A stretch of DNA of 64,000 bases, taken from positions 62,001 to 126,000 of the forward strand of contig NZ_LVEG02000004.1 in assembly GCF_001614315.2 (NCBI RefSeq). Reading direction: 5' to 3'. The position numbers and the translations under genes were made by a program. Source of the stretch: Halofilum ochraceum (lineage in GTDB: Bacteria; Pseudomonadota; Gammaproteobacteria; XJ16; Halofilaceae). Below, in pieces: positions 1 to 64,000 of the stretch. Position 1 is the stretch's first letter; each line of letters opens with the position of its first letter. The notes beneath the pieces are model-generated. The model ran no database searches and had not been told where the DNA came from. It saw only the letters and a program-made list of their open reading frames with translations.

Positions 1-176
1 TCCAGCGCCGAGGCCAGCGCGGAGGCGAAGGCCGTCTTGCGGCGCCCGGAGTCGCCCTCGACATTCAGGGCCGGCACCTGCTCGGTCGGCTGCGACAGCA
101 CGCAGCGCAGGTGATACCCGTAGTCGATATTCGACTCGAAGCCGAAATCCGCCATCCGTTCGCGCAGCGTCGCCAT
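1..176 (-). CDS. Partial P-loop-like protein (N-terminus only)
   Basis: Only the first 58 or so codons are in the window; the gene runs off the left edge. The start is the ATG at 174-176, preceded on the minus strand by a GGAGAG Shine-Dalgarno five bases away. The visible product begins MATLRERMADFGFES and contains the segment GDSGRRKT at about residues 41-48, which fits the Walker A pattern GxxGxxKT/S except that arginines fill the two middle positions. It lies 51 nt downstream of nadC on the same strand and could be co-transcribed. I recognise no specific family. An NTP-binding role is an inference from the P-loop-like motif alone. Confidence 0.6.
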   Translation of the reverse strand, partial: MATLRERMADFGFESNIDYGYHLRCVLSQPTEQVPALNVEGDSGRRKTAFASALASAL

Positions 177-227
177 GGTCTCTCCAGCGTTCACGCGGAC
201 CCCAGTGTACCGTCCGGCTCCCGCGTG

Positions 228-1172
228 TCAGGCGCCGCCCGTCGGCGCGTTGCCCCCGGACACCCCGTCACCGGCGAACCGCATGGACAGATCCAGCGCC
301 GCGATATCCTTGGTCAGCGCCCCGATCGAGATACAGTCGACGCCGGTTTCGGCGACCGCGCGGACGTTCGCCAGCGTGATGCCGCCGGACGCCTCCAGCC
401 ACGCGCGCCCCGCGTTGTCGCTGACGGCGGTGCGCAGATCATCGAGGGAGAAGTTGTCGAGCAGGAGGCGGTCGGCGCCGGCCGCGAGCGCCTCGCGGAC
501 CTGGTCGAGCGTTTCCACCTCGACCGTCAGCGGGGCCTCGGGATGCTCCGCGCGCAGCGCCTGCACGGCGGCCGTGATGCCGCCGGCGGCGTGCAGGTGG
601 TTCTCCTTGAGCATCGCCGCGTCGTACAGGCCCATCCGGTGGTTCGCGCCGCCGCCGCAGGCGACCGCGTACTTCTGCGCCTGGCGCAGCCCCGGCAGTG
701 TCTTGCGGGTATCAAGGATGGCCGTATCGGTGCCCGCGACGGCGTCGACATAGGCGCGGGTCGCCGTCGCGACGCCGGACAGCAGCTGCAGGAAATTCAG
801 CGCGCTGCGCTCGGCCGTGAACAGCGCCCGCGCCGGCCCCTCCAGCGAGCACAGCGCCGTCTCCGCCGCGACCGAGGCGCCCTCGTCGACATGCCATTCG
901 ATCGTTACCCGTGGATCGACCGAATGGAACACCCCGTCGAACCACGGCCGCCCGCAGACCACGCCGGGTGCCCGCGCGATTACCCGCGCGCGCTCGATGC
1001 GGTCGGCGGGGATCGCCGCGGCGCTGAGGTCGCCGCCGCCCACGTCTTCCGCAAGGGCGCGGGCGATGTCGTCATCCACACTGGCGGGTTGCCGCAAGAC
1101 TGCTTCCTCCGTTTCGGGCACGCGATTGGACGTCATGGCCGCCGGCGTTGCAAGCGTACAGCCCACAGACAT
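228..1172 (-). CDS. nadC: Quinolinate phosphoribosyltransferase (decarboxylating) NadC
   Basis: Catalyses quinolinate plus PRPP to nicotinate mononucleotide, CO2 and pyrophosphate, the committed step feeding de novo NAD synthesis in the cytoplasm. The family signature is clear: an [16 protein letters not shown] helix, [16 protein letters not shown] (substrate-binding Arg/Lys), [20 protein letters not shown], and a C-terminal barrel end with EASGGI and SIGALTK. The predicted length of 314 aa is slightly over the usual 275-300. The excess is N-terminal, and a second in-frame ATG at 1134-1136 (residue 13, MTSNRVPE) may be the true start. The gene stands alone, with no nadA or nadB beside it in the window. 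The upstream gap holds a palindromic repeat. Confidence 0.95.
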
Positions 1173-1200
1173 GCGCGCCGCCGGTGGAATCCTGACAGCC

Positions 1201-1273
1201 GTGTCGGACTGAAGTCCGACCTACGGTGTATCAAAGCGCTTCTGGAGCCGTAGGTCGGGCTTAAGCCCGACAC
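1201..1273. repeat. Inverted pair of palindromic intergenic repeats (type A)
   Basis: Two 26-bp arms (1201-1226 and 1248-1273) are inverted copies of each other with few mismatches, and each arm is itself a palindrome (GTCGGaCT-GAAGTCCGAC and GTCGGGCTTAAGCCCGAC), each flanked on the loop side by CTACGG/CCGTAG. A related element lies at 28687-28710. The layout resembles REP/BIME elements. It sits between the nadC start and the downstream end of the CDF exporter gene. Confidence 0.8.
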
Positions 1274-1378
1274 CGCCGCAGCACAAGAATCCCGTCTTGC
1301 ATACCGATCCACAGGATTCCCCAGCCCGTTCAACCGACCGTCATCAACCGCCCACCACCACAAAGCCACGCACCCAGG

Positions 1379-2338
1379 TCACCCCTTCGCCGGCCCTTCA
1401 TCGAGCTCGCTGCCGCCGCGACCCGCATCACGGTCCTGGTGATCCACACACCCCTCGCCATACTCGATCTGCAGCGTGACGTGTTCCACCCCGAAGCGCT
1501 CCAGCAGCACGGCCTTGATCCGCGCGACCAGCGCATCGTGCGCCACCGCGCCATCCGCACGGGCGTGCAGACTCATCATCGGCCGCTCGCCGGACAGGCT
1601 CCAGGCATGGATGTGGTGGACGTCGATCAGCCCCTCGACCGCGGTCGGCAGCACCCGCTCGATCTCATGCGGATCCACCCCCGGCGGCGCACCTTCAAGC
1701 AGAACATGGGTGGCCTCGCGCAGCACGAACCAGGCGGCGCGCAGCACCAGCAACGCCACCAGCAGCGACAGAATCGGATCGATCGGCGTCCAGCCGGTCA
1801 CCAGGATCACGCCGGCCGCGAGAATCGCGCCCACCGAACCGAGCAGATCCCCGAGCACATGCACCGCCGCACCGCGCATATTGAGGTTATCCCGCGAGCC
1901 ACCGTGCAACAGTGCGAAGGCAACGATATTCACTAGCAGACCGACGACCGCGATCGCCAGCATCGTCCCGCCCATCACCGGCGTCGGTTCCAGCAACCGG
2001 CCAATGGCCTCGAACGCGATCCAGCCGACGATAAGGAGCAGCGCGAGCCCGTTCACGAACGCAGCGAGTACCGGGAATCGGTGATACCCGAACGTCCGTT
2101 TCCGGTCAGCCGGCCGATCCGTAATCCGGAACGCCAGCCACGCCAGCAGCAGCGAGGCCGTATCCGTGAGCATGTGCGCCGCATCCGCGATCAGCGCCAA
2201 CGACCCGGCCAGCCACCCCCCGACCGCCTCGACCACCATGAACCCGCCCGTCAGCAGCAACGCCGCCAGCAACCGCCGCCGGTTGTCCGGAAGCGCGTCG
2301 TGATCGTGATGGTCGTGGTGATGCATGGCTGCTCCCAT
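1379..2338 (-). CDS. Cation diffusion facilitator exporter (CzcD/ZitB-like)
   Basis: Predicted inner-membrane Zn2+/Cd2+/Co2+ exporter driven by proton exchange. The 319-aa product starts with a His/Asp-rich tail (residues 6-14), typical of zinc CDFs. About six membrane helices follow. The transport-site motifs are HMLTD in helix 2 (after ALIADAA) and HVLGD in helix 5, and a cytoplasmic C-terminal domain carries the VHHIHAWSLSG segment common to CzcD-type members. Length and order are normal for the family. The second CDF gene next door encodes a different, shorter subtype. Metal specificity cannot be read with certainty; zinc is favoured by the His/Asp transport site. Confidence 0.93.
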   Translation of the reverse strand: MGAAMHHHDHHDHDALPDNRRRLLAALLLTGGFMVVEAVGGWLAGSLALIADAAHMLTDTASLLLAWLAFRITDRPADRKRTFGYHRFPVLAAFVNGLALLLIVGWIAFEAIGRLLEPTPVMGGTMLAIAVVGLLVNIVAFALLHGGSRDNLNMRGAAVHVLGDLLGSVGAILAAGVILVTGWTPIDPILSLLVALLVLRAAWFVLREATHVLLEGAPPGVDPHEIERVLPTAVEGLIDVHHIHAWSLSGERPMMSLHARADGAVAHDALVARIKAVLLERFGVEHVTLQIEYGEGCVDHQDRDAGRGGSELDEGPAKG

Positions 2339-2397
2339 TATCGCCGGAAACGGGGTCTTTTGATTCCGGTGCGTGTGGCCGCATTCACGCAGTTATT

Positions 2398-2718
2398 GGT
2401 TCTCGCCAAGGCGCGGAGGGCGCCAAGGGGCGCGAAGAGGGAAGAGAGCGTTGCCGCCCGTACCGGCCACATGGACGTAGGCCGGCTTGCGACCGGAGGG
2501 AGCCAGCCGGCAACCGCGTTCAATCTATTCCAACGGCGGATGCATTGTTCCCGGCTCAGATCCTCGCCCGTCGCGCGCCGAATCGGGCCGGCTTGCGCGC
2601 GTTGAACCCACTCGGCAGGCCGTCACGCGACGAGCGTGCCGGCTGGCTCCCTCCGGTCGCAAGCCAGCCTACTTCTCCCTTTGCGCTCCTTGGCGCCCTC
2701 CGCGCCTTGGCGAGAACC
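2398..2718. repeat. Long imperfect inverted repeat in the gap between two CDF genes (type B)
   Basis: The left arm (about 2398-2511) and right arm (2638-2718) are inverted copies. Matching blocks include GTTCTCGCCAAGGCGCGGAG / GCGCCAAGG near the outer ends and CTTGCGACCGGAGGGAGCCA near the inner ends. The left arm carries roughly 30 extra bases. About 125 bp of unique sequence lies between the arms. No protein is encoded here that I can support. It accounts for most of the 402-bp space between the two exporter genes. Confidence 0.75.
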
Positions 2719-2740
2719 GATTGGCAAGCGTCTACTCAGC

Positions 2741-3379
2741 CTACCGCACCGAAACTTCCGCAACGGCCGGTTCCTCCCGCAATTCCGCCCGCGCCTGCCG
2801 GATGATCCCGGTCGAAGATGAAAGAAACAGCGACGCCATAGCGGCGGCGACGACCAGATCCGGCCAAGCGGAACTGGTAACCGCCACCAGACCCGCGGCC
2901 GCGATCACCGCGACGTTACCGATTGCGTCATTCCGGCTACAAAGCCACACCGAACGAACGTTGGCGTCGCCATGGCGATACCGCATCAGCAGAAGCGCGC
3001 TGACCGCGTTGGTGGCCAGCGCCAGCAGCCCGACCGTGCTCATCACCAGCGGGCTCGGGTCGCCGACAAAAAACACGCGCCATACGGCACTGCCCAGGAT
3101 CCACGCCGCCAGCAGGGCCAGCGAGGCGCCCTTGATCAGCGCGGCGGTCGCCCGGACCCGCAGCGCCGAACCGAGCACCGCCAGGCTCAGCCCGTACGTG
3201 AGCCCATCGCCGAGGAAATCGAGCGCGTCCGCCTGCAGCGCAAGCGATTGCCCCTTCAGCCCCGCGAACATCTCCACGACGAACATGCCGAGATTGAGCC
3301 CGATCACGGTCCACAGCACACGCCGGTACGCCGGCGTGGTGTTATCCATCGCGGGTTGGTCGTTACAGCAGCCGGCCAT
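2741..3379 (-). CDS. Short cation transporter of the CDF family, MerR-regulated
   Basis: Predicted 212-aa inner-membrane metal exporter of the compact CDF subtype that lacks the cytoplasmic C-terminal domain. Transport-site segments are DALDFLGDG in helix 2 and CSRNDAIGN in helix 5 (Asp-rich, no His, unlike the neighbouring CzcD-like protein). A Cys pair and Asp near the N-terminus (MAGCCNDQPAMD) could take part in metal delivery. I chose the ATG at 3377-3379 because it has a GAGGAG ribosome site. The open frame extends to a GTG at 3409, but that codon abuts the -10 hexamer of the promoter at 3410-3440 and would lie at or before the transcription start. Divergence from a MerR regulator implies metal-induced expression. 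Confidence 0.87.
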   Translation of the reverse strand: MAGCCNDQPAMDNTTPAYRRVLWTVIGLNLGMFVVEMFAGLKGQSLALQADALDFLGDGLTYGLSLAVLGSALRVRATAALIKGASLALLAAWILGSAVWRVFFVGDPSPLVMSTVGLLALATNAVSALLLMRYRHGDANVRSVWLCSRNDAIGNVAVIAAAGLVAVTSSAWPDLVVAAAMASLFLSSSTGIIRQARAELREEPAVAEVSVR

Positions 3380-3409
3380 CGCGGGTTGTCTCCTCAATGC
3401 GTTGAGCAC

Positions 3410-3440
3410 ATTCTGTTCCCTACAGTCCCTGTAGGTTCAA
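3410..3440 (-). promoter_or_regulatory. MerR-type promoter/operator with 19-bp spacer
   Basis: On the minus strand the sequence reads -35 TTGAAC (3435-3440), a 19-nt spacer, then -10 CAGAAT (3410-3415). The spacer contains the dyad CCTACAG-n3-CTGTAGG (3419-3435). An over-long 19-20 bp spacer holding a dyad is the hallmark of promoters activated by metal-sensing MerR proteins. The dyad lies between the CDF gene and the divergent merR-like gene, so the regulator probably controls both directions. Confidence 0.85.
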
Positions 3441-3446
3441 GCCGCC

Positions 3447-3893
3447 ATGTCCGAAGCGTATCCACTCACGATCGGCCAGCTCGCGAAACAGGCCGGCGTC
3501 CACGTCCAGACCCTGCGCTACTACGAGAACGAGGGCCTGCTGGTGCCCGGCGCCCGCACCGAGGGCGGCCAGCGGCGCTACTCGCAGGCCGATTGCCAGC
3601 GCCTGCATTTCATCCGCCATGCCCGCGAGTTCGGGTTCGCGATCGACCAGATCCGCGAACTCATCGACCTCGCCGCCCAGCGCAACCGCTCCTGCGCCGA
3701 GATCGATGCCATCGCCCGCCGCCACCGCGAGGACGTGCGCCGCCGTATCCGCCTGCTGCGCGAACTCGAGACCGAACTCGACCGCATGGTCGACGAATGC
3801 TCCGGCGGGCGCGTCACCGACTGCCGCGTCCTCGAAGTCCTCGGCGACCACGAGTTGTGTCGCAGTGATCATGGCCACGCTGCCGCGGATTGA
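3447..3893 (+). CDS. MerR-family metal-responsive regulator (ZntR/CadR/PbrR group)
   Basis: 148-aa transcription factor. An N-terminal winged helix-turn-helix (TIGQLAKQAGVHVQTLRYYENEGLL, residues 8-32) is followed by the second helical segment (GGQRRYSQADCQRLHFIRHAREFGF), a long dimerisation helix and a short C-terminal metal loop. Cysteines in NRSC (about residue 79), DEC (about 116) and TDC (about 123) match the positions used by ZntR/CadR/PbrR for divalent metal binding. It reads away from the CDF exporter gene across a shared 19-bp-spacer promoter. Effector metal is not certain; Zn, Cd or Pb are the family options. Confidence 0.9.
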   Translation: MSEAYPLTIGQLAKQAGVHVQTLRYYENEGLLVPGARTEGGQRRYSQADCQRLHFIRHAREFGFAIDQIRELIDLAAQRNRSCAEIDAIARRHREDVRRRIRLLRELETELDRMVDECSGGRVTDCRVLEVLGDHELCRSDHGHAAAD

Positions 3894-4085
3894 TCGCGCG
3901 CATTCCCGCGACTGCACGCAAAGTGAGTACGCGCGCGGACAGGTAAACCGCGCCACGATTGAAACAGTGGTTTGTTGACATTGACATATAGACAGGAGAA
4001 GCTTCGACACTGCGATATCGATCCAGGGCATTAGCCCTCGGTCTCATGGAAAGAGAACAACGACCGGCCAGGAGAGGCCGCCGAG

Positions 4086-7000
4086 GTGAAAAACATGCCC
4101 GCCACTCGCACGTACCGCCGCGCGGTAATCCGCCCCACCTTTATCCTGGCACTGTTGATCGGCGTGCCGCTGCTCGTCGGTGCCGCCGGCAATGCGCCTT
4201 CCGACTCCGATAGTACCCCGGACAGCCTGTGGGCTGGCGGCAGCCGCGGTGCCGTCCAGCTGCTGGCTGCCGAGGGTGATCTCTTGCGGCATCTGCCGGG
4301 TCTCGGGCGCATCCCGGCGCTGGCGGTCGATCCGCGTCGCGGCCACGCCTGGATCAGCGACGGCAGTCATCTGGCGCGCGTGGCGTCGGACGGTACGGTC
4401 GAGTCGACTGTACCGCTGTCCCGGCCACACCACGTACGGGAGAGCCGCGAAAACGGTAGGGGCGACAACGGTTGGCGCCGCGGCCCCGGCTCGGATCGAA
4501 AGCATGGCAGGAGGCACGGCCGTAACCACAAACTGGCACGGGGCGTCTCCCGTGGCCATGGGCTTGGCGAGGGGCATCGCCTCCGTCTTCTGGCCAACCC
4601 GGCGGACGGAGGTGTGTGGGTTCTGAGCCGCCACCATGCTTGGCGTTATGACGCACACGGGGAGCACCAGGTCGATCTCGATCTGCGCCGCCCGGTCTTT
4701 GCCGCCACGATCGATACGGCTCGTGATCGCCTGTGGCTTGCCACGCCGGGTCGGATCATCGGCTACGACGCGGCCGGTACCGCGGTGGCGAGACTCGACT
4801 CCGTCCGCGGTTCGCACGTCCGCGATCTGGACTACGGGGCCGAGGGCGACGCTCTGTGGCTTGCGACACCGCGCGGCCTGCGCCGGCTTGCCGCCGCCGA
4901 CGGGAGCACTGAAATGCGCCTGCGTGCACGGGGTCTCGACCGCATAGCGGCCGACGGCGCTGGCGGAGTCTGGGCCGCCAACGGGCACCGTCTGCTGCGC
5001 TTCGATGTCGCTGGCAACCGTCGCATAATGCTGCGTCACCCGCTCCAGCGTGGTCGCCTCGTCGATCTCGCCGCGAACCCTGCCGACCAGTCGCTTTGGC
5101 TGGCCGGGCGTTCCCGGCTCGTGCATGTAGGTGCCGACGGCGGAGTCGACTACCGCAAGCGCCTGCCGCGACGCGCCGCCCCGGGCCGGATCGCGGCGCT
5201 CGGCCTGTTTGCCGACCTCATAGCCCCCGAGCTCGCTATCGATCAGCCGGCCGACGGCGCCCTGCTCAATGACGTTCGGCCACCGATCGATCTGGCCTAT
5301 GACGACGTCGGCGGCGGCGTTGACCCGACCAGCCTGAACATCAAGGCCAACGGCGGGCCGCTCGCCGTCGATTGCGATACCGGCACTGACGCTGCCACCT
5401 GCGTCCCCGTCAGTCCGCTGGATCAGGGGACCAATCAGCTCGCCGCGACTGTCGCGGATCACGCCGGCAACGAAAGCGACCCCGCCGATCTCACGCTCCG
5501 TATCGATACCGTGCCGCCGACCATTCGCTTCACCGGTGCACTGGTTCCGCAGTTTCTCACCAACGATCCGGCGCCGACGCTCACCGCCGAGTTCGACGAA
5601 CCGGCCACCGTGACGCTCGACGGCAATACAATCGCCACCGACGTTGAACAGGTTGAGCGGGCCGTCGATCTGTCCGAGGGCGTCAATACCTTCGACCTCA
5701 GCGCCGCCGACCGTGCCGGCAACACCACCCAACGCAGCCTGACCGGAACACTCGATACCGTGGCGCCATCGCCCCCGGCGTCTGACGGTCTCTCCGTTGC
5801 CATCGACGGCAACGCGGCCACCGTCACCGGCGCGGCCGGTTCGGTTGAACCGGACGCCGCCCTCGTGATTACCAACGAGCGCACCGGTGCACGGGTAACC
5901 GTGATCGCCGATGCCGAAGGCGCCTTCAGCGCCACCCTGGCCGCCGAACCTGGAGATACCTTCTCGGTAACGGCGCGTGACGCTGCCGGCAACACCAGCG
6001 ACTCGACCGAAGTCACAAGCGGTCCGGACGCGCCGCCGGACCCGGTCGACATCGCTCCGCCGCTGCCCGCAAAGGGAACGCCGCCGCTGGTCGAGCAGGT
6101 CTCGTTCCTGTATGAGGGCACCGAGCCGATCCAGCAGGGTGTCGCCCCGGACACCATCGATCCCGAGCGGGTATCCGTACTCCGCGGCAAGGTCCGCGAT
6201 CGTCAGGGCCAGGCGATCCCGAATGTCGATATCACCATTCTCGATCGCCCCGAATTCGGTCATACCGCCACCCAGGCGGATGGCGGGTTCGACATGGCCG
6301 TCAACGGTGGGGGGCATCTCACCGTCGAATACCAAAAGGACGGCTACCTGCGTGTCCAGCGGACTCTCCGTACCGAGTGGAATGGCTGGTACCACGCCGA
6401 CGACGTCGTGATGATCGAACTGGACGACAAGGTCACATCCATCGATCTCTCTGACGAAAGCCAGCCCTTCCAGGTCGCCCGCGGCAGCGAGGTCACCGAC
6501 AGTGACGGCTCTCGCCGGGCGACCGTGCTGTTCCCGGCCGGCACCACTGCCGAGATCACATTGCCGGACGGTACCAAGAAGCAGCTCACCGAACTGGATG
6601 TCCGTGCCACCGAATACACGGTCGGCGCGACCGGTCCCGCCGCAATGCCCGGCGAACTGCCACCGGCAAGCGGCTACACCTACGCCGTCGAGCTCTCGGT
6701 CGACCAGGCCCTGGAGCAGGGCGTGAAGGTGGGCGGCAAGGACGTCACTTTCAGCGAGGCCGTGCCGGTCTACGTCGACAACTTCCTCGACTTCCCCACC
6801 GGTGAGCCCGTGCCCGTAGGCTACTACGACAACGACTCCGCCGCCTGGGTGGCGCACGAAGACGGGCGCATCGTAGAACTCCTCGCGATCGAGGACGGCC
6901 GCGCCGTGCTGGATGTCAGCGGCGACGGCGAGCCCGCGACCGCCGAAGAACTTGCGTCCCTCGGTATCGGCGACGCAGAGCGCACCCAATTGGCTGAGCT

Positions 7001-10000
7001 CTACGCCGTTGGCGACAACGTCTGGCGTTTCGCCACCAACCACCTCTCGACCTGGGACTGCAACTGGCCATACGAGCCACCGGACGACGCGAGGGAGCTG
7101 CGCGTGCCGTCACCGGAGAACGATGGCGAGGACGAGCCGCGCGACTCGGATGAGGAGAACGATTGCGACGGTTGCGTGATCAGCCCGCAGAAGCAGACCC
7201 TGGGCGAGTCCATCGACATCGCCGGCACGCCCTACAGCCTGCACTACAGCAGCGATCGTGCGCCGGGTTACCGCAGCAGGTCATTTATCGACATTCCCCT
7301 GACGGGAGATGATCTGCCTGCATCGATGCGCAGGGTCACCGTGGATATCAGAATAGCGGGCCAGCGCATCCGCAAGTCCTTCCAGCCGGCCAGCAACCTG
7401 AGCTATCGCTTCCAGTGGGACGGTCTTGATGCCTATGGTCGGTCGGTATCCGGCGCGGCCCGTGCGCGTGTCACCGTGAACTATATTTATCCATGTATGC
7501 CCCGCAGCGCCCGAAGACCATCCGGCTCCGGATCTGGTGGCGGGGGTGCCGCCAGCTTTGGCCGTTTTGCCACCGTGTTCACCGCGATCGGAACGCGCGA
7601 AAACTGTGAAGGTTTCAGCTTTGACCGTACCACCCGCCACTGGCTGTCCGGCCCGGCCAGGGCCAACCCGGACAGCGTGGCCGGGCAGTGGTCACTCGAC
7701 GTTCACCATCGGCTGGATATCCGGGGCAAAACCCTGCACCGCGGCGACGCGCGTGATCGGGCGTACACGACGGACATCATCGAAACGATTTCAGGGACGG
7801 GGGACAGCGTGGCGGCCGGCGACGGTGGGTCCGCACTTGAGGCGTCGCTCGATTTTCCCCAGGGCCTCGCAATCGATTCCGCCGGGCGGCTGTATATCGC
7901 GGGCGCGGGCAGCGACCGTGTCCGCCGTATCGACACCGACGGGACGATCACCACGGTGGCCGGCACCGGCACAGCCGGTTCCAGTGGGGATGGAGGGCCC
8001 GCGAAGAGTGCGCGCCTCAACAACCCGGTCGATGTCGAAATCGGACCGAACGACAATCTCTATATCGCGGACCTCAACAACAAGCGCATTCGCCGCGTTG
8101 ATCAGGACGGGATCATTCAGACCATAGCCCGGGTTGAGCGGTCTTTCGGGGTCGCAGTCGGGCCTGACCAGGGGGTCTACTATTCCGATCTGGACACCAG
8201 TCGCGTTTATCGCGTTGCGCCCGATGGAAGCATCGACACCGTGGCCGGCAATGGCGAGAACGAATACAGCGGTGACGGTGGCCCGGCCTCGCAGGCCGGT
8301 TTGGAGAGTCCCGGCAGAATCGCGTTTGATCCTGACGGCAACCTTCACATCGTCACGGTGGCTCGGGTCCGCCGCATAGCCGCTGATGGAACGATCGACA
8401 CCGTTGCCGGGAACGGCAGCTACTTCGAATTCAGCGGTGACGGCGGCCCGGCCGTTGACGCTGCTCTCAATGGGCCAGGGGGGATCGCGTTCAGCCCTTC
8501 GGGCGAGATGTACATCGCCGATTCCTATAGCCAGCGAATCCGCAGGGTGGATGCACAGGGCACGATAGAAACCGTCGTCGGTAACGGCGACTACGGCTTC
8601 GGCGGCGACGGTGGCCCGGCGATCGATGCGACCCTGGGCACGGTGCAGGATGTCTTGTTTGGTCCCGCGGGGAATATGTATATAGCCGAATGGTTGAATG
8701 GCCGCATCCGCGAGGTCGGTGCCGGAGCCGTGGCGAAGACGGTCGATGGACACCGGATTCTGCCTTCGGCGGACGATCCCATGCGGCGTCACGTGTTCCG
8801 CGAGGACGGCAGGTTCCTTCGCAGCGAGTCAACCCTTACAGGGGAGACGATTGTCTCGATGACACGGGACCAGGGCGGGCGGCCCATCGATATTACCGAC
8901 GGCGACGGCAACACCACCACTATCGAGCGCGATGCCGACGGTGCCGCCGAGGCCATCATCGGTCCAGACGGTCAGCGCACCGAATTGAGCATCGATGGCG
9001 CCGGCCACTTGACAGCCCTGACCGATCCCACCGGCGCTACCTGGTCGATAGAATACACGGACGATGGCCTCCTGACGCGCTTCCAGCGGCCCGGCGGGGC
9101 GGTCAACACCTTCACCTACGACGGACGCGGTCGCCTGCTCCAGGATGTCGATCCCAACGGCGGCGGCTGGCAGCTCGCCCGCACGCAACTCGAAGACGGT
9201 TATCGCACCGACATGACCAGCGGCGGGGGCCGCGTCCACCGCTTCACGACCGAGCGCCCGGACGACCGCAAGCGGATCTACACCAGCGAGGCCCCGGACG
9301 GAACGGTCACGCGACGTGTGCACACCGACATCGGGACTACCATCGAACGCCCGAACGGTACGACGATCACCACGTCGGAAGAACCCGATCCGCGTTTCGG
9401 TATCGGCGCGCCGTATGTCGCGGAACGCGACATCGAACTGCCCACGGGCCTCACGCTGGAGCAGACGACCGACCGCACGGCGGAACTGACCGACCCGGGC
9501 GATCCACTGTCGTTCGAGACCTTGATCGAGACCACCACCACGAACGGGCGCCCGCGCACCGCCGCCTATGATGGCGCCGCACGCAAATGGTCAATCAGTT
9601 CCCCCGAAGACCGAACCGTCACTACCACGATCGACGGGCAGGGGCGGCCGCTCACGCGATCCATCCCGGATCTCGCTCCGATCACCACCACCTACGACGA
9701 CCGCGGACGGCCCGTTTCGGCGGAGCAGGGCGACGGTGCGAACGCCCGCACGACGAGCTTCAGTTATCACGACAGCGGTGATCAGGTGGGCTACTTGGCC
9801 TCGGTCACCGACGCCCTCGGGCGCACCACCGCGTTCGACACCAACGCCGCCGGCCGCGTCACCGAACAGACCCTGCCCGATGGCCGCCGCATCGGCTACC
9901 AGTACGACGCCCGCGGCAACCTGACGGCACTCACACCGCCGGGCCGCGACGCGCACGTGTTCGAGTACGACGGCCTCGACCAGCGTACCGACTACACCCC

Positions 10001-11798
10001 GCCCGACCTGGACGGGACGGAGACTGTCACCCGCTACCGTTACAACCTCGACCGCCAACTGACGGAGATCCAGCGCCCCGGCGGCGAAACCATCACCTTC
10101 GACCACGACGCCGGCGGGCGCCTGTTCGCCCGCCGCATGCCCGTCGGTGATACCCGCTACACCTACACGGCCGATACCGGACAGCTTGCCTCCATCCAGG
10201 CACCGGGCGGGATCGATCTGCAGTTCGAGTACGATGGCTTCCTGCCGACCCGGACAGCATGGATCGGCCCGGTGTCCGGCACCGTCAGCCGCCGCTTCGA
10301 CAACAACTTCTGGTTGACCGAGGAAACCGTCAACGGCCAGCCCATCCCGTTCGATTACGACGACGATGGCCTGTTGATCGAATCCGGCGCGCTTGCCATC
10401 GACCGAGATGCAGCTAACGGCCTGGTCACCGGCACCACGCTGCAAGGCGTAACCGGAACCCGCACCCACAATCCCTTCGGTGAGCTCGCCGAGCGCGGCG
10501 TCGAGGTCGATGGCAACGTCACCTACGACGTCCGGTACACCCGGGACAAGCTCGGCCGCATCGTCGAGGAAACCGAGACCATCGCCGGTGAGACCACCAC
10601 CCGGGCCTACGACTACGACGAGGTCGGCCGGCTGACCGAAGTCCGCGCCGATGGTACCCCCGTGCACCTGTACAGCTACGACGCCAACGGCAATCGCACG
10701 AGCCACATGGGCCCGGCCGGCACCCGTACAGGTGATTACGACGACCAGGATCGTCTTGTCGCCTACGGCGATGCCACCTACACCCACACTTTGGCCGGCG
10801 AACGGGCCACGAAGTCCACGCCCGAAGGAGAGACCACCTACGACTACGACGCCGCCGGCAACCTGCGCGAGGTGGTCCAGCCCGACGGCACCACCATCGA
10901 GTATCTGATCGACGGCCGCGACCGCCGCGTCGGCAAGCGTATCAACGGCGACCTCCAGCACGGCTGGCTCTACCGCGACCAGCTCAACCCCGTCGCCCGA
11001 ATCGGCCCGAACGGCAGCGTCACCCACCGTTTCGTCTATGGCGACAAGGCGAACGTGCCGGTCTATATGGTCCACGACGGCACCACCTATCGAATCGTCT
11101 CCGACCACCTCGGCTCGGTCCGACTCGTGATCGACACGGAGTCCGGGGAGGTCGTGCAGCGGATCGACTACAGCCCGTTTGGCGACATCACGACCGACAC
11201 GAACCCTGGCTTCCAGCCGTTCGGCTTCGCCGGTGGACTGCATGACGCGGATACGGGGCTGGTGCGATTCGGCGCACGGGATTACGATCCGGAGATCGGG
11301 CGGTGGACCGCAACGGACCCGATCGGGTTCGCGGGTGGCTCCACGAACCTCTACGGCTACGCCGTCAACGACCCGGTCAACTTCGTCGATCGCAATGGCA
11401 AGTTTGCCCTCAATGTCATTGGTTCGATAATCAACGGCACCGTCAACGCCGCGGTAGCAGCCGCGCAAGGGAAGAGTGCGACCGAGATCGTCAACCAGGG
11501 ACTCGTCGGAGCGGCTACCGGGTTGATCAATCCAGCCGGCGCTGTGGGGCGGGCTGCAGTTGGCCTAGTCGGCAACATCGCCTCGCAGGCGGCATCCAAA
11601 GGCCCGTGTGAGAACTTTGACTTCTCGGAGGCCGCTACCGCTACTCTGCTGGGTGCTACTGGTTTGCCAGGTCAAGCCAATCAGGCGGTTCGTTCATTGA
11701 ATCGAAATTCGCCTGTGGCTACGCAGATCATTGGAGGAGAAATTGCAGGATCTGTGACTTCGTCTGGAGTGACAATGGCCGGGGGAGCGGCATTCTAG
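4086..11798 (+). CDS. Giant secreted NHL/YD-repeat RHS protein, probable polymorphic toxin
   Basis: 2570-aa exported protein. The GTG start at 4086 has AGGAGAGG eight bases upstream; the ATG at 4095 is spaced less well. A signal peptide (hydrophobic stretch near residues 19-33) leads to an N-terminal beta-propeller-like region interrupted by an Arg/His/Gly-rich insert (about 120-160), Ig-like repeats (about 380-640), a carboxypeptidase-regulatory-like domain (about 690-760), a pre-RHS domain (about 1030-1180), five NHL-type repeats marked by GDGGPA (about 1235-1550), then many YD repeats (about 1590-2350). The RHS core closes with YSPFGD, GARDYDPEIGRWTATDPIGF and NDPVNFVDRNG (to residue 2438). 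The last 130 residues form a separate Gly/Ala-rich tip. RHS shells of this kind enclose a C-terminal effector; here the tip is unlike nucleases I know. The 3' end is visibly less GC-rich than the core. Confidence 0.9.
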   Translation: MKNMPATRTYRRAVIRPTFILALLIGVPLLVGAAGNAPSDSDSTPDSLWAGGSRGAVQLLAAEGDLLRHLPGLGRIPALAVDPRRGHAWISDGSHLARVASDGTVESTVPLSRPHHVRESRENGRGDNGWRRGPGSDRKHGRRHGRNHKLARGVSRGHGLGEGHRLRLLANPADGGVWVLSRHHAWRYDAHGEHQVDLDLRRPVFAATIDTARDRLWLATPGRIIGYDAAGTAVARLDSVRGSHVRDLDYGAEGDALWLATPRGLRRLAAADGSTEMRLRARGLDRIAADGAGGVWAANGHRLLRFDVAGNRRIMLRHPLQRGRLVDLAANPADQSLWLAGRSRLVHVGADGGVDYRKRLPRRAAPGRIAALGLFADLIAPELAIDQPADGALLNDVRPPIDLAYDDVGGGVDPTSLNIKANGGPLAVDCDTGTDAATCVPVSPLDQGTNQLAATVADHAGNESDPADLTLRIDTVPPTIRFTGALVPQFLTNDPAPTLTAEFDEPATVTLDGNTIATDVEQVERAVDLSEGVNTFDLSAADRAGNTTQRSLTGTLDTVAPSPPASDGLSVAIDGNAATVTGAAGSVEPDAALVITNERTGARVTVIADAEGAFSATLAAEPGDTFSVTARDAAGNTSDSTEVTSGPDAPPDPVDIAPPLPAKGTPPLVEQVSFLYEGTEPIQQGVAPDTIDPERVSVLRGKVRDRQGQAIPNVDITILDRPEFGHTATQADGGFDMAVNGGGHLTVEYQKDGYLRVQRTLRTEWNGWYHADDVVMIELDDKVTSIDLSDESQPFQVARGSEVTDSDGSRRATVLFPAGTTAEITLPDGTKKQLTELDVRATEYTVGATGPAAMPGELPPASGYTYAVELSVDQALEQGVKVGGKDVTFSEAVPVYVDNFLDFPTGEPVPVGYYDNDSAAWVAHEDGRIVELLAIEDGRAVLDVSGDGEPATAEELASLGIGDAERTQLAELYAVGDNVWRFATNHLSTWDCNWPYEPPDDARELRVPSPENDGEDEPRDSDEENDCDGCVISPQKQTLGESIDIAGTPYSLHYSSDRAPGYRSRSFIDIPLTGDDLPASMRRVTVDIRIAGQRIRKSFQPASNLSYRFQWDGLDAYGRSVSGAARARVTVNYIYPCMPRSARRPSGSGSGGGGAASFGRFATVFTAIGTRENCEGFSFDRTTRHWLSGPARANPDSVAGQWSLDVHHRLDIRGKTLHRGDARDRAYTTDIIETISGTGDSVAAGDGGSALEASLDFPQGLAIDSAGRLYIAGAGSDRVRRIDTDGTITTVAGTGTAGSSGDGGPAKSARLNNPVDVEIGPNDNLYIADLNNKRIRRVDQDGIIQTIARVERSFGVAVGPDQGVYYSDLDTSRVYRVAPDGSIDTVAGNGENEYSGDGGPASQAGLESPGRIAFDPDGNLHIVTVARVRRIAADGTIDTVAGNGSYFEFSGDGGPAVDAALNGPGGIAFSPSGEMYIADSYSQRIRRVDAQGTIETVVGNGDYGFGGDGGPAIDATLGTVQDVLFGPAGNMYIAEWLNGRIREVGAGAVAKTVDGHRILPSADDPMRRHVFREDGRFLRSESTLTGETIVSMTRDQGGRPIDITDGDGNTTTIERDADGAAEAIIGPDGQRTELSIDGAGHLTALTDPTGATWSIEYTDDGLLTRFQRPGGAVNTFTYDGRGRLLQDVDPNGGGWQLARTQLEDGYRTDMTSGGGRVHRFTTERPDDRKRIYTSEAPDGTVTRRVHTDIGTTIERPNGTTITTSEEPDPRFGIGAPYVAERDIELPTGLTLEQTTDRTAELTDPGDPLSFETLIETTTTNGRPRTAAYDGAARKWSISSPEDRTVTTTIDGQGRPLTRSIPDLAPITTTYDDRGRPVSAEQGDGANARTTSFSYHDSGDQVGYLASVTDALGRTTAFDTNAAGRVTEQTLPDGRRIGYQYDARGNLTALTPPGRDAHVFEYDGLDQRTDYTPPDLDGTETVTRYRYNLDRQLTEIQRPGGETITFDHDAGGRLFARRMPVGDTRYTYTADTGQLASIQAPGGIDLQFEYDGFLPTRTAWIGPVSGTVSRRFDNNFWLTEETVNGQPIPFDYDDDGLLIESGALAIDRDAANGLVTGTTLQGVTGTRTHNPFGELAERGVEVDGNVTYDVRYTRDKLGRIVEETETIAGETTTRAYDYDEVGRLTEVRADGTPVHLYSYDANGNRTSHMGPAGTRTGDYDDQDRLVAYGDATYTHTLAGERATKSTPEGETTYDYDAAGNLREVVQPDGTTIEYLIDGRDRRVGKRINGDLQHGWLYRDQLNPVARIGPNGSVTHRFVYGDKANVPVYMVHDGTTYRIVSDHLGSVRLVIDTESGEVVQRIDYSPFGDITTDTNPGFQPFGFAGGLHDADTGLVRFGARDYDPEIGRWTATDPIGFAGGSTNLYGYAVNDPVNFVDRNGKFALNVIGSIINGTVNAAVAAAQGKSATEIVNQGLVGAATGLINPAGAVGRAAVGLVGNIASQAASKGPCENFDFSEAATATLLGATGLPGQANQAVRSLNRNSPVATQIIGGEIAGSVTSSGVTMAGGAAF

Positions 11799-11818
11799 AT
11801 CGGGAAATAGGGACCGGA

Positions 11819-12064
11819 ATGACCAGAAACATATTGATAGTATTCGTCCTAGCCGTTTCTCTGATTGGCCTTGGAATTGAGGGTGTTATTACAGGGGACG
11901 TGTTTGCGTTCGGAGCAAAAAGTACTCCAGGTGCAACCCTGGATCGTGAGCGACATACTGTTGGGTTCTGGTCGTTCGTGATTTTCTACTTTGCCTTCGG
12001 GGCGTTTCTCCTTTGGGGGGTCATGAAGAATGCAAAGAGTGCGAGCGAAGATAATCGACGCTGA
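11819..12064 (+). CDS. Small two-helix membrane protein, candidate immunity protein
   Basis: 81-aa product starting 20 nt after the stop of the RHS gene. Two hydrophobic segments (about residues 4-25 and 50-68) flank a polar loop (GDVFAFGAKSTPGATLDRERHT), and the C-terminus is charged. I recognise no family. Position directly behind an RHS tip is where immunity genes lie, and a membrane-embedded immunity protein would fit a membrane-acting toxin; this is inference. Base composition here is lower in GC than the surrounding genes, matching the tip and suggesting joint acquisition. The coding call rests on the clean ATG, hydrophobic pattern and position. Confidence 0.6.
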   Translation: MTRNILIVFVLAVSLIGLGIEGVITGDVFAFGAKSTPGATLDRERHTVGFWSFVIFYFAFGAFLLWGVMKNAKSASEDNRR

Positions 12065-12303
12065 GAAAGATAGTCCCAGAAGATCGGGGTCGGGGTAAAA
12101 ACCAGATTCGGATTCGGAGTGGTTACGCTGACCTATGAATGCCGGTGAGTTGAAAGCGATGCCGGCACTCGAACAGGGAATTGGCTGCACTGATGACCGT
12201 GAATTGGCTCTGATCTTGATCTCGGTTTTTACTTTGGCCCCGAATGTATCAAGGCTCTCATCCCAAGAATCCAAGCATCATGGAAAAACAGGGAGGTGTG
12301 TAC

Positions 12304-13113
12304 ATGCGCTCGTGTATCCGGAGGGTAATGGTAACCATGGTCGTGATAATTATGACCAGTGGAGTGTATGTGCATGCCGGAAATATGGACCCGAAAAAGG
12401 CACTGCAATCCGTAGAGGCACATCCGTTTCAGTCGGACGTGTTGATGTCGTCGGTGGAATCATTGCAGGAAGCGATGAAGCAGACGCCCGAGGATCCATG
12501 GGTCTACCTGGGCGTTGCCAGGGCGTATCTGATCGACGGCTATCGGTCGGGGAGCCGGTTCGAGGCCGACAGTTTTTCGTCTGACTCCGTGGACAACGCC
12601 GGCCGGCTGGTCGAGCACGCATTGAAACTGGATCCGGAACTGGCCCGCGGATACGCGATGCGGGCGCGACTGCAGATGCTCGAAGGCGAGTATCGAAAGG
12701 CGTGGGATACCCTGAACAGGGCATACGAGCTTGACCGGGGTGATTTCAATCCATGGTATCTGATGGGGGTGTTGAACCGGTATTACGGGGAATATGAGCA
12801 ATCGGCCAAGATGCTCCGGAAAGCTGAATCGGCGGCCGAGCATCCGTATCAGATGCGGTGGGTTTTTGATCAGCGAATCGATCTTGCGGAAGCGACGGAT
12901 GATCCGGCGGAGGAGGAGAAGGTTCATCGGGAAGTGATTGCCACGTTTCCCGATCGTGCACACGGCTACGGGAACTATGGCGCATTCCTCCTTGAGCAGG
13001 ATCGGTATGACGAGGCGATTGAGCGTTTCGAGACAGCACTCGACATTCAGCGTTATCCGTTGGCGGAGAAACAGTTGGCCAAGGCGCGGAGGCTGGCGGC
13101 CGAATCGCGCTGA
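12304..13113 (+). CDS. Exported TPR-repeat protein
   Basis: About 269 aa. I place the start at the ATG 12304, which has GGGAGG seven bases upstream; the open frame reaches back to 12244 and an ATG at 12280 is possible. A signal peptide (MRSCIRRVMVTMVVIIMTSGVYVHAG) is followed by tetratricopeptide-type helical repeats: PWVYLGVARAYLIDGY, LARGYAMRARLQMLEGEYRKAWDTLNRAYELD, NPWYLMGVLNRYYGEYEQSAKMLRKAE, and near the C-terminus GYGNYGAFLLEQDRYDEAIERFETAL. These mediate protein contacts; the partner is unknown. The gene stands between the RHS pair and the AttH operon without evident operon partners. Confidence 0.8.
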   Translation: MRSCIRRVMVTMVVIIMTSGVYVHAGNMDPKKALQSVEAHPFQSDVLMSSVESLQEAMKQTPEDPWVYLGVARAYLIDGYRSGSRFEADSFSSDSVDNAGRLVEHALKLDPELARGYAMRARLQMLEGEYRKAWDTLNRAYELDRGDFNPWYLMGVLNRYYGEYEQSAKMLRKAESAAEHPYQMRWVFDQRIDLAEATDDPAEEEKVHREVIATFPDRAHGYGNYGAFLLEQDRYDEAIERFETALDIQRYPLAEKQLAKARRLAAESR

Positions 13114-13145
13114 GCAGACGTGAGTTCTGGGGGTGTGGCTCGAGG

Positions 13146-13176
13146 TGTTGGGTTTCCTTCGTCAACCCAACCTACG
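13146..13176. repeat. Palindromic intergenic repeat (type C)
   Basis: The element reads TGTTGGGTTTCCTTCG then TCAACCCAACCTACG, with GTTGGGTT pairing imperfectly to AACCCAAC around a short centre. This GTTGGGTT...AACCCAACCTACG pattern is a widely dispersed intergenic element in proteobacterial genomes. It lies in the convergent gap between the TPR gene and the AttH-like gene, where it could also form a transcript-end hairpin. Confidence 0.6.
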
Positions 13177-13228
13177 TTTCGGGCGAGGCAGCTCGATTCA
13201 CCATGGGCGGTATGAGCCGGCCGGCCTT

Positions 13229-14371
13229 TCAACGACCGGAGGTATCTCCGTAGCCGGAGAGTTCAACATAGCCGCGGCCGATGGCGGCACCATCGCTGGT
13301 TACGTCGACAGCACCCTCCCAGTAGCGCACGGTGAGGTCGAGTTCCTGATCGGCGAGGATGGGGATGACAGTCAGGGTCCGATCCAGCGGTGCCACGTCG
13401 AGTCGCCACCGGGCGGGGTAGATGCCGCCGCGGGGACTTTCCCAACGGTCGAGGACTTCCAGTTCGAAATCGTTGTGGTCCATGCGCGTGACCTGGCCAT
13501 CCGGGGCAACGACCGTGCCGGCCGACCACGGATCGGTAGAGCCGTCTTTTTCCCGCAGCCGATAGAGCATGATGTCGGTGCCGTCGTGAAGCTGCAGGGC
13601 GAACCAGTCCCAGCCTTCCTGATCCGGGCCGAGGGCGCTGGTGCTCCATTCGCGGTCCATCCAGGCGCTACCGGTGACCGGTAGTGTTTCTGCGGACAAC
13701 GCGACTTCGCCTTCGGTCGCCATGCGCGTGTACGAGTAATACCAGGACGCGTTGCCCGGCGCGTCGCTTTTGTGCGAGAGGCCGTCGTCGCCCTGGAGGA
13801 CGGGCCGCTTCCGCGGGTCGAACGTGAGGTCGACCGAGACGTCATCCGCCGCCGCCTGCAGGCGCCACGTGCCATCGGATTCCTGCGCCAGTTGCCAGTC
13901 CTCCAGCCAGACGCGCACCGGATCCCGTTCGGCGCCTGCGAGACCGATGTCGCCGCCACGGGAGAAGCGTTCGAAGGCGTGGAATTCATCGTTGGCGGCA
14001 TCGGTGACGGCGAAATGGGCCATCCACCCCTGATTCGTCGCCCAGCGTGATGCGCGATCCCCCTCGCCGGGCGCGAGGCCGATGCGGAAGAGGGTGAACT
14101 GGAAGCCGAGGCGGCGGCCGTCCGGGCCGTCGAGGTTGCCGGTGACGTACCACCACTCGTTGCGGTAGTCGGGGTGCGGGCCGTGGTCGTACGGGAAGCG
14201 AAACTCGCGCTCGCCGGTCGCGCGTTCGAATCCGGGCGCGGCGTCGCCGCCCAGCGCGTCGCCGAGCGTATCGGCCCCGGTGTTGGTGGACTTGGTTTGA
14301 TCGCCGCGGTCGCAGCCGGTGATGAGCGACAGCGCCAGGACGATCATGACAATCAGGGCACGCATGTTCAT
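13229..14371 (-). CDS. AttH-like lipoprotein (carotenoid 1,2-hydratase/lipocalin-like fold)
   Basis: 380-aa predicted lipoprotein. The N-terminus MNMRALIVMIVLALSLITGC ends in a lipobox with Cys20. The mature part carries the AttH/CrtC-type double-lipocalin signatures: FPYDHGPHPDYRNEWWYVTGNL, GFQFTLFRIGL, WMAHFAVTD, then SAWMDREWSTS and GWDWFALQL in the second half. It overlaps the permease gene by four bases and is the last gene of an ATPase-permease-lipoprotein operon, matching the attEFGH arrangement. Known AttH-like proteins are of uncertain biochemical role; lipid or hydrophobic ligand handling at the envelope is plausible. It is not evidence for carotenoid synthesis, as no crt genes are near. 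Confidence 0.88.
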   Translation of the reverse strand: MNMRALIVMIVLALSLITGCDRGDQTKSTNTGADTLGDALGGDAAPGFERATGEREFRFPYDHGPHPDYRNEWWYVTGNLDGPDGRRLGFQFTLFRIGLAPGEGDRASRWATNQGWMAHFAVTDAANDEFHAFERFSRGGDIGLAGAERDPVRVWLEDWQLAQESDGTWRLQAAADDVSVDLTFDPRKRPVLQGDDGLSHKSDAPGNASWYYSYTRMATEGEVALSAETLPVTGSAWMDREWSTSALGPDQEGWDWFALQLHDGTDIMLYRLREKDGSTDPWSAGTVVAPDGQVTRMDHNDFELEVLDRWESPRGGIYPARWRLDVAPLDRTLTVIPILADQELDLTVRYWEGAVDVTSDGAAIGRGYVELSGYGDTSGR

Positions 14372-16887
14372 TCCTCCCGCAGCGCCGAGGCCGGTTCGAC
14401 CCGGCCAGCGCGCCAGGCCGGCCAGGCGCCGGCGAGCAGTGCGGCGGCGACGGCGAGTGCCAATGCCTCGATCAGGACCAGCGGCGGGATGCTGGTCGCG
14501 ATGCTCCAGCCGAAGGCGCGCTGGTTGATTACGTGGATCAGCACTTCGGCGAGTGCGAGGCCGAGCGGGATGGCCAGCAGGCCGGCGGCGAGGCCGATCA
14601 GGCCGGTCTGGCCGAGGACGTGGACGCGGATCTGCCTTGGTGTGGCACCGGTCGCGCGCAGGATGCCGAGTTCGCGGCCACGTTCGAGCTGCAGCGCCAG
14701 CAGCGCGGTCAGCACGCCGACGAAGGCGACGACCAGCGCGAGGGCGCGCAGCACGCCGGTGATGGCGAAGGTGCGGTCGAAGACTTCCAGCGACAGGCGC
14801 CGGATCTCGGCACTGCGGTTCAGGTCCACGGGGCCGGTGTCGCGCAGCAGGGTCCGGAGGCGCTCGGTGACCGTGTTGATGTCGGCCCCGTCGGCCAGGA
14901 ATACGCCGATCGAGGAGATCGGGTTATCCGGCCACCAGCGGTCGTAGAGGTCGCGGTGCATCAGCACGATCCCGCGATCGGTGTTGTAGTCGTAGTAGAC
15001 GCCGGCGATGGGGACTTCGCGCCAGCCCCGGCTGGTCTGCAGCCGGACCGTATCGCCCACGCCCGTTTCGTGGCGGCGGGCCCAGGGTTCCGTCACCAGT
15101 ACGCTCTCGCCTTCGCTGAAACGCGGCCAGACCTGGTCCGGATCACCGTCGCGGAGGCGGATCGCGTCGAGGCTTTCGGGTGCGGGGTCGAGCGCCATCA
15201 GTGGCGTCGGTCCGCGCTCCGACTCGACCTCGACCCGCCAGCCGGTGGAGATCGAGCCGACGCCCTCGACTTCGCGCACGCGCGCCGCGAGGCCGTCCGG
15301 CAGCGGCGAGGAATGGCGCGCCGCCACGCGGTCGGGGCCGGAGAGGTAGATATCCGCGGCGAGGGTGCGTTCGAGCCACGCGGCGACGGTGCCGCGGAAG
15401 CTGTCGATCATCACGCCCACGCCGACGGTCGCCGAGAGGGCGATGGTGAGCGCGATGACAGCCAGCGCCGTGCGTGACAGCGCCGCGGGGATGCCCGCGG
15501 CGGCCATTCGGGCGAGCGGCCCGAACACGCGCCCGAGTCCGCGCCCGATAGGCGGCATGGCGACGCGCAGGATCTGCGGGATCAGGCAGGCGCTGCCGAC
15601 GATCAGCGCGCAGAGCGCGAAGTAACCGGCGGGGAGGCCGCCTTCGGGCAGGAGCAGGGCGCCACCGCCCAGGGCGAGGATCGCGACGCCGGCGAGCGCC
15701 AAGCGGGGGACCAGCGCATGCGTGCGCCGTTCCAGCACCGAGCGGCGACCGGCGGTGTCGGGCGGCGAGCCGGCCGCCTCGGTCGCGGGGCCCAGCGCGC
15801 CGGCCAGCGCGGCGATGAGGCCCACGAGGGCGCCCTGCGCCAGCACGCCGGCGTCGATGAACAGTTCGCGCACGGTCAGCACGAAATACAGATCGTTGAT
15901 CGTGCGCGTAACCAGATGGACCAGTCCGTGCGCCAGCACGATGCCGGCCAGCAGACCGGCCAGGGTGCCGGCCGCACCGAGCAGCAGCGTCTCGAGCACG
16001 ATCTGGCCGAAGATCATGCCGCGGGTCGCGCCCAGCGCGCGCAGGGTGCCGATGAGCCGCCGTCGCTGGACGACGGTGAAGGTCATCGTGTTGTAGATCA
16101 GGAAGACGCCCACGACGACCGCGAGCAGGCCCATCGCGGTCAGGTTCGTGCGGAACGCGGACGTCATCTCGCGGGCCTGGCGATTGCGGGCCGCGGTGGA
16201 TTCGAGGCGCAGACCGGCCGGGAGGTTGTCGGCGATGCGCTCGGCCGCTCGGGCGTCGATGGCGAGATCGATGTAGTCGATGCGCCCGATGCGGTCGAAC
16301 CACGCCTGGGCATTGGCGATGTCCGCCACGGCGATACCGTCCAGCGCCGCCTCCTCGCGCCCCTCGCCCTCGATCAGGCCGACCACGCGCAGTTCATGCG
16401 TGCGCCCGGCGATCCGGGGCGTGATCGTGTCACCCGGGGCAATGCCATGCCGCTCGGCCGTCGGTGCGGCCAGCAGGATTGTGTCCGGCTCGGTGACCAG
16501 GGCGGCCAGATCATCGCCGCGTACATCCGCGAGGCGGCCCGCCGCCCCCGTGCCGGCCAGCGGGTCGATGCCGAGCACGCGCAGGGTCTCACCGCGGAAG
16601 TCGGCGAAGCCCTCGATGACCGGGGCACTCGAGCGGACGCCGCGCTCGATCCGCAGTTCGCGGTAGAAGTCCTCGTCGAGGCCGCGCGGCGGGCCGACGA
16701 TGCGATGCGTGGCGTCGCCGGTCACGCGTTCCATCGACAGTTCGAACGCGCGGCCGGCGCTGCCGGTCGCGAGATCCACCGCGACCACGACGGCCACGCC
16801 GAGGGCGACGCCGACGAAGGCGAGGCCCAGCTGCCACGGATGCCGCAGCAGCCAGCGCAGGCTGGCACGGCGCCAGCGGGGGATCAC
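14368..16887 (-). CDS. ABC transporter permease, FtsX/MacB family, two FtsX modules
   Basis: 839-aa inner-membrane permease. An N-terminal transmembrane helix (about residues 18-38) precedes a large periplasmic domain (MacB-core-like), then an FtsX module with the hallmark cytoplasmic turn RRRLIGTLRALGATRGMIFGQI. A middle set of helices, a second periplasmic domain and a C-terminal FtsX module (RGRELGILRATGATPRQIRV) follow. About ten helices are expected. The doubled layout is usual for LolE/AttFG-type or YbbP-like permeases. It overlaps the ATPase gene and the AttH-like lipoprotein gene by four bases on each side, so the three are translationally coupled. It probably moves a lipid or lipoprotein-related substrate or works mechanically on the envelope; the substrate is unknown. 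Confidence 0.92.
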   Translation of the reverse strand: MIPRWRRASLRWLLRHPWQLGLAFVGVALGVAVVVAVDLATGSAGRAFELSMERVTGDATHRIVGPPRGLDEDFYRELRIERGVRSSAPVIEGFADFRGETLRVLGIDPLAGTGAAGRLADVRGDDLAALVTEPDTILLAAPTAERHGIAPGDTITPRIAGRTHELRVVGLIEGEGREEAALDGIAVADIANAQAWFDRIGRIDYIDLAIDARAAERIADNLPAGLRLESTAARNRQAREMTSAFRTNLTAMGLLAVVVGVFLIYNTMTFTVVQRRRLIGTLRALGATRGMIFGQIVLETLLLGAAGTLAGLLAGIVLAHGLVHLVTRTINDLYFVLTVRELFIDAGVLAQGALVGLIAALAGALGPATEAAGSPPDTAGRRSVLERRTHALVPRLALAGVAILALGGGALLLPEGGLPAGYFALCALIVGSACLIPQILRVAMPPIGRGLGRVFGPLARMAAAGIPAALSRTALAVIALTIALSATVGVGVMIDSFRGTVAAWLERTLAADIYLSGPDRVAARHSSPLPDGLAARVREVEGVGSISTGWRVEVESERGPTPLMALDPAPESLDAIRLRDGDPDQVWPRFSEGESVLVTEPWARRHETGVGDTVRLQTSRGWREVPIAGVYYDYNTDRGIVLMHRDLYDRWWPDNPISSIGVFLADGADINTVTERLRTLLRDTGPVDLNRSAEIRRLSLEVFDRTFAITGVLRALALVVAFVGVLTALLALQLERGRELGILRATGATPRQIRVHVLGQTGLIGLAAGLLAIPLGLALAEVLIHVINQRAFGWSIATSIPPLVLIEALALAVAAALLAGAWPAWRAGRVEPASALREE

Positions 16888-17582
16888 GAAACCGCTTCCG
16901 GTGCCTGCAGGCGCCCATCGACCAGATGCATCACCCGGTCCGCGCGCGCGGCGACCTCGCTGCTGTGGGTCACCAGCAGCAGGCTGTGGCCGGCGTCGCG
17001 GACCAACCGGTCGAGCAGGTCGAGGACTCGGGTCCCGGTCTCGCTGTCGAGGTTGCCGGTCGGTTCGTCGGCCAGTACCAGCGCCGGTGAATGCGCGAGC
17101 GCGCGCACCAGGGCGACGCGCTGCTGTTCGCCGCCGGAGAGGCTGTCCGGCCGCGCTTCCAGCCGATCGCTCAGACCGACCTCGGCCAGAAGGGATTCGA
17201 CGCGCTCGCGCGCGGCTTCATCGATGCGTCCGTCGAGTTCCAGCGGCAGCAGGGCATTGTCCAGGACGCTCAGCGTGTCGATCAGGTTGAAGAACTGGTA
17301 GACGAAACCGACGTGGCGCCGGCGCAGGCGCGTCCGCGCGGTCTCGTCCAGCGCCGCGATGTCCTTGCCGGCGACGTGGATGTGGCCTTGGCCCGGCTGC
17401 GCCAGGCCGGCCGTGAGATTGAGCAGGCTGGATTTGCCGGATCCGCTGCGCCCGAGGAGCGCGACCGTTTCTCCACGCGCGATCGTGCCGTCAATGCCGT
17501 GCAGAACCTCGTGTCGCCGACCGGCCTCGACGTAGCCGTAATGGACGTCATCAAAGACGACGATGGGGTCCGTTGCCGTCAT
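16884..17582 (-). CDS. ABC transporter ATP-binding protein (LolD/MacB-type)
   Basis: 232-aa cytoplasmic ATPase that energises the FtsX-type permease encoded just downstream. All motifs are present: Walker A GRSGSGKSS (residues 44-52), Q-loop in VYQFFNLIDTLSVLDN (typical of the LolD/MacB group), signature LSGGEQQRVA, Walker B LVLADEPTGNLDSETG and the H-switch VTHSSE. First gene of the three-gene operon; the ATG at 17580-17582 opens the transcript. No promoter was assigned. Confidence 0.95.
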   Translation of the reverse strand: MTATDPIVVFDDVHYGYVEAGRRHEVLHGIDGTIARGETVALLGRSGSGKSSLLNLTAGLAQPGQGHIHVAGKDIAALDETARTRLRRRHVGFVYQFFNLIDTLSVLDNALLPLELDGRIDEAARERVESLLAEVGLSDRLEARPDSLSGGEQQRVALVRALAHSPALVLADEPTGNLDSETGTRVLDLLDRLVRDAGHSLLLVTHSSEVAARADRVMHLVDGRLQAPEAVS

Positions 17583-17774
17583 GCCGTTGTGCTCCGTCGA
17601 GTCCGTGCCGATGGGAACATCATGTTCGTCCCGTGTTCGCCGGCGGGATTCGCGCCGCGGGGGCCGGATGCGTTTACCGTCTGGCGATGGTTACGGTCAT
17701 GGTAGCGGTTCGGGGCGATCGCGGGGCGGGACGATGCGCGGGTGGCCGGTGGCCGTGGTGCGCCAGTGCGCGTT

Positions 17775-17832
17775 GATCGCGAGCAAGCTCGCTCCTACAA
17801 GGGGGGCATGTCGTGGCGGCTTGCTTGCGATC
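17775..17832. repeat. Inverted pair of short intergenic repeats (type D)
   Basis: GATCGCGAGCAAGCTCGC (17775-17792, followed by TCCTACAA) faces an inverted relative GCGGCTTGCTTGCGATC (17816-17832). GCGAGCAAGCTCGCTCCTACA is a REP-like palindrome very common in Pseudomonas and relatives. It lies in the 329-bp gap between the ABC operon and the phosphatidyltransferase gene. Nothing else in that gap is supportable. Confidence 0.7.
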
Positions 17833-17911
17833 GCTTCACGCGTGTCGGCGCGCCGTGCACGGCCTACAATGCATGGCGGGCCGGGCGCTCCCGGTCGTGG
17901 CGAGCGATGGA

Positions 17912-18479
17912 ATGAAGTACCTGCCGAATATACTCAGTGGACTGCGCCTGGCGGCGACGGGGCCGCTGCTGGCTGGCGCTCGCATGGTTCGGGGAGGCCA
18001 CGGCGTTTCTGGTCGTGCTGTTGCTGGCGATCCTCTCGGACGGCATCGACGGCTGGATCGCCCGCCGCTTCAATGCCTACAGCGCGCTCGGTGTACGTCT
18101 GGATTCATTGGCCGACTACGCCATTTACATCATCATCCCGCTCGGCGGCTGGTGGCTGTGGCCGGAACTGGTCAAGCGCGAGGCATTCTGGTTCGGGCTG
18201 GTCGTGATCGGTTATGCGCTGCCGGGCGCGGTCGCCCTGCTGCGCTTTCATCGCCTGTCTTCCTACCATACCTGGTCGGCGAAACTCGCCGTTGGGCTGC
18301 TCTCGATCGGGTTCCTCGTCCTCTTCGCCGGCGGTCCCGCCTGGCCGCTGCACATCGGCGCCCCAATCGCCCTGCTCGCCGGTATCGAACAGACCCTCAT
18401 CACCCTCATGGCTGACCGGCCGCGTGACGACCTGCCGAGCATCGTTCACGCAATCCGGTCACGGGCCGAGCGCGTCTGA
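17912..18479 (+). pseudogene. CDP-alcohol phosphatidyltransferase, frameshifted near its N-terminus
   Basis: The expected start is ATG 17912, giving MKYLPNILSGLRLAATGPLLAG in one frame. From about 17970 the homologous frame is the next one (LALAWFGEATAFLVVLLLAILSDG). Removing one G near 17972-17977 would join them as GPLLAALAWFGE and give a protein of about 188 aa. The downstream frame contains a perfect CDP-alcohol transferase motif, D-x2-D-G-x2-A-R-x8-G-x3-D-x3-D, within LSDGIDGWIARR to RLDSLAD, plus the usual remaining helices. Such enzymes make phospholipids from CDP-diacylglycerol. As read, the gene is broken; a sequencing error in a GC-rich stretch is an equally good explanation. Confidence 0.8.
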
Positions 18480-18503
18480 CCGTGCGAGTGAGGTCGAAAG
18501 GCG

Positions 18504-18660
18504 TTTTCACGCAGAGCCGCAGAGGCCGCGGAGGAAGAGAGAAAAGCAAATGCGGGAAAAGGGACCGGACCACCCCGAACCGTCGCGCATAAACGTAATC
18601 CGTTCTCGCCGTGTGATCCCCGCCTTCCTTGCGCGCTCTGCGGCTCTGCGTGAACCGATT
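18504..18660. repeat. Intergenic inverted repeat (type E)
   Basis: Left arm TTTTCACGCAGAGCCGCAGA (18504-18523, continuing GGCCGCGGAG) is inverted at GCGCGCTCTGCGGCTCTGCG (18631-18650, continuing TGAACC). About 100 bp of unique sequence separates them. A third, single copy of the same arm lies at 56476-56508. The element fills most of the 316-bp gap before the tandem uvrA gene; I see no coding potential there. Confidence 0.75.
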
Positions 18661-18795
18661 TTCAGCCCGTATCCGGGCCAACGTCGCATGATCACCGGGG
18701 AAAGCCGTTGGTCGGGGCACCCTGGTGAATCCCGGAACGCTTCGACGGAGAAGGGTGAATCTCCTATCCTTGCCTACCCCTCGCGGACAGCACCC

Positions 18796-21700
18796 ATGAC
18801 GCACGAGATCATCCGCCTGCGCGGCGCGCGCCAGAACAATCTGAAGAACCTGGACGTCGATCTGTCGCTGGGTGCGCTGACCGTCATCACCGGGCCCAGC
18901 GGCTCGGGCAAGTCCTCGCTGGCGTTCGATACCGTCTACGCCGAGGGCCAGCGCCGCTACGTCGAGACGTTTTCGCCCTACGCCCGCCAGTTCCTCGACC
19001 GCATGGACAAGCCGGCGGTCGACTCCATCGAGGGCATCCCGCCGTCGATCGCCATCGACCAGACCAACCCGGTCAAGAACTCGCGCTCGACCGTGGGCAC
19101 GATGACGGAGCTCAACGATCATCTGAAGCTCCTGTTCGCGCGCGCGGCGCGGCTCTACTGCCAGGGCTGCGGCCGCGAGGTGCGCCGCGACAGCGCCGAC
19201 GACATCGTCGCCGATCTGCTCGACCGCGGTGAAAGCGCGCGCGCCGTGATCGCGTTCGACGTGCCGCTCACGGGCGACGTCGCCGAGGACAAGGTGCGCG
19301 CGGAACTCGACCGCCAGGGCTTCACGCGGGTCGAGACCGTGGACGGCAACGTGCTGCGGGTCACGCGCGACCGGGTGCGCCTGGTGGCGGACAACCGCGA
19401 TCGGATCACGGAAGCGGTGGAGGGCGCCTTGGGTGCCGGCCAGGGGCGGGTGAGCGTCTTCCCGCTGGACGACGACCGCGAACCGACCGACCACTGGCGG
19501 TTCTCGGAGGGCCTGCACTGCCCGGACTGCGACCGCGACTACAGCGACCCGATTCCCAACTCGTTCTCGTTCAACTCGCCCATGGGTGCCTGTGGCGAAT
19601 GCCGCGGCTTCGGACGCGTGATGGGTATCGACTACCGCCTCGTCATCCCGGACGAGCACAAGTCGCTGGATGGTGGCGCCATCAAGCCGTGGCAGACGGA
19701 GACGTATGCCGGCTGCCAGCGCGACCTCATCAGCCATGCACGGCGCGCGGGCGTGGCGACGGACATCGCCTGGAAGGATCTGCCGCAGGCGGACCGGGAC
19801 TGGGTCATCCAGGGCGATGACGACTGGAGCTGGTCCTCGACGCGCGGTGGCTGGTACGGCGTCCAGCGCTTCTTCGACTGGCTCGAATCGCGCTCCTACA
19901 AGATGCACGTGCGCGTGCTGCTGTCGCGCTACCGCTCCTACGACGAGTGCCCGAGCTGCCGCGGCGCGCGCCTGAAATCCGAGTCGCTGCAGTGGCGGGT
20001 CGGGACGAAGGAAGACGCCGACGCCGTCCTCGCGCCGAAGGAGCGCTTCATGCCGACCGGCGCGGCGTTCTCCCGCGCGCGGCTCCGAGCGCAGCCCGGG
20101 CTCAACATCGCCGACATCATGGGCCTGCCCCTCGGCCGCGTGCGCGAACTGTTCCAGCGCCTGCACCTCCCCGCGCCGCTGGACGCCGCTTCCGATCTGC
20201 TGCTGGACGCGATTCGGGCGCGCACCGATTACCTCGTCGACGTCGGCTTGGCCTACCTGACCCTGGACCGCCAGTCGCGCACGCTCTCCGGCGGCGAGGT
20301 CCAGCGCATCAATCTCACCACGGCGCTCGGCACCTCGCTGGTGAATACGCTGTTCGTGCTCGACGAGCCGAGCATCGGCCTGCACCCACGCGATATGGAC
20401 CGCATCATCGGCGTCATGCATCGCCTGCGTGACGCCGGCAACTCGCTGCTGGTGGTCGAGCACGATCCGAAGGTGATGCACGCCGCCGACCAGGTGATCG
20501 ACATCGGCCCGGGGCCGGGTGAGCGCGGCGGCGAGATCGTCTTCCAGGGCTCGCCGGGCGAGCTGCTGCAGTCCGAACACTCGCTGACGGCGGACTACCT
20601 TACCGGCCGGCGCCGGGTGGTCGAACACGACGCCGTGCCGGAGCAGGGGACGGCGAGCGCGCCGAAGGCCAGCGAGTGCCTGCGCATCCGCGGCGCCGCC
20701 GAGCACAATCTCAAGCGCATCGACGTGGATCTGCCGCTGCAGCGCATGGTGGTCATCACCGGCGTCAGCGGTTCCGGCAAGTCCACGCTTATGGAAGATG
20801 TGCTCTATCGCGCGCTCAGCGAGCTCAAGGGGCATCCGCGCGAGGTGCCGGGCGCCCACAAGGCGATCTCGGGGTACGAGCACATCGACGATGTCGTGCT
20901 CATCGACCAGTCCGCCATCGGTCGCACGACCCGGTCCACGCCGGCCAGCTACGTTGGCGCCTTCGATGTCATCCGCAAGGTCTTCGCGGCGCAGCCCGAG
21001 GCGAAGGCGCGCGGTTACACGCTCGGCACGTTCAGCTTCAACGCCGGCAACGGGCGCTGCCCCACCTGCGGTGGCAATGGATTCGAGCACGTCGAGATGC
21101 AGTTCCTCTCGGACGTCTACCTGCGCTGCCCGGACTGCGACGGCCGCCGCTTCCGCCCGGAGATCCTGGAGGTCACGCTCGCGCCGTCGATCGGCTGCGA
21201 CACCGGGCCGCGCTCGATCGCCGAGGTGCTGGAGATGACGGTGAGCCAGGCGGTCCAGTTCTTCGCCGACTACCCGGACGTGCTGCGCGGGCTGGAGCCG
21301 CTGCAGGCGGTGGGCCTCGGCTACATGGCCCTTGGCCAGCCGGTGCCCACGCTCTCCGGCGGCGAGGCGCAGCGGCTCAAGCTCGCCGGCCATCTGGCCA
21401 AGGCGGGCGGCCGCCGCGGCGAGTCGCTGCTGTTCATCTTCGACGAGCCGACCACCGGCCTGCACATGGACGACGTCGCGACGCTGCTGCAGGCGTTCCG
21501 CCGCCTGCTCGACGCCGGCCACTCGCTGGTGGTGATCGAGCACAACGAGGACGTGATGGCGGCGGCCGACTGGATCATCGACCTCGGCCCGGAAGGCGGG
21601 GATGCCGGTGGCGAACTGATCGCCGCGGGTTCGCCGCAGGCGATCATGGCCGAGCCGCGCAGCCACACCGGCCGCGCACTGCGGGCGTACCTCGGTATCC

Positions 21701-24375
21701 CCGCCGACGACGACCTGGGTGACGAGTCCCGTGTCGCCGCCCTGCAGATGCGTGAGGCGCAGGCGGTGGCGGATGGCGGCACGCCGGCCGCGCTGCCCGA
21801 TGCCATCGCCATCCACCACGCCCGCGAGCACAACCTGAAGAACGCGGACATCCGCATCCCGCGTGATCGGCTCACGGTGCTCACGGGCCTGTCCGGTTCC
21901 GGCAAGTCGACCGTGGCCTTCGATATCGTCTTCAACGAGGGCCAGCGCCGCTACCTGGAATCGCTCAACGCCTACGCCCGGCAGTTCGTCCAGCCCGCCT
22001 CGCGCCCGGATGTCGACGCGGTGTTCGGCATCCCGCCCACGGTCGCCATCGAGCAGCGCACGAGCCGCGGCGGACGCAAGTCCACCGTCGCCACGATGAC
22101 CGAGGTTTATCACTTCCTGCGCCTGCTGTTCGTGAAGCTCGGGACGCAGTACTGCCCCGAGTGCGACGTGCCCATTCAGGAACAGACGCCGGAGGCGATC
22201 CGCGCGCGCATCATGCGGGACGCGCGCAACCGCAAGGCGACCCTGCTCGCGCCGATGGTGGTCGCACGCAAGGGTTATTACACGGATCTCGCGACCTGGG
22301 CCGGGAAGAAAGGCTTCGCGACGTTGCGGGTCGATGGCGAATACCAGCCCACCGACAACTGGCCGCGCCTCGCCCGCCACCACGAGCACGACATCGATCT
22401 GCCCGTGGGCACGCTCAAGGTCAACGCGGGCATGGAGGACGAACTCGACGCGCTGATCGCGCAGGCGCTCGAGTTCGGGCAGGGCACGATGAAACTCGTT
22501 ACGTCGAAGGACGAGACCATCCTCTCCACCGAGCGCGCCTGCCCGTGCTGTGGCCGCAGCTTCCCGGAACTGGATCCGCGCCTGTTCTCGTACAACTCCA
22601 AGCACGGCTGGTGCGGGAAGTGCTTCGGCACGGGCCTCGCGATCGCCGGTTTCGATGAGGAACAGACGGGCGAAGAGAACGCGTGGCTGGAGGAGGAAGA
22701 GGACGGCGAGCCGCGCACCTGCCGCGCCTGCAATGGCCGCCGCCTCAATCCCGATGCGCTCGCCGTGCGTTTCCGCGACTGGTCGATCGCCGACTACACC
22801 GAGCTGTCCGTCACCCAGGCGGAGAAGCTCTTCCGCAAACTGAATCTCAAGGGGCGCGACGCGGAGATCGCCCGCGACATCCTCCCCGAGATCCGCGCCC
22901 GGCTGGACTTCCTGCAGCAGGTCGGCCTCGACTACCTGAGCCTGGACCGCGCCGCGCCGACGCTCTCCGGTGGCGAGGCACAGCGCATCCGCATCGCCGC
23001 CCAGCTCGGCTCCAATCTGCAGGGCGTCTGCTACGTGCTGGATGAGCCCACGATCGGCCTGCATCCGCGCGACAACCGGATGCTGCTGGACACGCTCGAC
23101 CGGCTGCGCGGCAAGGGCAACACCATCCTCGTGGTCGAGCACGACGAGGAGACCATCCGCCGCGCCGAGCATGTCATCGATCTCGGCCCCGGCGCGGGCG
23201 TAAACGGCGGCCGCGTGGTGGCCGAGGGCACCGTGGACGAACTCGTCGCCAACCCGGACTCGACGACCGGCCGGGCGCTCGCCGATCCCATCCGCCACCC
23301 GCTGCTGGAGAACCGGCGCACCGACGCACCCGAGCAGGCGGTCACCGTGCGCGGCGCCGACCTGCACAACCTGCAGCACATCGACGTCACCGTGCCGCTC
23401 GAACGCCTGGTCTGCGTCACCGGCGTGTCCGGCTCCGGCAAGAGCTCGCTGGTGCGCGGTGTGCTGCACGACAACCTCCGCCGCCTCACCGCCCAGCGCA
23501 AGGGCCGCAAGCCGAAACCGCTGGGCTGCGAGGCCATCGAGGGCTGGAAGGAACTGGACCGCGTGCTGGAAGTCGACCAGACGCCCATCGGCAAAACGCC
23601 CCGCTCGTGTCCCGCCACCTACATCGGCTTCTGGGACGACATCCGCAAGCTGTTCGCGCGCACGGAAGAGGCGCGCCTGCGCGGCTACGAGGCGGGCCGC
23701 TTCTCGTTCAACACGAAAGACGGCCGCTGCCCCGGCTGCGACGGCCAGGGTTACAAGCGCCTGGAGATGAACTTCCTGCCCGACGTCTCGGTGCCCTGCG
23801 AGGTCTGCAATGGCGACCGCTTCACGCCGGAGACGCTGGCGGTGACCTACAGCGGCAGGCATATCGGCGAGGTGCTGAAGATGAGCGTCGACGAGGCGGT
23901 CGACTTCTTCAGCGCCCATCCGAAGATCCACCACGCCCTGGAACTCATGCGCGCGGTCGGCCTCGGTTACCTCACCCTGGGCCAGCCGAGCCCGACGCTC
24001 TCCGGCGGCGAGGCCCAGCGCATCAAGCTGGTCACCGAACTCGCCAAGGCGCGCCCGGACCTCAAGCGGCAGAAACAGCCGCACACGCTCTACATCCTCG
24101 ACGAGCCCACGGTCGGCCTGCACATGGCGGACGTCGAACGCCTGATCCGCGTCCTCCACCGGCTCGTCGACGCCGGCCACAGCGTCATCCTCATCGAGCA
24201 CAACCTCGACGTCATCGCCGAGGCGGACTGGCTGATCGACCTGGGACCGGAAGGCGGTGACGCCGGCGGCAAGGTCGTGGCGGAAGGCCCGCCCGAGAAG
24301 GTCGTGAAGACGAAACGCAAAAGCGAGACTGCGCGCGTGCTGAAGGGATTCCTGGCGGAACGGCGGTCGGAATGA
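18796..24375 (+). CDS. uvrA: Tandem (double-length) UvrA-type ABC ATPase
   Basis: 1859 aa from ATG 18796 (MTHEIIRLRGARQNNLKNLD), twice the normal UvrA length. Two complete UvrA units are joined head to tail: unit 1 has Walker A motifs at residues 33 (GPSGSGKSS) and 656 (GVSGSGKST); unit 2 at 1031 (GLSGSGKST) and 1543 (GVSGSGKSS). Each of the four halves has its LSGGE signature and DEPT/DEPS Walker B. CxxC zinc-finger pairs are retained in both units (for example CPTCGGNGFEH...CPDC and CPGCDGQGYKR...CEVC). UvrA normally works as a homodimer loading UvrB on damaged DNA; here one chain could form the equivalent of a dimer. The open frame extends upstream to 18214, but no UvrA sequence lies there. 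The canonical uvrA may be elsewhere. A role in repair or drug/DNA-intercalator resistance is possible. Confidence 0.93.
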   Translation: MTHEIIRLRGARQNNLKNLDVDLSLGALTVITGPSGSGKSSLAFDTVYAEGQRRYVETFSPYARQFLDRMDKPAVDSIEGIPPSIAIDQTNPVKNSRSTVGTMTELNDHLKLLFARAARLYCQGCGREVRRDSADDIVADLLDRGESARAVIAFDVPLTGDVAEDKVRAELDRQGFTRVETVDGNVLRVTRDRVRLVADNRDRITEAVEGALGAGQGRVSVFPLDDDREPTDHWRFSEGLHCPDCDRDYSDPIPNSFSFNSPMGACGECRGFGRVMGIDYRLVIPDEHKSLDGGAIKPWQTETYAGCQRDLISHARRAGVATDIAWKDLPQADRDWVIQGDDDWSWSSTRGGWYGVQRFFDWLESRSYKMHVRVLLSRYRSYDECPSCRGARLKSESLQWRVGTKEDADAVLAPKERFMPTGAAFSRARLRAQPGLNIADIMGLPLGRVRELFQRLHLPAPLDAASDLLLDAIRARTDYLVDVGLAYLTLDRQSRTLSGGEVQRINLTTALGTSLVNTLFVLDEPSIGLHPRDMDRIIGVMHRLRDAGNSLLVVEHDPKVMHAADQVIDIGPGPGERGGEIVFQGSPGELLQSEHSLTADYLTGRRRVVEHDAVPEQGTASAPKASECLRIRGAAEHNLKRIDVDLPLQRMVVITGVSGSGKSTLMEDVLYRALSELKGHPREVPGAHKAISGYEHIDDVVLIDQSAIGRTTRSTPASYVGAFDVIRKVFAAQPEAKARGYTLGTFSFNAGNGRCPTCGGNGFEHVEMQFLSDVYLRCPDCDGRRFRPEILEVTLAPSIGCDTGPRSIAEVLEMTVSQAVQFFADYPDVLRGLEPLQAVGLGYMALGQPVPTLSGGEAQRLKLAGHLAKAGGRRGESLLFIFDEPTTGLHMDDVATLLQAFRRLLDAGHSLVVIEHNEDVMAAADWIIDLGPEGGDAGGELIAAGSPQAIMAEPRSHTGRALRAYLGIPADDDLGDESRVAALQMREAQAVADGGTPAALPDAIAIHHAREHNLKNADIRIPRDRLTVLTGLSGSGKSTVAFDIVFNEGQRRYLESLNAYARQFVQPASRPDVDAVFGIPPTVAIEQRTSRGGRKSTVATMTEVYHFLRLLFVKLGTQYCPECDVPIQEQTPEAIRARIMRDARNRKATLLAPMVVARKGYYTDLATWAGKKGFATLRVDGEYQPTDNWPRLARHHEHDIDLPVGTLKVNAGMEDELDALIAQALEFGQGTMKLVTSKDETILSTERACPCCGRSFPELDPRLFSYNSKHGWCGKCFGTGLAIAGFDEEQTGEENAWLEEEEDGEPRTCRACNGRRLNPDALAVRFRDWSIADYTELSVTQAEKLFRKLNLKGRDAEIARDILPEIRARLDFLQQVGLDYLSLDRAAPTLSGGEAQRIRIAAQLGSNLQGVCYVLDEPTIGLHPRDNRMLLDTLDRLRGKGNTILVVEHDEETIRRAEHVIDLGPGAGVNGGRVVAEGTVDELVANPDSTTGRALADPIRHPLLENRRTDAPEQAVTVRGADLHNLQHIDVTVPLERLVCVTGVSGSGKSSLVRGVLHDNLRRLTAQRKGRKPKPLGCEAIEGWKELDRVLEVDQTPIGKTPRSCPATYIGFWDDIRKLFARTEEARLRGYEAGRFSFNTKDGRCPGCDGQGYKRLEMNFLPDVSVPCEVCNGDRFTPETLAVTYSGRHIGEVLKMSVDEAVDFFSAHPKIHHALELMRAVGLGYLTLGQPSPTLSGGEAQRIKLVTELAKARPDLKRQKQPHTLYILDEPTVGLHMADVERLIRVLHRLVDAGHSVILIEHNLDVIAEADWLIDLGPEGGDAGGKVVAEGPPEKVVKTKRKSETARVLKGFLAERRSE

Positions 24376-24389
24376 TGGTCAGCAAAGGT

Positions 24390-24469
24390 GCGCGCGTTCG
24401 CTTCGCGAAAACGCGCCTACGGTCCATCCGGGGTTCGTAGGCGCGTCTTCGCCGAAGGCGAATGCGCGC
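24390..24469. repeat. Inverted repeat between convergent uvrA and rsgA (type F)
   Basis: Left arm 24390-24422 (GCGCGCGTTCGCTTCGCGAA then AACGCGCCTACGG) and right arm 24436-24469 (CGTAGGCGCGTCTTCGCCGA then AGGCGAATGCGCGC) are inverted relatives; each arm also has an inner palindrome (TTCGCTTCGCGAA, TTCGCCGAAGGCGAA). In this convergent gap it could act as a two-way transcript end, although no T-run follows. Confidence 0.7.
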
Positions 24470-24536
24470 ATGCACCCGCACCGCGCCATAGTCGCTGGAC
24501 GACTCGTTCCAGATCCCTGCCGCCAGCTGCGCCCGC

Positions 24537-25583
24537 TCAGTCGTCGTTGCGCTGCCAGCGCCCTGTCCGGCGCATCTCGCCCTGCGCGGCGGCAAGCCGC
24601 TCGAAGTTGGTCAGGCGCTCTTTGCTGATGGCGCCGCGATCCACTGCCGCCAGGAGCGCACAGCCCGGCTCATGCTGGTGTGAGCAGTTGCGGAAGCGAC
24701 ATTGCCCCACCAGCGGTTGCAGCTCGATGTAACCGCGCAGCAGTTCCTCCTTGTCGACGTTCCACAGGCCGAACTCGCGAATGCCCGGTGAATCGATCAG
24801 GTCGCCGCCGTTCGGTAAACCGAGCAGCTGCGAAGCCCGGGTGGTATTGCGCCCGGTACCCGATTGGGCCCATAACGCACCGGTTTTGGCGCCGGCATCG
24901 GGGAGCAGGGCGTTCATCAGCGAGGATTTGCCGACGCCGGATGGCCCGACCAGGGCGCTGGTGCGCCCGGCGAGTTGTTCTTTCAGCTGCGCGATACCCG
25001 TGCCCTCGGTCGCCGAGACCTCGATGACCGGATAACCGATGTGCCGGTAGATGGCACACAGTTCGTCCAGGCGCGGGCGTGCCTTGTCATCGATCAGGTC
25101 GGCCTTGTTGAGAATCAGGCAGGGCGGCACGCCACTGAGTTCCGCGGCCACCAGATAGCGATCCAGAAACTCGCTGGACGGTATCGGCAATGGAGCAAAC
25201 ACGAGGAAAAGCCGATCAAGGTTGGCGGCAACCGGTTTCAGCCTGCCGTACCGGTCCGGTCGCCGGATCACGTTGGTACGCGGGTCCAGCGCCACGACGA
25301 CGCCGTCACCCTCGTTCCGCGCCGATTGCCAGCTCACGTGATCGCCGACGACCAGTTGATCGAGACTGGCTCGGAGGTGACAGCGATAATGCCGCCCGCC
25401 TTCGCCGCGGACTTCGACCTTTCCACCATGGTGTGCCGTGATGAGGCCGGGACAGGGATCGGCGAGGTCGGTCGCCACATCCGCTTCCTGTGCCGCCAGT
25501 TTCCGACTCGATCGGTTCTGACGCTCTTCCTCGATCTTGGCCAGACGCCAGCGTTGCCGCCGGTTCCGTTTCTCATTGCGCAC
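24537..25583 (-). CDS. rsgA: Ribosome small subunit-dependent GTPase RsgA
   Basis: 348-aa circularly permuted GTPase that assists late 30S ribosome assembly. An N-terminal basic tail and OB-fold (about residues 45-105, ending DPRTNVIRRPD) precede a GTPase domain whose motifs come in the permuted order G4 NKAD (159-162), G1 GPSGVGKSS (213-221), G3 DSPG (in LIDSPGIREFGLW). A C-terminal zinc site follows (CRFRNCSHQHEPGC). The start is GTG at 25581-25583, and length fits the family. It is transcribed towards the tandem uvrA gene. Confidence 0.96.
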   Translation of the reverse strand: MRNEKRNRRQRWRLAKIEEERQNRSSRKLAAQEADVATDLADPCPGLITAHHGGKVEVRGEGGRHYRCHLRASLDQLVVGDHVSWQSARNEGDGVVVALDPRTNVIRRPDRYGRLKPVAANLDRLFLVFAPLPIPSSEFLDRYLVAAELSGVPPCLILNKADLIDDKARPRLDELCAIYRHIGYPVIEVSATEGTGIAQLKEQLAGRTSALVGPSGVGKSSLMNALLPDAGAKTGALWAQSGTGRNTTRASQLLGLPNGGDLIDSPGIREFGLWNVDKEELLRGYIELQPLVGQCRFRNCSHQHEPGCALLAAVDRGAISKERLTNFERLAAAQGEMRRTGRWQRNDD

Positions 25584-26043
25584 GCCGATCTACCCGGAAT
25601 AGCTTCACCTGCCCATGATCGTACGCTAATGGCCCATGAGAATTCGGCGACAGCATGAGGTGGGCGCGAATTTCCCGGCCAGCATCCGTCACGGCACAGG
25701 TACCGGCCCTCGGCTGAAACAATATCCTCCCGGATCGCTTGCAGGACTCCCGGACCCGCGCCCGACGGTAGCGGCCAGTCGACCAGTAGTGCCCCGCACT
25801 TCCCCGGCGACGCCGCCAGCGCCGACGAATGCGGCGTGAGCTGGCGGGCGTTGTGATCGCGTGGCGGCGATCATGTACAGTGCAGGGCAGGGATACGGCC
25901 CGCACTTTCGCCCGCGGCAGTCCGGACTCATGGCGCGGCGGGGGCGGCGTGAAGCCCCTTGGAGCGACATGGATGGGGCCTGGATCCATGCGCGCCGAAT
26001 GTGCGAACAGTGAGATGCGGCGCGACCGTGAAAACCGCGGGAT
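25584..26043. other. Long non-coding gap upstream of cydA
   Basis: Together with the ANR site and leader this 598-bp space holds no gene I can support. Short open frames in it show no recognisable motif, ribosome site or conserved start. It must contain the rsgA promoter at its left end and the upstream part of the cydA control region at its right end. Confidence 0.5.
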
Positions 26044-26083
26044 TTGATCAGGATCAAGACGCGATCACGCTCATGCGTATCAT
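26044..26083 (+). promoter_or_regulatory. ANR/FNR box and promoter of cydAB
   Basis: TTGATCAGGATCAA at 26044-26057 is an exact match to the FNR/ANR consensus TTGAT-n4-ATCAA. A plausible -10 hexamer TATCAT lies at 26078-26083, which places the box centre (26050.5) near -40 relative to a start at about 26090, the class II activating position. The cydA ATG is at 26182. Oxygen-limited induction of bd oxidase by ANR/FNR is well documented in related bacteria; activation here is inferred from the site. Confidence 0.8.
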
Positions 26084-26181
26084 GGGGCGGCGCGAGACCC
26101 GCGGGGCGCCGGGATTCTCCTGCGCGTGCGAAGCCGAGCGGCTCCGCGTCGATGACCGGCTCATCTGCCTGAGGTAGTCCG

Positions 26182-27600
26182 ATGGAACTCGATCCACTGC
26201 TGCTCTCGCGAATCCAGTTCGCGTTCGTGATTTCCTTCCACGCCATCTTCCCGGTATTCACGATCGGGCTGGCGGCCTATATCGCGGTGCTCGAGGGCCT
26301 GCTCTTCCGCACGGGCAACCCCGAGTGGGAGCGGCTTTCGAAGTTCTGGACCAAGGTCTTTGCCGTCGTCTTCGGCATGGGCGTGGTCTCCGGCATCGTC
26401 ATGGCCTTCCAGTTCGGCACGAACTGGAGCAATTTCGCCTACGCGTCGGCGAATTTCCTCGGGCCGGTGCTGAGCTACGAGGTCGTGACCGCATTCTTCC
26501 TGGAAGCGACCTTCCTCGGCGTTCTTCTGTTCGGTCGCGACAAGGTCCCGAAAGGCGTCCATCTGTTCTCGGCCATCATGGTCGCGGTCGGGACCCTGAT
26601 CTCGTCCTTCTGGATCCTGTCCGCCAACTCGTGGATGCAGACGCCGGCCGGTGTCGAGCTGCAGAACGGGATGTTCCAGATGACCTCCTGGGGCGAGGCG
26701 ATCTTCAACAGCTCGTTCCCGTATCGCTTCTCGCACATGGTGGTGGCCTCGTTCCTGACCGGCGCCTTCGTGGTGGCCGGCGTCAGCGCGTGGTACCTGC
26801 TCAAGGGCCGTGAGGTCGACCTGAATAAACGCGCGCTCTCCATGTGCATGTGGCTGATCCTGTTCATCGCGCCGCTGCAGGCGGTCATCGGTGACCTCCA
26901 TGGGCTGAATACGCTCGAGGAGCAGCCGACCAAGCTGGCCGCGATGGAGGGGCACTGGGAGTCCAAGGCCGGGGCCCCGCTGATCCTGTTCGCGATCCCC
27001 GACTCCGCGGACGAGACCAATCATCTGGAAATCGGTATCCCGTACCTGGCCAGCATTATCCTCAAGCACGACGTCGACGGAGTCGTCCCCGGTCTCAAGG
27101 ACGTGCCGGCCGATGAGCGGCCCCCAGTGGGTCCCACGTTCTGGTCGTTCCGTGTGATGGTCGGCATCGGCCTGTTGATGATCGGCGTCGGGCTCTGGGG
27201 GGCGTGGCTGCGTTTCCGCGGTCGGCTCTACGACCAGCCGCTGTTCAAGCGCGTGCTGGTCGCGATGATCCCGGCACCGTTCATCGCCGTGCTGGCCGGC
27301 TGGTTCGTGACCGAGATCGGCCGCGCGCCGTGGCTGGTCTATGGCCTGATGACCCAGGCCGAGGGCCTGACGCCGTCACTGACGGGTGGCATGGCGCTGT
27401 TCACGCTGATCGGCTTTATCGTGGTCTACAGCGTCGTGTTCGCCGCCGGGCTCTACTATCTGGTGCGCATCGTGCGTACCGGTATGGAAGAGGTCGAGGC
27501 CCATGACGAGCATCCGGAACACCATCGCGCCAAGCGCCCGTTCTCTGCGGCCGACGTTCCGCTCGAAGGCGACAGTGGCGCTCCGGCGACGGCGAGGTAA
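26182..27600 (+). CDS. cydA: Cytochrome bd-type ubiquinol oxidase subunit I (CioA-like)
   Basis: 472-aa inner-membrane subunit that carries the quinol site and hemes b558, b595 and d; oxidises quinol and reduces O2 to water without proton pumping. His20 (SFHAIFP) and His185 (YRFSHM) match E. coli His19 and His186, and Glu100 and Glu108 match the conserved acidic pair. The periplasmic Q-loop is of the short type, as in cyanide-insensitive CioA enzymes. The motif usually written GRQPW reads GRAPW here. It sits six bases before cydB and downstream of an ANR/FNR box, and is followed by the assembly exporter cydDC. Confidence 0.96.
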   Translation: MELDPLLLSRIQFAFVISFHAIFPVFTIGLAAYIAVLEGLLFRTGNPEWERLSKFWTKVFAVVFGMGVVSGIVMAFQFGTNWSNFAYASANFLGPVLSYEVVTAFFLEATFLGVLLFGRDKVPKGVHLFSAIMVAVGTLISSFWILSANSWMQTPAGVELQNGMFQMTSWGEAIFNSSFPYRFSHMVVASFLTGAFVVAGVSAWYLLKGREVDLNKRALSMCMWLILFIAPLQAVIGDLHGLNTLEEQPTKLAAMEGHWESKAGAPLILFAIPDSADETNHLEIGIPYLASIILKHDVDGVVPGLKDVPADERPPVGPTFWSFRVMVGIGLLMIGVGLWGAWLRFRGRLYDQPLFKRVLVAMIPAPFIAVLAGWFVTEIGRAPWLVYGLMTQAEGLTPSLTGGMALFTLIGFIVVYSVVFAAGLYYLVRIVRTGMEEVEAHDEHPEHHRAKRPFSAADVPLEGDSGAPATAR

Positions 27601-27606
27601 AAGACG

Positions 27607-28608
27607 ATGGAACTGATCGATCTGACTCTGATCTGGGCCGCCATTATCGGCTTCGGCGTCATCATGTACATCCTGATGGACGGGTTCGACCTCGGCGTCG
27701 GGATCCTGTTCCCGTTCGCGCCGAGCGAAACCTCCCGCGACATGATGATGAACTCGGTCGCACCGGTCTGGGACGGCAACGAGACCTGGCTCATCCTGGG
27801 CGGTGCGGGCCTGCTCGGCGCGTTCCCGCTGGTCTACACGGTATTCCTGCCCGCGCTGTATATCGGCGTGTTCCTGATGCTGGCCGGGCTCATCTTCCGC
27901 GGCATCGCCTTCGAGTTCCGTTTCAAGGCGAACCAGTCGCGCTACCTCTGGAACTGGTCGTTTTTCGGCGGCTCGCTGGTCGCCTCGTTCGCCCAGGGCG
28001 CCGTGGTCGGTACGTATATCCAGGGCTTCGAGACCGAGGGCTTCGTCTACGTCGGCGGCGCGCTGGACTGGCTCACGCCGTTCACCGTCGTCACCGGGAT
28101 CGGCCTCGTTGCCGGTTACGCGCTGCTGGGTGCGACCTGGACGATCATGAAGACCGAGGGCCAGACCCAGGAGTGGGCCTACCGGCTGGCACCGAGACTG
28201 CTGGCCGCCGTTATGGCGATCTTCGTGATCATCAGCATCTGGACGCCGCTGGTCGATGAGTTCGTCGCCCAGCGCTGGTTCGGTCAGCTGCACGTGTTGT
28301 GGGTGCTGCCCGCCGGTGCGGTGCTGCTGGCATGGATCCAGTATCGGGCGGTCCAGAAGCGCGAGGAGATCACCCCCTTCGTCACGACGATGGGCATCTT
28401 CATCTGCGCCTACCTCGGCCTGCTGGTGAGCAAGCTGCCCTACATCGTGCCGCCCGACCACACCCTGTGGGACGCGGCCTCCGATCCCGGCTCGCAGCTG
28501 TTCCTGCTGATCGGCGTGCTGTTCGTGACTCCGGTGATCCTGGCGTATACCGCGTGGACATACTGGGTCTTCCGGGGCAAGGTGACGCCGGATTCGGGGT
28601 ACCACTAG
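27607..28608 (+). CDS. cydB: Cytochrome bd-type oxidase subunit II (CioB-like)
   Basis: 333-aa polytopic membrane protein that pairs with CydA. The N-terminus has the family signature (LIWAAIIGFGVIMYILMDGFDLGVGILFPF), then DGNETWLILGGAGLLGAFPLVY, GIAFEFRFKA and the C-terminal FPYIVPP-like segment (KLPYIVPPDHTLW). Eight to nine helices are expected. The gene begins six bases after cydA, so it is co-transcribed. I see no small cydX-like gene immediately after it; the CioAB subtype often lacks one. Confidence 0.95.
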   Translation: MELIDLTLIWAAIIGFGVIMYILMDGFDLGVGILFPFAPSETSRDMMMNSVAPVWDGNETWLILGGAGLLGAFPLVYTVFLPALYIGVFLMLAGLIFRGIAFEFRFKANQSRYLWNWSFFGGSLVASFAQGAVVGTYIQGFETEGFVYVGGALDWLTPFTVVTGIGLVAGYALLGATWTIMKTEGQTQEWAYRLAPRLLAAVMAIFVIISIWTPLVDEFVAQRWFGQLHVLWVLPAGAVLLAWIQYRAVQKREEITPFVTTMGIFICAYLGLLVSKLPYIVPPDHTLWDAASDPGSQLFLLIGVLFVTPVILAYTAWTYWVFRGKVTPDSGYH

Positions 28609-28686
28609 GTAACCTCTGCTGCCTGGAAGTCCTGCAGTTCGGGGTTACACAGACTCTTACAGCCCGACACTCGTGAGCCCCTGATC

Positions 28687-28710
28687 TGTCGGGCTGGAAG
28701 CCCGACCTGC
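28687..28710. repeat. Palindromic intergenic repeat, related to 1201-1273 (type A)
   Basis: TGTCGGGCTGGAAGCCCGAC followed by CTGC is the same palindrome as the elements at 1201-1273. A degenerate inverted partner (ACAGCCCGACAC) lies just upstream at about 28659-28670. It is found in the 279-bp gap between cydB and cydD. Confidence 0.65.
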
Positions 28711-28887
28711 AGCGTTCCCGATCGTCGGGGGCGCGTCAGGCACGGGCACCGGGACGCAGCGCCCGGGCACGGGCATCCGGCAGCCATCGCTTATTCCCGC
28801 CGTTCATTACGGCGGTGTGGGTCCACGGCGCCCCTTTAAGATCGAACGCCACACTGAACGCGCCATCCTCGGCTGACCGGGAGCGGT

Positions 28888-30570
28888 ATGAGCGACCACG
28901 GCATGCGTGGGCACGCGCGCTGGCTGCAGGAACTGTCCCGGCAGCAGCGCGGACTCCTCGCGCTGGCGGCGGGGGCCGGTCTGGTCACCGGCTTGCTGGT
29001 CATCATGCAGGCGGGGCTCATCGCGTTGATCGTGCACCGGGTCATTGTCGCCGAGGCCCCGATCGGCGAGCTTCTCCCGCTTTTCGGGGGGCTGGTCGGT
29101 GTCGTCGCCGCGCGTGCGATGAGCCACTGGGGGCAGCAGGCCGCCGGGATCGCCGCCGCGGCGCGGATCCGACGGCGGTTGCGCGCGGCGCTGCTCGAGC
29201 GCATCGCGGCACTGGGGCCGGCCCATCTCGCGGGGGAGCACAGTGCCGACCTTGCCCAGCGCACCATGGAGCAGGTTGACGCGATCGACGGCTACTTCGC
29301 GCGCTACCGTCCCCAGCTGGTGGTCGCCATGGGCGTACCGCTCGCGATCGCCGCCGTCGCGCTGACCCAGGACTGGATCGTCGCCCTGCTGCTGATCCTG
29401 GCAGCGCCGCTGATCCCGCTATTCATGGCGCTCGTCGGCATGGGTGCGGAGCACCTCAACCGCGAGCAGTTCGAGACGGTCAATCGCCTCGCCAGTCATT
29501 TCCTCGACCGCGTACGCGGTTTGTCGACACTGCGCCTGTTCGGCCGGGGTCAGGATGCGGTCGCGGAAGTGGGCGCCATGGCGGACGAATATCGGCGGCG
29601 CAATATGCGCACGCTGCGCGTCGCCTTCCTGTCGTCGGCCGTGCTGGAATTCTTCGCCTCGGTCGCGATCGCCAGTATCGCGATCTACATCGGCTTCGGC
29701 CTGCTGGGGTACATCGAATTCGGCAACGCCCCCGAGCTGACGCTCTTCTCGGGCCTGTTCCTGTTGCTGCTGGCACCGGATTTCTTCCAGCCGCTGCGCA
29801 CGCTCGCCCAGACCTACCATGATCGCGCCGCGGCACTCGGCGCGGCGAGCGGCCTCCGCAGCCTGCTCGAACGGCCAGGGCCGCACGATCACGGCGTAAC
29901 CATCGAAACCGAACGGGCGGCCGTTGCGATCTCGATCGCCGATCTCCACTTCGCGTGGCCGGAGCGCGGCCCGGTGTTCCGCGGTGCCCACCTGGATATC
30001 GCCGCGGGCGAGCGCGTCGCCCTCATCGGACCGTCCGGTTCCGGCAAATCGACCCTGCTGCAACTGCTCGCCGGCTTCGTGCAACCCGATCGGGGTGAAA
30101 TCCGCATCGACGGCGAACCCGCAGGCCGGATCGGCCCGGTCGCCTGGGTGGGGCAACGGCCCTTTCTGATGAGTGGCACTATCGCCGCCAATATCGCGCT
30201 GGCGCGGCCGGCGGCGACCGGCACCGCCGTCCGCGCGGCGGCCGAACAGGCCGGTGTAACGGCGTTTACCGACAACCTGCCGGATGGCCTGGAGACCGCG
30301 ATCGGTGAAGGTGGTCTCGGACTGTCCGGCGGGCAGGGGCAGCGCATCGCCGTGGCCCGTGCGTTCCTGGCGCAGGCGCCGCTGCTGCTGCTCGATGAGC
30401 CGACCGCCAGCCTCGATACCGCCAGCGAACGGATGGTGCTGAACGCGCTGCGGCACCTCGCCGCCGAGGGCCGTACCCTGATCGTCGCCAGCCATCACGA
30501 CGCGGTCCGGGCGATGGTGGATCGGGTGATCGAGATCGATGCCGGTGTGGTGCGCGAGGTCGCGCGATGA
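28888..30570 (+). CDS. cydD: CydD, half of the CydDC glutathione/cysteine ABC exporter
   Basis: 560-aa fused membrane-ATPase half transporter needed for maturation of cytochrome bd. Six-helix exporter domain (residues 1-330, including the QRTMEQVDAIDGYFARYRPQ segment typical of CydD), then an ATPase domain with Walker A GPSGSGKST (381-389), signature LSGGQGQRIAVAR and Walker B LLLLDEPTASLD. CydDC of E. coli exports cysteine and glutathione to the periplasm, keeping conditions right for heme insertion. The gene starts 279 bp after cydB and overlaps cydC by four bases. Confidence 0.93.
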   Translation: MSDHGMRGHARWLQELSRQQRGLLALAAGAGLVTGLLVIMQAGLIALIVHRVIVAEAPIGELLPLFGGLVGVVAARAMSHWGQQAAGIAAAARIRRRLRAALLERIAALGPAHLAGEHSADLAQRTMEQVDAIDGYFARYRPQLVVAMGVPLAIAAVALTQDWIVALLLILAAPLIPLFMALVGMGAEHLNREQFETVNRLASHFLDRVRGLSTLRLFGRGQDAVAEVGAMADEYRRRNMRTLRVAFLSSAVLEFFASVAIASIAIYIGFGLLGYIEFGNAPELTLFSGLFLLLLAPDFFQPLRTLAQTYHDRAAALGAASGLRSLLERPGPHDHGVTIETERAAVAISIADLHFAWPERGPVFRGAHLDIAAGERVALIGPSGSGKSTLLQLLAGFVQPDRGEIRIDGEPAGRIGPVAWVGQRPFLMSGTIAANIALARPAATGTAVRAAAEQAGVTAFTDNLPDGLETAIGEGGLGLSGGQGQRIAVARAFLAQAPLLLLDEPTASLDTASERMVLNALRHLAAEGRTLIVASHHDAVRAMVDRVIEIDAGVVREVAR

Positions 30571-32225
30571 TCGAACTCCGCCCCTATCTACGCCTGCTGG
30601 CCACGTATCGCGGCCGCATGCTGCTGGGCAGTGTGCTTGTCTTCGCCACGATCGCCGCCGGCGTCGGTCTGCTCGCACTCTCCGGGTGGTTCATCACGGC
30701 AACCGGCGTGACGGCGCTCGCGCTGGCTGCCGGGATCCAGGCGCAGCTCGATATCTATATACCCGGCGCCGGCATCCGCTTCTTCGCCCTCGGCCGCACG
30801 GCGGCCCGTTACATCGAGCGCGTACAGAATCACGACACCGTCCTGCGACTGCTCGCCGATCTGCGCCAGCGCGTATTCGCCCGCCTGACGGTACTCGATC
30901 CGGCGGCACTGGCTCGCTTCCGCAATGCCCTGGTACTCAACCGCCTGACGGCCGATATCGACGCCCTGGACAGCCTCTATCTGCGTTGCCTCGCGCCGCC
31001 GGCCGCCGCCGTGCTCGCGGTCCTCGGCGTTGCCGGACTGCTGGCGCTGATCGCGCCAGCGGCCGGACTCGCGGTCGGCGCCGTGCTGTTCGTCGGGGCG
31101 GGCGTGGTGACCGTGGCGGTCGCCTGGCCGGGAACCGGTATCGGCGAACGCGTCGCCCGGCGCACCGAGTCGGCACGGACGCAGATCGTCGACCTGGTGC
31201 GCGGTCTCGCCGAACTGCGCGCCTTCGGCGTGGTCAATCGCCAGCAGGCCGCGATCGAACGCAGCGACCGTGCGCTGGTCGCGGAGCAGCAGCGCGCCGC
31301 GGGGCTCGCGGCCGTGGGCGAGGCCGGCATGGGGCTGGTGGTCCACCTGGTGATGGCGCTGGCGCTCTTCCTCGGGCTGTCGCTGTATACGACCGAGACG
31401 CTCAGCGGGCCGCTGGCGGTCCTGATGCCGCTCGCCGTGCTGGCGTTGCTTGAAGGCCTCGCACCGGTACCCGGCGGTCTGCTCCAGCTGGGGCGGGCGC
31501 GCGCCGCCGCGCGTCGTCTCAATTCTCAGGGGGCGGTCGAGCCAACGATCCGCGAGCCGCACGCGCCGGCGCCGCCCCCCGAAACCAATGAGCTGACGTT
31601 CGATCACGTGGATGCCGGGCGCGGTGAAGCGCCGGAGCCGATCCTGCGCGACTTTTCGCTCCACCTCGCCGAGGGCGAGCATGTCGCTGTGGTCGGTCCG
31701 TCGGGCTGCGGCAAATCGACCCTGGCCGATCTGGCCGTGCGCCTGCTCGATCCCCTGCGCGGCGAGGTCCGTCTGGGCGACACCGCGCTGCCCGCACTGG
31801 CGCAGGCGACCGTCCAGGCGCGCGTGAGTTATGCCACGCAACGCAACGAGATTTTCGCGGATACGATCGCCGCCAATCTGCTCCTCGCGCGCCCCGAGGC
31901 CGATGACCGCGCCCTGTGGTACGCACTCGAAGTGGTCGCCCTCGCGGATTTCGTCGAGGGACTCGATCGGGGGCTCGACACCTGGGTGGGGGAGAGCGGT
32001 GTGCGTCTCTCCGGTGGTCAGGCGCGGCGGCTGGCGCTTGCCCGGATCGTGTTGCGCGATGCATCCGTGGTCGTGCTGGATGAGCCGCTGGCGGGGCTGG
32101 ATGCGGCCACGGCGGCGGAGGTGGCCGCGCGCCTGAAACCCTGGCTGCGCGGCCGGACCGCGCTGCTGCTGGCCCACGACACCACCGCCCTGCCAACCAC
32201 GGATCGGGTGGTCGAACTGCAGTAG
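30567..32225 (+). CDS. cydC: CydC, partner half of the CydDC exporter
   Basis: 552-aa partner of CydD in the thiol exporter. The N-terminal membrane domain starts MIELRPYLRLLATYRGRMLLGSVLV and has the typical LSGWFITATG segment. ATPase motifs are Walker A GPSGCGKST (from residue 377), signature LSGGQARRLALAR and Walker B VVVLDEPLAGLD, with H-switch LLAHDT. The start overlaps the end of cydD (ATGA). The order cydA-cydB-cydD-cydC puts the oxidase and its assembly exporter together; expression may follow the ANR-controlled promoter or a separate one in the 28.6-28.9 kb gap. Confidence 0.93.
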   Translation: MIELRPYLRLLATYRGRMLLGSVLVFATIAAGVGLLALSGWFITATGVTALALAAGIQAQLDIYIPGAGIRFFALGRTAARYIERVQNHDTVLRLLADLRQRVFARLTVLDPAALARFRNALVLNRLTADIDALDSLYLRCLAPPAAAVLAVLGVAGLLALIAPAAGLAVGAVLFVGAGVVTVAVAWPGTGIGERVARRTESARTQIVDLVRGLAELRAFGVVNRQQAAIERSDRALVAEQQRAAGLAAVGEAGMGLVVHLVMALALFLGLSLYTTETLSGPLAVLMPLAVLALLEGLAPVPGGLLQLGRARAAARRLNSQGAVEPTIREPHAPAPPPETNELTFDHVDAGRGEAPEPILRDFSLHLAEGEHVAVVGPSGCGKSTLADLAVRLLDPLRGEVRLGDTALPALAQATVQARVSYATQRNEIFADTIAANLLLARPEADDRALWYALEVVALADFVEGLDRGLDTWVGESGVRLSGGQARRLALARIVLRDASVVVLDEPLAGLDAATAAEVAARLKPWLRGRTALLLAHDTTALPTTDRVVELQ

Positions 32226-32325
32226 CCGCCGGCGATCCCGGGAGGCTTGGGCAATGGCCTCGGCGCGACTCGCCGGGGTGCTGTCAGCATCCGCAGCCGG
32301 GGGCGCCTGCCGCCAGGCTTCCGCG

Positions 32326-33924
32326 TCAGGGCGGGTCGATATCGCCGTCGATGGTATCCGTCTCGATGACGGCACCGGCGTTGTCTACACGCTTCTGTGC
32401 CGTCGGCAGGCGCACCTCGAACTCGACGCCGGTGATGTCGAGTGGCATGAATTCGAGCCGGTGGGCGTTGCGCTTCGGGCGATAGCGCAGACGCCAGTGC
32501 GGGCGCTCGGGGTGGGCCGGGTCGTGGAAATCCTGGGTGCCGCGGGCGCTGAATTCGTCGAGCACGACGCTTCCCGTGCCGTCATCGGACTCGATCACGA
32601 TGTGGGTCACGGGGGACGGATTGGTCCACTCGCGGCTGCGCACGGTGTCGCCTTCGGCGCTGCGGCAGCGGGTTCGCCCGTTCTCGTTGACGGTCTCCAC
32701 CGATTCGATGAGCTCCTTACCGTTCAGCAGGCTCATCCGGAGCGTGTATCGATAACGCGGATGGTCGATGTTGTGGACCGTGATCCGCCCCTCGTAACCC
32801 TTCACGATCTCGTTGACGAAATAGAGCCCGAGGCCGCGGCCATGATGCTCGCGCTTGCGGCGGGTGCTGTAACCGAGCTGGAACAGGTTGGGGAGGTCCT
32901 CTTCCCGCACGTGCGGCCCGCGGTTATAGACCCGCAGACAGACATCGCCGTCTTCTTCCGACAGCGTCAGCGCGATCGGCGCGAACTGCGAACTGTAGCC
33001 GCGCTTGGCGGCGTAGAACTGGGCATTGCGCAGCAGGTTCTCCAGCAGGAGGACGAGGTGATTCTCCTTGCCCAGCAGTTCCCCGCAGCGCTCGAGGCGG
33101 GCATGGATGCGGCCATCATCCAGGCTGTAGGGCGTATCCGGGTCGAGTGCCGGCAACGGTTCCTCGCGCACCATCGCCAGTGCGCGCCAGGCGGCGCGCT
33201 GTGGCGGGTAGGCGGGCTCGTCCGGCAGGGTGCGCGCCTGATCGCTGTCGAGCAGGCGCTGGCAGTACTGCTCCTCGCATTCGCACATCAGGTTGCCGAT
33301 ATGCAGCGTCAGGTTCTCGGCGGTGGAGAGATCAAGCAGATCCCAGAGGTAGTGCAGGGCATCGAGTGCGGCCTGCGGGTCGGTCTCCGCGGTGCCGGTG
33401 GCCGTGTCTGATCCTGACGCCGGGTCCGTGGCGGTGAGTTGGCGCTGGAGAGCGGTTTGCACCTTGTCGAAGCTGATGACGCCGTTGTGGCGGACCTCGG
33501 CGGCGATGCCCTTGAAGTGCAGGAACTTCTCGTCGTACTCGATGTATTCGAGCAGCTTGTCGCTGATGAACAGCTTGAGTTTATCGGCGTGCTCGGAATA
33601 CGTGTGTGCCTTCAGCTGGAGCTGCTTGTTGCGCGCCCACAGATCGTCGATCTGCGCCTGGCGCTGTTGCAGTTCAGTACGCTGCGTTTCGTGTCGGCGG
33701 CGGACCCGGCGCACGTCGAGGCCGGCGAGCAGCACCAGGACGGCCACCACGCCATAGTGCGCCTCCCGGCCCTGCAGGAAATCGGGGAGCGCATAGAACG
33801 ACGCCAGCCGTGGATCGGTCGCGATGAGGACAAACGCGATGGCCGCCAGTCCCAGCAACAGGGCGAACCATGGGAAGGCGACCGGATCGCCGCGCCGCTG
33901 ACGCTTGTCGCCTTCGTCGCTCAT
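32326..33924 (-). CDS. Atypical membrane sensor histidine kinase with C-terminal extension
   Basis: 532 aa from ATG 33922-33924, which overlaps the regulator stop (ATGA) and has a CGGAG ribosome site; the frame extends to 33999 but without support. Two membrane helices (about 17-36 and 57-68) enclose a periplasmic loop, followed by a coiled coil (75-130). No standard H-box (HELRTPL) is seen; His146 in AAEVRHNGVISFDKV is the best phospho-acceptor candidate. A cysteine cluster CECEEQYC lies at 214-221. The ATP-binding domain has N-box ENLLRNA (295-301), an Asn-type G1 box YNRGP (333-337) instead of DxGxG, and G2 HGRGLGLYFV (361-370). About 150 residues follow it, rich in beta-like segments and unlike standard kinases. 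Confidence 0.8.
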   Translation of the reverse strand: MSDEGDKRQRRGDPVAFPWFALLLGLAAIAFVLIATDPRLASFYALPDFLQGREAHYGVVAVLVLLAGLDVRRVRRRHETQRTELQQRQAQIDDLWARNKQLQLKAHTYSEHADKLKLFISDKLLEYIEYDEKFLHFKGIAAEVRHNGVISFDKVQTALQRQLTATDPASGSDTATGTAETDPQAALDALHYLWDLLDLSTAENLTLHIGNLMCECEEQYCQRLLDSDQARTLPDEPAYPPQRAAWRALAMVREEPLPALDPDTPYSLDDGRIHARLERCGELLGKENHLVLLLENLLRNAQFYAAKRGYSSQFAPIALTLSEEDGDVCLRVYNRGPHVREEDLPNLFQLGYSTRRKREHHGRGLGLYFVNEIVKGYEGRITVHNIDHPRYRYTLRMSLLNGKELIESVETVNENGRTRCRSAEGDTVRSREWTNPSPVTHIVIESDDGTGSVVLDEFSARGTQDFHDPAHPERPHWRLRYRPKRNAHRLEFMPLDITGVEFEVRLPTAQKRVDNAGAVIETDTIDGDIDPP

Positions 33925-34727
33925 GTGTCGCTCCGGACCGGTTTCCAGCAGTACGCCATCTCGTCGCCGAAGGCGACGATGCCCTGATCGGTCTTGCACA
34001 GCGCCGTGAAGCGACCCTCGCCGGGCATCGCCTGGTCGAATGCGCGGCGCAGGATGCGCACGTGCTGGCGGTAGCCGCCCCAGGTGAAGCGGTCGGGGTC
34101 GGCGTCGAGCAGTTCGGCCATGCGGTTGGTGGATACCGGGCGGGGTGACGATTCCACCAGGTAGCGCAGGATCTTCCGTGGCGTCGGCGCCAGCGGGCGG
34201 CGGCTGTCGGCCGGGTTCATGAGCTTCGTGCCGCGCCAGTAGATCGTCCAGCTCGCGGTGTCGATGGTCAGGTCACCGCTTTTGAGCAGGTCGTCGCTGT
34301 CCGTCTGCCCGGCGGCGCCCAGCCGGGCCTGGCGCAGGGTGGCGCGGATGCGCCAGCAGAGCACGGATTCGATGTTGCGTTGATGCTTGGCAATGAAGTC
34401 CTGCGCCCAGGTGGACTCGAGCGCCTCCTGCTCGACATCGGTGCCGCTGTATTCCGACAGGTACAGGATGGGCACGTCCGGCCATTTGCGCTGCAGGGCG
34501 CGCGATACCGAGAACCCGGCGCCGGTGTCGCCCTTCATGTTGGCGTCGAGCAGCGCGAGGTCGGGTCGCTGGGACTCGTTGGCCGTGCGCACGAACTGGC
34601 AGGCGGCCTCGGCGAGCCGGAATACCTGCAGCCGCGTCGGCTCGTCGTCGAGTTCCGCCGCCTCCAGGACCGGGCGGAAACGATCGACCCAGTGCGACTG
34701 GTCTTCCACCCACATGATCGTGGCCAT
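33921..34727 (-). CDS. Response regulator with C-terminal winged-helix domain
   Basis: 268 aa from the ATG at 34725-34727 (MATIMWVEDQ). The receiver keeps its key residues: acidic pair Glu8/Asp9, phospho-acceptor Asp61 in LLDANMKG, Ser91 in LYLSEYS and Lys114 in FIAKH. The DNA-binding part (about 165-255) resembles the OmpR winged helix but is divergent (LAPTPRKILRYLVESSPRPVSTNRMAELL, then WGGYRQHVRILRRAF). It overlaps the kinase gene by four bases, so the two are a two-component pair. It diverges across about 160 bp from the coiled-coil membrane gene at 34887, which is its most obvious target. Confidence 0.85.
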   Translation of the reverse strand: MATIMWVEDQSHWVDRFRPVLEAAELDDEPTRLQVFRLAEAACQFVRTANESQRPDLALLDANMKGDTGAGFSVSRALQRKWPDVPILYLSEYSGTDVEQEALESTWAQDFIAKHQRNIESVLCWRIRATLRQARLGAAGQTDSDDLLKSGDLTIDTASWTIYWRGTKLMNPADSRRPLAPTPRKILRYLVESSPRPVSTNRMAELLDADPDRFTWGGYRQHVRILRRAFDQAMPGEGRFTALCKTDQGIVAFGDEMAYCWKPVRSDT

Positions 34728-34886
34728 CGCGCGCCCCGATTCCCCGTCGCCAACCGCGCTACAGCCTACCACGGCGGTTGCTCACCCGATTTTCACCAGC
34801 GCTTCCGAGAATCGGTCCCACGCGGCGGTTGCCGCCCGGTGGTCGGGCGGCGGCCGCGGCATCGACACGCAACGGGAGACAATGTC

Positions 34887-36452
34887 ATGTGGGATATCCT
34901 CACCATCTGGAGCGCATCACCCGCGCTGTCCGTGGCGATCTGGCTGGCGATCGCCATGGTCGTTCTCTACTTCGGGCGCCCGCACGCCCATCAACTGCTG
35001 CAGAGCACGGGGCGTGCGATCGATCACGCGCTGCGGCTGGCGGCGACCAGCGTGCGCCAGCTCGAGCAGCGGGTCTCGGCCCGCAACCGCGACGTCCTCG
35101 TCGCCCAGGGTCGCGAGGCGACCGAGCAGGCCATCGAGCGCGAGTTTTCCCGGGTCAAGTCGATCGTCGATCGCGAACTCGGGCAGTACCCGGCGCTGCA
35201 TCGGGAGCTCGAAGAGACGCTGGAGAAGGTCGAGGCGGATTACCAGGCCTCGACCCATAACGCGCCGTTGCCGCCCGAATGGTCGGAAGTGGTGCAGACC
35301 ATTTCGGCTTTGCCGAACTCGGGCGATCCGGCCATCACGAAGATCCTCAACGAGATCAAGAGCTCGGTCGAGAGCGCGCAGAAGGAAACGCTGAAGGCGT
35401 ATCAGAAGAACGCCCAGGAGCGCCACAAGATCCTGAGCGGCATGGCCTCGGACTGGCGCGGCCTGAAGCAGAACATGGAGAAGGTGCAGAAGACGATCAG
35501 CGGTCTCGACGGCCGCGCGGAGTCGATCGACCGGCACATGGCGAACTACGAAGCCATGCGCAACAACGACGACAAGGCGCTGCATTCGCTGACCGCGTCA
35601 TCGCTGACGCAGTTCTTCATCGCCGCGCTGATCCTGGCCGTCTCGGCCTTCGGTGGTCTGATCAATTTCCATCTGATCGCGCTGCCGATGTCGGAGATGG
35701 TCAGTGGCGGCGCCTGGTTCGCCGGCATGCCGGTGTCCGACATCGCGGCGCTCGTGATCATCATGGTCGAGATCTCCATGGGGATCTTCCTGCTGGAGGC
35801 ACTGGGCATCACCAGCCTGTTCCCGATGATCGGGCGGATGGATGACCGCATGCGCAAGGGCATGGGCATCGCGGCACTGGTGATCCTCGTGATCTTCGCG
35901 AGCATCGAGGCCTCACTGGCGTATCTGCGCGATCTGCTCATTCTCGATCAGCAGCAGCTGACGCAGTCGCTCGCCGGTGCGCAGATCGCGGACGCGCAGT
36001 TCCGCTGGATTCCGTCCGTCGCGCAGATGATGCTCGGCTTCATCCTGCCGTTCGCGCTGGCCTTCGTCGGCATCCCGCTGGAGTCGTTCATCCATTCGCT
36101 GCGGACCGTGCTCGGGCTGGTCGCGCTCGGCCTGCTGCGCACGCTGCGCGTGGTTCTGCGCATCGTGGGTGGCAGCGCGCGGCACCTGAGCCGGATGCTG
36201 ATCAGCCTGTACGACCTGTTCGTCATGCTGCCGCTGGCGATCGAGCGGATGGCGGTCCGCGGCGGGGCTTCACTCGGCGAGGCCGCGGCCAATCGGCGGC
36301 ACGGCGAGGGCGACGAGAGGGAAGCCTCGGAAGCGTCCATCGATGAAGGTGGCGCCAAAAGCGGTACGAAACAGCGCGGCCGCAAGCGCCGCGGGAGCCG
36401 TGAGCGGCAGGAGCCGGATCTCGGCGTCGAACCGACCCCGGCGGAGGGCTGA
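34887..36452 (+). CDS. Polytopic membrane protein with long N-terminal coiled coil
   Basis: 521 aa from ATG 34887, with GGGAG eight bases upstream; the open frame runs back to 34380 but that part is antisense to the regulator. One helix at about 13-29, a charged coiled-coil domain (40-235), then membrane helices at about 241-266, 284-312, 325-347, 375-398 and 405-428, and probably 437-455. The last 65 residues are basic, acidic and disordered (RRHGEGDEREASEAS, KRGRKRRGSRERQEP-like). I recognise no named family. It is three bases from the VWA lipoprotein gene and diverges from the two-component pair, so it may be a signal-responsive scaffold or channel-like protein; that is inference. Confidence 0.75.
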   Translation: MWDILTIWSASPALSVAIWLAIAMVVLYFGRPHAHQLLQSTGRAIDHALRLAATSVRQLEQRVSARNRDVLVAQGREATEQAIEREFSRVKSIVDRELGQYPALHRELEETLEKVEADYQASTHNAPLPPEWSEVVQTISALPNSGDPAITKILNEIKSSVESAQKETLKAYQKNAQERHKILSGMASDWRGLKQNMEKVQKTISGLDGRAESIDRHMANYEAMRNNDDKALHSLTASSLTQFFIAALILAVSAFGGLINFHLIALPMSEMVSGGAWFAGMPVSDIAALVIIMVEISMGIFLLEALGITSLFPMIGRMDDRMRKGMGIAALVILVIFASIEASLAYLRDLLILDQQQLTQSLAGAQIADAQFRWIPSVAQMMLGFILPFALAFVGIPLESFIHSLRTVLGLVALGLLRTLRVVLRIVGGSARHLSRMLISLYDLFVMLPLAIERMAVRGGASLGEAAANRRHGEGDEREASEASIDEGGAKSGTKQRGRKRRGSRERQEPDLGVEPTPAEG

Positions 36453-36455
36453 ACC

Positions 36456-37178
36456 ATGACCTATCTCAATCCATTCCATCGCAACCCGCGCGTTACGAAT
36501 GCGCCGGAGCGCCACCCGCGCCGTGCGCGGGCGGCGACGGCCGGACTGCTGACCCTGGTGGCGGTGTTGCTGTCGGGCTGCGACAGCGGACCCCACAATC
36601 GTGCGGCGGTCGTTCTGATCGATATCTCGGGGGAGTACGCGACCGAGATCGAGAAGGCCCGCCGGGTGACGAGCCTGCTGCTGGGACGTCTCGATCCGGG
36701 CGACTCCATCGCCGTGGCGTTCATCGACAACACGAGCTACAGCGACCGCAATTTCATCGCGCGGGTCGATTTCGATCATCGGCCCAGTGTGGCCAACGAC
36801 CAGAAACGCGCCGTCCGCAAGGAGCTTGATGCCTTTCTCGATCGCTTCAGCGTGCCCAGCGCGCACAGCGATCTCACGGGCGGCATCCTGCTGGCGCGGG
36901 ATTTCCTGGAGCGGACCCGAGCGGCGGACAAGCAGATCTTCCTGCTGTCGGATCTGGACGAGGATCTGAAGCCGGAACTCGACCGAAGCGGGCCACTGGA
37001 GCTGGACGGTATCGAGGTCGTCGCGGTCAATGTCATCCGGCGCGATCGCGACAACATCGATCCGGCCCACTACCGCCAGCGCGTGAGCCACTGGCAGCAG
37101 CGTGTGCAGGACGATGGTGGCCGGTGGGACATGGTCAACGAGATCGATCGGCTGCAGCGTCTGGTGGCACAACGATAA
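36456..37178 (+). CDS. VWA-fold lipoprotein
   Basis: 240 aa. The N-terminal segment AGLLTLVAVLLSGC gives a lipobox with Cys42, so the protein is probably anchored in the envelope. The mature part reads like a von Willebrand factor A domain: VVLIDISGEY with MIDAS Asp56 and Ser58 (the usual second Ser is Glu60), AVAFIDNTSYS, a Thr at 141 (HSDLTGGILLARDFL), and FLLSDLDED with Asp166. A partial MIDAS suggests altered metal-dependent binding. It starts three bases after the coiled-coil membrane protein gene and ends near a perfect hairpin, which makes a two-gene operon. Partners and ligand are unknown. Confidence 0.75.
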   Translation: MTYLNPFHRNPRVTNAPERHPRRARAATAGLLTLVAVLLSGCDSGPHNRAAVVLIDISGEYATEIEKARRVTSLLLGRLDPGDSIAVAFIDNTSYSDRNFIARVDFDHRPSVANDQKRAVRKELDAFLDRFSVPSAHSDLTGGILLARDFLERTRAADKQIFLLSDLDEDLKPELDRSGPLELDGIEVVAVNVIRRDRDNIDPAHYRQRVSHWQQRVQDDGGRWDMVNEIDRLQRLVAQR

Positions 37179-37203
37179 GGCGGTAGGCGCCCGGTAACGG
37201 TAA

Positions 37204-37232
37204 CGGTGACGGCGAGGGTGTCGCCGTCACCG
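37204..37232. terminator. Perfect 12-bp hairpin after the VWA lipoprotein gene
   Basis: CGGTGACGGCGA (37204-37215) and TCGCCGTCACCG (37221-37232) form an uninterrupted 12-bp stem around a 5-nt loop, 26 bases after the stop of the lipoprotein gene. No T-run follows, so it is either a weak or Rho-assisted transcript end, or an mRNA-stabilising structure. Confidence 0.55.
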
Positions 37233-37324
37233 GGCGGGGCGTTCAGCGACTGAGAAGCATTCCAGTCCGTATCTCTGTTATCGTTCTCTTACTTGCCACC
37301 ATCCCCGGGGACGTCACCGCCGCC

Positions 37325-38458
37325 ATGGCGACCCAAATGCTGCCCGAACACCGGTCGCGGCCGGTCGAACCGGCGTCGAGCGCCGAGCGTCATGACGTAC
37401 TGGCGATGCGCGACATCCGCCACGCCTTCGGTGGACTGGTCGCCGTCGATGACGTCGAGCTGGACGTGCGGCCGCACGAAGTCGTCTGCCTGCTGGGGCC
37501 CTCAGGCTGCGGCAAGACCACGCTCCTGCGCCTCGCCGCGGGCCTGGAGACGCTGCAGCGGGGCGAAGTCCGTATCGACGGGCAGCTCATGGCGCAGGCG
37601 GCGGGGGGCCGTCAGGTTCCGCCCGAGCACCGCAACGTCGGTCTCATGTTCCAGGAATCGGCGTTGTTCCCGCACCTGACCGTGCTGGAGAACGTGACCT
37701 TCGGTCTCGATGGCCTCGCCCCGCGTGAGCGCGCCCGGCGCGGCCGCGAGCTGCTGGAGCGGCTGGGCATGCTCGACTACGCCCAGACGTATCCGCACAT
37801 GCTGTCGGGCGGCCAGCAACAGCGGGTCGCGCTCGCCCGCGCGCTCGCGCCGGCGCCACCGTTGATGCTCCTCGACGAGCCTTTCAGCGGGCTCGATACG
37901 CGCCTGCGCGACCAGATCCGGGACGACACGCTGCATGCGCTCAAAGAGGTGGGAACGGGCACGCTGCTGGTGACGCACGACCCCGAGGAGGCCATGTTCA
38001 TGGCCGACCGGATCGCGCTGATGCGCCACGGCCGCATCGTTCAGGCCGGGCCGCCGGTCGAACTCTACTGCCACCCGGTCGATCCCTTTGTCGTGCATTT
38101 CTTCGGCGACGTGAATCGCCTCGATGGCGTCGTCGAAGGCGGCCATGTCGATACAGTCGTGGGGCCCATCGACGTGCCCGACACGCCGGACGGCACGCCC
38201 GTGCAGATACTGGTGCGTCCGGAGGCCATCCACCTGGTGCCGCTCGGCGAGCCCATGGAGGTCCCCGATACGAGCCACGTCATGGTCTCGCGCCTGCTGG
38301 GGCGGACCAGCCTGATCCACGTCTGCGCCCATGCCCGCGACGGCAGCGAAGTCCACATGCACTCGCGCATGCCGGGCGTATTCCTGCCCCCCGAGAATCA
38401 GCCCGTCACCCTGCAGCTCGACTGGTCCCAGGTCTTCGTCTTCCCGGGCGCGGGCTGA
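37325..38458 (+). CDS. fbpC: Fe(III) ABC transporter ATP-binding protein (FbpC-like)
   Basis: 377-aa cytoplasmic ATPase of the FbpABC ferric-iron importer type. Walker A GPSGCGKTT (from residue 58), Q-loop in LMFQESALFPHLTVLENV, signature LSGGQQQRVALARALA, Walker B LMLLDEPFSGLD, H-switch LLVTHDPEEA. A C-terminal TOBE-like domain (VQILVRPEAIHLV) follows the ATPase, as in FbpC and related CUT/ferric transporters. It converges on the permease gene 38481-40172, and the binding protein lies beyond, so the three parts of one importer are split over two transcripts. Spermidine/putrescine-type ATPases are the nearest alternative. Confidence 0.87.
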   Translation: MATQMLPEHRSRPVEPASSAERHDVLAMRDIRHAFGGLVAVDDVELDVRPHEVVCLLGPSGCGKTTLLRLAAGLETLQRGEVRIDGQLMAQAAGGRQVPPEHRNVGLMFQESALFPHLTVLENVTFGLDGLAPRERARRGRELLERLGMLDYAQTYPHMLSGGQQQRVALARALAPAPPLMLLDEPFSGLDTRLRDQIRDDTLHALKEVGTGTLLVTHDPEEAMFMADRIALMRHGRIVQAGPPVELYCHPVDPFVVHFFGDVNRLDGVVEGGHVDTVVGPIDVPDTPDGTPVQILVRPEAIHLVPLGEPMEVPDTSHVMVSRLLGRTSLIHVCAHARDGSEVHMHSRMPGVFLPPENQPVTLQLDWSQVFVFPGAG

Positions 38459-38480
38459 GGCCCTCGAGGGGTCGGCGGTA

Positions 38481-40172
38481 TCAATCGGCGTCCGTGCTGC
38501 CCGGACGCGACCGCCCCATCGCCCGGCTCAGCAGGATCACCGGCACGATGCCGACGGCGACGATCATGAGCGAGGCCGTGGCGGCCTCGGCGAGGCGCTC
38601 GTCCGAGGCCAGCTGGTGGGCCCGGATCGCCAGGGTGTCGAAGTTGAACGGCCGCAGGATGACGGTGGCCGGCAGCTCCTTCATGACATCGACGAACACG
38701 AGCAGCCCCGCGGCGAGCAGGCTGCTGCGCATCATCGGCGCGTGAATGAGGCGCAACGTGCGCCCGGCGGTCTTGCCGAGCGTGCGTGACGCCGCGTCCA
38801 TGTTCGGTGTCACCTTCTCCAGGCTGGCCTCGATGGCGTTGTAGGCGACTGCCAGGAAGCGCACGACATAGGCGTAGACCAGCGCCACCATCGTGCCCGT
38901 CAGGATCAGCCCCGTTGAGATGCCGAACTGGTCCTGGAAGAAGGCGTGGAGCGTGCGGTCGACCGCGCCCAGCGGGATCAGGATGCCCACGGCGATCACG
39001 GCCCCTGGCACGGCGTAGCCCATGGCCGCGATGCGCGCGGCGAGGCGCGCGCTGCGGCTCTGCTGCAGGCGCACCCCATAACTCAACAGCAGCGCCAGCA
39101 TCACCGCCACGACGGCCGAGACGGCGGCCAGGGTCACGCTGTTGGTCGTCAGATCGACGAATCGTCTGCTGAAGAGGTCGTCGCCGTCGGTGATGCTCAT
39201 GCCAAGCAGTAGCCCCCCCGGCAGCAGGAAGCCCACGGTGATCGGTGTCGCACACGCGAGCGTCGCCAGTGCGGCGCGCGCACCGTGCAACTGGAACCGC
39301 GGCAACTCGCGATAGCGCGACGTCGTGTGGAAGTAGCGCGCCTGGCCGCGCGACCAGCGCTCGGCGAGGACGAGCAGGATCACGAAGGCGAGCAGACTGG
39401 CGGCCAGTTGCGCGGCGGCTACCGGCTCGCCCAGACCGAACCAGGTGCGGTAGATCCCCGTGGTGAATGTGTCCACGCCGAAGAAGTGCACCGCGCCGAA
39501 CTCGTTCAGGGTTTCCATAAGCACCAGTGCGGTGCCGCCGGCGATCGCCGGCCGTGCCAGCGGTATCGCGACCCCGAAGAGCAGGCGCGCCGGCGTGCGC
39601 CCGAGGGTGCGGCCGACTTCGAGCACGCAGGCCGACTGCTCGAGAAAAGACGCCCGCGTCAGGACGTAGATATAGGGATACAGCACCAGCGCCAGCAGGA
39701 CGATCGCGCCGCCGAGTGAGCGGATATCGGGGAACCAGTAGTCGTGCCGCGTCCAGTCGAAGAACCCGCGCAGCGCCGTCTGGATCGGGCCGGTGAACTG
39801 CAGGAAATCGGTGTAGGCGTAGGCGATGACGTAGGTCGGTACCGCCAGCGGCAGCAGCAGTGCCCATTCGAAGATCCGCCGCCCGGGGAAGCGGCACATC
39901 ACCACCAGCCAGGCGCTGCCCACGCCGACCCCGAGCGCGAGGGCCGCGACCCCGGCGCCCAGGATAAAGGTGTTGATGAGATAACGGGGCAGCACCGTGC
40001 TCGCCAGGTGGTCCCAGACCTCCGGCGCCGGGACGAATGCGTGGGCGAGGACCGCCAGAATCGGCAGCGCCACGAGTGCCGCGATCAGCCAGGTCGCCGC
40101 GCCCCAGGCGTTGATCCCGGCGCGCGCCCGGCGCCAGGCCGGCGCGAGTCGGCTGAGCGCGGTCGCGATCAC
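38481..40172 (-). CDS. fbpB: Fe(III) ABC transporter permease (FbpB-like)
   Basis: 563-aa double-domain inner-membrane permease. I set the start at GTG 40170-40172 (VIATALSRLAPAW) with GGAGG four bases upstream; the longer open frame to 40424 encodes an Arg/Pro-rich stretch unlike a permease. Two EAA-like cytoplasmic loops (EVGRTLGRTPARLLFGVAIPLARPAI and DAASRTLGKTAGRTLRLIHAPMM) mark the tandem membrane domains typical of FbpB/SfuB. Twelve helices are expected. It lies downstream of the ferric-binding protein gene on the same strand, separated by 330 bp with a terminator hairpin. Confidence 0.92.
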   Translation of the reverse strand: MIATALSRLAPAWRRARAGINAWGAATWLIAALVALPILAVLAHAFVPAPEVWDHLASTVLPRYLINTFILGAGVAALALGVGVGSAWLVVMCRFPGRRIFEWALLLPLAVPTYVIAYAYTDFLQFTGPIQTALRGFFDWTRHDYWFPDIRSLGGAIVLLALVLYPYIYVLTRASFLEQSACVLEVGRTLGRTPARLLFGVAIPLARPAIAGGTALVLMETLNEFGAVHFFGVDTFTTGIYRTWFGLGEPVAAAQLAASLLAFVILLVLAERWSRGQARYFHTTSRYRELPRFQLHGARAALATLACATPITVGFLLPGGLLLGMSITDGDDLFSRRFVDLTTNSVTLAAVSAVVAVMLALLLSYGVRLQQSRSARLAARIAAMGYAVPGAVIAVGILIPLGAVDRTLHAFFQDQFGISTGLILTGTMVALVYAYVVRFLAVAYNAIEASLEKVTPNMDAASRTLGKTAGRTLRLIHAPMMRSSLLAAGLLVFVDVMKELPATVILRPFNFDTLAIRAHQLASDERLAEAATASLMIVAVGIVPVILLSRAMGRSRPGSTDAD

Positions 40173-40433
40173 CGGGCCTCCGGGCTGCAGTTGGTGCGGC
40201 CCGTGGGCCGACCACGCACGCCGCCGTGGTGCACGGCGCGCACAAGGGCGTGGCTGCAGGGGCGGTCGGTCATCGGCTACGCTTCCATCTATCCAGCGGG
40301 GTCGTGACCCCATGCGGTGGCCATGCGCGACACCGGTGCGGACAGGCTGCGGTGCGGTTGCACGGTGGGCAGGTCCGGTCGGGCCAGCGGCGGCGAGTGT
40401 CGCCGAGCGCCCGGGGCGGTGCAAGCCGGGATA

Positions 40434-40466
40434 CGAAAAGGGGCCGGCTCAGTGTGAACCGGCCCC
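40434..40466 (-). terminator. Rho-independent terminator after the ferric-binding protein gene
   Basis: On the minus strand GGGGCCGG and CCGGCCCC (40440-40447 and 40459-40466) pair around an 11-nt loop and are followed by TTTT. It lies about 35 bases after the stop of fbpA and before fbpB, so it would reduce read-through into the permease gene, a common way to make more binding protein than permease. Confidence 0.75.
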
Positions 40467-40501
40467 CGGGGCAGGAAATGTCGAGCGCCGCTCGGCGCGT
40501 G

Positions 40502-41515
40502 TCAGCGCCAGCCGACCTCGTCCATGATCCGCACGGCCGTGGGGTTATTACGGCCGAGGGCGCTGACATTGACGTCGTCGAGGACGATGTCCTGGTGCCA
40601 GCCCTGCAGCGTTTCCGGCAGGGGCGCATCGGCGACCACGGGGTATTCGTTGTTGCCCTCGGCGAACAACCGCTGCGCCTCATCGCTGGCCAGGAACTCG
40701 AGGAGCTTGATGGCCGCCTCACGATTGGGCGCACCATCAACCACGCCGGCCCCGCCGATGTTGGCATGGGCACCGCGTCCGTCCTGGTTGGGGAAGATCA
40801 CGCCGACCTGTTCAGCGACTTCGCGATCCTCCGGATCGTCCGAGTTCAGAAGGCGCAGGTAGTAGTAGTGGTTGGCGACGGCGAGTTCGCATTCGCCGGC
40901 CGCGGCCCCGCGGATCTGGTCGGTGTCGCCGCCCTGCGGGGAGCGGGCCAGGTTGTCGACCAGTCCCTGGGCCCATTCCTTCGCGTCGACCTGGCCATGC
41001 TCGGCAATGAGCGAGGCGAGCAGTGACTGGTTGTAGATGTTCGATGAGGAGCGGATGCAGATCTGCCCCTTGAAGCGGTCGTCGGCCAGATCCTCGTAGG
41101 TCTCGAGGTCGTCCGGATCAAAGTTCTCCTTGTTGTAGAACACCAGCCGCAGACGCTGGCTGAAGCCGTACCACAGGCCATCGGGATGGCTGACCCGGTC
41201 CGGAATGCGCTCATCGAGCACGTCGGACTCGATCGGCTGGAAGATGCCCTCGTCCTCGGCGCGCCAGAGGCGGCCCGCGTCCACGGTCATCATGATATCG
41301 GCGGGACTGGCATCGCCCTCGCGCTTGATCCGCTGGATCAGTTCGTCCGAGTCGCCCTCGAGGACATTGACTTCGATCCCGGTCTGCTCGGTGAACATCT
41401 CATACAGGCGATCGTCGGTGTCGTAGTGCCGCGCCGAGTAGACGTTGACGCTCTCGGCGGCTGCCGGCAGCGCCACTGCCGCGGCGGCCAGACCCACAAG
41501 CCAACGGTTGATCAT
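40502..41515 (-). CDS. fbpA: Periplasmic Fe(III)-binding protein (FbpA-like)
   Basis: 337-aa solute-binding protein with a signal peptide (MINRWLVGLAAAAVALPAAA, cleavage before ESVNVY). The mature start VNVYSARHYDTDDRLYEMF and the iron-site segment VANHYYYLRLL, with a Tyr run, match the ferric-binding FbpA/FutA group. The ribosome site GGAGG is seven bases before the ATG at 41513-41515. It delivers iron to the permease encoded downstream. The upstream region has only a half-match to a Fur box, so iron regulation is expected from the family rather than shown. Confidence 0.92.
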   Translation of the reverse strand: MINRWLVGLAAAAVALPAAAESVNVYSARHYDTDDRLYEMFTEQTGIEVNVLEGDSDELIQRIKREGDASPADIMMTVDAGRLWRAEDEGIFQPIESDVLDERIPDRVSHPDGLWYGFSQRLRLVFYNKENFDPDDLETYEDLADDRFKGQICIRSSSNIYNQSLLASLIAEHGQVDAKEWAQGLVDNLARSPQGGDTDQIRGAAAGECELAVANHYYYLRLLNSDDPEDREVAEQVGVIFPNQDGRGAHANIGGAGVVDGAPNREAAIKLLEFLASDEAQRLFAEGNNEYPVVADAPLPETLQGWHQDIVLDDVNVSALGRNNPTAVRIMDEVGWR

Positions 41516-41637
41516 CGCGTTCCCTCCAGTCGTGTCCGTAATCGGAGATCAAGCCTAGATGAGAATGCATCGGATTTGCAATCGTGGCGACGGTCGGATT
41601 CGACCCCGCTTGCGGCCGGGGCGATTCCACGCGCGAA

Positions 41638-42948
41638 TCAGTGCAGCTTCAGGCGTGGCCGGGTCCGGCGGGAGACGAGGTCCGAGAGGAACAGCATCAG
41701 GGCGCGCCGTGAACCGTGCAGCGCGCGCTGGTGCGAGCGATAGAGCCAGCGGTAGCTGATGCGGGCAAACCAGCCCTCGATCGTGACGTTGCCCAGCAGG
41801 GCGCCCATGATCGTGCCGAACGCGCTGTCATTGACGTTCACCAGCGAGCCGCGGTCGCGATAGGTGTACTCGGGCAGGGATTGGCCCGCCAGGTGGCGCG
41901 GGATCGCCCGTGCCAGGTGGCCCGCCTGCTGGTCGGCGGCCTGGGCCCGCGGCGGGACCTGGCCACCGCTCTCGGTCGGGCAGGCCGCGCAGTCACCGAG
42001 CGCGAAGATCGACGGGTCGCGCGTGGTCTGCAGCGTAGGCTTGACCACAAGCTGGTTGCGGCCATTCGTTTCCAGACCGCCCAGTTCGCTCAGGAAGGGC
42101 GGTGCCGCGACGCCCGCCGCCCAGACCTTGAAGCGTGCGGGGATGAAGTCGCCCGAGCGTGTGTGGATCCCGTCGGCCACGACCTCGGCGACCTCCTCGC
42201 CGAGGCGCGTCTCGACGCCGAGGCGCTCGAGCTGGTCGCGGGTCGCTTCGGCGAGGTCGGTCGGCAGCCCCGGCAGCAGGCGCGGCGCGCGCTCCAGGAT
42301 GATCAGGCGGGTATCGCGGGCCGGGTCGATCGCGCAGGCGCCGTACTCGGCCAGGGCATGGCGCATCTTGTCGAGCTCGGCCGCGAGTTCGACGCCGGTG
42401 GCGCCGGCACCGACGATGGCGACATCGAGCGCCCCCGGATGGCGCTCGCCACTGCCCGGCGTCGTGCGCAGGTAGGCCTCGAACAGGTCGCGGCGGAACT
42501 CCTCCGCTTCCTCGGCCGAGTCGAGCGTGAAGCAGTGCTCGGCTACGCCCTTTACGCCGAAGTCGTTGCTGACGCTGCCGACGGCGACCACGAGGGTGTC
42601 ATAACCGATGGTCCGGGGTTCGGAATCGCTGCCACCGCGCGGGGCGCCCACCCGGATGCCGCGCGCCTCGCGGTCGAGCCCTTCCATCGCGCCCCAGACG
42701 AACGTGAAGTGATGCGCGCGGGCGTGGGCGATGTAGTCGCACTCGTCGTCGTGCACGTCGAGCGTGCCGGCGGCGACCTCGTGGAAAAGTGGTTTCCAGA
42801 CGTGCGTGAGCGCGGCGTCTACGAGGGTGACGCTGACCGTCGGATCGCGTCGGTACTGGTGACCGAGGCGGGTTGCGAGTTTCAGGCCGCCGGAACCGCC
42901 GCCGACGATGACGATGCGGTGGGGCTGCTGAGTCGAAGCGGTCATCAT
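41638..42948 (-). CDS. ndh: Type II NADH dehydrogenase (NDH-2)
   Basis: 436-aa membrane-associated flavoenzyme that oxidises NADH and reduces quinone without ion pumping. The start is one of two adjacent ATGs (42946-42948 or 42943-42945, MMTASTQQPHRIVIVGGGSGG); the open frame upstream crosses a strong terminator and cannot be coding. FAD motif GGGSGGLKLATRLG near residue 15, NAD motif GAGATGVELAAEL, then FALGDCAACP near the FAD site, and a C-terminal amphipathic segment rich in Arg/Trp/Tyr (WFARISYRWLYRSHQRALHG) for membrane attachment. The gene faces a shared terminator upstream. Paired with the bd oxidase it would allow a non-pumping electron path. Confidence 0.93.
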   Translation of the reverse strand: MMTASTQQPHRIVIVGGGSGGLKLATRLGHQYRRDPTVSVTLVDAALTHVWKPLFHEVAAGTLDVHDDECDYIAHARAHHFTFVWGAMEGLDREARGIRVGAPRGGSDSEPRTIGYDTLVVAVGSVSNDFGVKGVAEHCFTLDSAEEAEEFRRDLFEAYLRTTPGSGERHPGALDVAIVGAGATGVELAAELDKMRHALAEYGACAIDPARDTRLIILERAPRLLPGLPTDLAEATRDQLERLGVETRLGEEVAEVVADGIHTRSGDFIPARFKVWAAGVAAPPFLSELGGLETNGRNQLVVKPTLQTTRDPSIFALGDCAACPTESGGQVPPRAQAADQQAGHLARAIPRHLAGQSLPEYTYRDRGSLVNVNDSAFGTIMGALLGNVTIEGWFARISYRWLYRSHQRALHGSRRALMLFLSDLVSRRTRPRLKLH

Positions 42949-43045
42949 GGCATCCAGAGCGTGCCCCGGGAAGGCGTGGTTCGCGGCAAGTGTAACAATG
43001 CGGTCGGTGCACGGCGCCGCCGGAGATTTCGCCGTACCCAAACAA

Positions 43046-43075
43046 AAACACCCCGCGCCGGAGCGCGGGGTGTTT
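43046..43075. terminator. Strong bidirectional-type terminator hairpin
   Basis: AAACACCCCGCGC (43046-43058) pairs without mismatch with GCGCGGGGTGTTT (43063-43075) around the tetraloop CGGA. The stem ends in A/T pairs on both sides, and AAACAAAA on one side and TGTTTGTG on the other supply U-rich tails. It lies 27 bases after the stop of the choline/betaine-binding protein gene on the minus strand and ends that transcript before ndh. Confidence 0.9.
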
Positions 43076-43102
43076 GTGACAACGCTTTTCAGCGATGCGC
43101 GA

Positions 43103-44074
43103 TCAGAGGCCGAGGGCCTTGCTGACGGCATCCTTCGCGTTGCTCTCACCGTCCTGGGTCTTCACCGGGCCGGTCTGGTACGTGCCGCCCTGGGCGAACC
43201 AGCGATCCAGCAGTTCCGGTTTCTCCTCGATGAGCTTCCGGCCGGCTTCGGCGTAGTCCATCTCATCGTTGATGACATAGCCCGCCATCTGCGACTGCTC
43301 CTCGACGGTGAACTCATAGTTTTCGAGGAACTGGCCGACGTTCTGGCAGCTCCAGGCATAGCCTTCACGCGCCTGCGTGTAGACGGTCGCGCCGCCCTGG
43401 TTCGGGCCCCAGTAGTCCTCGCCCCCGTTGAGGAACTCAAGGTCGATGTTGATGTTCATCGGGTGGGGCGCCCAGGCGAGCCACGCGGCCCACTTGCCGC
43501 GGTCGATCCGACGCTGGACCTCGGTCAGCATGCCCGCCTCGCTGGAGGGCTGGAGTTCGAGACCGCTCATACCGTAGGCATCATCGTCGATCATCTGCTG
43601 GATAATCTGGTTGCCGTCGTTGCCGGCCTCGATGCCGAGGATCTTGCCGTCGAACTTGTCGGCATTCTCCGCCAGGTCCTCGAAACTGCGGACACCGGCT
43701 TCCCAGGCCGCCTTGTTGACGCCGACCGTGTACTTGGCGCCTTTCAGGTTCTTCGTGACGATGTCGATATCGCCCTTGACCATGTGCTCCTTGACCATGC
43801 TGCGCTGCGTCGGCAGCCACAGGCCGAGGAAGGCATCCAGATCATCGCCGGCCATCGACTGGAACATGATCGGCACGGATGCCGTGGTCACGTTGACCTC
43901 GTAACCCATCTCCTCAAGCATCCACGCAGCCGTCTCGGTTTTGGCAGAGACGCCGGTCCAGTTGACCTGACCGAGCTCGATGGTGCCGCAGGATGCTTCT
44001 TCCTGGGCAGATGCCGTGGAGCCGATGGCGAGTGCGGCGGTCGCCGCAAGTGCCGTAATGGTTCGTTTCATCAT
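43103..44074 (-). CDS. Choline/glycine betaine ABC transporter substrate-binding protein (ChoX/OpuAC type)
   Basis: 323 aa from ATG 44072-44074, with GGAGG six bases upstream; a GTG at 44086 in the same frame has no such site. A signal peptide (MMKRTITALAATAALAIGSTASA) precedes an OpuAC-fold protein: CGTIELGQVNWTGVSAKT, GYEVNVTTASVPIMFQSMAGDDLDAFLGLWLPTQ, WAAWLAWAPHPMN. Trp/Tyr residues in these segments are candidates for the cation-pi cage that holds the trimethylammonium group. ABC permease and ATPase partners are not in the window. Association with betI and betB favours choline or betaine uptake for osmoprotection. Confidence 0.88.
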   Translation of the reverse strand: MMKRTITALAATAALAIGSTASAQEEASCGTIELGQVNWTGVSAKTETAAWMLEEMGYEVNVTTASVPIMFQSMAGDDLDAFLGLWLPTQRSMVKEHMVKGDIDIVTKNLKGAKYTVGVNKAAWEAGVRSFEDLAENADKFDGKILGIEAGNDGNQIIQQMIDDDAYGMSGLELQPSSEAGMLTEVQRRIDRGKWAAWLAWAPHPMNINIDLEFLNGGEDYWGPNQGGATVYTQAREGYAWSCQNVGQFLENYEFTVEEQSQMAGYVINDEMDYAEAGRKLIEEKPELLDRWFAQGGTYQTGPVKTQDGESNAKDAVSKALGL

Positions 44075-44224
44075 CAAAACCTCCACCCTTGTGAAGTCGT
44101 GTTCGTGACCGGCCAGCGGCCGGTCCGGGAGCGCGTGGCGATGGGTCGCTGCGCTCCGTTGGCGAAACCCGGCTGTATACCCCCGCCGGGGTGAGGTATG
44201 CCGACGCGGTCAGACCTCGCGGCC

Positions 44225-44403
44225 CGCCGCGTCAGCGGCGCTTTATCTGCCACTCCCGATGTGTCCGTAGGCACAGCATTCGGTGGCAGCGGATCACGGC
44301 TGGCGATCACGGCCGCCGCTGTTGCCGCGGGCGTGATCGCCGGCTCGTTCAGGTTGCCGCTCACGATCTTCTGCGGGATCGTCGAGTCGGCGATGTCCGG
44401 TCT
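44225..44403 (-). pseudogene. betA: C-terminal remnant of choline dehydrogenase BetA
   Basis: Directly after the betB stop (44405-44407) the minus strand, read in one frame, gives ADSTIPQKIVSGNLNEPAIT, then PAATAAAVIASRDPLPPNA. This matches the last part of GMC-family BetA proteins, which read D-A-S-I-M-P-x-I-x-S-G-N-L-N-A-P-T-I-M-I-A-E-K-A-A-D-x-I followed by a Leu-Pro-Pro segment. The rest of BetA (FAD domain, over 500 residues) is absent, and there is no start codon or ribosome site. Position between betB and the uptake protein is where betA would be expected, so I infer an internal deletion joined at the betB stop. About 150 nt from here to 44074 hold nothing else. Confidence 0.65.
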
Positions 44404-44404
44404 T

Positions 44405-45868
44405 TCAGTCGTACGCGCAATCAACGCCCTGGAGTTCCACATACACGCTCTTGCGCTGCGTATAGAACTCGATCGCGGCGTGTCCGTTTTCACGGCCGAG
44501 GCCGGAGCCCTTCACACCGCCGAAAGGCATCTCGATCGGCGTAACGTTGTAATTGTTGACCCAGACCACGCCGGCCTGCAGCTCACCCGCTACACGGTGC
44601 GCCCGGGCGAGGTCGCGCGTAAAGACGCCGGCGGCCAGTCCATATTCCGTATCGTTGGCGCGACGCACCACGTCCGCCTCGTCGGTGAATGTCAGCACCG
44701 ACATGACCGGGCCGAAGATCTCCTCGCGGACGATCTTCATGTCGTCGTCACAGCCGGCGAAGATTGTCGGCTGCACGTATGCGCCCTCTGCGAGGTCGCC
44801 GTCGCTCGCCCGTTCGCCACCGCAGACGAGCCTTGCGCCGCTCTCCTTGCCGGCCTCCATGTAGGACAGCACCAGTTCCATGTGCTCTTTCGAGATCAAC
44901 GGGCCGACCTGCGTTTCCGGGTCGAGCGGGTCGCCGAGTTTCAGTTTCCGCGTGCGCGCCTTCAGGCGTTTCAGGAATTCTTCCTCGATTGATGCATCGA
45001 CGAACACGCGCGTTCCGTTGGTGCAAATCTCACCCTGGCTGTAGAAATTCGCCATCATCGCGGCCGAGACGGCCTCGTCGAGGTCGGCGTCGGCGAAGAT
45101 CACCAGCGGTGATTTGCCGCCCAGCTCCATGGTGACCTGCTTGAGCGTTTCGGCGGCACCGGCCATCACCTTCTTGCCGGTGCCGGCCTCGCCCGTCAAC
45201 GAGACCTTGGCGATTCCCTGGTGCGCGGTCATGGCGCGGCCCGTGTCGGCGAAGCCCTGGACCACATTGTAGAGTCCATCCGGCAATCCGGCGTCACGGA
45301 AGACCTCGGCGAGCTTCAGGGCGGTCAACGGCGTCAGTTCGGCCGGTTTGAACACCATCGCATTGCCGGTTGCGAGCGCGGGGGCCGACTTCCAGCAGGC
45401 GATCTGCAGGGGATAGTTCCACGCCCCGATGCCCGCGCAGACGCCGAGCGGCTCACGGCGGGTGTAATAGAAGGCGCGCGAGAGGTCGCCGTACTCGCCC
45501 TCGATGCCGGCGGCGATACCGCCGAAGTACTCGAGGCACTCGGCGCCGGATTCGACGTCGGCCTCGGGCGTCTCCTGGATCGGGCGCCCCGTATCCAGGC
45601 TTTCCAGGCGCGCGAATTCATCGACGCGCTCGCGCAGGAGCTGGGCCGCGCGGCGCAGTACGCGGCCGCGCTCGGCGCCGGTCCAGCGGGCCCATTCGCG
45701 CTGGGCGCGGGCCGCTGCCTGAACTGCGCGGTCCACGTCGGAGGCGCCGGCGAGCGCGATCCGGGCGAGCGTCTCGCCGGTCGCGGGATTGATGTCATCG
45801 AAGGTCTCGCCCGACTCGGCGTCGCACCACTGACCATCGATGAAGAGTTGTCTGTATTCGCCCTGCAT
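44405..45868 (-). CDS. betB: Betaine aldehyde dehydrogenase BetB
   Basis: 487-aa NAD(P)+-dependent aldehyde dehydrogenase that converts betaine aldehyde to glycine betaine, the main compatible solute. Family motifs: AWNYPLQIACWKSAPALATGNAMVFKPAE (cofactor region), TMELGGKSPLVIF with the general-base Glu, and GEICTNGTRVFVD with the catalytic Cys, then GPLISKEHME and the EYGLAAGVFTRD end region. Length equals that of E. coli BetB (490). It lies 17 bp after betI on the same strand. The preceding step, choline to betaine aldehyde, normally needs BetA, which is only a remnant here. Confidence 0.95.
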   Translation of the reverse strand: MQGEYRQLFIDGQWCDAESGETFDDINPATGETLARIALAGASDVDRAVQAAARAQREWARWTGAERGRVLRRAAQLLRERVDEFARLESLDTGRPIQETPEADVESGAECLEYFGGIAAGIEGEYGDLSRAFYYTRREPLGVCAGIGAWNYPLQIACWKSAPALATGNAMVFKPAELTPLTALKLAEVFRDAGLPDGLYNVVQGFADTGRAMTAHQGIAKVSLTGEAGTGKKVMAGAAETLKQVTMELGGKSPLVIFADADLDEAVSAAMMANFYSQGEICTNGTRVFVDASIEEEFLKRLKARTRKLKLGDPLDPETQVGPLISKEHMELVLSYMEAGKESGARLVCGGERASDGDLAEGAYVQPTIFAGCDDDMKIVREEIFGPVMSVLTFTDEADVVRRANDTEYGLAAGVFTRDLARAHRVAGELQAGVVWVNNYNVTPIEMPFGGVKGSGLGRENGHAAIEFYTQRKSVYVELQGVDCAYD

Positions 45869-45885
45869 GCAGTTCGTCTCCGCTT

Positions 45886-46515
45886 TCAGATCGCGCCTAA
45901 ACGACCGCCGTTGTCTGGCCGACCGGCCTGCGCGCGATAGTGTTTCAGTATCATACGCAGATAGTCGTCCGCGATAATATGCGCCCCTGCGGCTTCCGGT
46001 GTACAGCGCGCGAGCGCCGCCCTGACCCAGATGCCATCGATCATCGAACTCATGCCCTCGGCCGCGCGCTCGGCCTCCTCGCCTGGCAGCAATTGCCGGA
46101 AGGCGTGCAGCAGGTTCGAACGCAGCCGGCTCACGTAGACCCGATGCAAGCGCTTGAGCTCCGGCGAGTGCGGGACCTGTCCGTAGAACGACAGCCAGGC
46201 CGCGCAGATTTTCGGCGTCGACTGTTCCGCGGCGAAATTCGCCCCGAGGATCTGCTCGATCCGCTGGATCGGTGTCGCCGCCCGGCGCTGTCGCTGAATC
46301 ATCTCCCGCTGCAGGTCGTTCAGCAGCGAGCGCATGGTCGCCGCCAGCAGGGCGTTCTTGCCGCCGAAATAATGGGCGATGATCCCGCTCGACAACCCGG
46401 CCGCCTTACTGATGCGGGCGATCGTCGTCTCGGCGAAGCCATGCGCCTCGATCGTGTCGATCGTCGCTTCGATCAACTGTCGCCGGCGAACGGGCTGCAT
46501 TCCGAGCTTGGGCAT
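45886..46515 (-). CDS. betI: BetI, TetR-family choline-responsive repressor
   Basis: 209-aa repressor of the bet genes. The N-terminal TetR helix-turn-helix reads VRRRQLIEATIDTIEAHG then FAETTIARISKAAGLSSGIIAHYFGGK, the characteristic BetI sequence; the rest is the ligand-binding domain with ICAAWLSFYGQVPHSPEL. Choline releases BetI from DNA and induces the operon. First gene of a betI-betB-(betA remnant)-binding protein array. The frame begins MPKLGMQPV; an alternative ATG is at residue 6. Confidence 0.94.
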   Translation of the reverse strand: MPKLGMQPVRRRQLIEATIDTIEAHGFAETTIARISKAAGLSSGIIAHYFGGKNALLAATMRSLLNDLQREMIQRQRRAATPIQRIEQILGANFAAEQSTPKICAAWLSFYGQVPHSPELKRLHRVYVSRLRSNLLHAFRQLLPGEEAERAAEGMSSMIDGIWVRAALARCTPEAAGAHIIADDYLRMILKHYRAQAGRPDNGGRLGAI

Positions 46516-46708
46516 GACGCAAGTAATCCGCGTTGTTGATATTCACGGTACGGGTTTTTGAATGGACGATCAAATTAAAACGCCGCCCGGCTTGAACGCA
46601 TGGCGGTCCGGAGCACGGCTCGCACGCTGTCTGCGCGCCAGGCTGGGCCCGGGCTGGCGGGTCTGAGGGCGCCCGTCACGGGCGCTGGATCCCGCGGCGG
46701 GCAGGCGT

Positions 46709-48154
46709 TCAGCGCGTGGCGTCGAGACGGCGGGCGGACTGCGGGTGGCGCCGCAGCCAGCGCGCCAGCAGCCGGTAGTGATCGCGGTCGAACGGTGCGG
46801 AGGGTGGGTCGGATGCGAGTTCGGCGGCCTCGGTCTCATCCCTGGCCGAGCCGAGGTAACGCCAGTGGTCGATCACATGGCATTCGCTGCGGCCGCTTTC
46901 CGGATCCGTTTCCGTGATCGCGACGGCGCCGGGCCACGGCCATGGCTGGATCCGGCGTTCGCCGAGGGCCTCCAGCAGGCGCATGTTGAAGCGCACGGGC
47001 GCTTCCTCACCGGTGCACGCGCCCTGGCAGCGGCCGATCTGCCGGCCGAAACAGGGGCGGTTCCCCCGACCCTTCTCGAGCCCGAGTCGGCGCCGGCAGA
47101 GGGCGTTTTCATCGGCAATGCGCCCCAGTTCCCGCCGCGCGGCCCGGCGATCGCCGAAGGGGCCGTACCAGCGGTCGCCGGGCCATGCGTCCGGGGCCCG
47201 TGCCGGCACGATCAACGGCTCCAGGTAACCGTCCGCGTCTTCGGCCACGGCGATCACGACCTGCGCGCCGGCCTCGCGCAGGCGTCGGTTGTGTAACGGC
47301 CGCAGCTGCTTGATCAGGCGGGCCTCGCGCAGCAGGGCGCCCAGTTCGCCGACGGTCTCCTGCCAGTCGATGCGCGTGAGCCGGTGGGCGATGCGGGTGG
47401 CGGTGTGCGAGCGGTGGTCGCCGGAGAGATGGCTGCGTACCCGGTCGTGCAGGTCGACGCTCTTGCCGATGTAGAGCAGCGCGTCGTCTTCGCCGTAGAA
47501 CAGGTACACGCCGGGCCTGTGGGGCAGCCCCTCGAGCGCATCCGGCGCCAGCTGCGGCGGCAGCGATGGGCCGCCGCACTGACGTTCGATCGCATGGGTG
47601 ACGGCCGCGGTGCCGCGATCGCGGGTCGCGGCGCCGACGAAGGCGAGCGCGGCGCGGGCATCGCCGAGGGCCCGGTGACGCGCATCGCGCGGCAGATCAA
47701 AGCGCTGGATCAGGGCGTCGAGGCCATGACCGCGGTGATCGGGATACAGCGCCCGCGACAGACGCACCGTGCACATGACGGGGGCCCGGAACGTGATGCC
47801 CTCGCGCCGGAATTCATTGCGCAGGAAGCCGTAGTCGAAACGCGCGTTGTGGGCGACCACCGTGCGCCCGCGCAGGCGTTCGAGCAGTTCATCCCGGATA
47901 TCCGCGAACGCCGGGGCATCCGCGAGCATCGAATCGTCGATGCCGGTCAGGCCGGTGATCGAGGGCGGGATCGGGCGCCCGGGGGCGACCAGGCGGGACC
48001 ATTCGTCGACGACCTCGCCATCGTCGACGGCGACCACGGCGACCTCGATGATGCGGTTACGGGCCGGATTCCCGCCCGTGGTCTCCAGATCGACGAACGC
48101 CCAGCTGCCCGTCAGTGGGGCCAGCCCCTCGCGCGTGTCCAGGATGGCACCCAC
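46709..48154 (-). CDS. Fusion of DnaQ-like 3'-5' exonuclease and GIY-YIG (UvrC/Cho-like) endonuclease
   Basis: 481 aa. The N-terminal exonuclease (about residues 15-185) has all DEDDh motifs: VDLETTGG, VAHNARFDYGF and HRALGDA. The C-terminal half starts with a GIY-YIG nuclease (GVYLFYGEDDALLYIGKSVDLHDRVRSHL, about 219-247) and continues with a Cho-like region (ELGALLREARLIKQLRPLHN, CFGRQIGRCQGAC). Cho makes a second 3' incision during nucleotide excision repair; this fused form is found in several bacterial groups. It starts at GTG six bases after mltD and is probably coupled with it. A role in repair is expected from both domains; UvrB dependence is unproved. Confidence 0.92.
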   Translation of the reverse strand: MGAILDTREGLAPLTGSWAFVDLETTGGNPARNRIIEVAVVAVDDGEVVDEWSRLVAPGRPIPPSITGLTGIDDSMLADAPAFADIRDELLERLRGRTVVAHNARFDYGFLRNEFRREGITFRAPVMCTVRLSRALYPDHRGHGLDALIQRFDLPRDARHRALGDARAALAFVGAATRDRGTAAVTHAIERQCGGPSLPPQLAPDALEGLPHRPGVYLFYGEDDALLYIGKSVDLHDRVRSHLSGDHRSHTATRIAHRLTRIDWQETVGELGALLREARLIKQLRPLHNRRLREAGAQVVIAVAEDADGYLEPLIVPARAPDAWPGDRWYGPFGDRRAARRELGRIADENALCRRRLGLEKGRGNRPCFGRQIGRCQGACTGEEAPVRFNMRLLEALGERRIQPWPWPGAVAITETDPESGRSECHVIDHWRYLGSARDETEAAELASDPPSAPFDRDHYRLLARWLRRHPQSARRLDATR

Positions 48155-48160
48155 GTACGC

Positions 48161-50485
48161 TCAGGCGCCGCTGCCGTCGCCCGGACCGTCGCTATCCGCC
48201 TCGGCCGTCGCGTCGCTGTCGCCGAGGCTGTCGGCCTGGCGTTCGACCTTGGGTAGTGAAACCGGCATACCGGGATGCAGGTCCTCGAAGTTCAGGTCCG
48301 GATTGTATTGGCGCAGCAGCCAGACCGGGACGTTGTCGGCCCGCCGGGCCAGCGTCCACAGGGAATCGCCGGACTGCACCAGCGTCTTCTCGGTGCCCGC
48401 GATCCGGAACTGCTCGAAGAAACGCGCCTGCAGCTCCTCGTGGTATGCCTCACGGCGCTGTACGAATTCCGCGGGGGCGACCCGGCTGAAGCGCAGCTTG
48501 ATCCGCTTGCCGATAACCACCGGTTTGCCGTAGCGCATGTTGTTTACGCGGCGCAGCTCGCTGGCGCGCAGATCAAGCCACTCGGCGTAATGGCCGAGCG
48601 TCTCCGCCGCCTGCACCTCGATCGTGCCGTCGGCCGCGACGCTGTAATCCGCAGGGTCGGCCGACAATGCGGGTACGGGCTCCGCACGACTGGACTGGGC
48701 CGGGTTGTTCGCCCGCAGCGTCGCCAGTGGCCCGGTGTTGTCGGTGTCGTCGGTCGCCTCTCCGGCCGTGGCGGTGGATCCGGTTTCCGCGCTTGCGGTG
48801 TCCGTCGTCTCGGCGGCGGATTCGGCCTCGGCTATGGTCTGCTCGGCTGCATCCGTTTCGGTCGTGGCGACGTCCGTCGGCGACCCGCTCCCGGTCTCCG
48901 CGGTGTCGGCGGCGGCGTCCTCCTGCGCGGCGGACGCCGCCTTCGCATCTCCGCCATCATCCGCGCTGGTTCCGGTAGCCGCGCTCGCGACCGTCTGCGC
49001 ATCCTCCGCCACGCGGCCGTCCACCCGCAGTCTCTGTCCCGGGTAGATGCGGTGCTCGTCACCGAGATTGTTCGCGGCGGCCAGGCTGGAAACCTTGAGC
49101 CCCGTCCGGCTCGCGATGCCCGAGAGCGTGTCCCCGCGGCTGACGGTGTAGAAGCGGCCGCTATCGTCGCCCTGACCCGCCGGTACCGGTAGGCGCAGGG
49201 TCTGTCCCGCGCGGATGAAGTTGCGGCTGCGGAGGTTGTTCAGCGACATGATCGCGTTGCTGGATACGCCGTAGCGTGAGGCGATCGCCGACAGCGTCTC
49301 GCCGCTGCGGACCCGATGGAAGCGGTCGGGGACCTGGGCCACGTAGCGGGCGCTCTGGTCCACTCTGGCGAGCAACTGCTCCGCGGGCGGGCGTTCCGGC
49401 CCGGCCGGAACCCGCAGGCTGTAGCCGCGCGGCACCCGCTTGTCGCCCGCCCAGACGGGATCCCGGAGTGCGCGATTGAGGTCGCGCAGACGCTCACGGT
49501 CGACATCGAAGGCCCGCGTGAGCGCGTCGACCGGGGCATAGAACGGCAGTTCAATTGTTTCGGTGACGATGGTGTCGTCGCGTTCGATCAGACCAAAGTA
49601 TTTGCTGGCATTGAAGTCGACATCGACCGCCGCCAGGAAGGCGGGATAGAAATTGCGCGAGGCGAAGCCCCAGGTCCGGCTCTCATACTGGTCGATGATC
49701 GTGGCGATGTTCTTGCTGCCCACCTGCCGAGCCGCCCGGCGGATGCCGGCCAGGCCGTGATTGTACGCCGTGATCGCCATCGCCCAGTTGTCGGTGATCG
49801 AGTAGTTGTGCTCCAGCAGGCGGGCCGCCGCGATACTCGACGTGAACGGGTCCATGCGCTCGTCGACGATGTGATCGATGCGCATATAGCGGCGACCGGT
49901 CGCGCGCGTGAACTGCCAGAGGCCAGCCGCGCCCACGCGTGACCATGCATCCGGATTGAAGGAAGACTCGACGTGCGGCAGTGCGGCCAGCTCTTCCGGC
50001 AGCCCCATGTCCTCCAGGGTACGCCGGATATGCGGCTCCCATGCCCCCGAGCGCACGAGTCCGGCGCGGAATTTGTCCGACTGGCCGAGTTGGAAGCGGA
50101 TGTTGTTCGCCGCCCGCTGCAGGCGGCTGTCGTTCACGCCTTCCGGCCAGAGTCCGAGCACGCGGCGTTCTTCCTGATTCAGGTTCGCGCGCTCCTTGCG
50201 GGCGATGTTACGCAGGACCTCCCGATAATGTGCCTTGCGCGCGTTGACCTGACGTTGCCGTTGATCGCGGTACCGGCTGTCGAGCGCGATTTTTTCGTAT
50301 ACGACCCCCAGGTTGTCGCGGTCGTGGAGCAGGCCACCGTCGGTGGAGACCTGGGTGTAAACCTGTGTCCAGAAGCGGATCGCGGGTTCAATCTCGGGTG
50401 GCCGGGGGAACGTTTCGGACGCGGCGTAAGCAGTACTGGAAACAAGAAGCAGGCCGACCAGCAGGGTGGCGGAGAGGCGTTTCAT
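48161..50485 (-). CDS. mltD: MltD-like membrane-bound lytic transglycosylase with LysM repeats
   Basis: 774 aa from the ATG at 50483-50485 (the frame is open to 50938 but the extra part is not coding). The N-terminus MKRLSATLLVGLLLVSSTAYA is a signal peptide without a lipobox Cys. The lysozyme-like domain has catalytic Glu173 in HVESSFNPDAWSRVGAAGLWQF. Two LysM repeats follow (YTVSRGDTLSGIASRTG and the one starting FHRVRSGETLSAIASRYG), then a Thr/Ala/Asp-rich linker (about 510-610) and two further LysM-like modules near the C-terminus (LVQSGDSLWTLARRA). The enzyme cleaves peptidoglycan glycan strands with 1,6-anhydro product. E. coli MltD is shorter (452 aa); the extension is in the linker and extra LysM copies. 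Confidence 0.92.
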   Translation of the reverse strand: MKRLSATLLVGLLLVSSTAYAASETFPRPPEIEPAIRFWTQVYTQVSTDGGLLHDRDNLGVVYEKIALDSRYRDQRQRQVNARKAHYREVLRNIARKERANLNQEERRVLGLWPEGVNDSRLQRAANNIRFQLGQSDKFRAGLVRSGAWEPHIRRTLEDMGLPEELAALPHVESSFNPDAWSRVGAAGLWQFTRATGRRYMRIDHIVDERMDPFTSSIAAARLLEHNYSITDNWAMAITAYNHGLAGIRRAARQVGSKNIATIIDQYESRTWGFASRNFYPAFLAAVDVDFNASKYFGLIERDDTIVTETIELPFYAPVDALTRAFDVDRERLRDLNRALRDPVWAGDKRVPRGYSLRVPAGPERPPAEQLLARVDQSARYVAQVPDRFHRVRSGETLSAIASRYGVSSNAIMSLNNLRSRNFIRAGQTLRLPVPAGQGDDSGRFYTVSRGDTLSGIASRTGLKVSSLAAANNLGDEHRIYPGQRLRVDGRVAEDAQTVASAATGTSADDGGDAKAASAAQEDAAADTAETGSGSPTDVATTETDAAEQTIAEAESAAETTDTASAETGSTATAGEATDDTDNTGPLATLRANNPAQSSRAEPVPALSADPADYSVAADGTIEVQAAETLGHYAEWLDLRASELRRVNNMRYGKPVVIGKRIKLRFSRVAPAEFVQRREAYHEELQARFFEQFRIAGTEKTLVQSGDSLWTLARRADNVPVWLLRQYNPDLNFEDLHPGMPVSLPKVERQADSLGDSDATAEADSDGPGDGSGA

Positions 50486-50660
50486 GGTTGCGTGCTTTTC
50501 CTTGCGATCGATGCGGATCGCGTGCGAGCGGTTTCTCGGACAGCCTCCCGAGGCGTCGCACATTGTTGATGCCCGTGGCACCGGCTTCAAGTACGGAGGA
50601 CAGAAAATTCCGCTGCGGTAGAATAGGAGGTCCCAACCCGCCGACATACGGTACGCCCCA

Positions 50661-52025
50661 TTGAGTGAAACGAAGATTCTGCTGCCCGAGAGCGACCTGC
50701 CGACCCACTGGTACAACGTGGTCGCCGATATGCCCAACGCGCCGGCACCGTATCTGGGGCCGGACGGGGAACCGGTGCCCCCCGAGGCCCTCGGGGCGAT
50801 ATTCCCGCCGGGGATTCTGGAGCAGGAGGTGTCCACCGAGCGCTGGATTCCGATCCCGGAGCCCGTCCGCGACGCCCTGAAGCTGTGGCGGCCGGCCCCG
50901 CTGTACCGCGCGAAACGGCTGGAGGAACGGCTCGGCACCCCGGCAAAGATCTACTTCAAGTACGAGGGCGTGAGCCCCGCCGGTTCGCACAAACCGAACT
51001 CCGCGGTGCCGCAGGCGTATTACAACCATATCGCCGGCATCCATCGCCTGACGACGGAGACCGGCGCCGGGCAGTGGGGGTCTTCGCTGTCGCTGGCGGG
51101 GCAACTGTTCGACATGGAGGTGCGCATCTACATGGTGCGGGTGTCGGCCGAGCAGAAGCCGTTCCGCAAATCCATGATGGAACTCTGGGGTGGCGAGGTG
51201 ATCCCGAGTCCGTCGAACCTGACCCAGGCGGGGCGCGATGTGCTGGCGAAGGATCCCGACAATCCCGGCTCGCTCGGGATCGCGATCTCCGAGGCGGTCG
51301 AGGAGGCCGCGGGGCGCGACGATACCAACTACGCGCTTGGTTCCGTGCTGAACCACGTGCTGCTGCACCAGACCGTCATCGGCCAGGAGACGAAGCGGCA
51401 GCTGGAGCAGGTCGGCGATTACCCGGATATGGTGTTCGCGCCCTGCGGCGGCGGCTGCAATGTCGGCGGCATGATGTTCCCCTTCGTGACGGACAAGGCC
51501 GCCGGGCGGGATATCCGGCTGGTGGCCTGCGAACCGGCCTCGTGCCCGACGCTGACCCGCGGGCGTTTCACCTGGGACTGGGGCGATTCGATCGGGCTGA
51601 CGCCGCTGATGAAGATGTACACCCTCGGGCATGATTTCATGCCGCCGGGGATCCATGCGGGTGGGCTGCGCTATCACGGCGTGTCGCCGCTCGTCTCCCA
51701 GCTCCATGCCGAGGGCGTGATCGAGTCCGTCGCCCCGCAACAGCTGGCGACATTCCGCGCCGGCCAGCTGATCGCCCAGACCATGGGGATTATCCCGGCG
51801 CCCGAGTCGGCCCATGCGGCCGCCGGCTGTATCGAGGAGGCGCTGCGCTGCAGGGAGACGGGCGAACCGAAGACGCTGCTGTTCACGCTCTCCGGGCATG
51901 GCCACTTCGACATGGCGGCCTACGACAAATACCTGGCCGGCGAGCTCGATGATTACGACTACCCGGAGGATGAGGTTGCCGCCGCGCTCGAGCGTCTGCC
52001 GAAATTTGAACGCGAGCCGGTCTGA
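50661..52025 (+). CDS. trpB: Tryptophan synthase beta-like, TrpB2 subgroup
   Basis: 454-aa PLP enzyme of the TrpB2 class: it is longer than TrpB1 and has the extended N-terminus with [13 protein letters not shown]. The PLP Lys lies in [14 protein letters not shown]; phosphate-binding Gly-run in [11 protein letters not shown]. TrpB2 enzymes convert indole and serine (or phosphoserine in some archaea) to tryptophan, often without TrpA. No trpA, trpC or trpF lies beside it. The start is the TTG at 50661; the only strong ribosome site (AGGAGG, 50625-50630) is 30 bases upstream, too far, so the true start could differ. It is followed 16 bp later by an Ap4A phosphorylase-like gene. Confidence 0.93.
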
Positions 52026-52041
52026 ACGACCGCCGGTATTG

Positions 52042-52899
52042 ATGCCGGAGATGGGCATGGATGACGACATCACGGCAGGCCCGCTTTTGCCGCGGGTCCA
52101 GGCGGCCACCGAACGCGCGCTCGCCAGTGGTGCGCTTGGCCCGATCGGTACAGGCGAAGAAGTGCTGCACGATGGCGGCTACGCTTTCCGCCTGCGCACC
52201 GTCGCCAGCCTCGCCCGCAAGGAGGCGGCCCAGGAGCAGGCCCGCGCCGGCGGCTTCGACCGCGACCCGTTCCTGCCCCCGTATGAGGAGGGGCTATACG
52301 TCGGCCCGGTGCCGCCGGCGCACGTCGGCCTGCTGAACAAGTTCCCCGTGCTCGAGCATCATCTGCTGATCGTTACCGGGACGTTCCAGCCGCAGGAGGG
52401 CGTGCTGGATGAGACGGACTTCGAGGCCTGGCTGCGTATACTCCGCGCGGGCGCTGGCCTCGCGTTCTTCAACGGCGGTGCGGTCGCCGGGGCGAGTCAG
52501 CCCCATCGGCATCTGCAGTGGGTCCCACTGGCGGAGCGGCCGCCGCTGGAGGCGGCGGTCGCCGCCGGTGAACCATTGCCTTTCCCCGTCGCCAGCGAGC
52601 TCCTGCCGTCTTCGTGGCTCGCGGAACCGGTGGTGGGCGCGCGGGAATTCCATCGCTGCTATACCCGCCTGCTGGAATCGATCGGGTGCGCTCCGGGGGC
52701 GGGGGCGCCGGCGCCCTATAACCTGCTTGCGACCCGCGACCGTATCTGGGCCGTTCCACGGGCCGAGGAGTCGATCGCGGGCGTGGCCATCAATGCACTC
52801 GGCTATGCGGGCTGGATGCTCGCGGCCGACGACATGCAGGCCGAGACCGTGCGCGCGCGCGGTCCGCTGGCCCTGCTCGCGGCGGCCGCCGGTCGCTGA
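52042..52899 (+). CDS. Ap4A phosphorylase/ATP adenylyltransferase-like HIT protein
   Basis: 285 aa from ATG 52042; the ATG at 52057 (MDDDITAG) has a GGAG six bases upstream and may be the real start. The HIT-superfamily active site is GASQPHRHLQW (about residue 152-162), where the middle His is the expected nucleotidyl acceptor. LNKFPVLEHHLLIVTGTFQPQ is typical of the Ap4A phosphorylase II/DUF4922-type group, as is the C-terminal PYNLLATRDRIWAVPR. It would split Ap4A with phosphate to ATP and ADP. The gene follows the TrpB2-type gene by 16 bases; a metabolic link between the two is not evident. Confidence 0.85.
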   Translation: MPEMGMDDDITAGPLLPRVQAATERALASGALGPIGTGEEVLHDGGYAFRLRTVASLARKEAAQEQARAGGFDRDPFLPPYEEGLYVGPVPPAHVGLLNKFPVLEHHLLIVTGTFQPQEGVLDETDFEAWLRILRAGAGLAFFNGGAVAGASQPHRHLQWVPLAERPPLEAAVAAGEPLPFPVASELLPSSWLAEPVVGAREFHRCYTRLLESIGCAPGAGAPAPYNLLATRDRIWAVPRAEESIAGVAINALGYAGWMLAADDMQAETVRARGPLALLAAAAGR

Positions 52900-52919
52900 A
52901 CCCTTTTCTGGAGCCGATC

Positions 52920-53825
52920 ATGGCGAACAACACACGGACCAGCAGCATGGCGGTGTTCTGCGATTTCGAGAACATCGCCCTGGGCGTGCTCGACGCGCGC
53001 TACGCCGCCTTCGATATCAACAAGGTTCTCGAGCGCCTGCTGCTCAAGGGCAATATCGTGGTGAAAAAGGCGTACTGCGACTGGGACCGTTACAAGAACT
53101 TCAAGCCGGCGATGCACGAGGCCTCGTTCGAGATGATCGAGATCCCGCATGTACGCCAGTCGGGGAAGAACTCAGCCGATATCCGCATGGTCGTCGATGC
53201 CCTCGATCTCTGCTACACGAAATCGCACGTCGACGTCTTCGTGATCGTAAGCGGTGACTCCGATTTCTCGCCGCTCGTGAGCAAACTGCGCGAGAACGAC
53301 AAGGTGGTCATCGGTGTGGGGGTCAAGAGTTCGACCTCGGATCTGCTGATCGCCAACTGCGATGAATTCATTTTCTACGACGATCTGGTACGGGATTCCG
53401 AAAAGCCGTCGCGGCGCAAGCGCCGGTCCGGCAAGAAGACGGCGTCGAAGAAGAAAAGCGCGAAAACGGAAGGGGCCGAAAACACGGCCGAAGCCGCGGC
53501 CGAGGCGGCGGCGGAAAGTGCCGCGGATGCAGCCGATACCGCCACCGACGATGGCGGTGCCGATGACCGTAAACAGGAGGCGCTGGATCTGGTGCTTGCC
53601 ACGGTCGAGGACCTGTTCCGCGAGCGCGGCGAGGAAGACAAGGTCTGGGGGTCGATGGTCAAGCAGGCGCTTAAACGCCGCAAGCCCGGCTTCAACGAGA
53701 GTTACCACGGTTACCGGAGTTTCGGGCAACTGCTCGAGGAAGCCCGTGAACGCGGGCTGCTGACCCTGCAGCACGACGAAAAATCCGGTGGCTATATCAT
53801 CCAGAACTATTCCACCGAAGACTGA
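52920..53825 (+). CDS. NYN-domain ribonuclease-like protein with C-terminal LOTUS/OST-HTH domain
   Basis: 301 aa. N-terminal NYN (PIN-like) domain, residues 9-160, with conserved acidic positions: AVFCDFENIALG (Asp15), KNSADIRMVVDAL and VIVSGDSDFSPLV, the latter the strongest NYN signature. A basic, Lys-rich linker and an Ala/Glu-rich stretch (about 165-215) lead to a small helical domain (KQEALDLVLATVEDLF to GYIIQNYS) that fits the LOTUS/OST-HTH fold (RNA or G-quadruplex binding). NYN proteins are RNA endonucleases or RNA-binding pseudo-nucleases in bacteria. It has its own GGAG ribosome site and stands 20 bp after the HIT gene. Confidence 0.88.
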   Translation: MANNTRTSSMAVFCDFENIALGVLDARYAAFDINKVLERLLLKGNIVVKKAYCDWDRYKNFKPAMHEASFEMIEIPHVRQSGKNSADIRMVVDALDLCYTKSHVDVFVIVSGDSDFSPLVSKLRENDKVVIGVGVKSSTSDLLIANCDEFIFYDDLVRDSEKPSRRKRRSGKKTASKKKSAKTEGAENTAEAAAEAAAESAADAADTATDDGGADDRKQEALDLVLATVEDLFRERGEEDKVWGSMVKQALKRRKPGFNESYHGYRSFGQLLEEARERGLLTLQHDEKSGGYIIQNYSTED

Positions 53826-53855
53826 ACGCACCCGCGGGCGAGGCCTCGATCTCCG

Positions 53856-54410
53856 TCAGCGCTGGGAGGCCGCGAATTCCTTTTTGCTGATCAGTCCGTC
53901 GTTGTCGGTATCGATGCGCCCGAACGAGGCCCGCAGTTCCGGGACCCGATGGGCCTCGTCCGTGCCGATCACGCCGTCGCCGTCGCGGTCGAGGGTCGCG
54001 AAATCCAGACCCTCGAGCAGGTTGACGGTCGCCGCCCGATACTCGGCGGGACTGACGTTGTCATCACCGTCGGTGTCCACGCGCGCAAACGCCTCTTTGA
54101 GCGACGCGGGCATCGCGCGCGCTTCGCTGCGGCTGATCACGCCGTCGTCGTTGATATCGACCCGTTTGAAATCGATGCCGGCGATATAGGTCATCGCGGC
54201 CGCGTACTCGCGCGGGTCGATGCCGCCGCTGCCGTTGGTGTCGATGCGCGCGAAGTGTTTCCCCAGCCGCGGCGACGTGTTGGCCTCCTGCCTGCTGATG
54301 ACGTTGTCACCGTCGGTGTCATGGTCCCTGAACGCTGGATCGCCGCCGAATGGCATCGTCTGGCATCCGGCGAGAAGCGGAATCGCGGCAAGACCGATCC
54401 ACCTTTTCAT
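53856..54410 (-). CDS. EF-hand lipoprotein with six calcium-binding-like loops
   Basis: 184 aa from the ATG at 54408-54410 (MKRWIGLAAIPLLAGC); the frame is open to 54455. A lipobox (LLAGC, Cys16) anchors it in the envelope. Six loops with DxDxDG-type spacing follow at regular intervals: HDTDGDNVISRQEA, IDTNGSGGIDPREY, VDINDDGVISRSEA, VDTDGDDNVSPAEY, LDRDGDGVIGTDEA, IDTDNDGLISKKEF. All keep Asp at position 1 and Glu or an equivalent at position 12, so Ca2+ binding is likely. Such proteins are rare but known in envelopes of aquatic proteobacteria. Function and partner are unknown. It converges on the NYN gene. Confidence 0.88.
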   Translation of the reverse strand: MKRWIGLAAIPLLAGCQTMPFGGDPAFRDHDTDGDNVISRQEANTSPRLGKHFARIDTNGSGGIDPREYAAAMTYIAGIDFKRVDINDDGVISRSEARAMPASLKEAFARVDTDGDDNVSPAEYRAATVNLLEGLDFATLDRDGDGVIGTDEAHRVPELRASFGRIDTDNDGLISKKEFAASQR

Positions 54411-55016
54411 GCTGCCTCCGTTATCCGGGAGTGGGCGTCGTGGTTCGAGCCGCACTCCCCGGGGTCACGGGGCATCGATGCCACTGTCAGTATCAGGATG
54501 TAGTCGGCTTCACGGGGACTGTCAATCAGCCCTGGTGCCCCGACGAAGCCGCCCGGTTGCCGCCTTCGGCCGGGCGGCCGGGCCGTCCGGCGCTACGAAC
54601 GAACGCATTTCCATGACCAATCCGCTCGTGAACGATTTCGGCTGATGATCGCTGGGCGAAACGCGAATCGGTGCAATCAAGCCGGCTTGAGTCTTGCCGG
54701 GAAAATTTGCCCACTAATCAATTGTGTACGATCTTAATTGCGCCTTATCGAGGGCATGACTTCAATTTTTCATCCGCGTAGCATCCGCTTTCGCGTGAGG
54801 CACGAAATGGCTGGCGTGAACGGTTTGCGCGCTCCCGCCGCGGCTTTGACGGCTAGAGCGGCGGCCCGGCCATCGAAATGGTTTCGTACGGCGTTTGACT
54901 CCGTATTCAGGCAAGGTGAGACTGCGATCCAACTTGTCCAGGATGTCCAACGCAGCGATGACCAGGATCGTTTGTCGTTCCGCAAGCCGTGCCCGCCGTT
55001 TCCCGGGGCGTCGTCA
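54411..55016. other. 606-bp gap between the EF-hand gene and the ECF sigma gene
   Basis: No supportable gene. The stretch around 54700-54760 is clearly richer in A+T than its surroundings (GGGAAAATTTGCCC, AATCAATTGTGT, ATCTTAATTG), and probably holds the promoter or leader for the sigma gene at 55017. The frame that reaches back from that gene to 54738 has no recognisable protein motif. Confidence 0.45.
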
Positions 55017-55598
55017 ATGACGGCCGCGACCGAAGAGGAAAACGGCATTCTGCTGCGCCTCGCCGACGGTGATGCCGGCGCGGCGCAGGAAGTGATCAAT
55101 GCGTACGGCGGACTCGTATGGTCTCTGGCCCTGCGGTTCTGCCGGTCGCGAGCGGATGCGGAGGACGCCGTGCAGGAAATCCTCACCGATGTCTGGAAGA
55201 GCGCGCACCGCTACCGGTCCGCGCGTGCCTCCGAGCGTGTGTTCATCAGCATGATCGCGCGCCGGCGGCTGATCGACCGGTTGCGCCGCGACAAGCGCCG
55301 TGGCGAGGTCGAGCCCATGGCCGCGGGGCCGTCCTCGGAACTGCAGCATCCCGGCGATTCCGGGGAGCGCGGCTGGGACGCGCAGCAGGCCGCACAGGCG
55401 ATGCAGTCGCTCAGCGACGACCAGCGCCGGGTGCTGGAGATGAGCGTGGCCCAGGGCCTGACGCAGCGCGAGATCGCCGAGGCGACCGGCACCCCGCTCG
55501 GGACCGTCAAGACCCACATGCGCCGTGGCCTGATCCGTCTGCGCGAGATGATGTCGGACGACGAGGATGTCGGTAAGAGCGGAGGGGCGTCGAGTTGA
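55017..55598 (+). CDS. ECF (extracytoplasmic function) sigma factor
   Basis: 193 aa from ATG 55017 (MTAATEEENGILLRLADGD). Region 2 carries the -10 recognition helix: ALRFCRSRADAEDAVQEILTDVWKSAHRY, then VFISMIARRRLIDRLRRDKRR. Region 4 holds the -35 helix-turn-helix: LSDDQRRVLEMSVAQGLTQREIAEATGTPLGTVKTHMRRGLIRLREMM. The stop overlaps the start of the next gene (TTGA). With its cognate anti-sigma factor it will respond to an envelope or cytoplasmic stress; the signal is unknown. It belongs to the group linked to RskA-type anti-sigma proteins. Confidence 0.93.
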   Translation: MTAATEEENGILLRLADGDAGAAQEVINAYGGLVWSLALRFCRSRADAEDAVQEILTDVWKSAHRYRSARASERVFISMIARRRLIDRLRRDKRRGEVEPMAAGPSSELQHPGDSGERGWDAQQAAQAMQSLSDDQRRVLEMSVAQGLTQREIAEATGTPLGTVKTHMRRGLIRLREMMSDDEDVGKSGGASS

Positions 55599-56428
55599 AC
55601 GCGGATCAACCGCAACGCGAACGGCTCGACGAACTCCTGCTCGATCGTGCCGTCGACGGGCTCGATCCCGCGGAGACGGCCGAACTCGAGACGCTGCTTG
55701 CCCGGCTGGGGCATGACGACCCCGAAGGCTACGATCTCGCGGCGGCCTCGGTCTGGGTCGCTGCCGGGGCCCCCGAGGAATCGATGCCTTCGGACGTCGC
55801 CGCACGGGCGCGCCGAACGCTGGACACGGGTGCCCCGGCACCGCGCGAGGAGGGCGGCGACCGCGCATATGGCGGCGACAACGTGCGCCCCCTGCACGCG
55901 CAGCCGCGCCCGGCCCGCAGAGCCGCCACGGCGGGCTGGATCGCCGCGGCTGCGGCTCTGGTTCTGGCGGTGACGGGCTGGTGGCCGCGTATGGATGAAC
56001 GCGGACCGGGAGACCTGACAGCGGCGCGCGATTCGCTGATGGCCAATGCCTCCGATGTGGTCCGGGTGAACTGGAGTAACACGGAGCATCCGCGCGCGCA
56101 GAAGCTCAGTGGCGGGTATGTCGTCTGGAGCGACGAGCGCCAGCAGGGCTTCATGACCTTCAAGGGTATTCCGGAGAACGACCCGAACGAGCACCAGTAC
56201 CAGCTCTGGGTCTTCGATGCCACGCGCAGCGAGGACTACCCGGTTGACGGTGGCGTGTTCGATGCCCGGCGCAACGAGGCCGGCGAGGTCGTGATTCCGA
56301 TCCAGAACAAGCTGCCCGTCCGCCAGGCGGCCCTGTTCGCCGTCACGCTGGAACCACCGGGCGGTGTGGTCGTCTCCGACCGCGACCCCATCCTCTGGGT
56401 GGCCAAGCCCGACGCGAAAAGCTCCTGA
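55595..56428 (+). CDS. Anti-sigma factor with RskA-type C-terminal domain
   Basis: 277 aa from TTG 55595, overlapping the sigma stop, with GGAGGGG eight bases upstream. An N-terminal sigma-binding region (ERLDELLLDRAVDGLDPAETAELETLLARL) precedes a single membrane helix (AATAGWIAAAAALVLAVTGWW, about 109-129). The periplasmic part (WSDERQQGFMTFKGIPENDPNEHQYQLWVFD, then PVRQAALFAVTLEPPGGV) matches the RskA anti-sigma domain (DUF found in KDPG-type proteins), which senses envelope stress. No zinc HxxxCxxC site is visible. Regulated release of the ECF factor is expected. Confidence 0.88.
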   Translation: MNADQPQRERLDELLLDRAVDGLDPAETAELETLLARLGHDDPEGYDLAAASVWVAAGAPEESMPSDVAARARRTLDTGAPAPREEGGDRAYGGDNVRPLHAQPRPARRAATAGWIAAAAALVLAVTGWWPRMDERGPGDLTAARDSLMANASDVVRVNWSNTEHPRAQKLSGGYVVWSDERQQGFMTFKGIPENDPNEHQYQLWVFDATRSEDYPVDGGVFDARRNEAGEVVIPIQNKLPVRQAALFAVTLEPPGGVVVSDRDPILWVAKPDAKSS

Positions 56429-56475
56429 AATCGCAGGGCCAAGGGCTGAGGGCTGAGGCAGGCGTGCCTTTTATC

Positions 56476-56508
56476 TCTCTCCGCGCGCTCCGCGGCTTTG
56501 CGTGAACC
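56476..56508. repeat. Single arm of intergenic repeat type E
   Basis: TCTCTCCGCGCGCTCCGCGG then CTTTGCGTGAACC is the same arm as 18631-18655 (GCGCGCTCTGCGGCTCTGCG and TGAACC), with a few changes. Here it occurs without an inverted partner nearby. It lies in the convergent 119-bp gap between the anti-sigma gene and the endonuclease-like gene. Confidence 0.65.
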
Positions 56509-56547
56509 CGGGTTTTTGATTAATCGGTCGCGTTTCCGCGATCGTTG

Positions 56548-57324
56548 TCAGCGCCGCATATCCCCGTCCGGCAATTCGTACACTGCCACGACCGGCCAGT
56601 GATCCGACGGTGAGACGTCGCCGTGGTAGCAGTGCGGCGAGTGGGCCGCGAGTGGCCGGGCATGCCGGTTGGCGGTGATCCAGTCGAAGCAGGCGTTGTA
56701 CTGGTGAGCGCTTGGATCCGGATTCGCGGTCGGGACTGCGGGGAAGGTCGCCGGCGGCTGCAGCGAGAGCGCGGCGAAACAGGAGACGTAGCCGGCCTCG
56801 TGCAGGATGCGCGATGGGTGGTAGGCGTCGTTGAAATCGCCCATCACGAAAGCCGGCTCCCCGTCGTAAACGATGCTGTCCATCGCGTCGACGATCGCCC
56901 GGGTCTGATCGATGCGCGGGGAGCGCCCGGTTGCGGCCTCATCCGGATGACTCGTGTGAGTCAGGTGGGCGGTCGCCACGACCACCGTGCCCTGACGGTC
57001 GCGCCGCGCGAGCCGAACCCAGAACAGGCGTCGCGTGACCTCATGGCTGCCGTAATCGACCGTGCCGTGACCGCCGTATTCGAACAGCGACGCGCGCCAC
57101 CAGAGGTTGCTCTCGCAGGTCCAGCCGTAGAAATCGTCATCCACGCGTTCGTGCCCCGCCAGCACCTCATCGATGCAGTCACGCGTGTCGGCGCGCAGTT
57201 CCTGCACCCCGAGGATGTCGGGAGAGAACCGCTCGAGGAATTGCCGCAGCGCCGGTTCACGCGTGGGCCAGCGCTCGGTGTTCCAGAGGTTGTAGGTGCA
57301 TACGGACGCCCGCAGCGGGTTCAT
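56548..57324 (-). CDS. Endonuclease/exonuclease/phosphatase-family protein
   Basis: 258-aa metal-dependent hydrolase of the EEP (DNase I-like) fold, without signal peptide. The fold's landmarks are visible: VCTYNLWNTERW, ILGVQELRAD (metal Glu), TAHLTHTS, FVMGDFNDAYHP (Asp/Asn of the active site) and SPSDHWPVVAVYEL (final catalytic His with Asp). It overlaps the upstream oxidoreductase gene by four bases, so the two form an operon. Substrate cannot be told: DNA repair enzymes, phosphoinositide-like phosphatases and others share this fold. Confidence 0.88.
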   Translation of the reverse strand: MNPLRASVCTYNLWNTERWPTREPALRQFLERFSPDILGVQELRADTRDCIDEVLAGHERVDDDFYGWTCESNLWWRASLFEYGGHGTVDYGSHEVTRRLFWVRLARRDRQGTVVVATAHLTHTSHPDEAATGRSPRIDQTRAIVDAMDSIVYDGEPAFVMGDFNDAYHPSRILHEAGYVSCFAALSLQPPATFPAVPTANPDPSAHQYNACFDWITANRHARPLAAHSPHCYHGDVSPSDHWPVVAVYELPDGDMRR

Positions 57325-58313
57325 GCGTCTCCTTCCTCGGGCAGCAGCAGCGTGGAGCCCTTGGTCGCGCGCGACTCCAGCGCCTCGTGCGCACGGCGGG
57401 CGTCCCGCAGCGGGAAGGTCTGGCCGATCTCGATCTTCAGGATGCCCCGCTCGATGACATCGAACAGATCATCGGCCGTCGAGACCAGGTCGGCGCGCTC
57501 GGCGGTATAGGTGCCGAGGATCGGCCGCGTGAGCGTGAGTGAGCCTTTCTGGCTGAGGATGCCGATGCTGAACGGCTCGACGGTACCGGACGATTGCCCG
57601 AAGCTGACCATATGCCCGCGTGGAGCGAGGCAGTCGAGCGAGCGTATGAAGGTCGCCTGGCCGACCGAGTCGTACACGACCGGCACGCCGGCACCCTCCG
57701 TGATCCGATGGACCGCCTCGACGAAGTCCTCCTCCGTGTACACGATCGGGTAATCACAGCCATGCGCGCGGGCGAGTTCCGCTTTCTCGTGCGAGCCGAC
57801 CGTGCCGATCACGGTGGCCCCGAGGTGGTGCGCCCACTGGCAGGCCAGCAGGCCAACGCCGCCGGCCGCCGCGTGGAACAGTATGGTGTCGCCGGGGCCG
57901 ACCGGGCGCGTCTGTTTGAGCAGATACTGTGCGGTCATGCCCTTGAGCAGCACAGCCGCCGCGGTCCGATCGTCGACATTCCCGGGCAGTGCCACTACGC
58001 GGTCCGCCGGCATGAGCCGGGTCCCGGCATAGGCGCCGAGCGGCCCGGAGGCGTAGGCGACCCGGTCGCCGATCGCGAATTCCGAGACGTCGTCGCCGAC
58101 CGCCTCGATTACACCAGCTGCCTCGATCCCGGGCACGAAGGGCAGATCGGGGCCCGCGTACACACCCGTGCGGAAGTACACGTCAATGTAATTGAGACCG
58201 ATCGCCGTGTGCCGGATGCGAAGCTCTTCCGGGCCCGGTTGCCCGACCTGCACCGATTCCGGCTGCAGTACCCCGGGGCCGCCGAGTTCGTGGATGCGGA
58301 TCGCCTGTGTCAC
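57321..58313 (-). CDS. NADPH:quinone oxidoreductase, zinc-independent MDR family
   Basis: 330 aa from GTG 58311-58313, with AGGAGGG nearby upstream. It is a medium-chain dehydrogenase/reductase of the QorA/zeta-crystallin type: AIGLNYIDVYFRTGVY, FVPGIEAAGVIEAVG, VLLKGMTAQYLL, HAAAGGVGLLACQWAHHLGA (nucleotide site), VYDSVGQATF, and the end region HEALESRATKGSTLL. It lacks the Cys set of zinc alcohol dehydrogenases. It reduces quinones with NADPH, typically in detoxification. The stop overlaps the start of the EEP-fold gene. Confidence 0.93.
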   Translation of the reverse strand: MTQAIRIHELGGPGVLQPESVQVGQPGPEELRIRHTAIGLNYIDVYFRTGVYAGPDLPFVPGIEAAGVIEAVGDDVSEFAIGDRVAYASGPLGAYAGTRLMPADRVVALPGNVDDRTAAAVLLKGMTAQYLLKQTRPVGPGDTILFHAAAGGVGLLACQWAHHLGATVIGTVGSHEKAELARAHGCDYPIVYTEEDFVEAVHRITEGAGVPVVYDSVGQATFIRSLDCLAPRGHMVSFGQSSGTVEPFSIGILSQKGSLTLTRPILGTYTAERADLVSTADDLFDVIERGILKIEIGQTFPLRDARRAHEALESRATKGSTLLLPEEGDA

Positions 58314-58463
58314 GGTACGTCACCCTCCTGCAGGCTCAATCGCTCTCAGTCTTGAGCCGATGACAGGTCCCGTCAACCGCGAACTCGCGGGTGATGGCAT
58401 AAGGATTGTGCTCGCGGGGAGAGGTGTGAACGAGAGCCGGGGCGCGCCGCCCTCGGGCGTGCG

Positions 58464-58877
58464 TCAATCCTCCGCGTCGCCACGCGGCCCGGGGCGCGTG
58501 CCGCTCTCACCGGGTGCGCCGGGGCCTGGATCGAAGGTGCTCCACCCGGAGTCGCGTTCCGTCGGCGGGAGTTCCGAACCGTCGCGCATGTGCTCGTGCA
58601 GATGTGCCTTGGCGACAAAGTGGGCGGTGACGGGGGCGGTCAGGAAGAGGAATACCATGATCAGGATTTCGTGCACCGAGACGGCACCGCGGACCACGAT
58701 AAAGTGAACCATGGAAGCGAGCAGGACGCTGCCGATGCCCAGGGTCGTCGCCTTGGTCGGCGCATGGAGCCGTGTCATCAGGTCGCGCAGCTTGATCAGG
58801 CCGGCCGAGCCGACCAGCAGGAATACGCTGCCGACGACGATGAGGAAGGCGATCAACAGGTCGAACAGGAATGCCAT
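58464..58877 (-). CDS. mrpG: Mrp Na+/H+ antiporter subunit G (MnhG/PhaG)
   Basis: 137-aa membrane protein, last gene of the operon. Three helices and the family motifs LFLLVGSAGLIKLRDLMTRLHAPTKATTLGIG and HEILIMVFLFLTAPVTAHFVAKAHLH are present. The C-terminal tail is longer than usual and polar. Part of the seven-subunit (here A and B fused) antiporter complex that exports Na+ (or K+) in exchange for protons. Twelve bases separate it from mrpF. Confidence 0.93.
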   Translation of the reverse strand: MAFLFDLLIAFLIVVGSVFLLVGSAGLIKLRDLMTRLHAPTKATTLGIGSVLLASMVHFIVVRGAVSVHEILIMVFLFLTAPVTAHFVAKAHLHEHMRDGSELPPTERDSGWSTFDPGPGAPGESGTRPGPRGDAED

Positions 58878-58889
58878 GCCCTTCCCCTC

Positions 58890-59159
58890 CTATTCGATGA
58901 TGTCGCCGCGCAGACGGAAGCGGCAGAAGGCGACGGTCGAAATGAAGCCGAACATCGACAGCAGCAGGGCCGACTCGAAGTACAGCGTGGTCTCCTGCTG
59001 CATGCCCCAGAACATGATCAGGGCGATGACGTTGATCACCATGGTGTCGAATGCCAGCACGCGATCCATCAGCGTCGGCCCGGCCACCAGCCGCCAGATG
59101 TTGAGCACCAGCGCCAGAGAAGCGGCGAAAAAGCCGAACAACAGGGCGTAGCCAATCAC
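58890..59159 (-). CDS. mrpF: Mrp antiporter subunit F (MnhF/PhaF)
   Basis: 89 aa from GTG 59157-59159, which overlaps the mrpE stop (GTGA). Three helices; characteristic GPTLMDRVLAFDTMVINVIALIMFWG and ESALLLSMFGFISTVAFCRF. The open frame upstream overlaps mrpE and is not coding. MrpF size is normally 85-95, in line with this choice. Confidence 0.9.
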   Translation of the reverse strand: MIGYALLFGFFAASLALVLNIWRLVAGPTLMDRVLAFDTMVINVIALIMFWGMQQETTLYFESALLLSMFGFISTVAFCRFRLRGDIIE

Positions 59160-59677
59160 TCGAGGAACTCCTTGATGCGCCGCTCGTAGCGGTTCTTCAT
59201 CTGTTCGACGGCCGCGACGACGTCGGGGGCGTCGAGGCAATGGACGAGCAGGCTCCTGCCGTCCGCCGAGATGTCGCTGGTGACGGTGCCCGGGGTCATC
59301 GTGATGGTCGCCGACAGCAGTGTGATCGCCTCGGGCGTCTTCATCTCGATCGGCACCGCCACCCAGCGCACGCGCAGCGCCGAGGCGGGCCGGAACACGA
59401 TCAGCCACGCGACCTGGATGTTGGCCACGATCACGTCCCATAGCAGCAGGCCGACGAAGGCGATCGCCTTGCCGTAGTGGCGGATCGCCGGCCGATCGGG
59501 CCAGAAGTGGCTGGTGAGGATCGGAATCACGATCCCGAGCACCAGCCCGACGACCAGGCCGCCGCTGCTGAAATCATTGAGCAGCGCCATCCACATCACC
59601 ACGACCACCAGGGTCAGCAGCGGATGCGGCAGCCAGCGCTGGAGAAAACTGCGATCGTCCATTTCGTGACCGGCCAT
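59156..59677 (-). CDS. mrpE: Mrp antiporter subunit E (MnhE/PhaE)
   Basis: 173-aa membrane protein with the N-terminal helices (LLTLVVVVMWMALLNDFSSGGLVVGLVLGIVIPIL) and the conserved WLIVFRPASALRVRWVAVPIEMKTPEAITLLSATITMTPGT region that marks MrpE. It overlaps the end of mrpD by one base and the start of mrpF by four. Confidence 0.94.
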   Translation of the reverse strand: MAGHEMDDRSFLQRWLPHPLLTLVVVVMWMALLNDFSSGGLVVGLVLGIVIPILTSHFWPDRPAIRHYGKAIAFVGLLLWDVIVANIQVAWLIVFRPASALRVRWVAVPIEMKTPEAITLLSATITMTPGTVTSDISADGRSLLVHCLDAPDVVAAVEQMKNRYERRIKEFLE

Positions 59678-61212
59678 CAGGGACGCACTCCTTCCGGATG
59701 CCCGCTCGTGGGCAGCACGGTCTCGATGTATCCCGTCGGGTTGTAGAGCTGTTCAGCGACCGTGTCGAGATAGACGGTGACCGGGCCGGCAAAGGCCGTC
59801 AGCACGATCGACGCGCCCAGCAGGATGCCGACCGCGACGAACGGCAGGGCCGGCGCCAGCGGGCGGGCCGGTTCCAGATAACCGCCGACCGCCGCGCTCT
59901 TCCAGAACACCGTGGTGCCGGCCCGGGCGAATCCGACAATCGCCAGCAGGGAGGTCACCAGTACGAGACCCCAGATCCAGACCGCGTACGAGGATTCGCG
60001 CACGCCGTCGAGGACCAGCAGCTTGCCGATGAAACCGGACAGCGGCGGCATGCCCGTCATCGCCATCGCCCCGAGCAGGAACAGTGCCGCGATGAAGCCG
60101 GTGTGGGCGAAGGGCGGGGCCGCGCGCAGGAGATCGGTGTACCCCGTGCGGCGCTGATTGACCAGATCCACGATCAGGAACAGCGCGCCACCCGCTACCG
60201 TCGAGTGCAGGAGGTAGTAGAGGGCGGCCGACATCGCCTCCGGCGTGAACACGGAGACCGCGGCCAGCAGCGTCCCCATCGACCCGATCACGGCAAAGGC
60301 GACCGCCTCACCCAGCCGCCGGGCGGCGAGCACGCCGGCCATGCCGATGACCATGGTCACGAGCGCCGCCGGCAGCAGCCACGGGCCTGCCAGATTCGCG
60401 CTTGCGCCCGCGTCGGCGCCGAAAATCAGGGTATAGACGCGGATAATGGCGTAGGCGCCCACCTTGGTCATGATGGCGAACAGCGCTGCTACGGGGGGCG
60501 GCGCATTCGCATAGGTCCCGGGCAGCCAGAACTGTACCGGCACGAGGGCCGCCTTGACCGCGAACACGAGCAGCAGCAGCAGGCCGCCGATCTCCAGCAG
60601 GGCGCGGTCGGCCGCATCCACCCGGCCGACCTCGGTCGCCAGATGGGCCATGTTGAGCGTGCCCGTGACGCTGTAGATCAGCCCGACGCCGATCAGGAAC
60701 AGGCCCGAACCGACCAGGTTGATGGTGACGTACTGCACGCCCGCCTTCATCCGGGCCGCGCCGCCGGCGTGGACCATCAGGCCATAGGAGGCGATCAGCA
60801 GCACCTCGAAGAAGACGAACAGATTGAACAGGTCGCCGGTCAGGAAGGCACCGTTGATCCCCATCAGCTGGAATTGGAACAGCGGGTGGAAATGCCGGCC
60901 CTCGGCGTCCCAGCCGTTGATGGCGTAGAGCAGCACCGCCAGACCGAGGCCGGCGGTGAGGACCAGCAGCATGGCCGCCAGCCGGTCCAGCACCAGCACG
61001 ATGCCGAACGGCGCGATCCAGTTGCCCAGATGGTAGCTCTGTACGGGCTCGGCGGCGGTGGACCACATGAGAATCGCGCCCAGCACCAGCAGGATCACGG
61101 TCGAGGACACGGAGAAGATTCGCTGCAGGACGATGTCGTGGCGCACCGCCAGCGCGATCAGCGGCGCCACCAGCGCCGGCAGCAGCAGCGGGAGGATGAT
61201 CCAGTGGTTCAC
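59677..61212 (-). CDS. mrpD: Mrp antiporter subunit D (MnhD/PhaD), NuoN/M-like
   Basis: 511-aa polytopic protein homologous to the antiporter-like subunits of complex I. Proton-path residues are seen: Glu in FVFFEVLLIASYGLM and Lys in FAVKAALVPVQFWLPGTYANAPPPVAALFAIMTKVGAYAIIRVY, with GMPPLSGFIGKLLVL further on. About 14 helices. The start is GTG 61210-61212, overlapping mrpC by four bases. Confidence 0.95.
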   Translation of the reverse strand: MNHWIILPLLLPALVAPLIALAVRHDIVLQRIFSVSSTVILLVLGAILMWSTAAEPVQSYHLGNWIAPFGIVLVLDRLAAMLLVLTAGLGLAVLLYAINGWDAEGRHFHPLFQFQLMGINGAFLTGDLFNLFVFFEVLLIASYGLMVHAGGAARMKAGVQYVTINLVGSGLFLIGVGLIYSVTGTLNMAHLATEVGRVDAADRALLEIGGLLLLLVFAVKAALVPVQFWLPGTYANAPPPVAALFAIMTKVGAYAIIRVYTLIFGADAGASANLAGPWLLPAALVTMVIGMAGVLAARRLGEAVAFAVIGSMGTLLAAVSVFTPEAMSAALYYLLHSTVAGGALFLIVDLVNQRRTGYTDLLRAAPPFAHTGFIAALFLLGAMAMTGMPPLSGFIGKLLVLDGVRESSYAVWIWGLVLVTSLLAIVGFARAGTTVFWKSAAVGGYLEPARPLAPALPFVAVGILLGASIVLTAFAGPVTVYLDTVAEQLYNPTGYIETVLPTSGHPEGVRP

Positions 61213-61556
61213 GAATCCGCCTCCCCGTGGTCGTCCGGGTGGAGGTCCACGTGGTCGCTGTCGGACTCGACGTACGCCTTGAGCGCCATGACCACGATGA
61301 CGGCGGTCATGCCGAACGAGATCACGATCGCGGTCAGCACCAGCGCCTGGGGCAGGGGGTCGGCGAAGTTCTCGTGACCCTGGTGCAGTACCGGGGGCTG
61401 GTCGATGGTGAGCCGGCCGGTGATGAACAGGAACAGGTTGACCGCATAGGTGACCAGCGTCAGGCCCAGCACCACGGGGAGCGTGCGGGCGCGCAGGAGC
61501 AGGTACACGCCCGCGGCCATGGTGATGCCGATAGCGGAGGCGACCAGGAACTCCAT
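61209..61556 (-). CDS. mrpC: Mrp antiporter subunit C (MnhC/PhaC), NuoK-like
   Basis: 115 aa from ATG 61554-61556 (MEFLVASAIG). Three helices, with VVLGLTLVTYAVNLFLFITG and DPLPQALVLTAIVISFGMTAVIVVMALKAY, both typical of MrpC. A His/Asp-rich tail follows (DSDHVDLHPDDHGEADS). The ATG lies one base past the mrpAB stop, so translation is coupled. Confidence 0.95.
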   Translation of the reverse strand: MEFLVASAIGITMAAGVYLLLRARTLPVVLGLTLVTYAVNLFLFITGRLTIDQPPVLHQGHENFADPLPQALVLTAIVISFGMTAVIVVMALKAYVESDSDHVDLHPDDHGEADS

Positions 61557-61557
61557 G

Positions 61558-64000
61558 CTATTCCCCTCCCTCGCCGGCGCGCCGTTCGCTGCCCGGGAGG
61601 GCATCCATCGGCTGTTCGTTGACCGGCGCGTGACTGACCCAGCGCCCGAGGTCGGACAGGTGGGCGAGAGCCAGCATCACGCCGCCGACGACGGTGAGGA
61701 ACACCCCGATGTCGAAGCCGAGCGCGCTCGCCACCTCGAACTTGCCGATCACGGGCAGGTAAAAGTAGTCGAAGGCGCCGGTCAGGAAGGGATAGCCCAG
61801 AATCATGGCGCCGATCCCGGTGACCGCCGCGATCAGTACGCCGCCGCCGATGAAGGCGTGGTAGTTGATGGTCATCCGCTGGGCCGCCCAGCCATAGCCG
61901 CTGGCCATGTACTGCATGATCAGCCCGATCGCCACGACCAGACCCGCGATGAAGCCCCCGCCGGGCATGTTGTGCCCGCGCAGGAAGATATACACGCCGA
62001 CGAGCAGCACCAGCGGCAGCATGACCCGCGTGATCACCACCATCAGCATCGGATGGCGGTCCGCCGACTTGGTCATGTCGAGCTGCCACGCCCCGAGCCG
62101 GCGATAGAGCTCGCCCCGGGTCATGGCATGCAGCAGGGCGAAGATCGTCAAACCGGCGATGCCGAGCACGATGATCTCGCCGAAGGTATCGAAACCGCGG
62201 AAGTCCACGAGGATGACGTTGACGACGTTATCGCCGCCACCGAGATCGTGGGCGTTCTCCAGATAGAAGCTCGACAGGCTGGTGAAGTCGCGCGTCATCA
62301 CCGCCCACGCCAGGCCCCCGGTACCCAGGCCCGTCAGGCCGGCCAGCAGCGCGTCGCGGCGCCGCCGGAGAGGGCTGCTCTCCACCGGCGTTTCCTTGGG
62401 CAGGAAATAGAGTGCCAGCAGGATCAGGATGGTCGTCACCACCTCGACCGAGATCTGCGTCATCGCGAGATCGGGCGCGGAGAAGTAGACGAACATCGCG
62501 GCCACGATCAGGCCGACGACGCCGACGCCGATGACCGCGAGCAGCCGGTCGCGCTGATAGCGGATGACCATCGCGCAGGCGGCGAGCAGGACCAGCCAGA
62601 TGATCACGGCCACGGGCGACGCGGACAGGAGCGCGCGCTCACCACTGTCGTGCGTCGCGCCGAAGAAGCCGGTGAACCCGAGCACCAGGGCGGCGCTGAT
62701 CAGCAGCGCGAGATAGCGCTGCAGGGAGCCATTGTGCAGACCGAGCACCAGGCGTTTGCTGCCGGCGACCGCGGCCGCGACCACGCGATCGAACAGTGCC
62801 TTGGCCTCGGGGTGTGGGCCGGCGTACCACCAGGCGCGCACGCGGTCATAACGCCAGAGCGCGATCGCGCCGCCGGCGACGGCGATGACCGACATCAGCA
62901 GCGCCGGCGTAAAACCGTGCCACAGGTAGAGGTGCACATCGGGCGCGCCGCCCTGTGTGACCGCGCCCGTGGTGGCGCGCACGAGATCGCCCGCGATGAC
63001 GTCCGGGAACAGACCGATCAGCACCACCAGGCCCACCAGGAACGCCGGGGGCAGCCACAGACCGGCCGGCGGATCGTGCGGCTTGCGCGGGTAGTCGTCG
63101 CGCTGAGGACCAAAGAAGACATGGACGACATAGCGGAAGGAGTAGGCCACCGACAGCAGGGCCCCGGCGGTGACCGCCAAAGGCAGCAGCCAGCCCTGGC
63201 CGAGCCATGCCGTGTGGCTGACCTCTTCCAGCATCATCTCCTTCGAGAGGAAGCCGTTGAGCGGGGGTATGCCGGCCATGGACGCGCCGGCGATCACGGC
63301 CAGGGTCGCCGTGATGGGCATCAGCAGGAGCAGACCGCCGAGCCGTTTGGTGTCGCGCGTACCGGTCTCGTGGTCGATGATGCCGGCGTTGAGGAACAGC
63401 GCTGCCTTGAAGGTGGCGTGATTGATGATGTGGAACACGGCGACCGCCGCCGCCATCGGCGTGGCGAAACCGAGCAGCATCGTCATCATGCCGAGATGGC
63501 TCACCGTCGAGAACGCCAGCAGGCCCTTCAGGTCATCCTTGAACAGCGCGATGTAGGCCCCGACGACCATCGTGATCAGACCGGTGGTGGCCACGAGGTA
63601 GAACCAGATGTCCGGACCCGACAGCACCGGCCACAGGCGGGCCAGCAGGAATACGCCCGCCTTCACCATGGTCGCCGAGTGCAGGTAGGCGGAGACCGGT
63701 GTCGGCGCCGCCATGGCGTGCGGCAGCCAGAAATGGAACGGGAACTGGGCGCTCTTGGTGAAGCAGCCGATCAGGATCAGCAGCAGCGCCGGTACGTACA
63801 GCGGTGAATTGTGGATCTCGTACGGATCGTGCTGGAGGATGTCGGTCAGATCGTAGGAGCCGACGATATTCCCCAGCAGCAGCATGCCGGCGATCAGCGC
63901 AAGACCCCCGCTGCCGGTGACGATCAGCGCCATGCGCGCACCCTGGCGCCCTTCGGGCAGGTGGCGCCAGTAGCCGATCAGCAGGAACGAGGTCAGGCTG
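61558..64000 (-). CDS. mrpA: Mrp antiporter fused subunits A and B (MrpAB/PhaAB), 5' end outside the window
   Basis: At least 814 residues are visible; the frame is open to the right edge, where the product continues LTSFLLIGYWRHLPEGRQGA before the internal Met at 63933. The NuoL-like part includes KSAQFPFHFWLPHAMAAPTPVSAYLHSATMVKAGVFLLAR (Lys and His of the ion path) and GIPPLNGFLSKEMMLEE. A DUF4040-like region follows (about 62100-62600). The C-terminus is the MrpB domain (VMLPLVLLVGVYIFLRGHNMPGGGFIAGLV to LGFDIGVFLTVVGGVMLAL). A-B fusion is the arrangement of group-2 Pha/Mrp operons of proteobacteria. The complex supports alkali and salt tolerance. Confidence 0.95.
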   Translation of the reverse strand, partial: SLTSFLLIGYWRHLPEGRQGARMALIVTGSGGLALIAGMLLLGNIVGSYDLTDILQHDPYEIHNSPLYVPALLLILIGCFTKSAQFPFHFWLPHAMAAPTPVSAYLHSATMVKAGVFLLARLWPVLSGPDIWFYLVATTGLITMVVGAYIALFKDDLKGLLAFSTVSHLGMMTMLLGFATPMAAAVAVFHIINHATFKAALFLNAGIIDHETGTRDTKRLGGLLLLMPITATLAVIAGASMAGIPPLNGFLSKEMMLEEVSHTAWLGQGWLLPLAVTAGALLSVAYSFRYVVHVFFGPQRDDYPRKPHDPPAGLWLPPAFLVGLVVLIGLFPDVIAGDLVRATTGAVTQGGAPDVHLYLWHGFTPALLMSVIAVAGGAIALWRYDRVRAWWYAGPHPEAKALFDRVVAAAVAGSKRLVLGLHNGSLQRYLALLISAALVLGFTGFFGATHDSGERALLSASPVAVIIWLVLLAACAMVIRYQRDRLLAVIGVGVVGLIVAAMFVYFSAPDLAMTQISVEVVTTILILLALYFLPKETPVESSPLRRRRDALLAGLTGLGTGGLAWAVMTRDFTSLSSFYLENAHDLGGGDNVVNVILVDFRGFDTFGEIIVLGIAGLTIFALLHAMTRGELYRRLGAWQLDMTKSADRHPMLMVVITRVMLPLVLLVGVYIFLRGHNMPGGGFIAGLVVAIGLIMQYMASGYGWAAQRMTINYHAFIGGGVLIAAVTGIGAMILGYPFLTGAFDYFYLPVIGKFEVASALGFDIGVFLTVVGGVMLALAHLSDLGRWVSHAPVNEQPMDALPGSERRAGEGGE

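Follow-up and report, generated by a model that had tools for sequence, protein, structure and literature searches.

We analyzed a compact locus in the window (the whole stretch of Halofilum ochraceum DNA under study, 64,000 nucleotides), where a two-component pair on one strand faces a membrane protein gene, here called MEM, and a VWA-domain lipoprotein gene on the other. The genes and control elements are as follows.

32326..33924, minus strand: sensor histidine kinase, 532 aa (ORF reading, Pfam, AF2 model)
33921..34727, minus strand: OmpR/PhoB-type response regulator, 268 aa (Pfam domains, conserved residues)
34782..34797, plus strand: predicted regulator-binding site, 11-bp direct repeat TCACCCGATTTTCACC (site alignment, window shuffling)
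34807..34812, plus strand: -10-like hexamer GAGAAT (read off aligned sites)
34887..36452, plus strand: MEM membrane protein, 521 aa, without a Pfam family
36456..37178, plus strand: VWA-domain lipoprotein, 240 aa (lipobox, MIDAS-like residues, weak VWA_2 match)

An initial annotation of this DNA had described a divergent four-gene module, and reading of the ORFs bears out its layout: the regulator and kinase genes overlap by 4 bp (33921-33924), the gap of about 160 bp between the divergent pairs measures 159 bp from regulator start to MEM start (34728-34886), and the MEM stop and VWA start are separated by 3 bp. The interval it gave for the module, 33921-37178, needs correction, since it omits the kinase, whose gene extends to 32326.

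The regulator has the features of an OmpR/PhoB response regulator, with an acidic pair (E8/D9), a phospho-Asp (D61), S91 and K114 in the receiver domain and a winged helix at the C terminus; Pfam returned Response_reg (E 6.3e-9) and a weak Trans_reg_C match (0.009) under its cut-off. In the kinase, Pfam detected HATPase_c (E 1.2e-15), and the ATP-binding boxes N300, N334-x-G336 and G362/G364 are invariant in 54/54 relatives, so that the Asn-type G1 box (N334-x-G336) first read from the window protein proves to be universal among these kinases. The proposed lack of a standard H-box holds in that there is no Pfam HisKA-type match, but H146, within an EVRHNG motif, is invariant in all 54 proteins. 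A cluster of Cys residues had also been singled out; it is not a family trait, with Cys at positions 214, 216 and 221 in only 22, 33 and 6 of the 54.

The AF2 model of the kinase (pLDDT 83.8) begins with a TM helix (19-36) and one helix (53-165) that leaves the membrane and extends to the end of the first DHp helix; a second DHp pair and the HATPase domain follow, and the C-terminal region is beta-rich. Its fold matches are HK853, CpxA and ThkA (Z about 16-17). H146 lies in the model 19 residues before the end of helix 53-165, a placement that we take to correspond to the phospho-His site in the HK853 structure, and we predict that H146 is the phospho-accepting His; H136 is invariant to the same degree. 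Hydropathy profiles place TM1 above threshold in 52/54 relatives and TM2 in 53/54, with a median gap of 19 residues between the two peaks. Having two N-terminal TM helices with fewer than about 25 extracytoplasmic residues, the kinase looks to be of the intramembrane-sensing type, with almost no periplasmic domain. The C-terminal extension noted earlier does exist, as a beta-rich region of ~110 residues modeled with high confidence. Within it, residues 404-507 end in GVEFEVRLP, which resembles the last HATPase domain strand, and the region could be an insertion into the HATPase domain or a partial repeat as opposed to a simple extension. We note that one marine MAG has an intact regulator, operator and MEM-VWA but a kinase broken into two frames (L163:4251-5907).

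MEM is a member of an uncharacterised membrane protein family. As the initial annotation had it, this is a polytopic protein with a long N-terminal coiled coil: hydropathy and the model (pLDDT 82) agree on TM1, a coiled coil at about 31-235 and four further TM helices (five in total), with two short conserved periplasmic loops and a C-terminal part of basic helices plus a disordered tail. By the positive-inside rule, we infer that the coiled coil is cytoplasmic. Pfam, NCBIfam and PADLOC searches returned nothing for MEM, including no significant Pfam family, and comparison of its profile with solved structures gave chance matches only (GPCR, coiled coils). Fold searches with the model (Foldseek, VIA-align) likewise recovered nothing beyond generic coiled coils (Z <=10.9; best Foldseek E 0.06), and because this Z lies within the expectation for helical bundles, we leave the fold unassigned and do not count it as new.

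The VWA protein carries a lipobox (LSGC, Cys42) and MIDAS-like residues (D56-x-S58-x-E60, T141 and D166), with Glu in place of Thr at position 60, and its domain match is weak (VWA_2, E 4.7e-4, 21.2 bits against a cut-off of 27). The MIDAS motif had been called partial, which is accurate for the window protein (DISGE) and its nearest kin but not for the family, whose consensus reads DTSGT and in which the T and D motifs are conserved. The family as a whole retains the MIDAS D, S, T and D, and the window clade has Asp, Glu or Asn for the second Ser/Thr. The lipobox Cys is followed by Asp in the window protein and mostly by Gly or Ser among its relatives; under the E. coli rule, Gly or Ser at this position directs a lipoprotein to the outer membrane and Asp to the inner membrane.

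We surveyed 369 gammaproteobacterial genomes and found MEM in 52 and VWA in 46, with MEM present in 45 of the latter 46. In the seven genomes with MEM but no VWA, the MEM homologues are all among the weakest and most distant. The conserved loop acids E270, E295 and E341 are mostly missing from these seven, a loss that is only suggestive because they are also the most distant. Where MEM and VWA co-occur, they are adjacent, on the same strand and in the order MEM-VWA. These comparisons show MEM-VWA to be an obligate-looking, ancient gene pair that forms the core of the module. We also observed one pair, L095 (G091:C7), in which the VWA MIDAS is lost (DAEGV) together with MEM E295 and E341.

The regulator is much rarer, being found (E up to 1e-20) in only 12/369 class genomes, and in 12/12 of these both regulator and kinase lie within about 7 kb of MEM-VWA; co-occurrence in the same genome, leaving the linkage aside, already gives a hypergeometric p of about 2e-11. 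A wider scan of 84,980 species genomes yielded 527 confirmed MEM matches. Among the best 80 of these 527 loci, most have the full four-gene set, usually divergent, sometimes tandem and sometimes with a few genes between the pairs. The hosts, which include Ectothiorhodospiraceae, Thioalkalivibrio, Halospina, Marinobacter, Vreelandella, Hahella, Saccharospirillum, Marinimicrobium, Thalassolituus, Aliikangiella and Simiduia, are mostly marine and salt-loving and belong to many gammaproteobacterial orders. In the MEM tree, all rows with the two-component pair fall into one clade (SH-aLRT 100) of 55 positive rows, 2 negative rows and 3 cut by contig ends (55/57 scorable), and two state changes suffice to explain the presence of the pair. 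The phylogeny shows that the two-component pair is a later addition to the core, which it joined essentially once, in one MEM clade, and to which it has stayed linked. Rare co-occurrence of the two pairs, which would have counted against the module idea of the initial annotation, is not what we see: the four genes stay together in 12/12 class genomes and 55/57 clade rows.

No fifth gene is conserved beside the four-gene set, and the other flanking genes vary. At four loci without the two-component pair (L071, L075, L078 and L080), MEM-VWA lies beside a small set of conserved genes and fliA, the gene for the flagellar sigma factor; this adjacency is confined to a few loci, all without the pair, and we found no constant neighbours that would hint at function. 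MEM homologues are also common in one non-gammaproteobacterial family of the same phylum (f200; G405 and G411-type genomes), where some are split into two frames. Closer to the window genome, neither of the two congeners examined (G001 and G002) has MEM, VWA or the regulator. In G001 the module is missing after cydDC (CydC 85% identical). G002 retains, at another locus (L024:6033-6584, contig C79), a 183-aa N-terminally truncated frame that covers only the beta-rich C-terminal region of the kinase, with 44% identity over 116 residues, and this remnant suggests that the module was probably lost.

The initial annotation had recommended looking for a shared operator dyad between 34728 and 34886. 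A conserved control site is indeed present, but it is a direct repeat and not a dyad. The repeat, with the consensus TCAC-N7-TCAC (TCACnGATTTTTCACC), is the sole conserved block of the shared intergenic regions. It is always oriented along the MEM strand and stands at a fixed distance from a -10-like hexamer (family form GATACT/CAATCT), with the repeat end about 10 bp upstream, so that it occupies the -35 position of the MEM promoter and a separate -35 is not expected. In the window, the 20-mer at 34781-34800 has 0 chance matches expected upon shuffling. In the Pho box, direct repeats with an 11-bp period precede the -10 by about 10 bp, and there is no separate -35; the module operator has the same repeat geometry and differs in its half-site (TCAC) and its single target promoter.

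A script located the operator in 55/57 divergent intergenic regions, and reading of the sequences placed it upstream of wrongly chosen starts in the two it missed (L184 and L155); over-long ORF starts masked operators at L117, L125, L155 and L184, all located by such reading, and L097 has the operator too. With leave-one-out scoring at a threshold of at least 12 bits, the operator passes at 59/64 divergent and 11/12 non-divergent loci linked to the two-component pair, hence at 70/76 overall, against 3/59 loci without the pair (Fisher p about 4e-27), two of these three (L116 and L135) being cut by a contig end. Since the block goes with the regulator gene whatever the arrangement of the genes, the simplest reading is that it is the regulator's own predicted binding site.

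We then searched 36 whole genomes with a tight pattern. The 30 module genomes gave 33 matches, of which 30 are at the MEM promoter and three are stray, and the matches in G021 and G288 likewise lie between MEM and the regulator. Allowing <=3 mismatches to the 20-mer, the window genome contains this site only. Given that the operator accompanies the regulator and that there is about one site per genome, we regard the regulator as dedicated to a single target, which it probably activates. Within the reach of the consensus, it serves one promoter; the test used the tight consensus, which could miss weak sites. The earlier suggestion that the two-component pair controls MEM-VWA is therefore supported, on the strength of a predicted operator that is conserved in all gene arrangements with the regulator and has about one copy in each genome.

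The four genes constitute a real and conserved module that is apparently undescribed. The initial annotation had recognized no described system in this gene set, and neither did we: Pfam, NCBIfam and PADLOC give only generic two-component and VWA matches, the PADLOC anti-phage defence models match the four proteins only weakly and at chance level, and no paper on such a four-gene set turned up in the literature searched. The LiaFSR system of Bacillus, which makes LiaIH, is an envelope-stress module (PMC3543457) and resembles the present one in that a two-component pair adjoins a small output operon, which is membrane-associated and acts at the envelope. It differs in being Gram-positive, in gene layout, in having no VWA lipoprotein and in the families of LiaR, LiaF, LiaI and LiaH; LiaF or LiaIH families are not among the Pfam and NCBIfam matches of the four proteins. 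An envelope lipoprotein acts with a two-component system in RcsF-IgaA-Rcs and in QseG-QseE-QseF (PMC5978795, PMC6075780), the former also involving a polytopic inner-membrane protein. Both differ from the module in their protein families, broad regulons and lack of a VWA domain.

Taken as a whole, the data are probably best explained by a dedicated regulatory module of the four genes, whose single output is MEM-VWA. We hypothesize that the kinase, held in the membrane by its two TM helices, autophosphorylates on H146 and monitors, from within the bilayer, the condition of the membrane or of the MEM-VWA complex. Phosphorylated regulator would then bind the repeat as a head-to-tail dimer, in PhoB/OmpR fashion, and switch on MEM-VWA and little else. 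MEM would be an inner-membrane protein with a large cytoplasmic coiled coil, and the VWA lipoprotein, probably periplasmic, may dock through its MIDAS on the conserved periplasmic loops of MEM; its membrane location and this docking are speculative because the residue after the lipobox Cys differs from that of its relatives. A physical MEM-VWA complex is inferred solely from the strict gene pairing. Our guess, by analogy with LiaFSR and LiaIH, is that the output may be a membrane or envelope protection device made upon envelope disturbance.

Sensing by the kinase through the MEM-VWA complex, which had also been proposed initially, is plausible given its two TM helices and very short loop. A stronger form of this idea, that MEM-VWA is mainly a sensor or feedback arm that holds the kinase off and releases it upon envelope damage, as RcsF/IgaA do for Rcs or QseG for QseE, is the main alternative, though an unlikely one. 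It would account for a kinase almost without a periplasmic domain and for the closed loop in which MEM-VWA is the regulator's predicted only target, and it has precedents (PMC5978795, PMC6075780, PMC12691602). Most MEM-VWA-bearing class genomes nevertheless have no such two-component pair, so MEM-VWA must have an activity of its own, and were sensing its sole role, other regulator-controlled effectors would be expected, of which we saw none.

The direction of control is a further point. A repressor could act at the -35 region too, which the site overlaps, and the regulator might then repress MEM-VWA until a signal lifts the repression. We regard this as improbable: where the repeat lies with respect to the -10 argues for activation, and the fixed -10 distance, single strand orientation and missing separate -35 fit PhoB/OmpR-type activation better.

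The proteobacterial dedicated sortase system (TIGR03784/03785/03787) has a target that carries a VWA domain and many marine hosts, and, like the module, comprises a dedicated two-component pair (PdsS/PdsR) and a VWA protein. The best NCBIfam match of the regulator is TIGR03787 and the kinase also matches TIGR03785, but at 40.8 of 335.7 bits and 32.4 of 612.2 bits, far under the cut-offs. No sortase lies beside the module or in the window genome: TIGR03784 is absent from G000 and from 17/23 module genomes, and elsewhere it is never adjacent, being on another contig or about 137 kb off on the same one (G397). We therefore reject the module as a form of this system, a reading with next to no probability. 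Equally negligible is chance neighbourhood of two unrelated gene pairs, which the spacing of several kb in a few genomes (L052, L053 and L168) might suggest but which the 12/12 linkage, the single clade and an operator that tracks the regulator even in non-divergent arrangements contradict.

Returning to MEM-VWA as the single output of a dedicated module, a more specific version is a long shot: the pair may be a new kind of machine in the envelope, under a private two-component switch. MEM would be a channel or transducer of the inner membrane in which E295 and E341 are buried, and the lipid-anchored VWA protein would gate or assemble it through a MIDAS-E270 contact. The contact would be akin to the MIDAS-based action of the alpha2-delta subunit of calcium channels.

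The module belongs to a familiar class, that of two-component systems dedicated to one envelope output, and is here built around the uncharacterised MEM family. Four hypothetical or generic annotations can thereby be treated as a single testable unit: its promoter is defined, an operator is proposed for it and one target is predicted. The module offers a handle both on the MEM family and on signal reception by a kinase whose His motif is unusual and which lacks a periplasmic domain.
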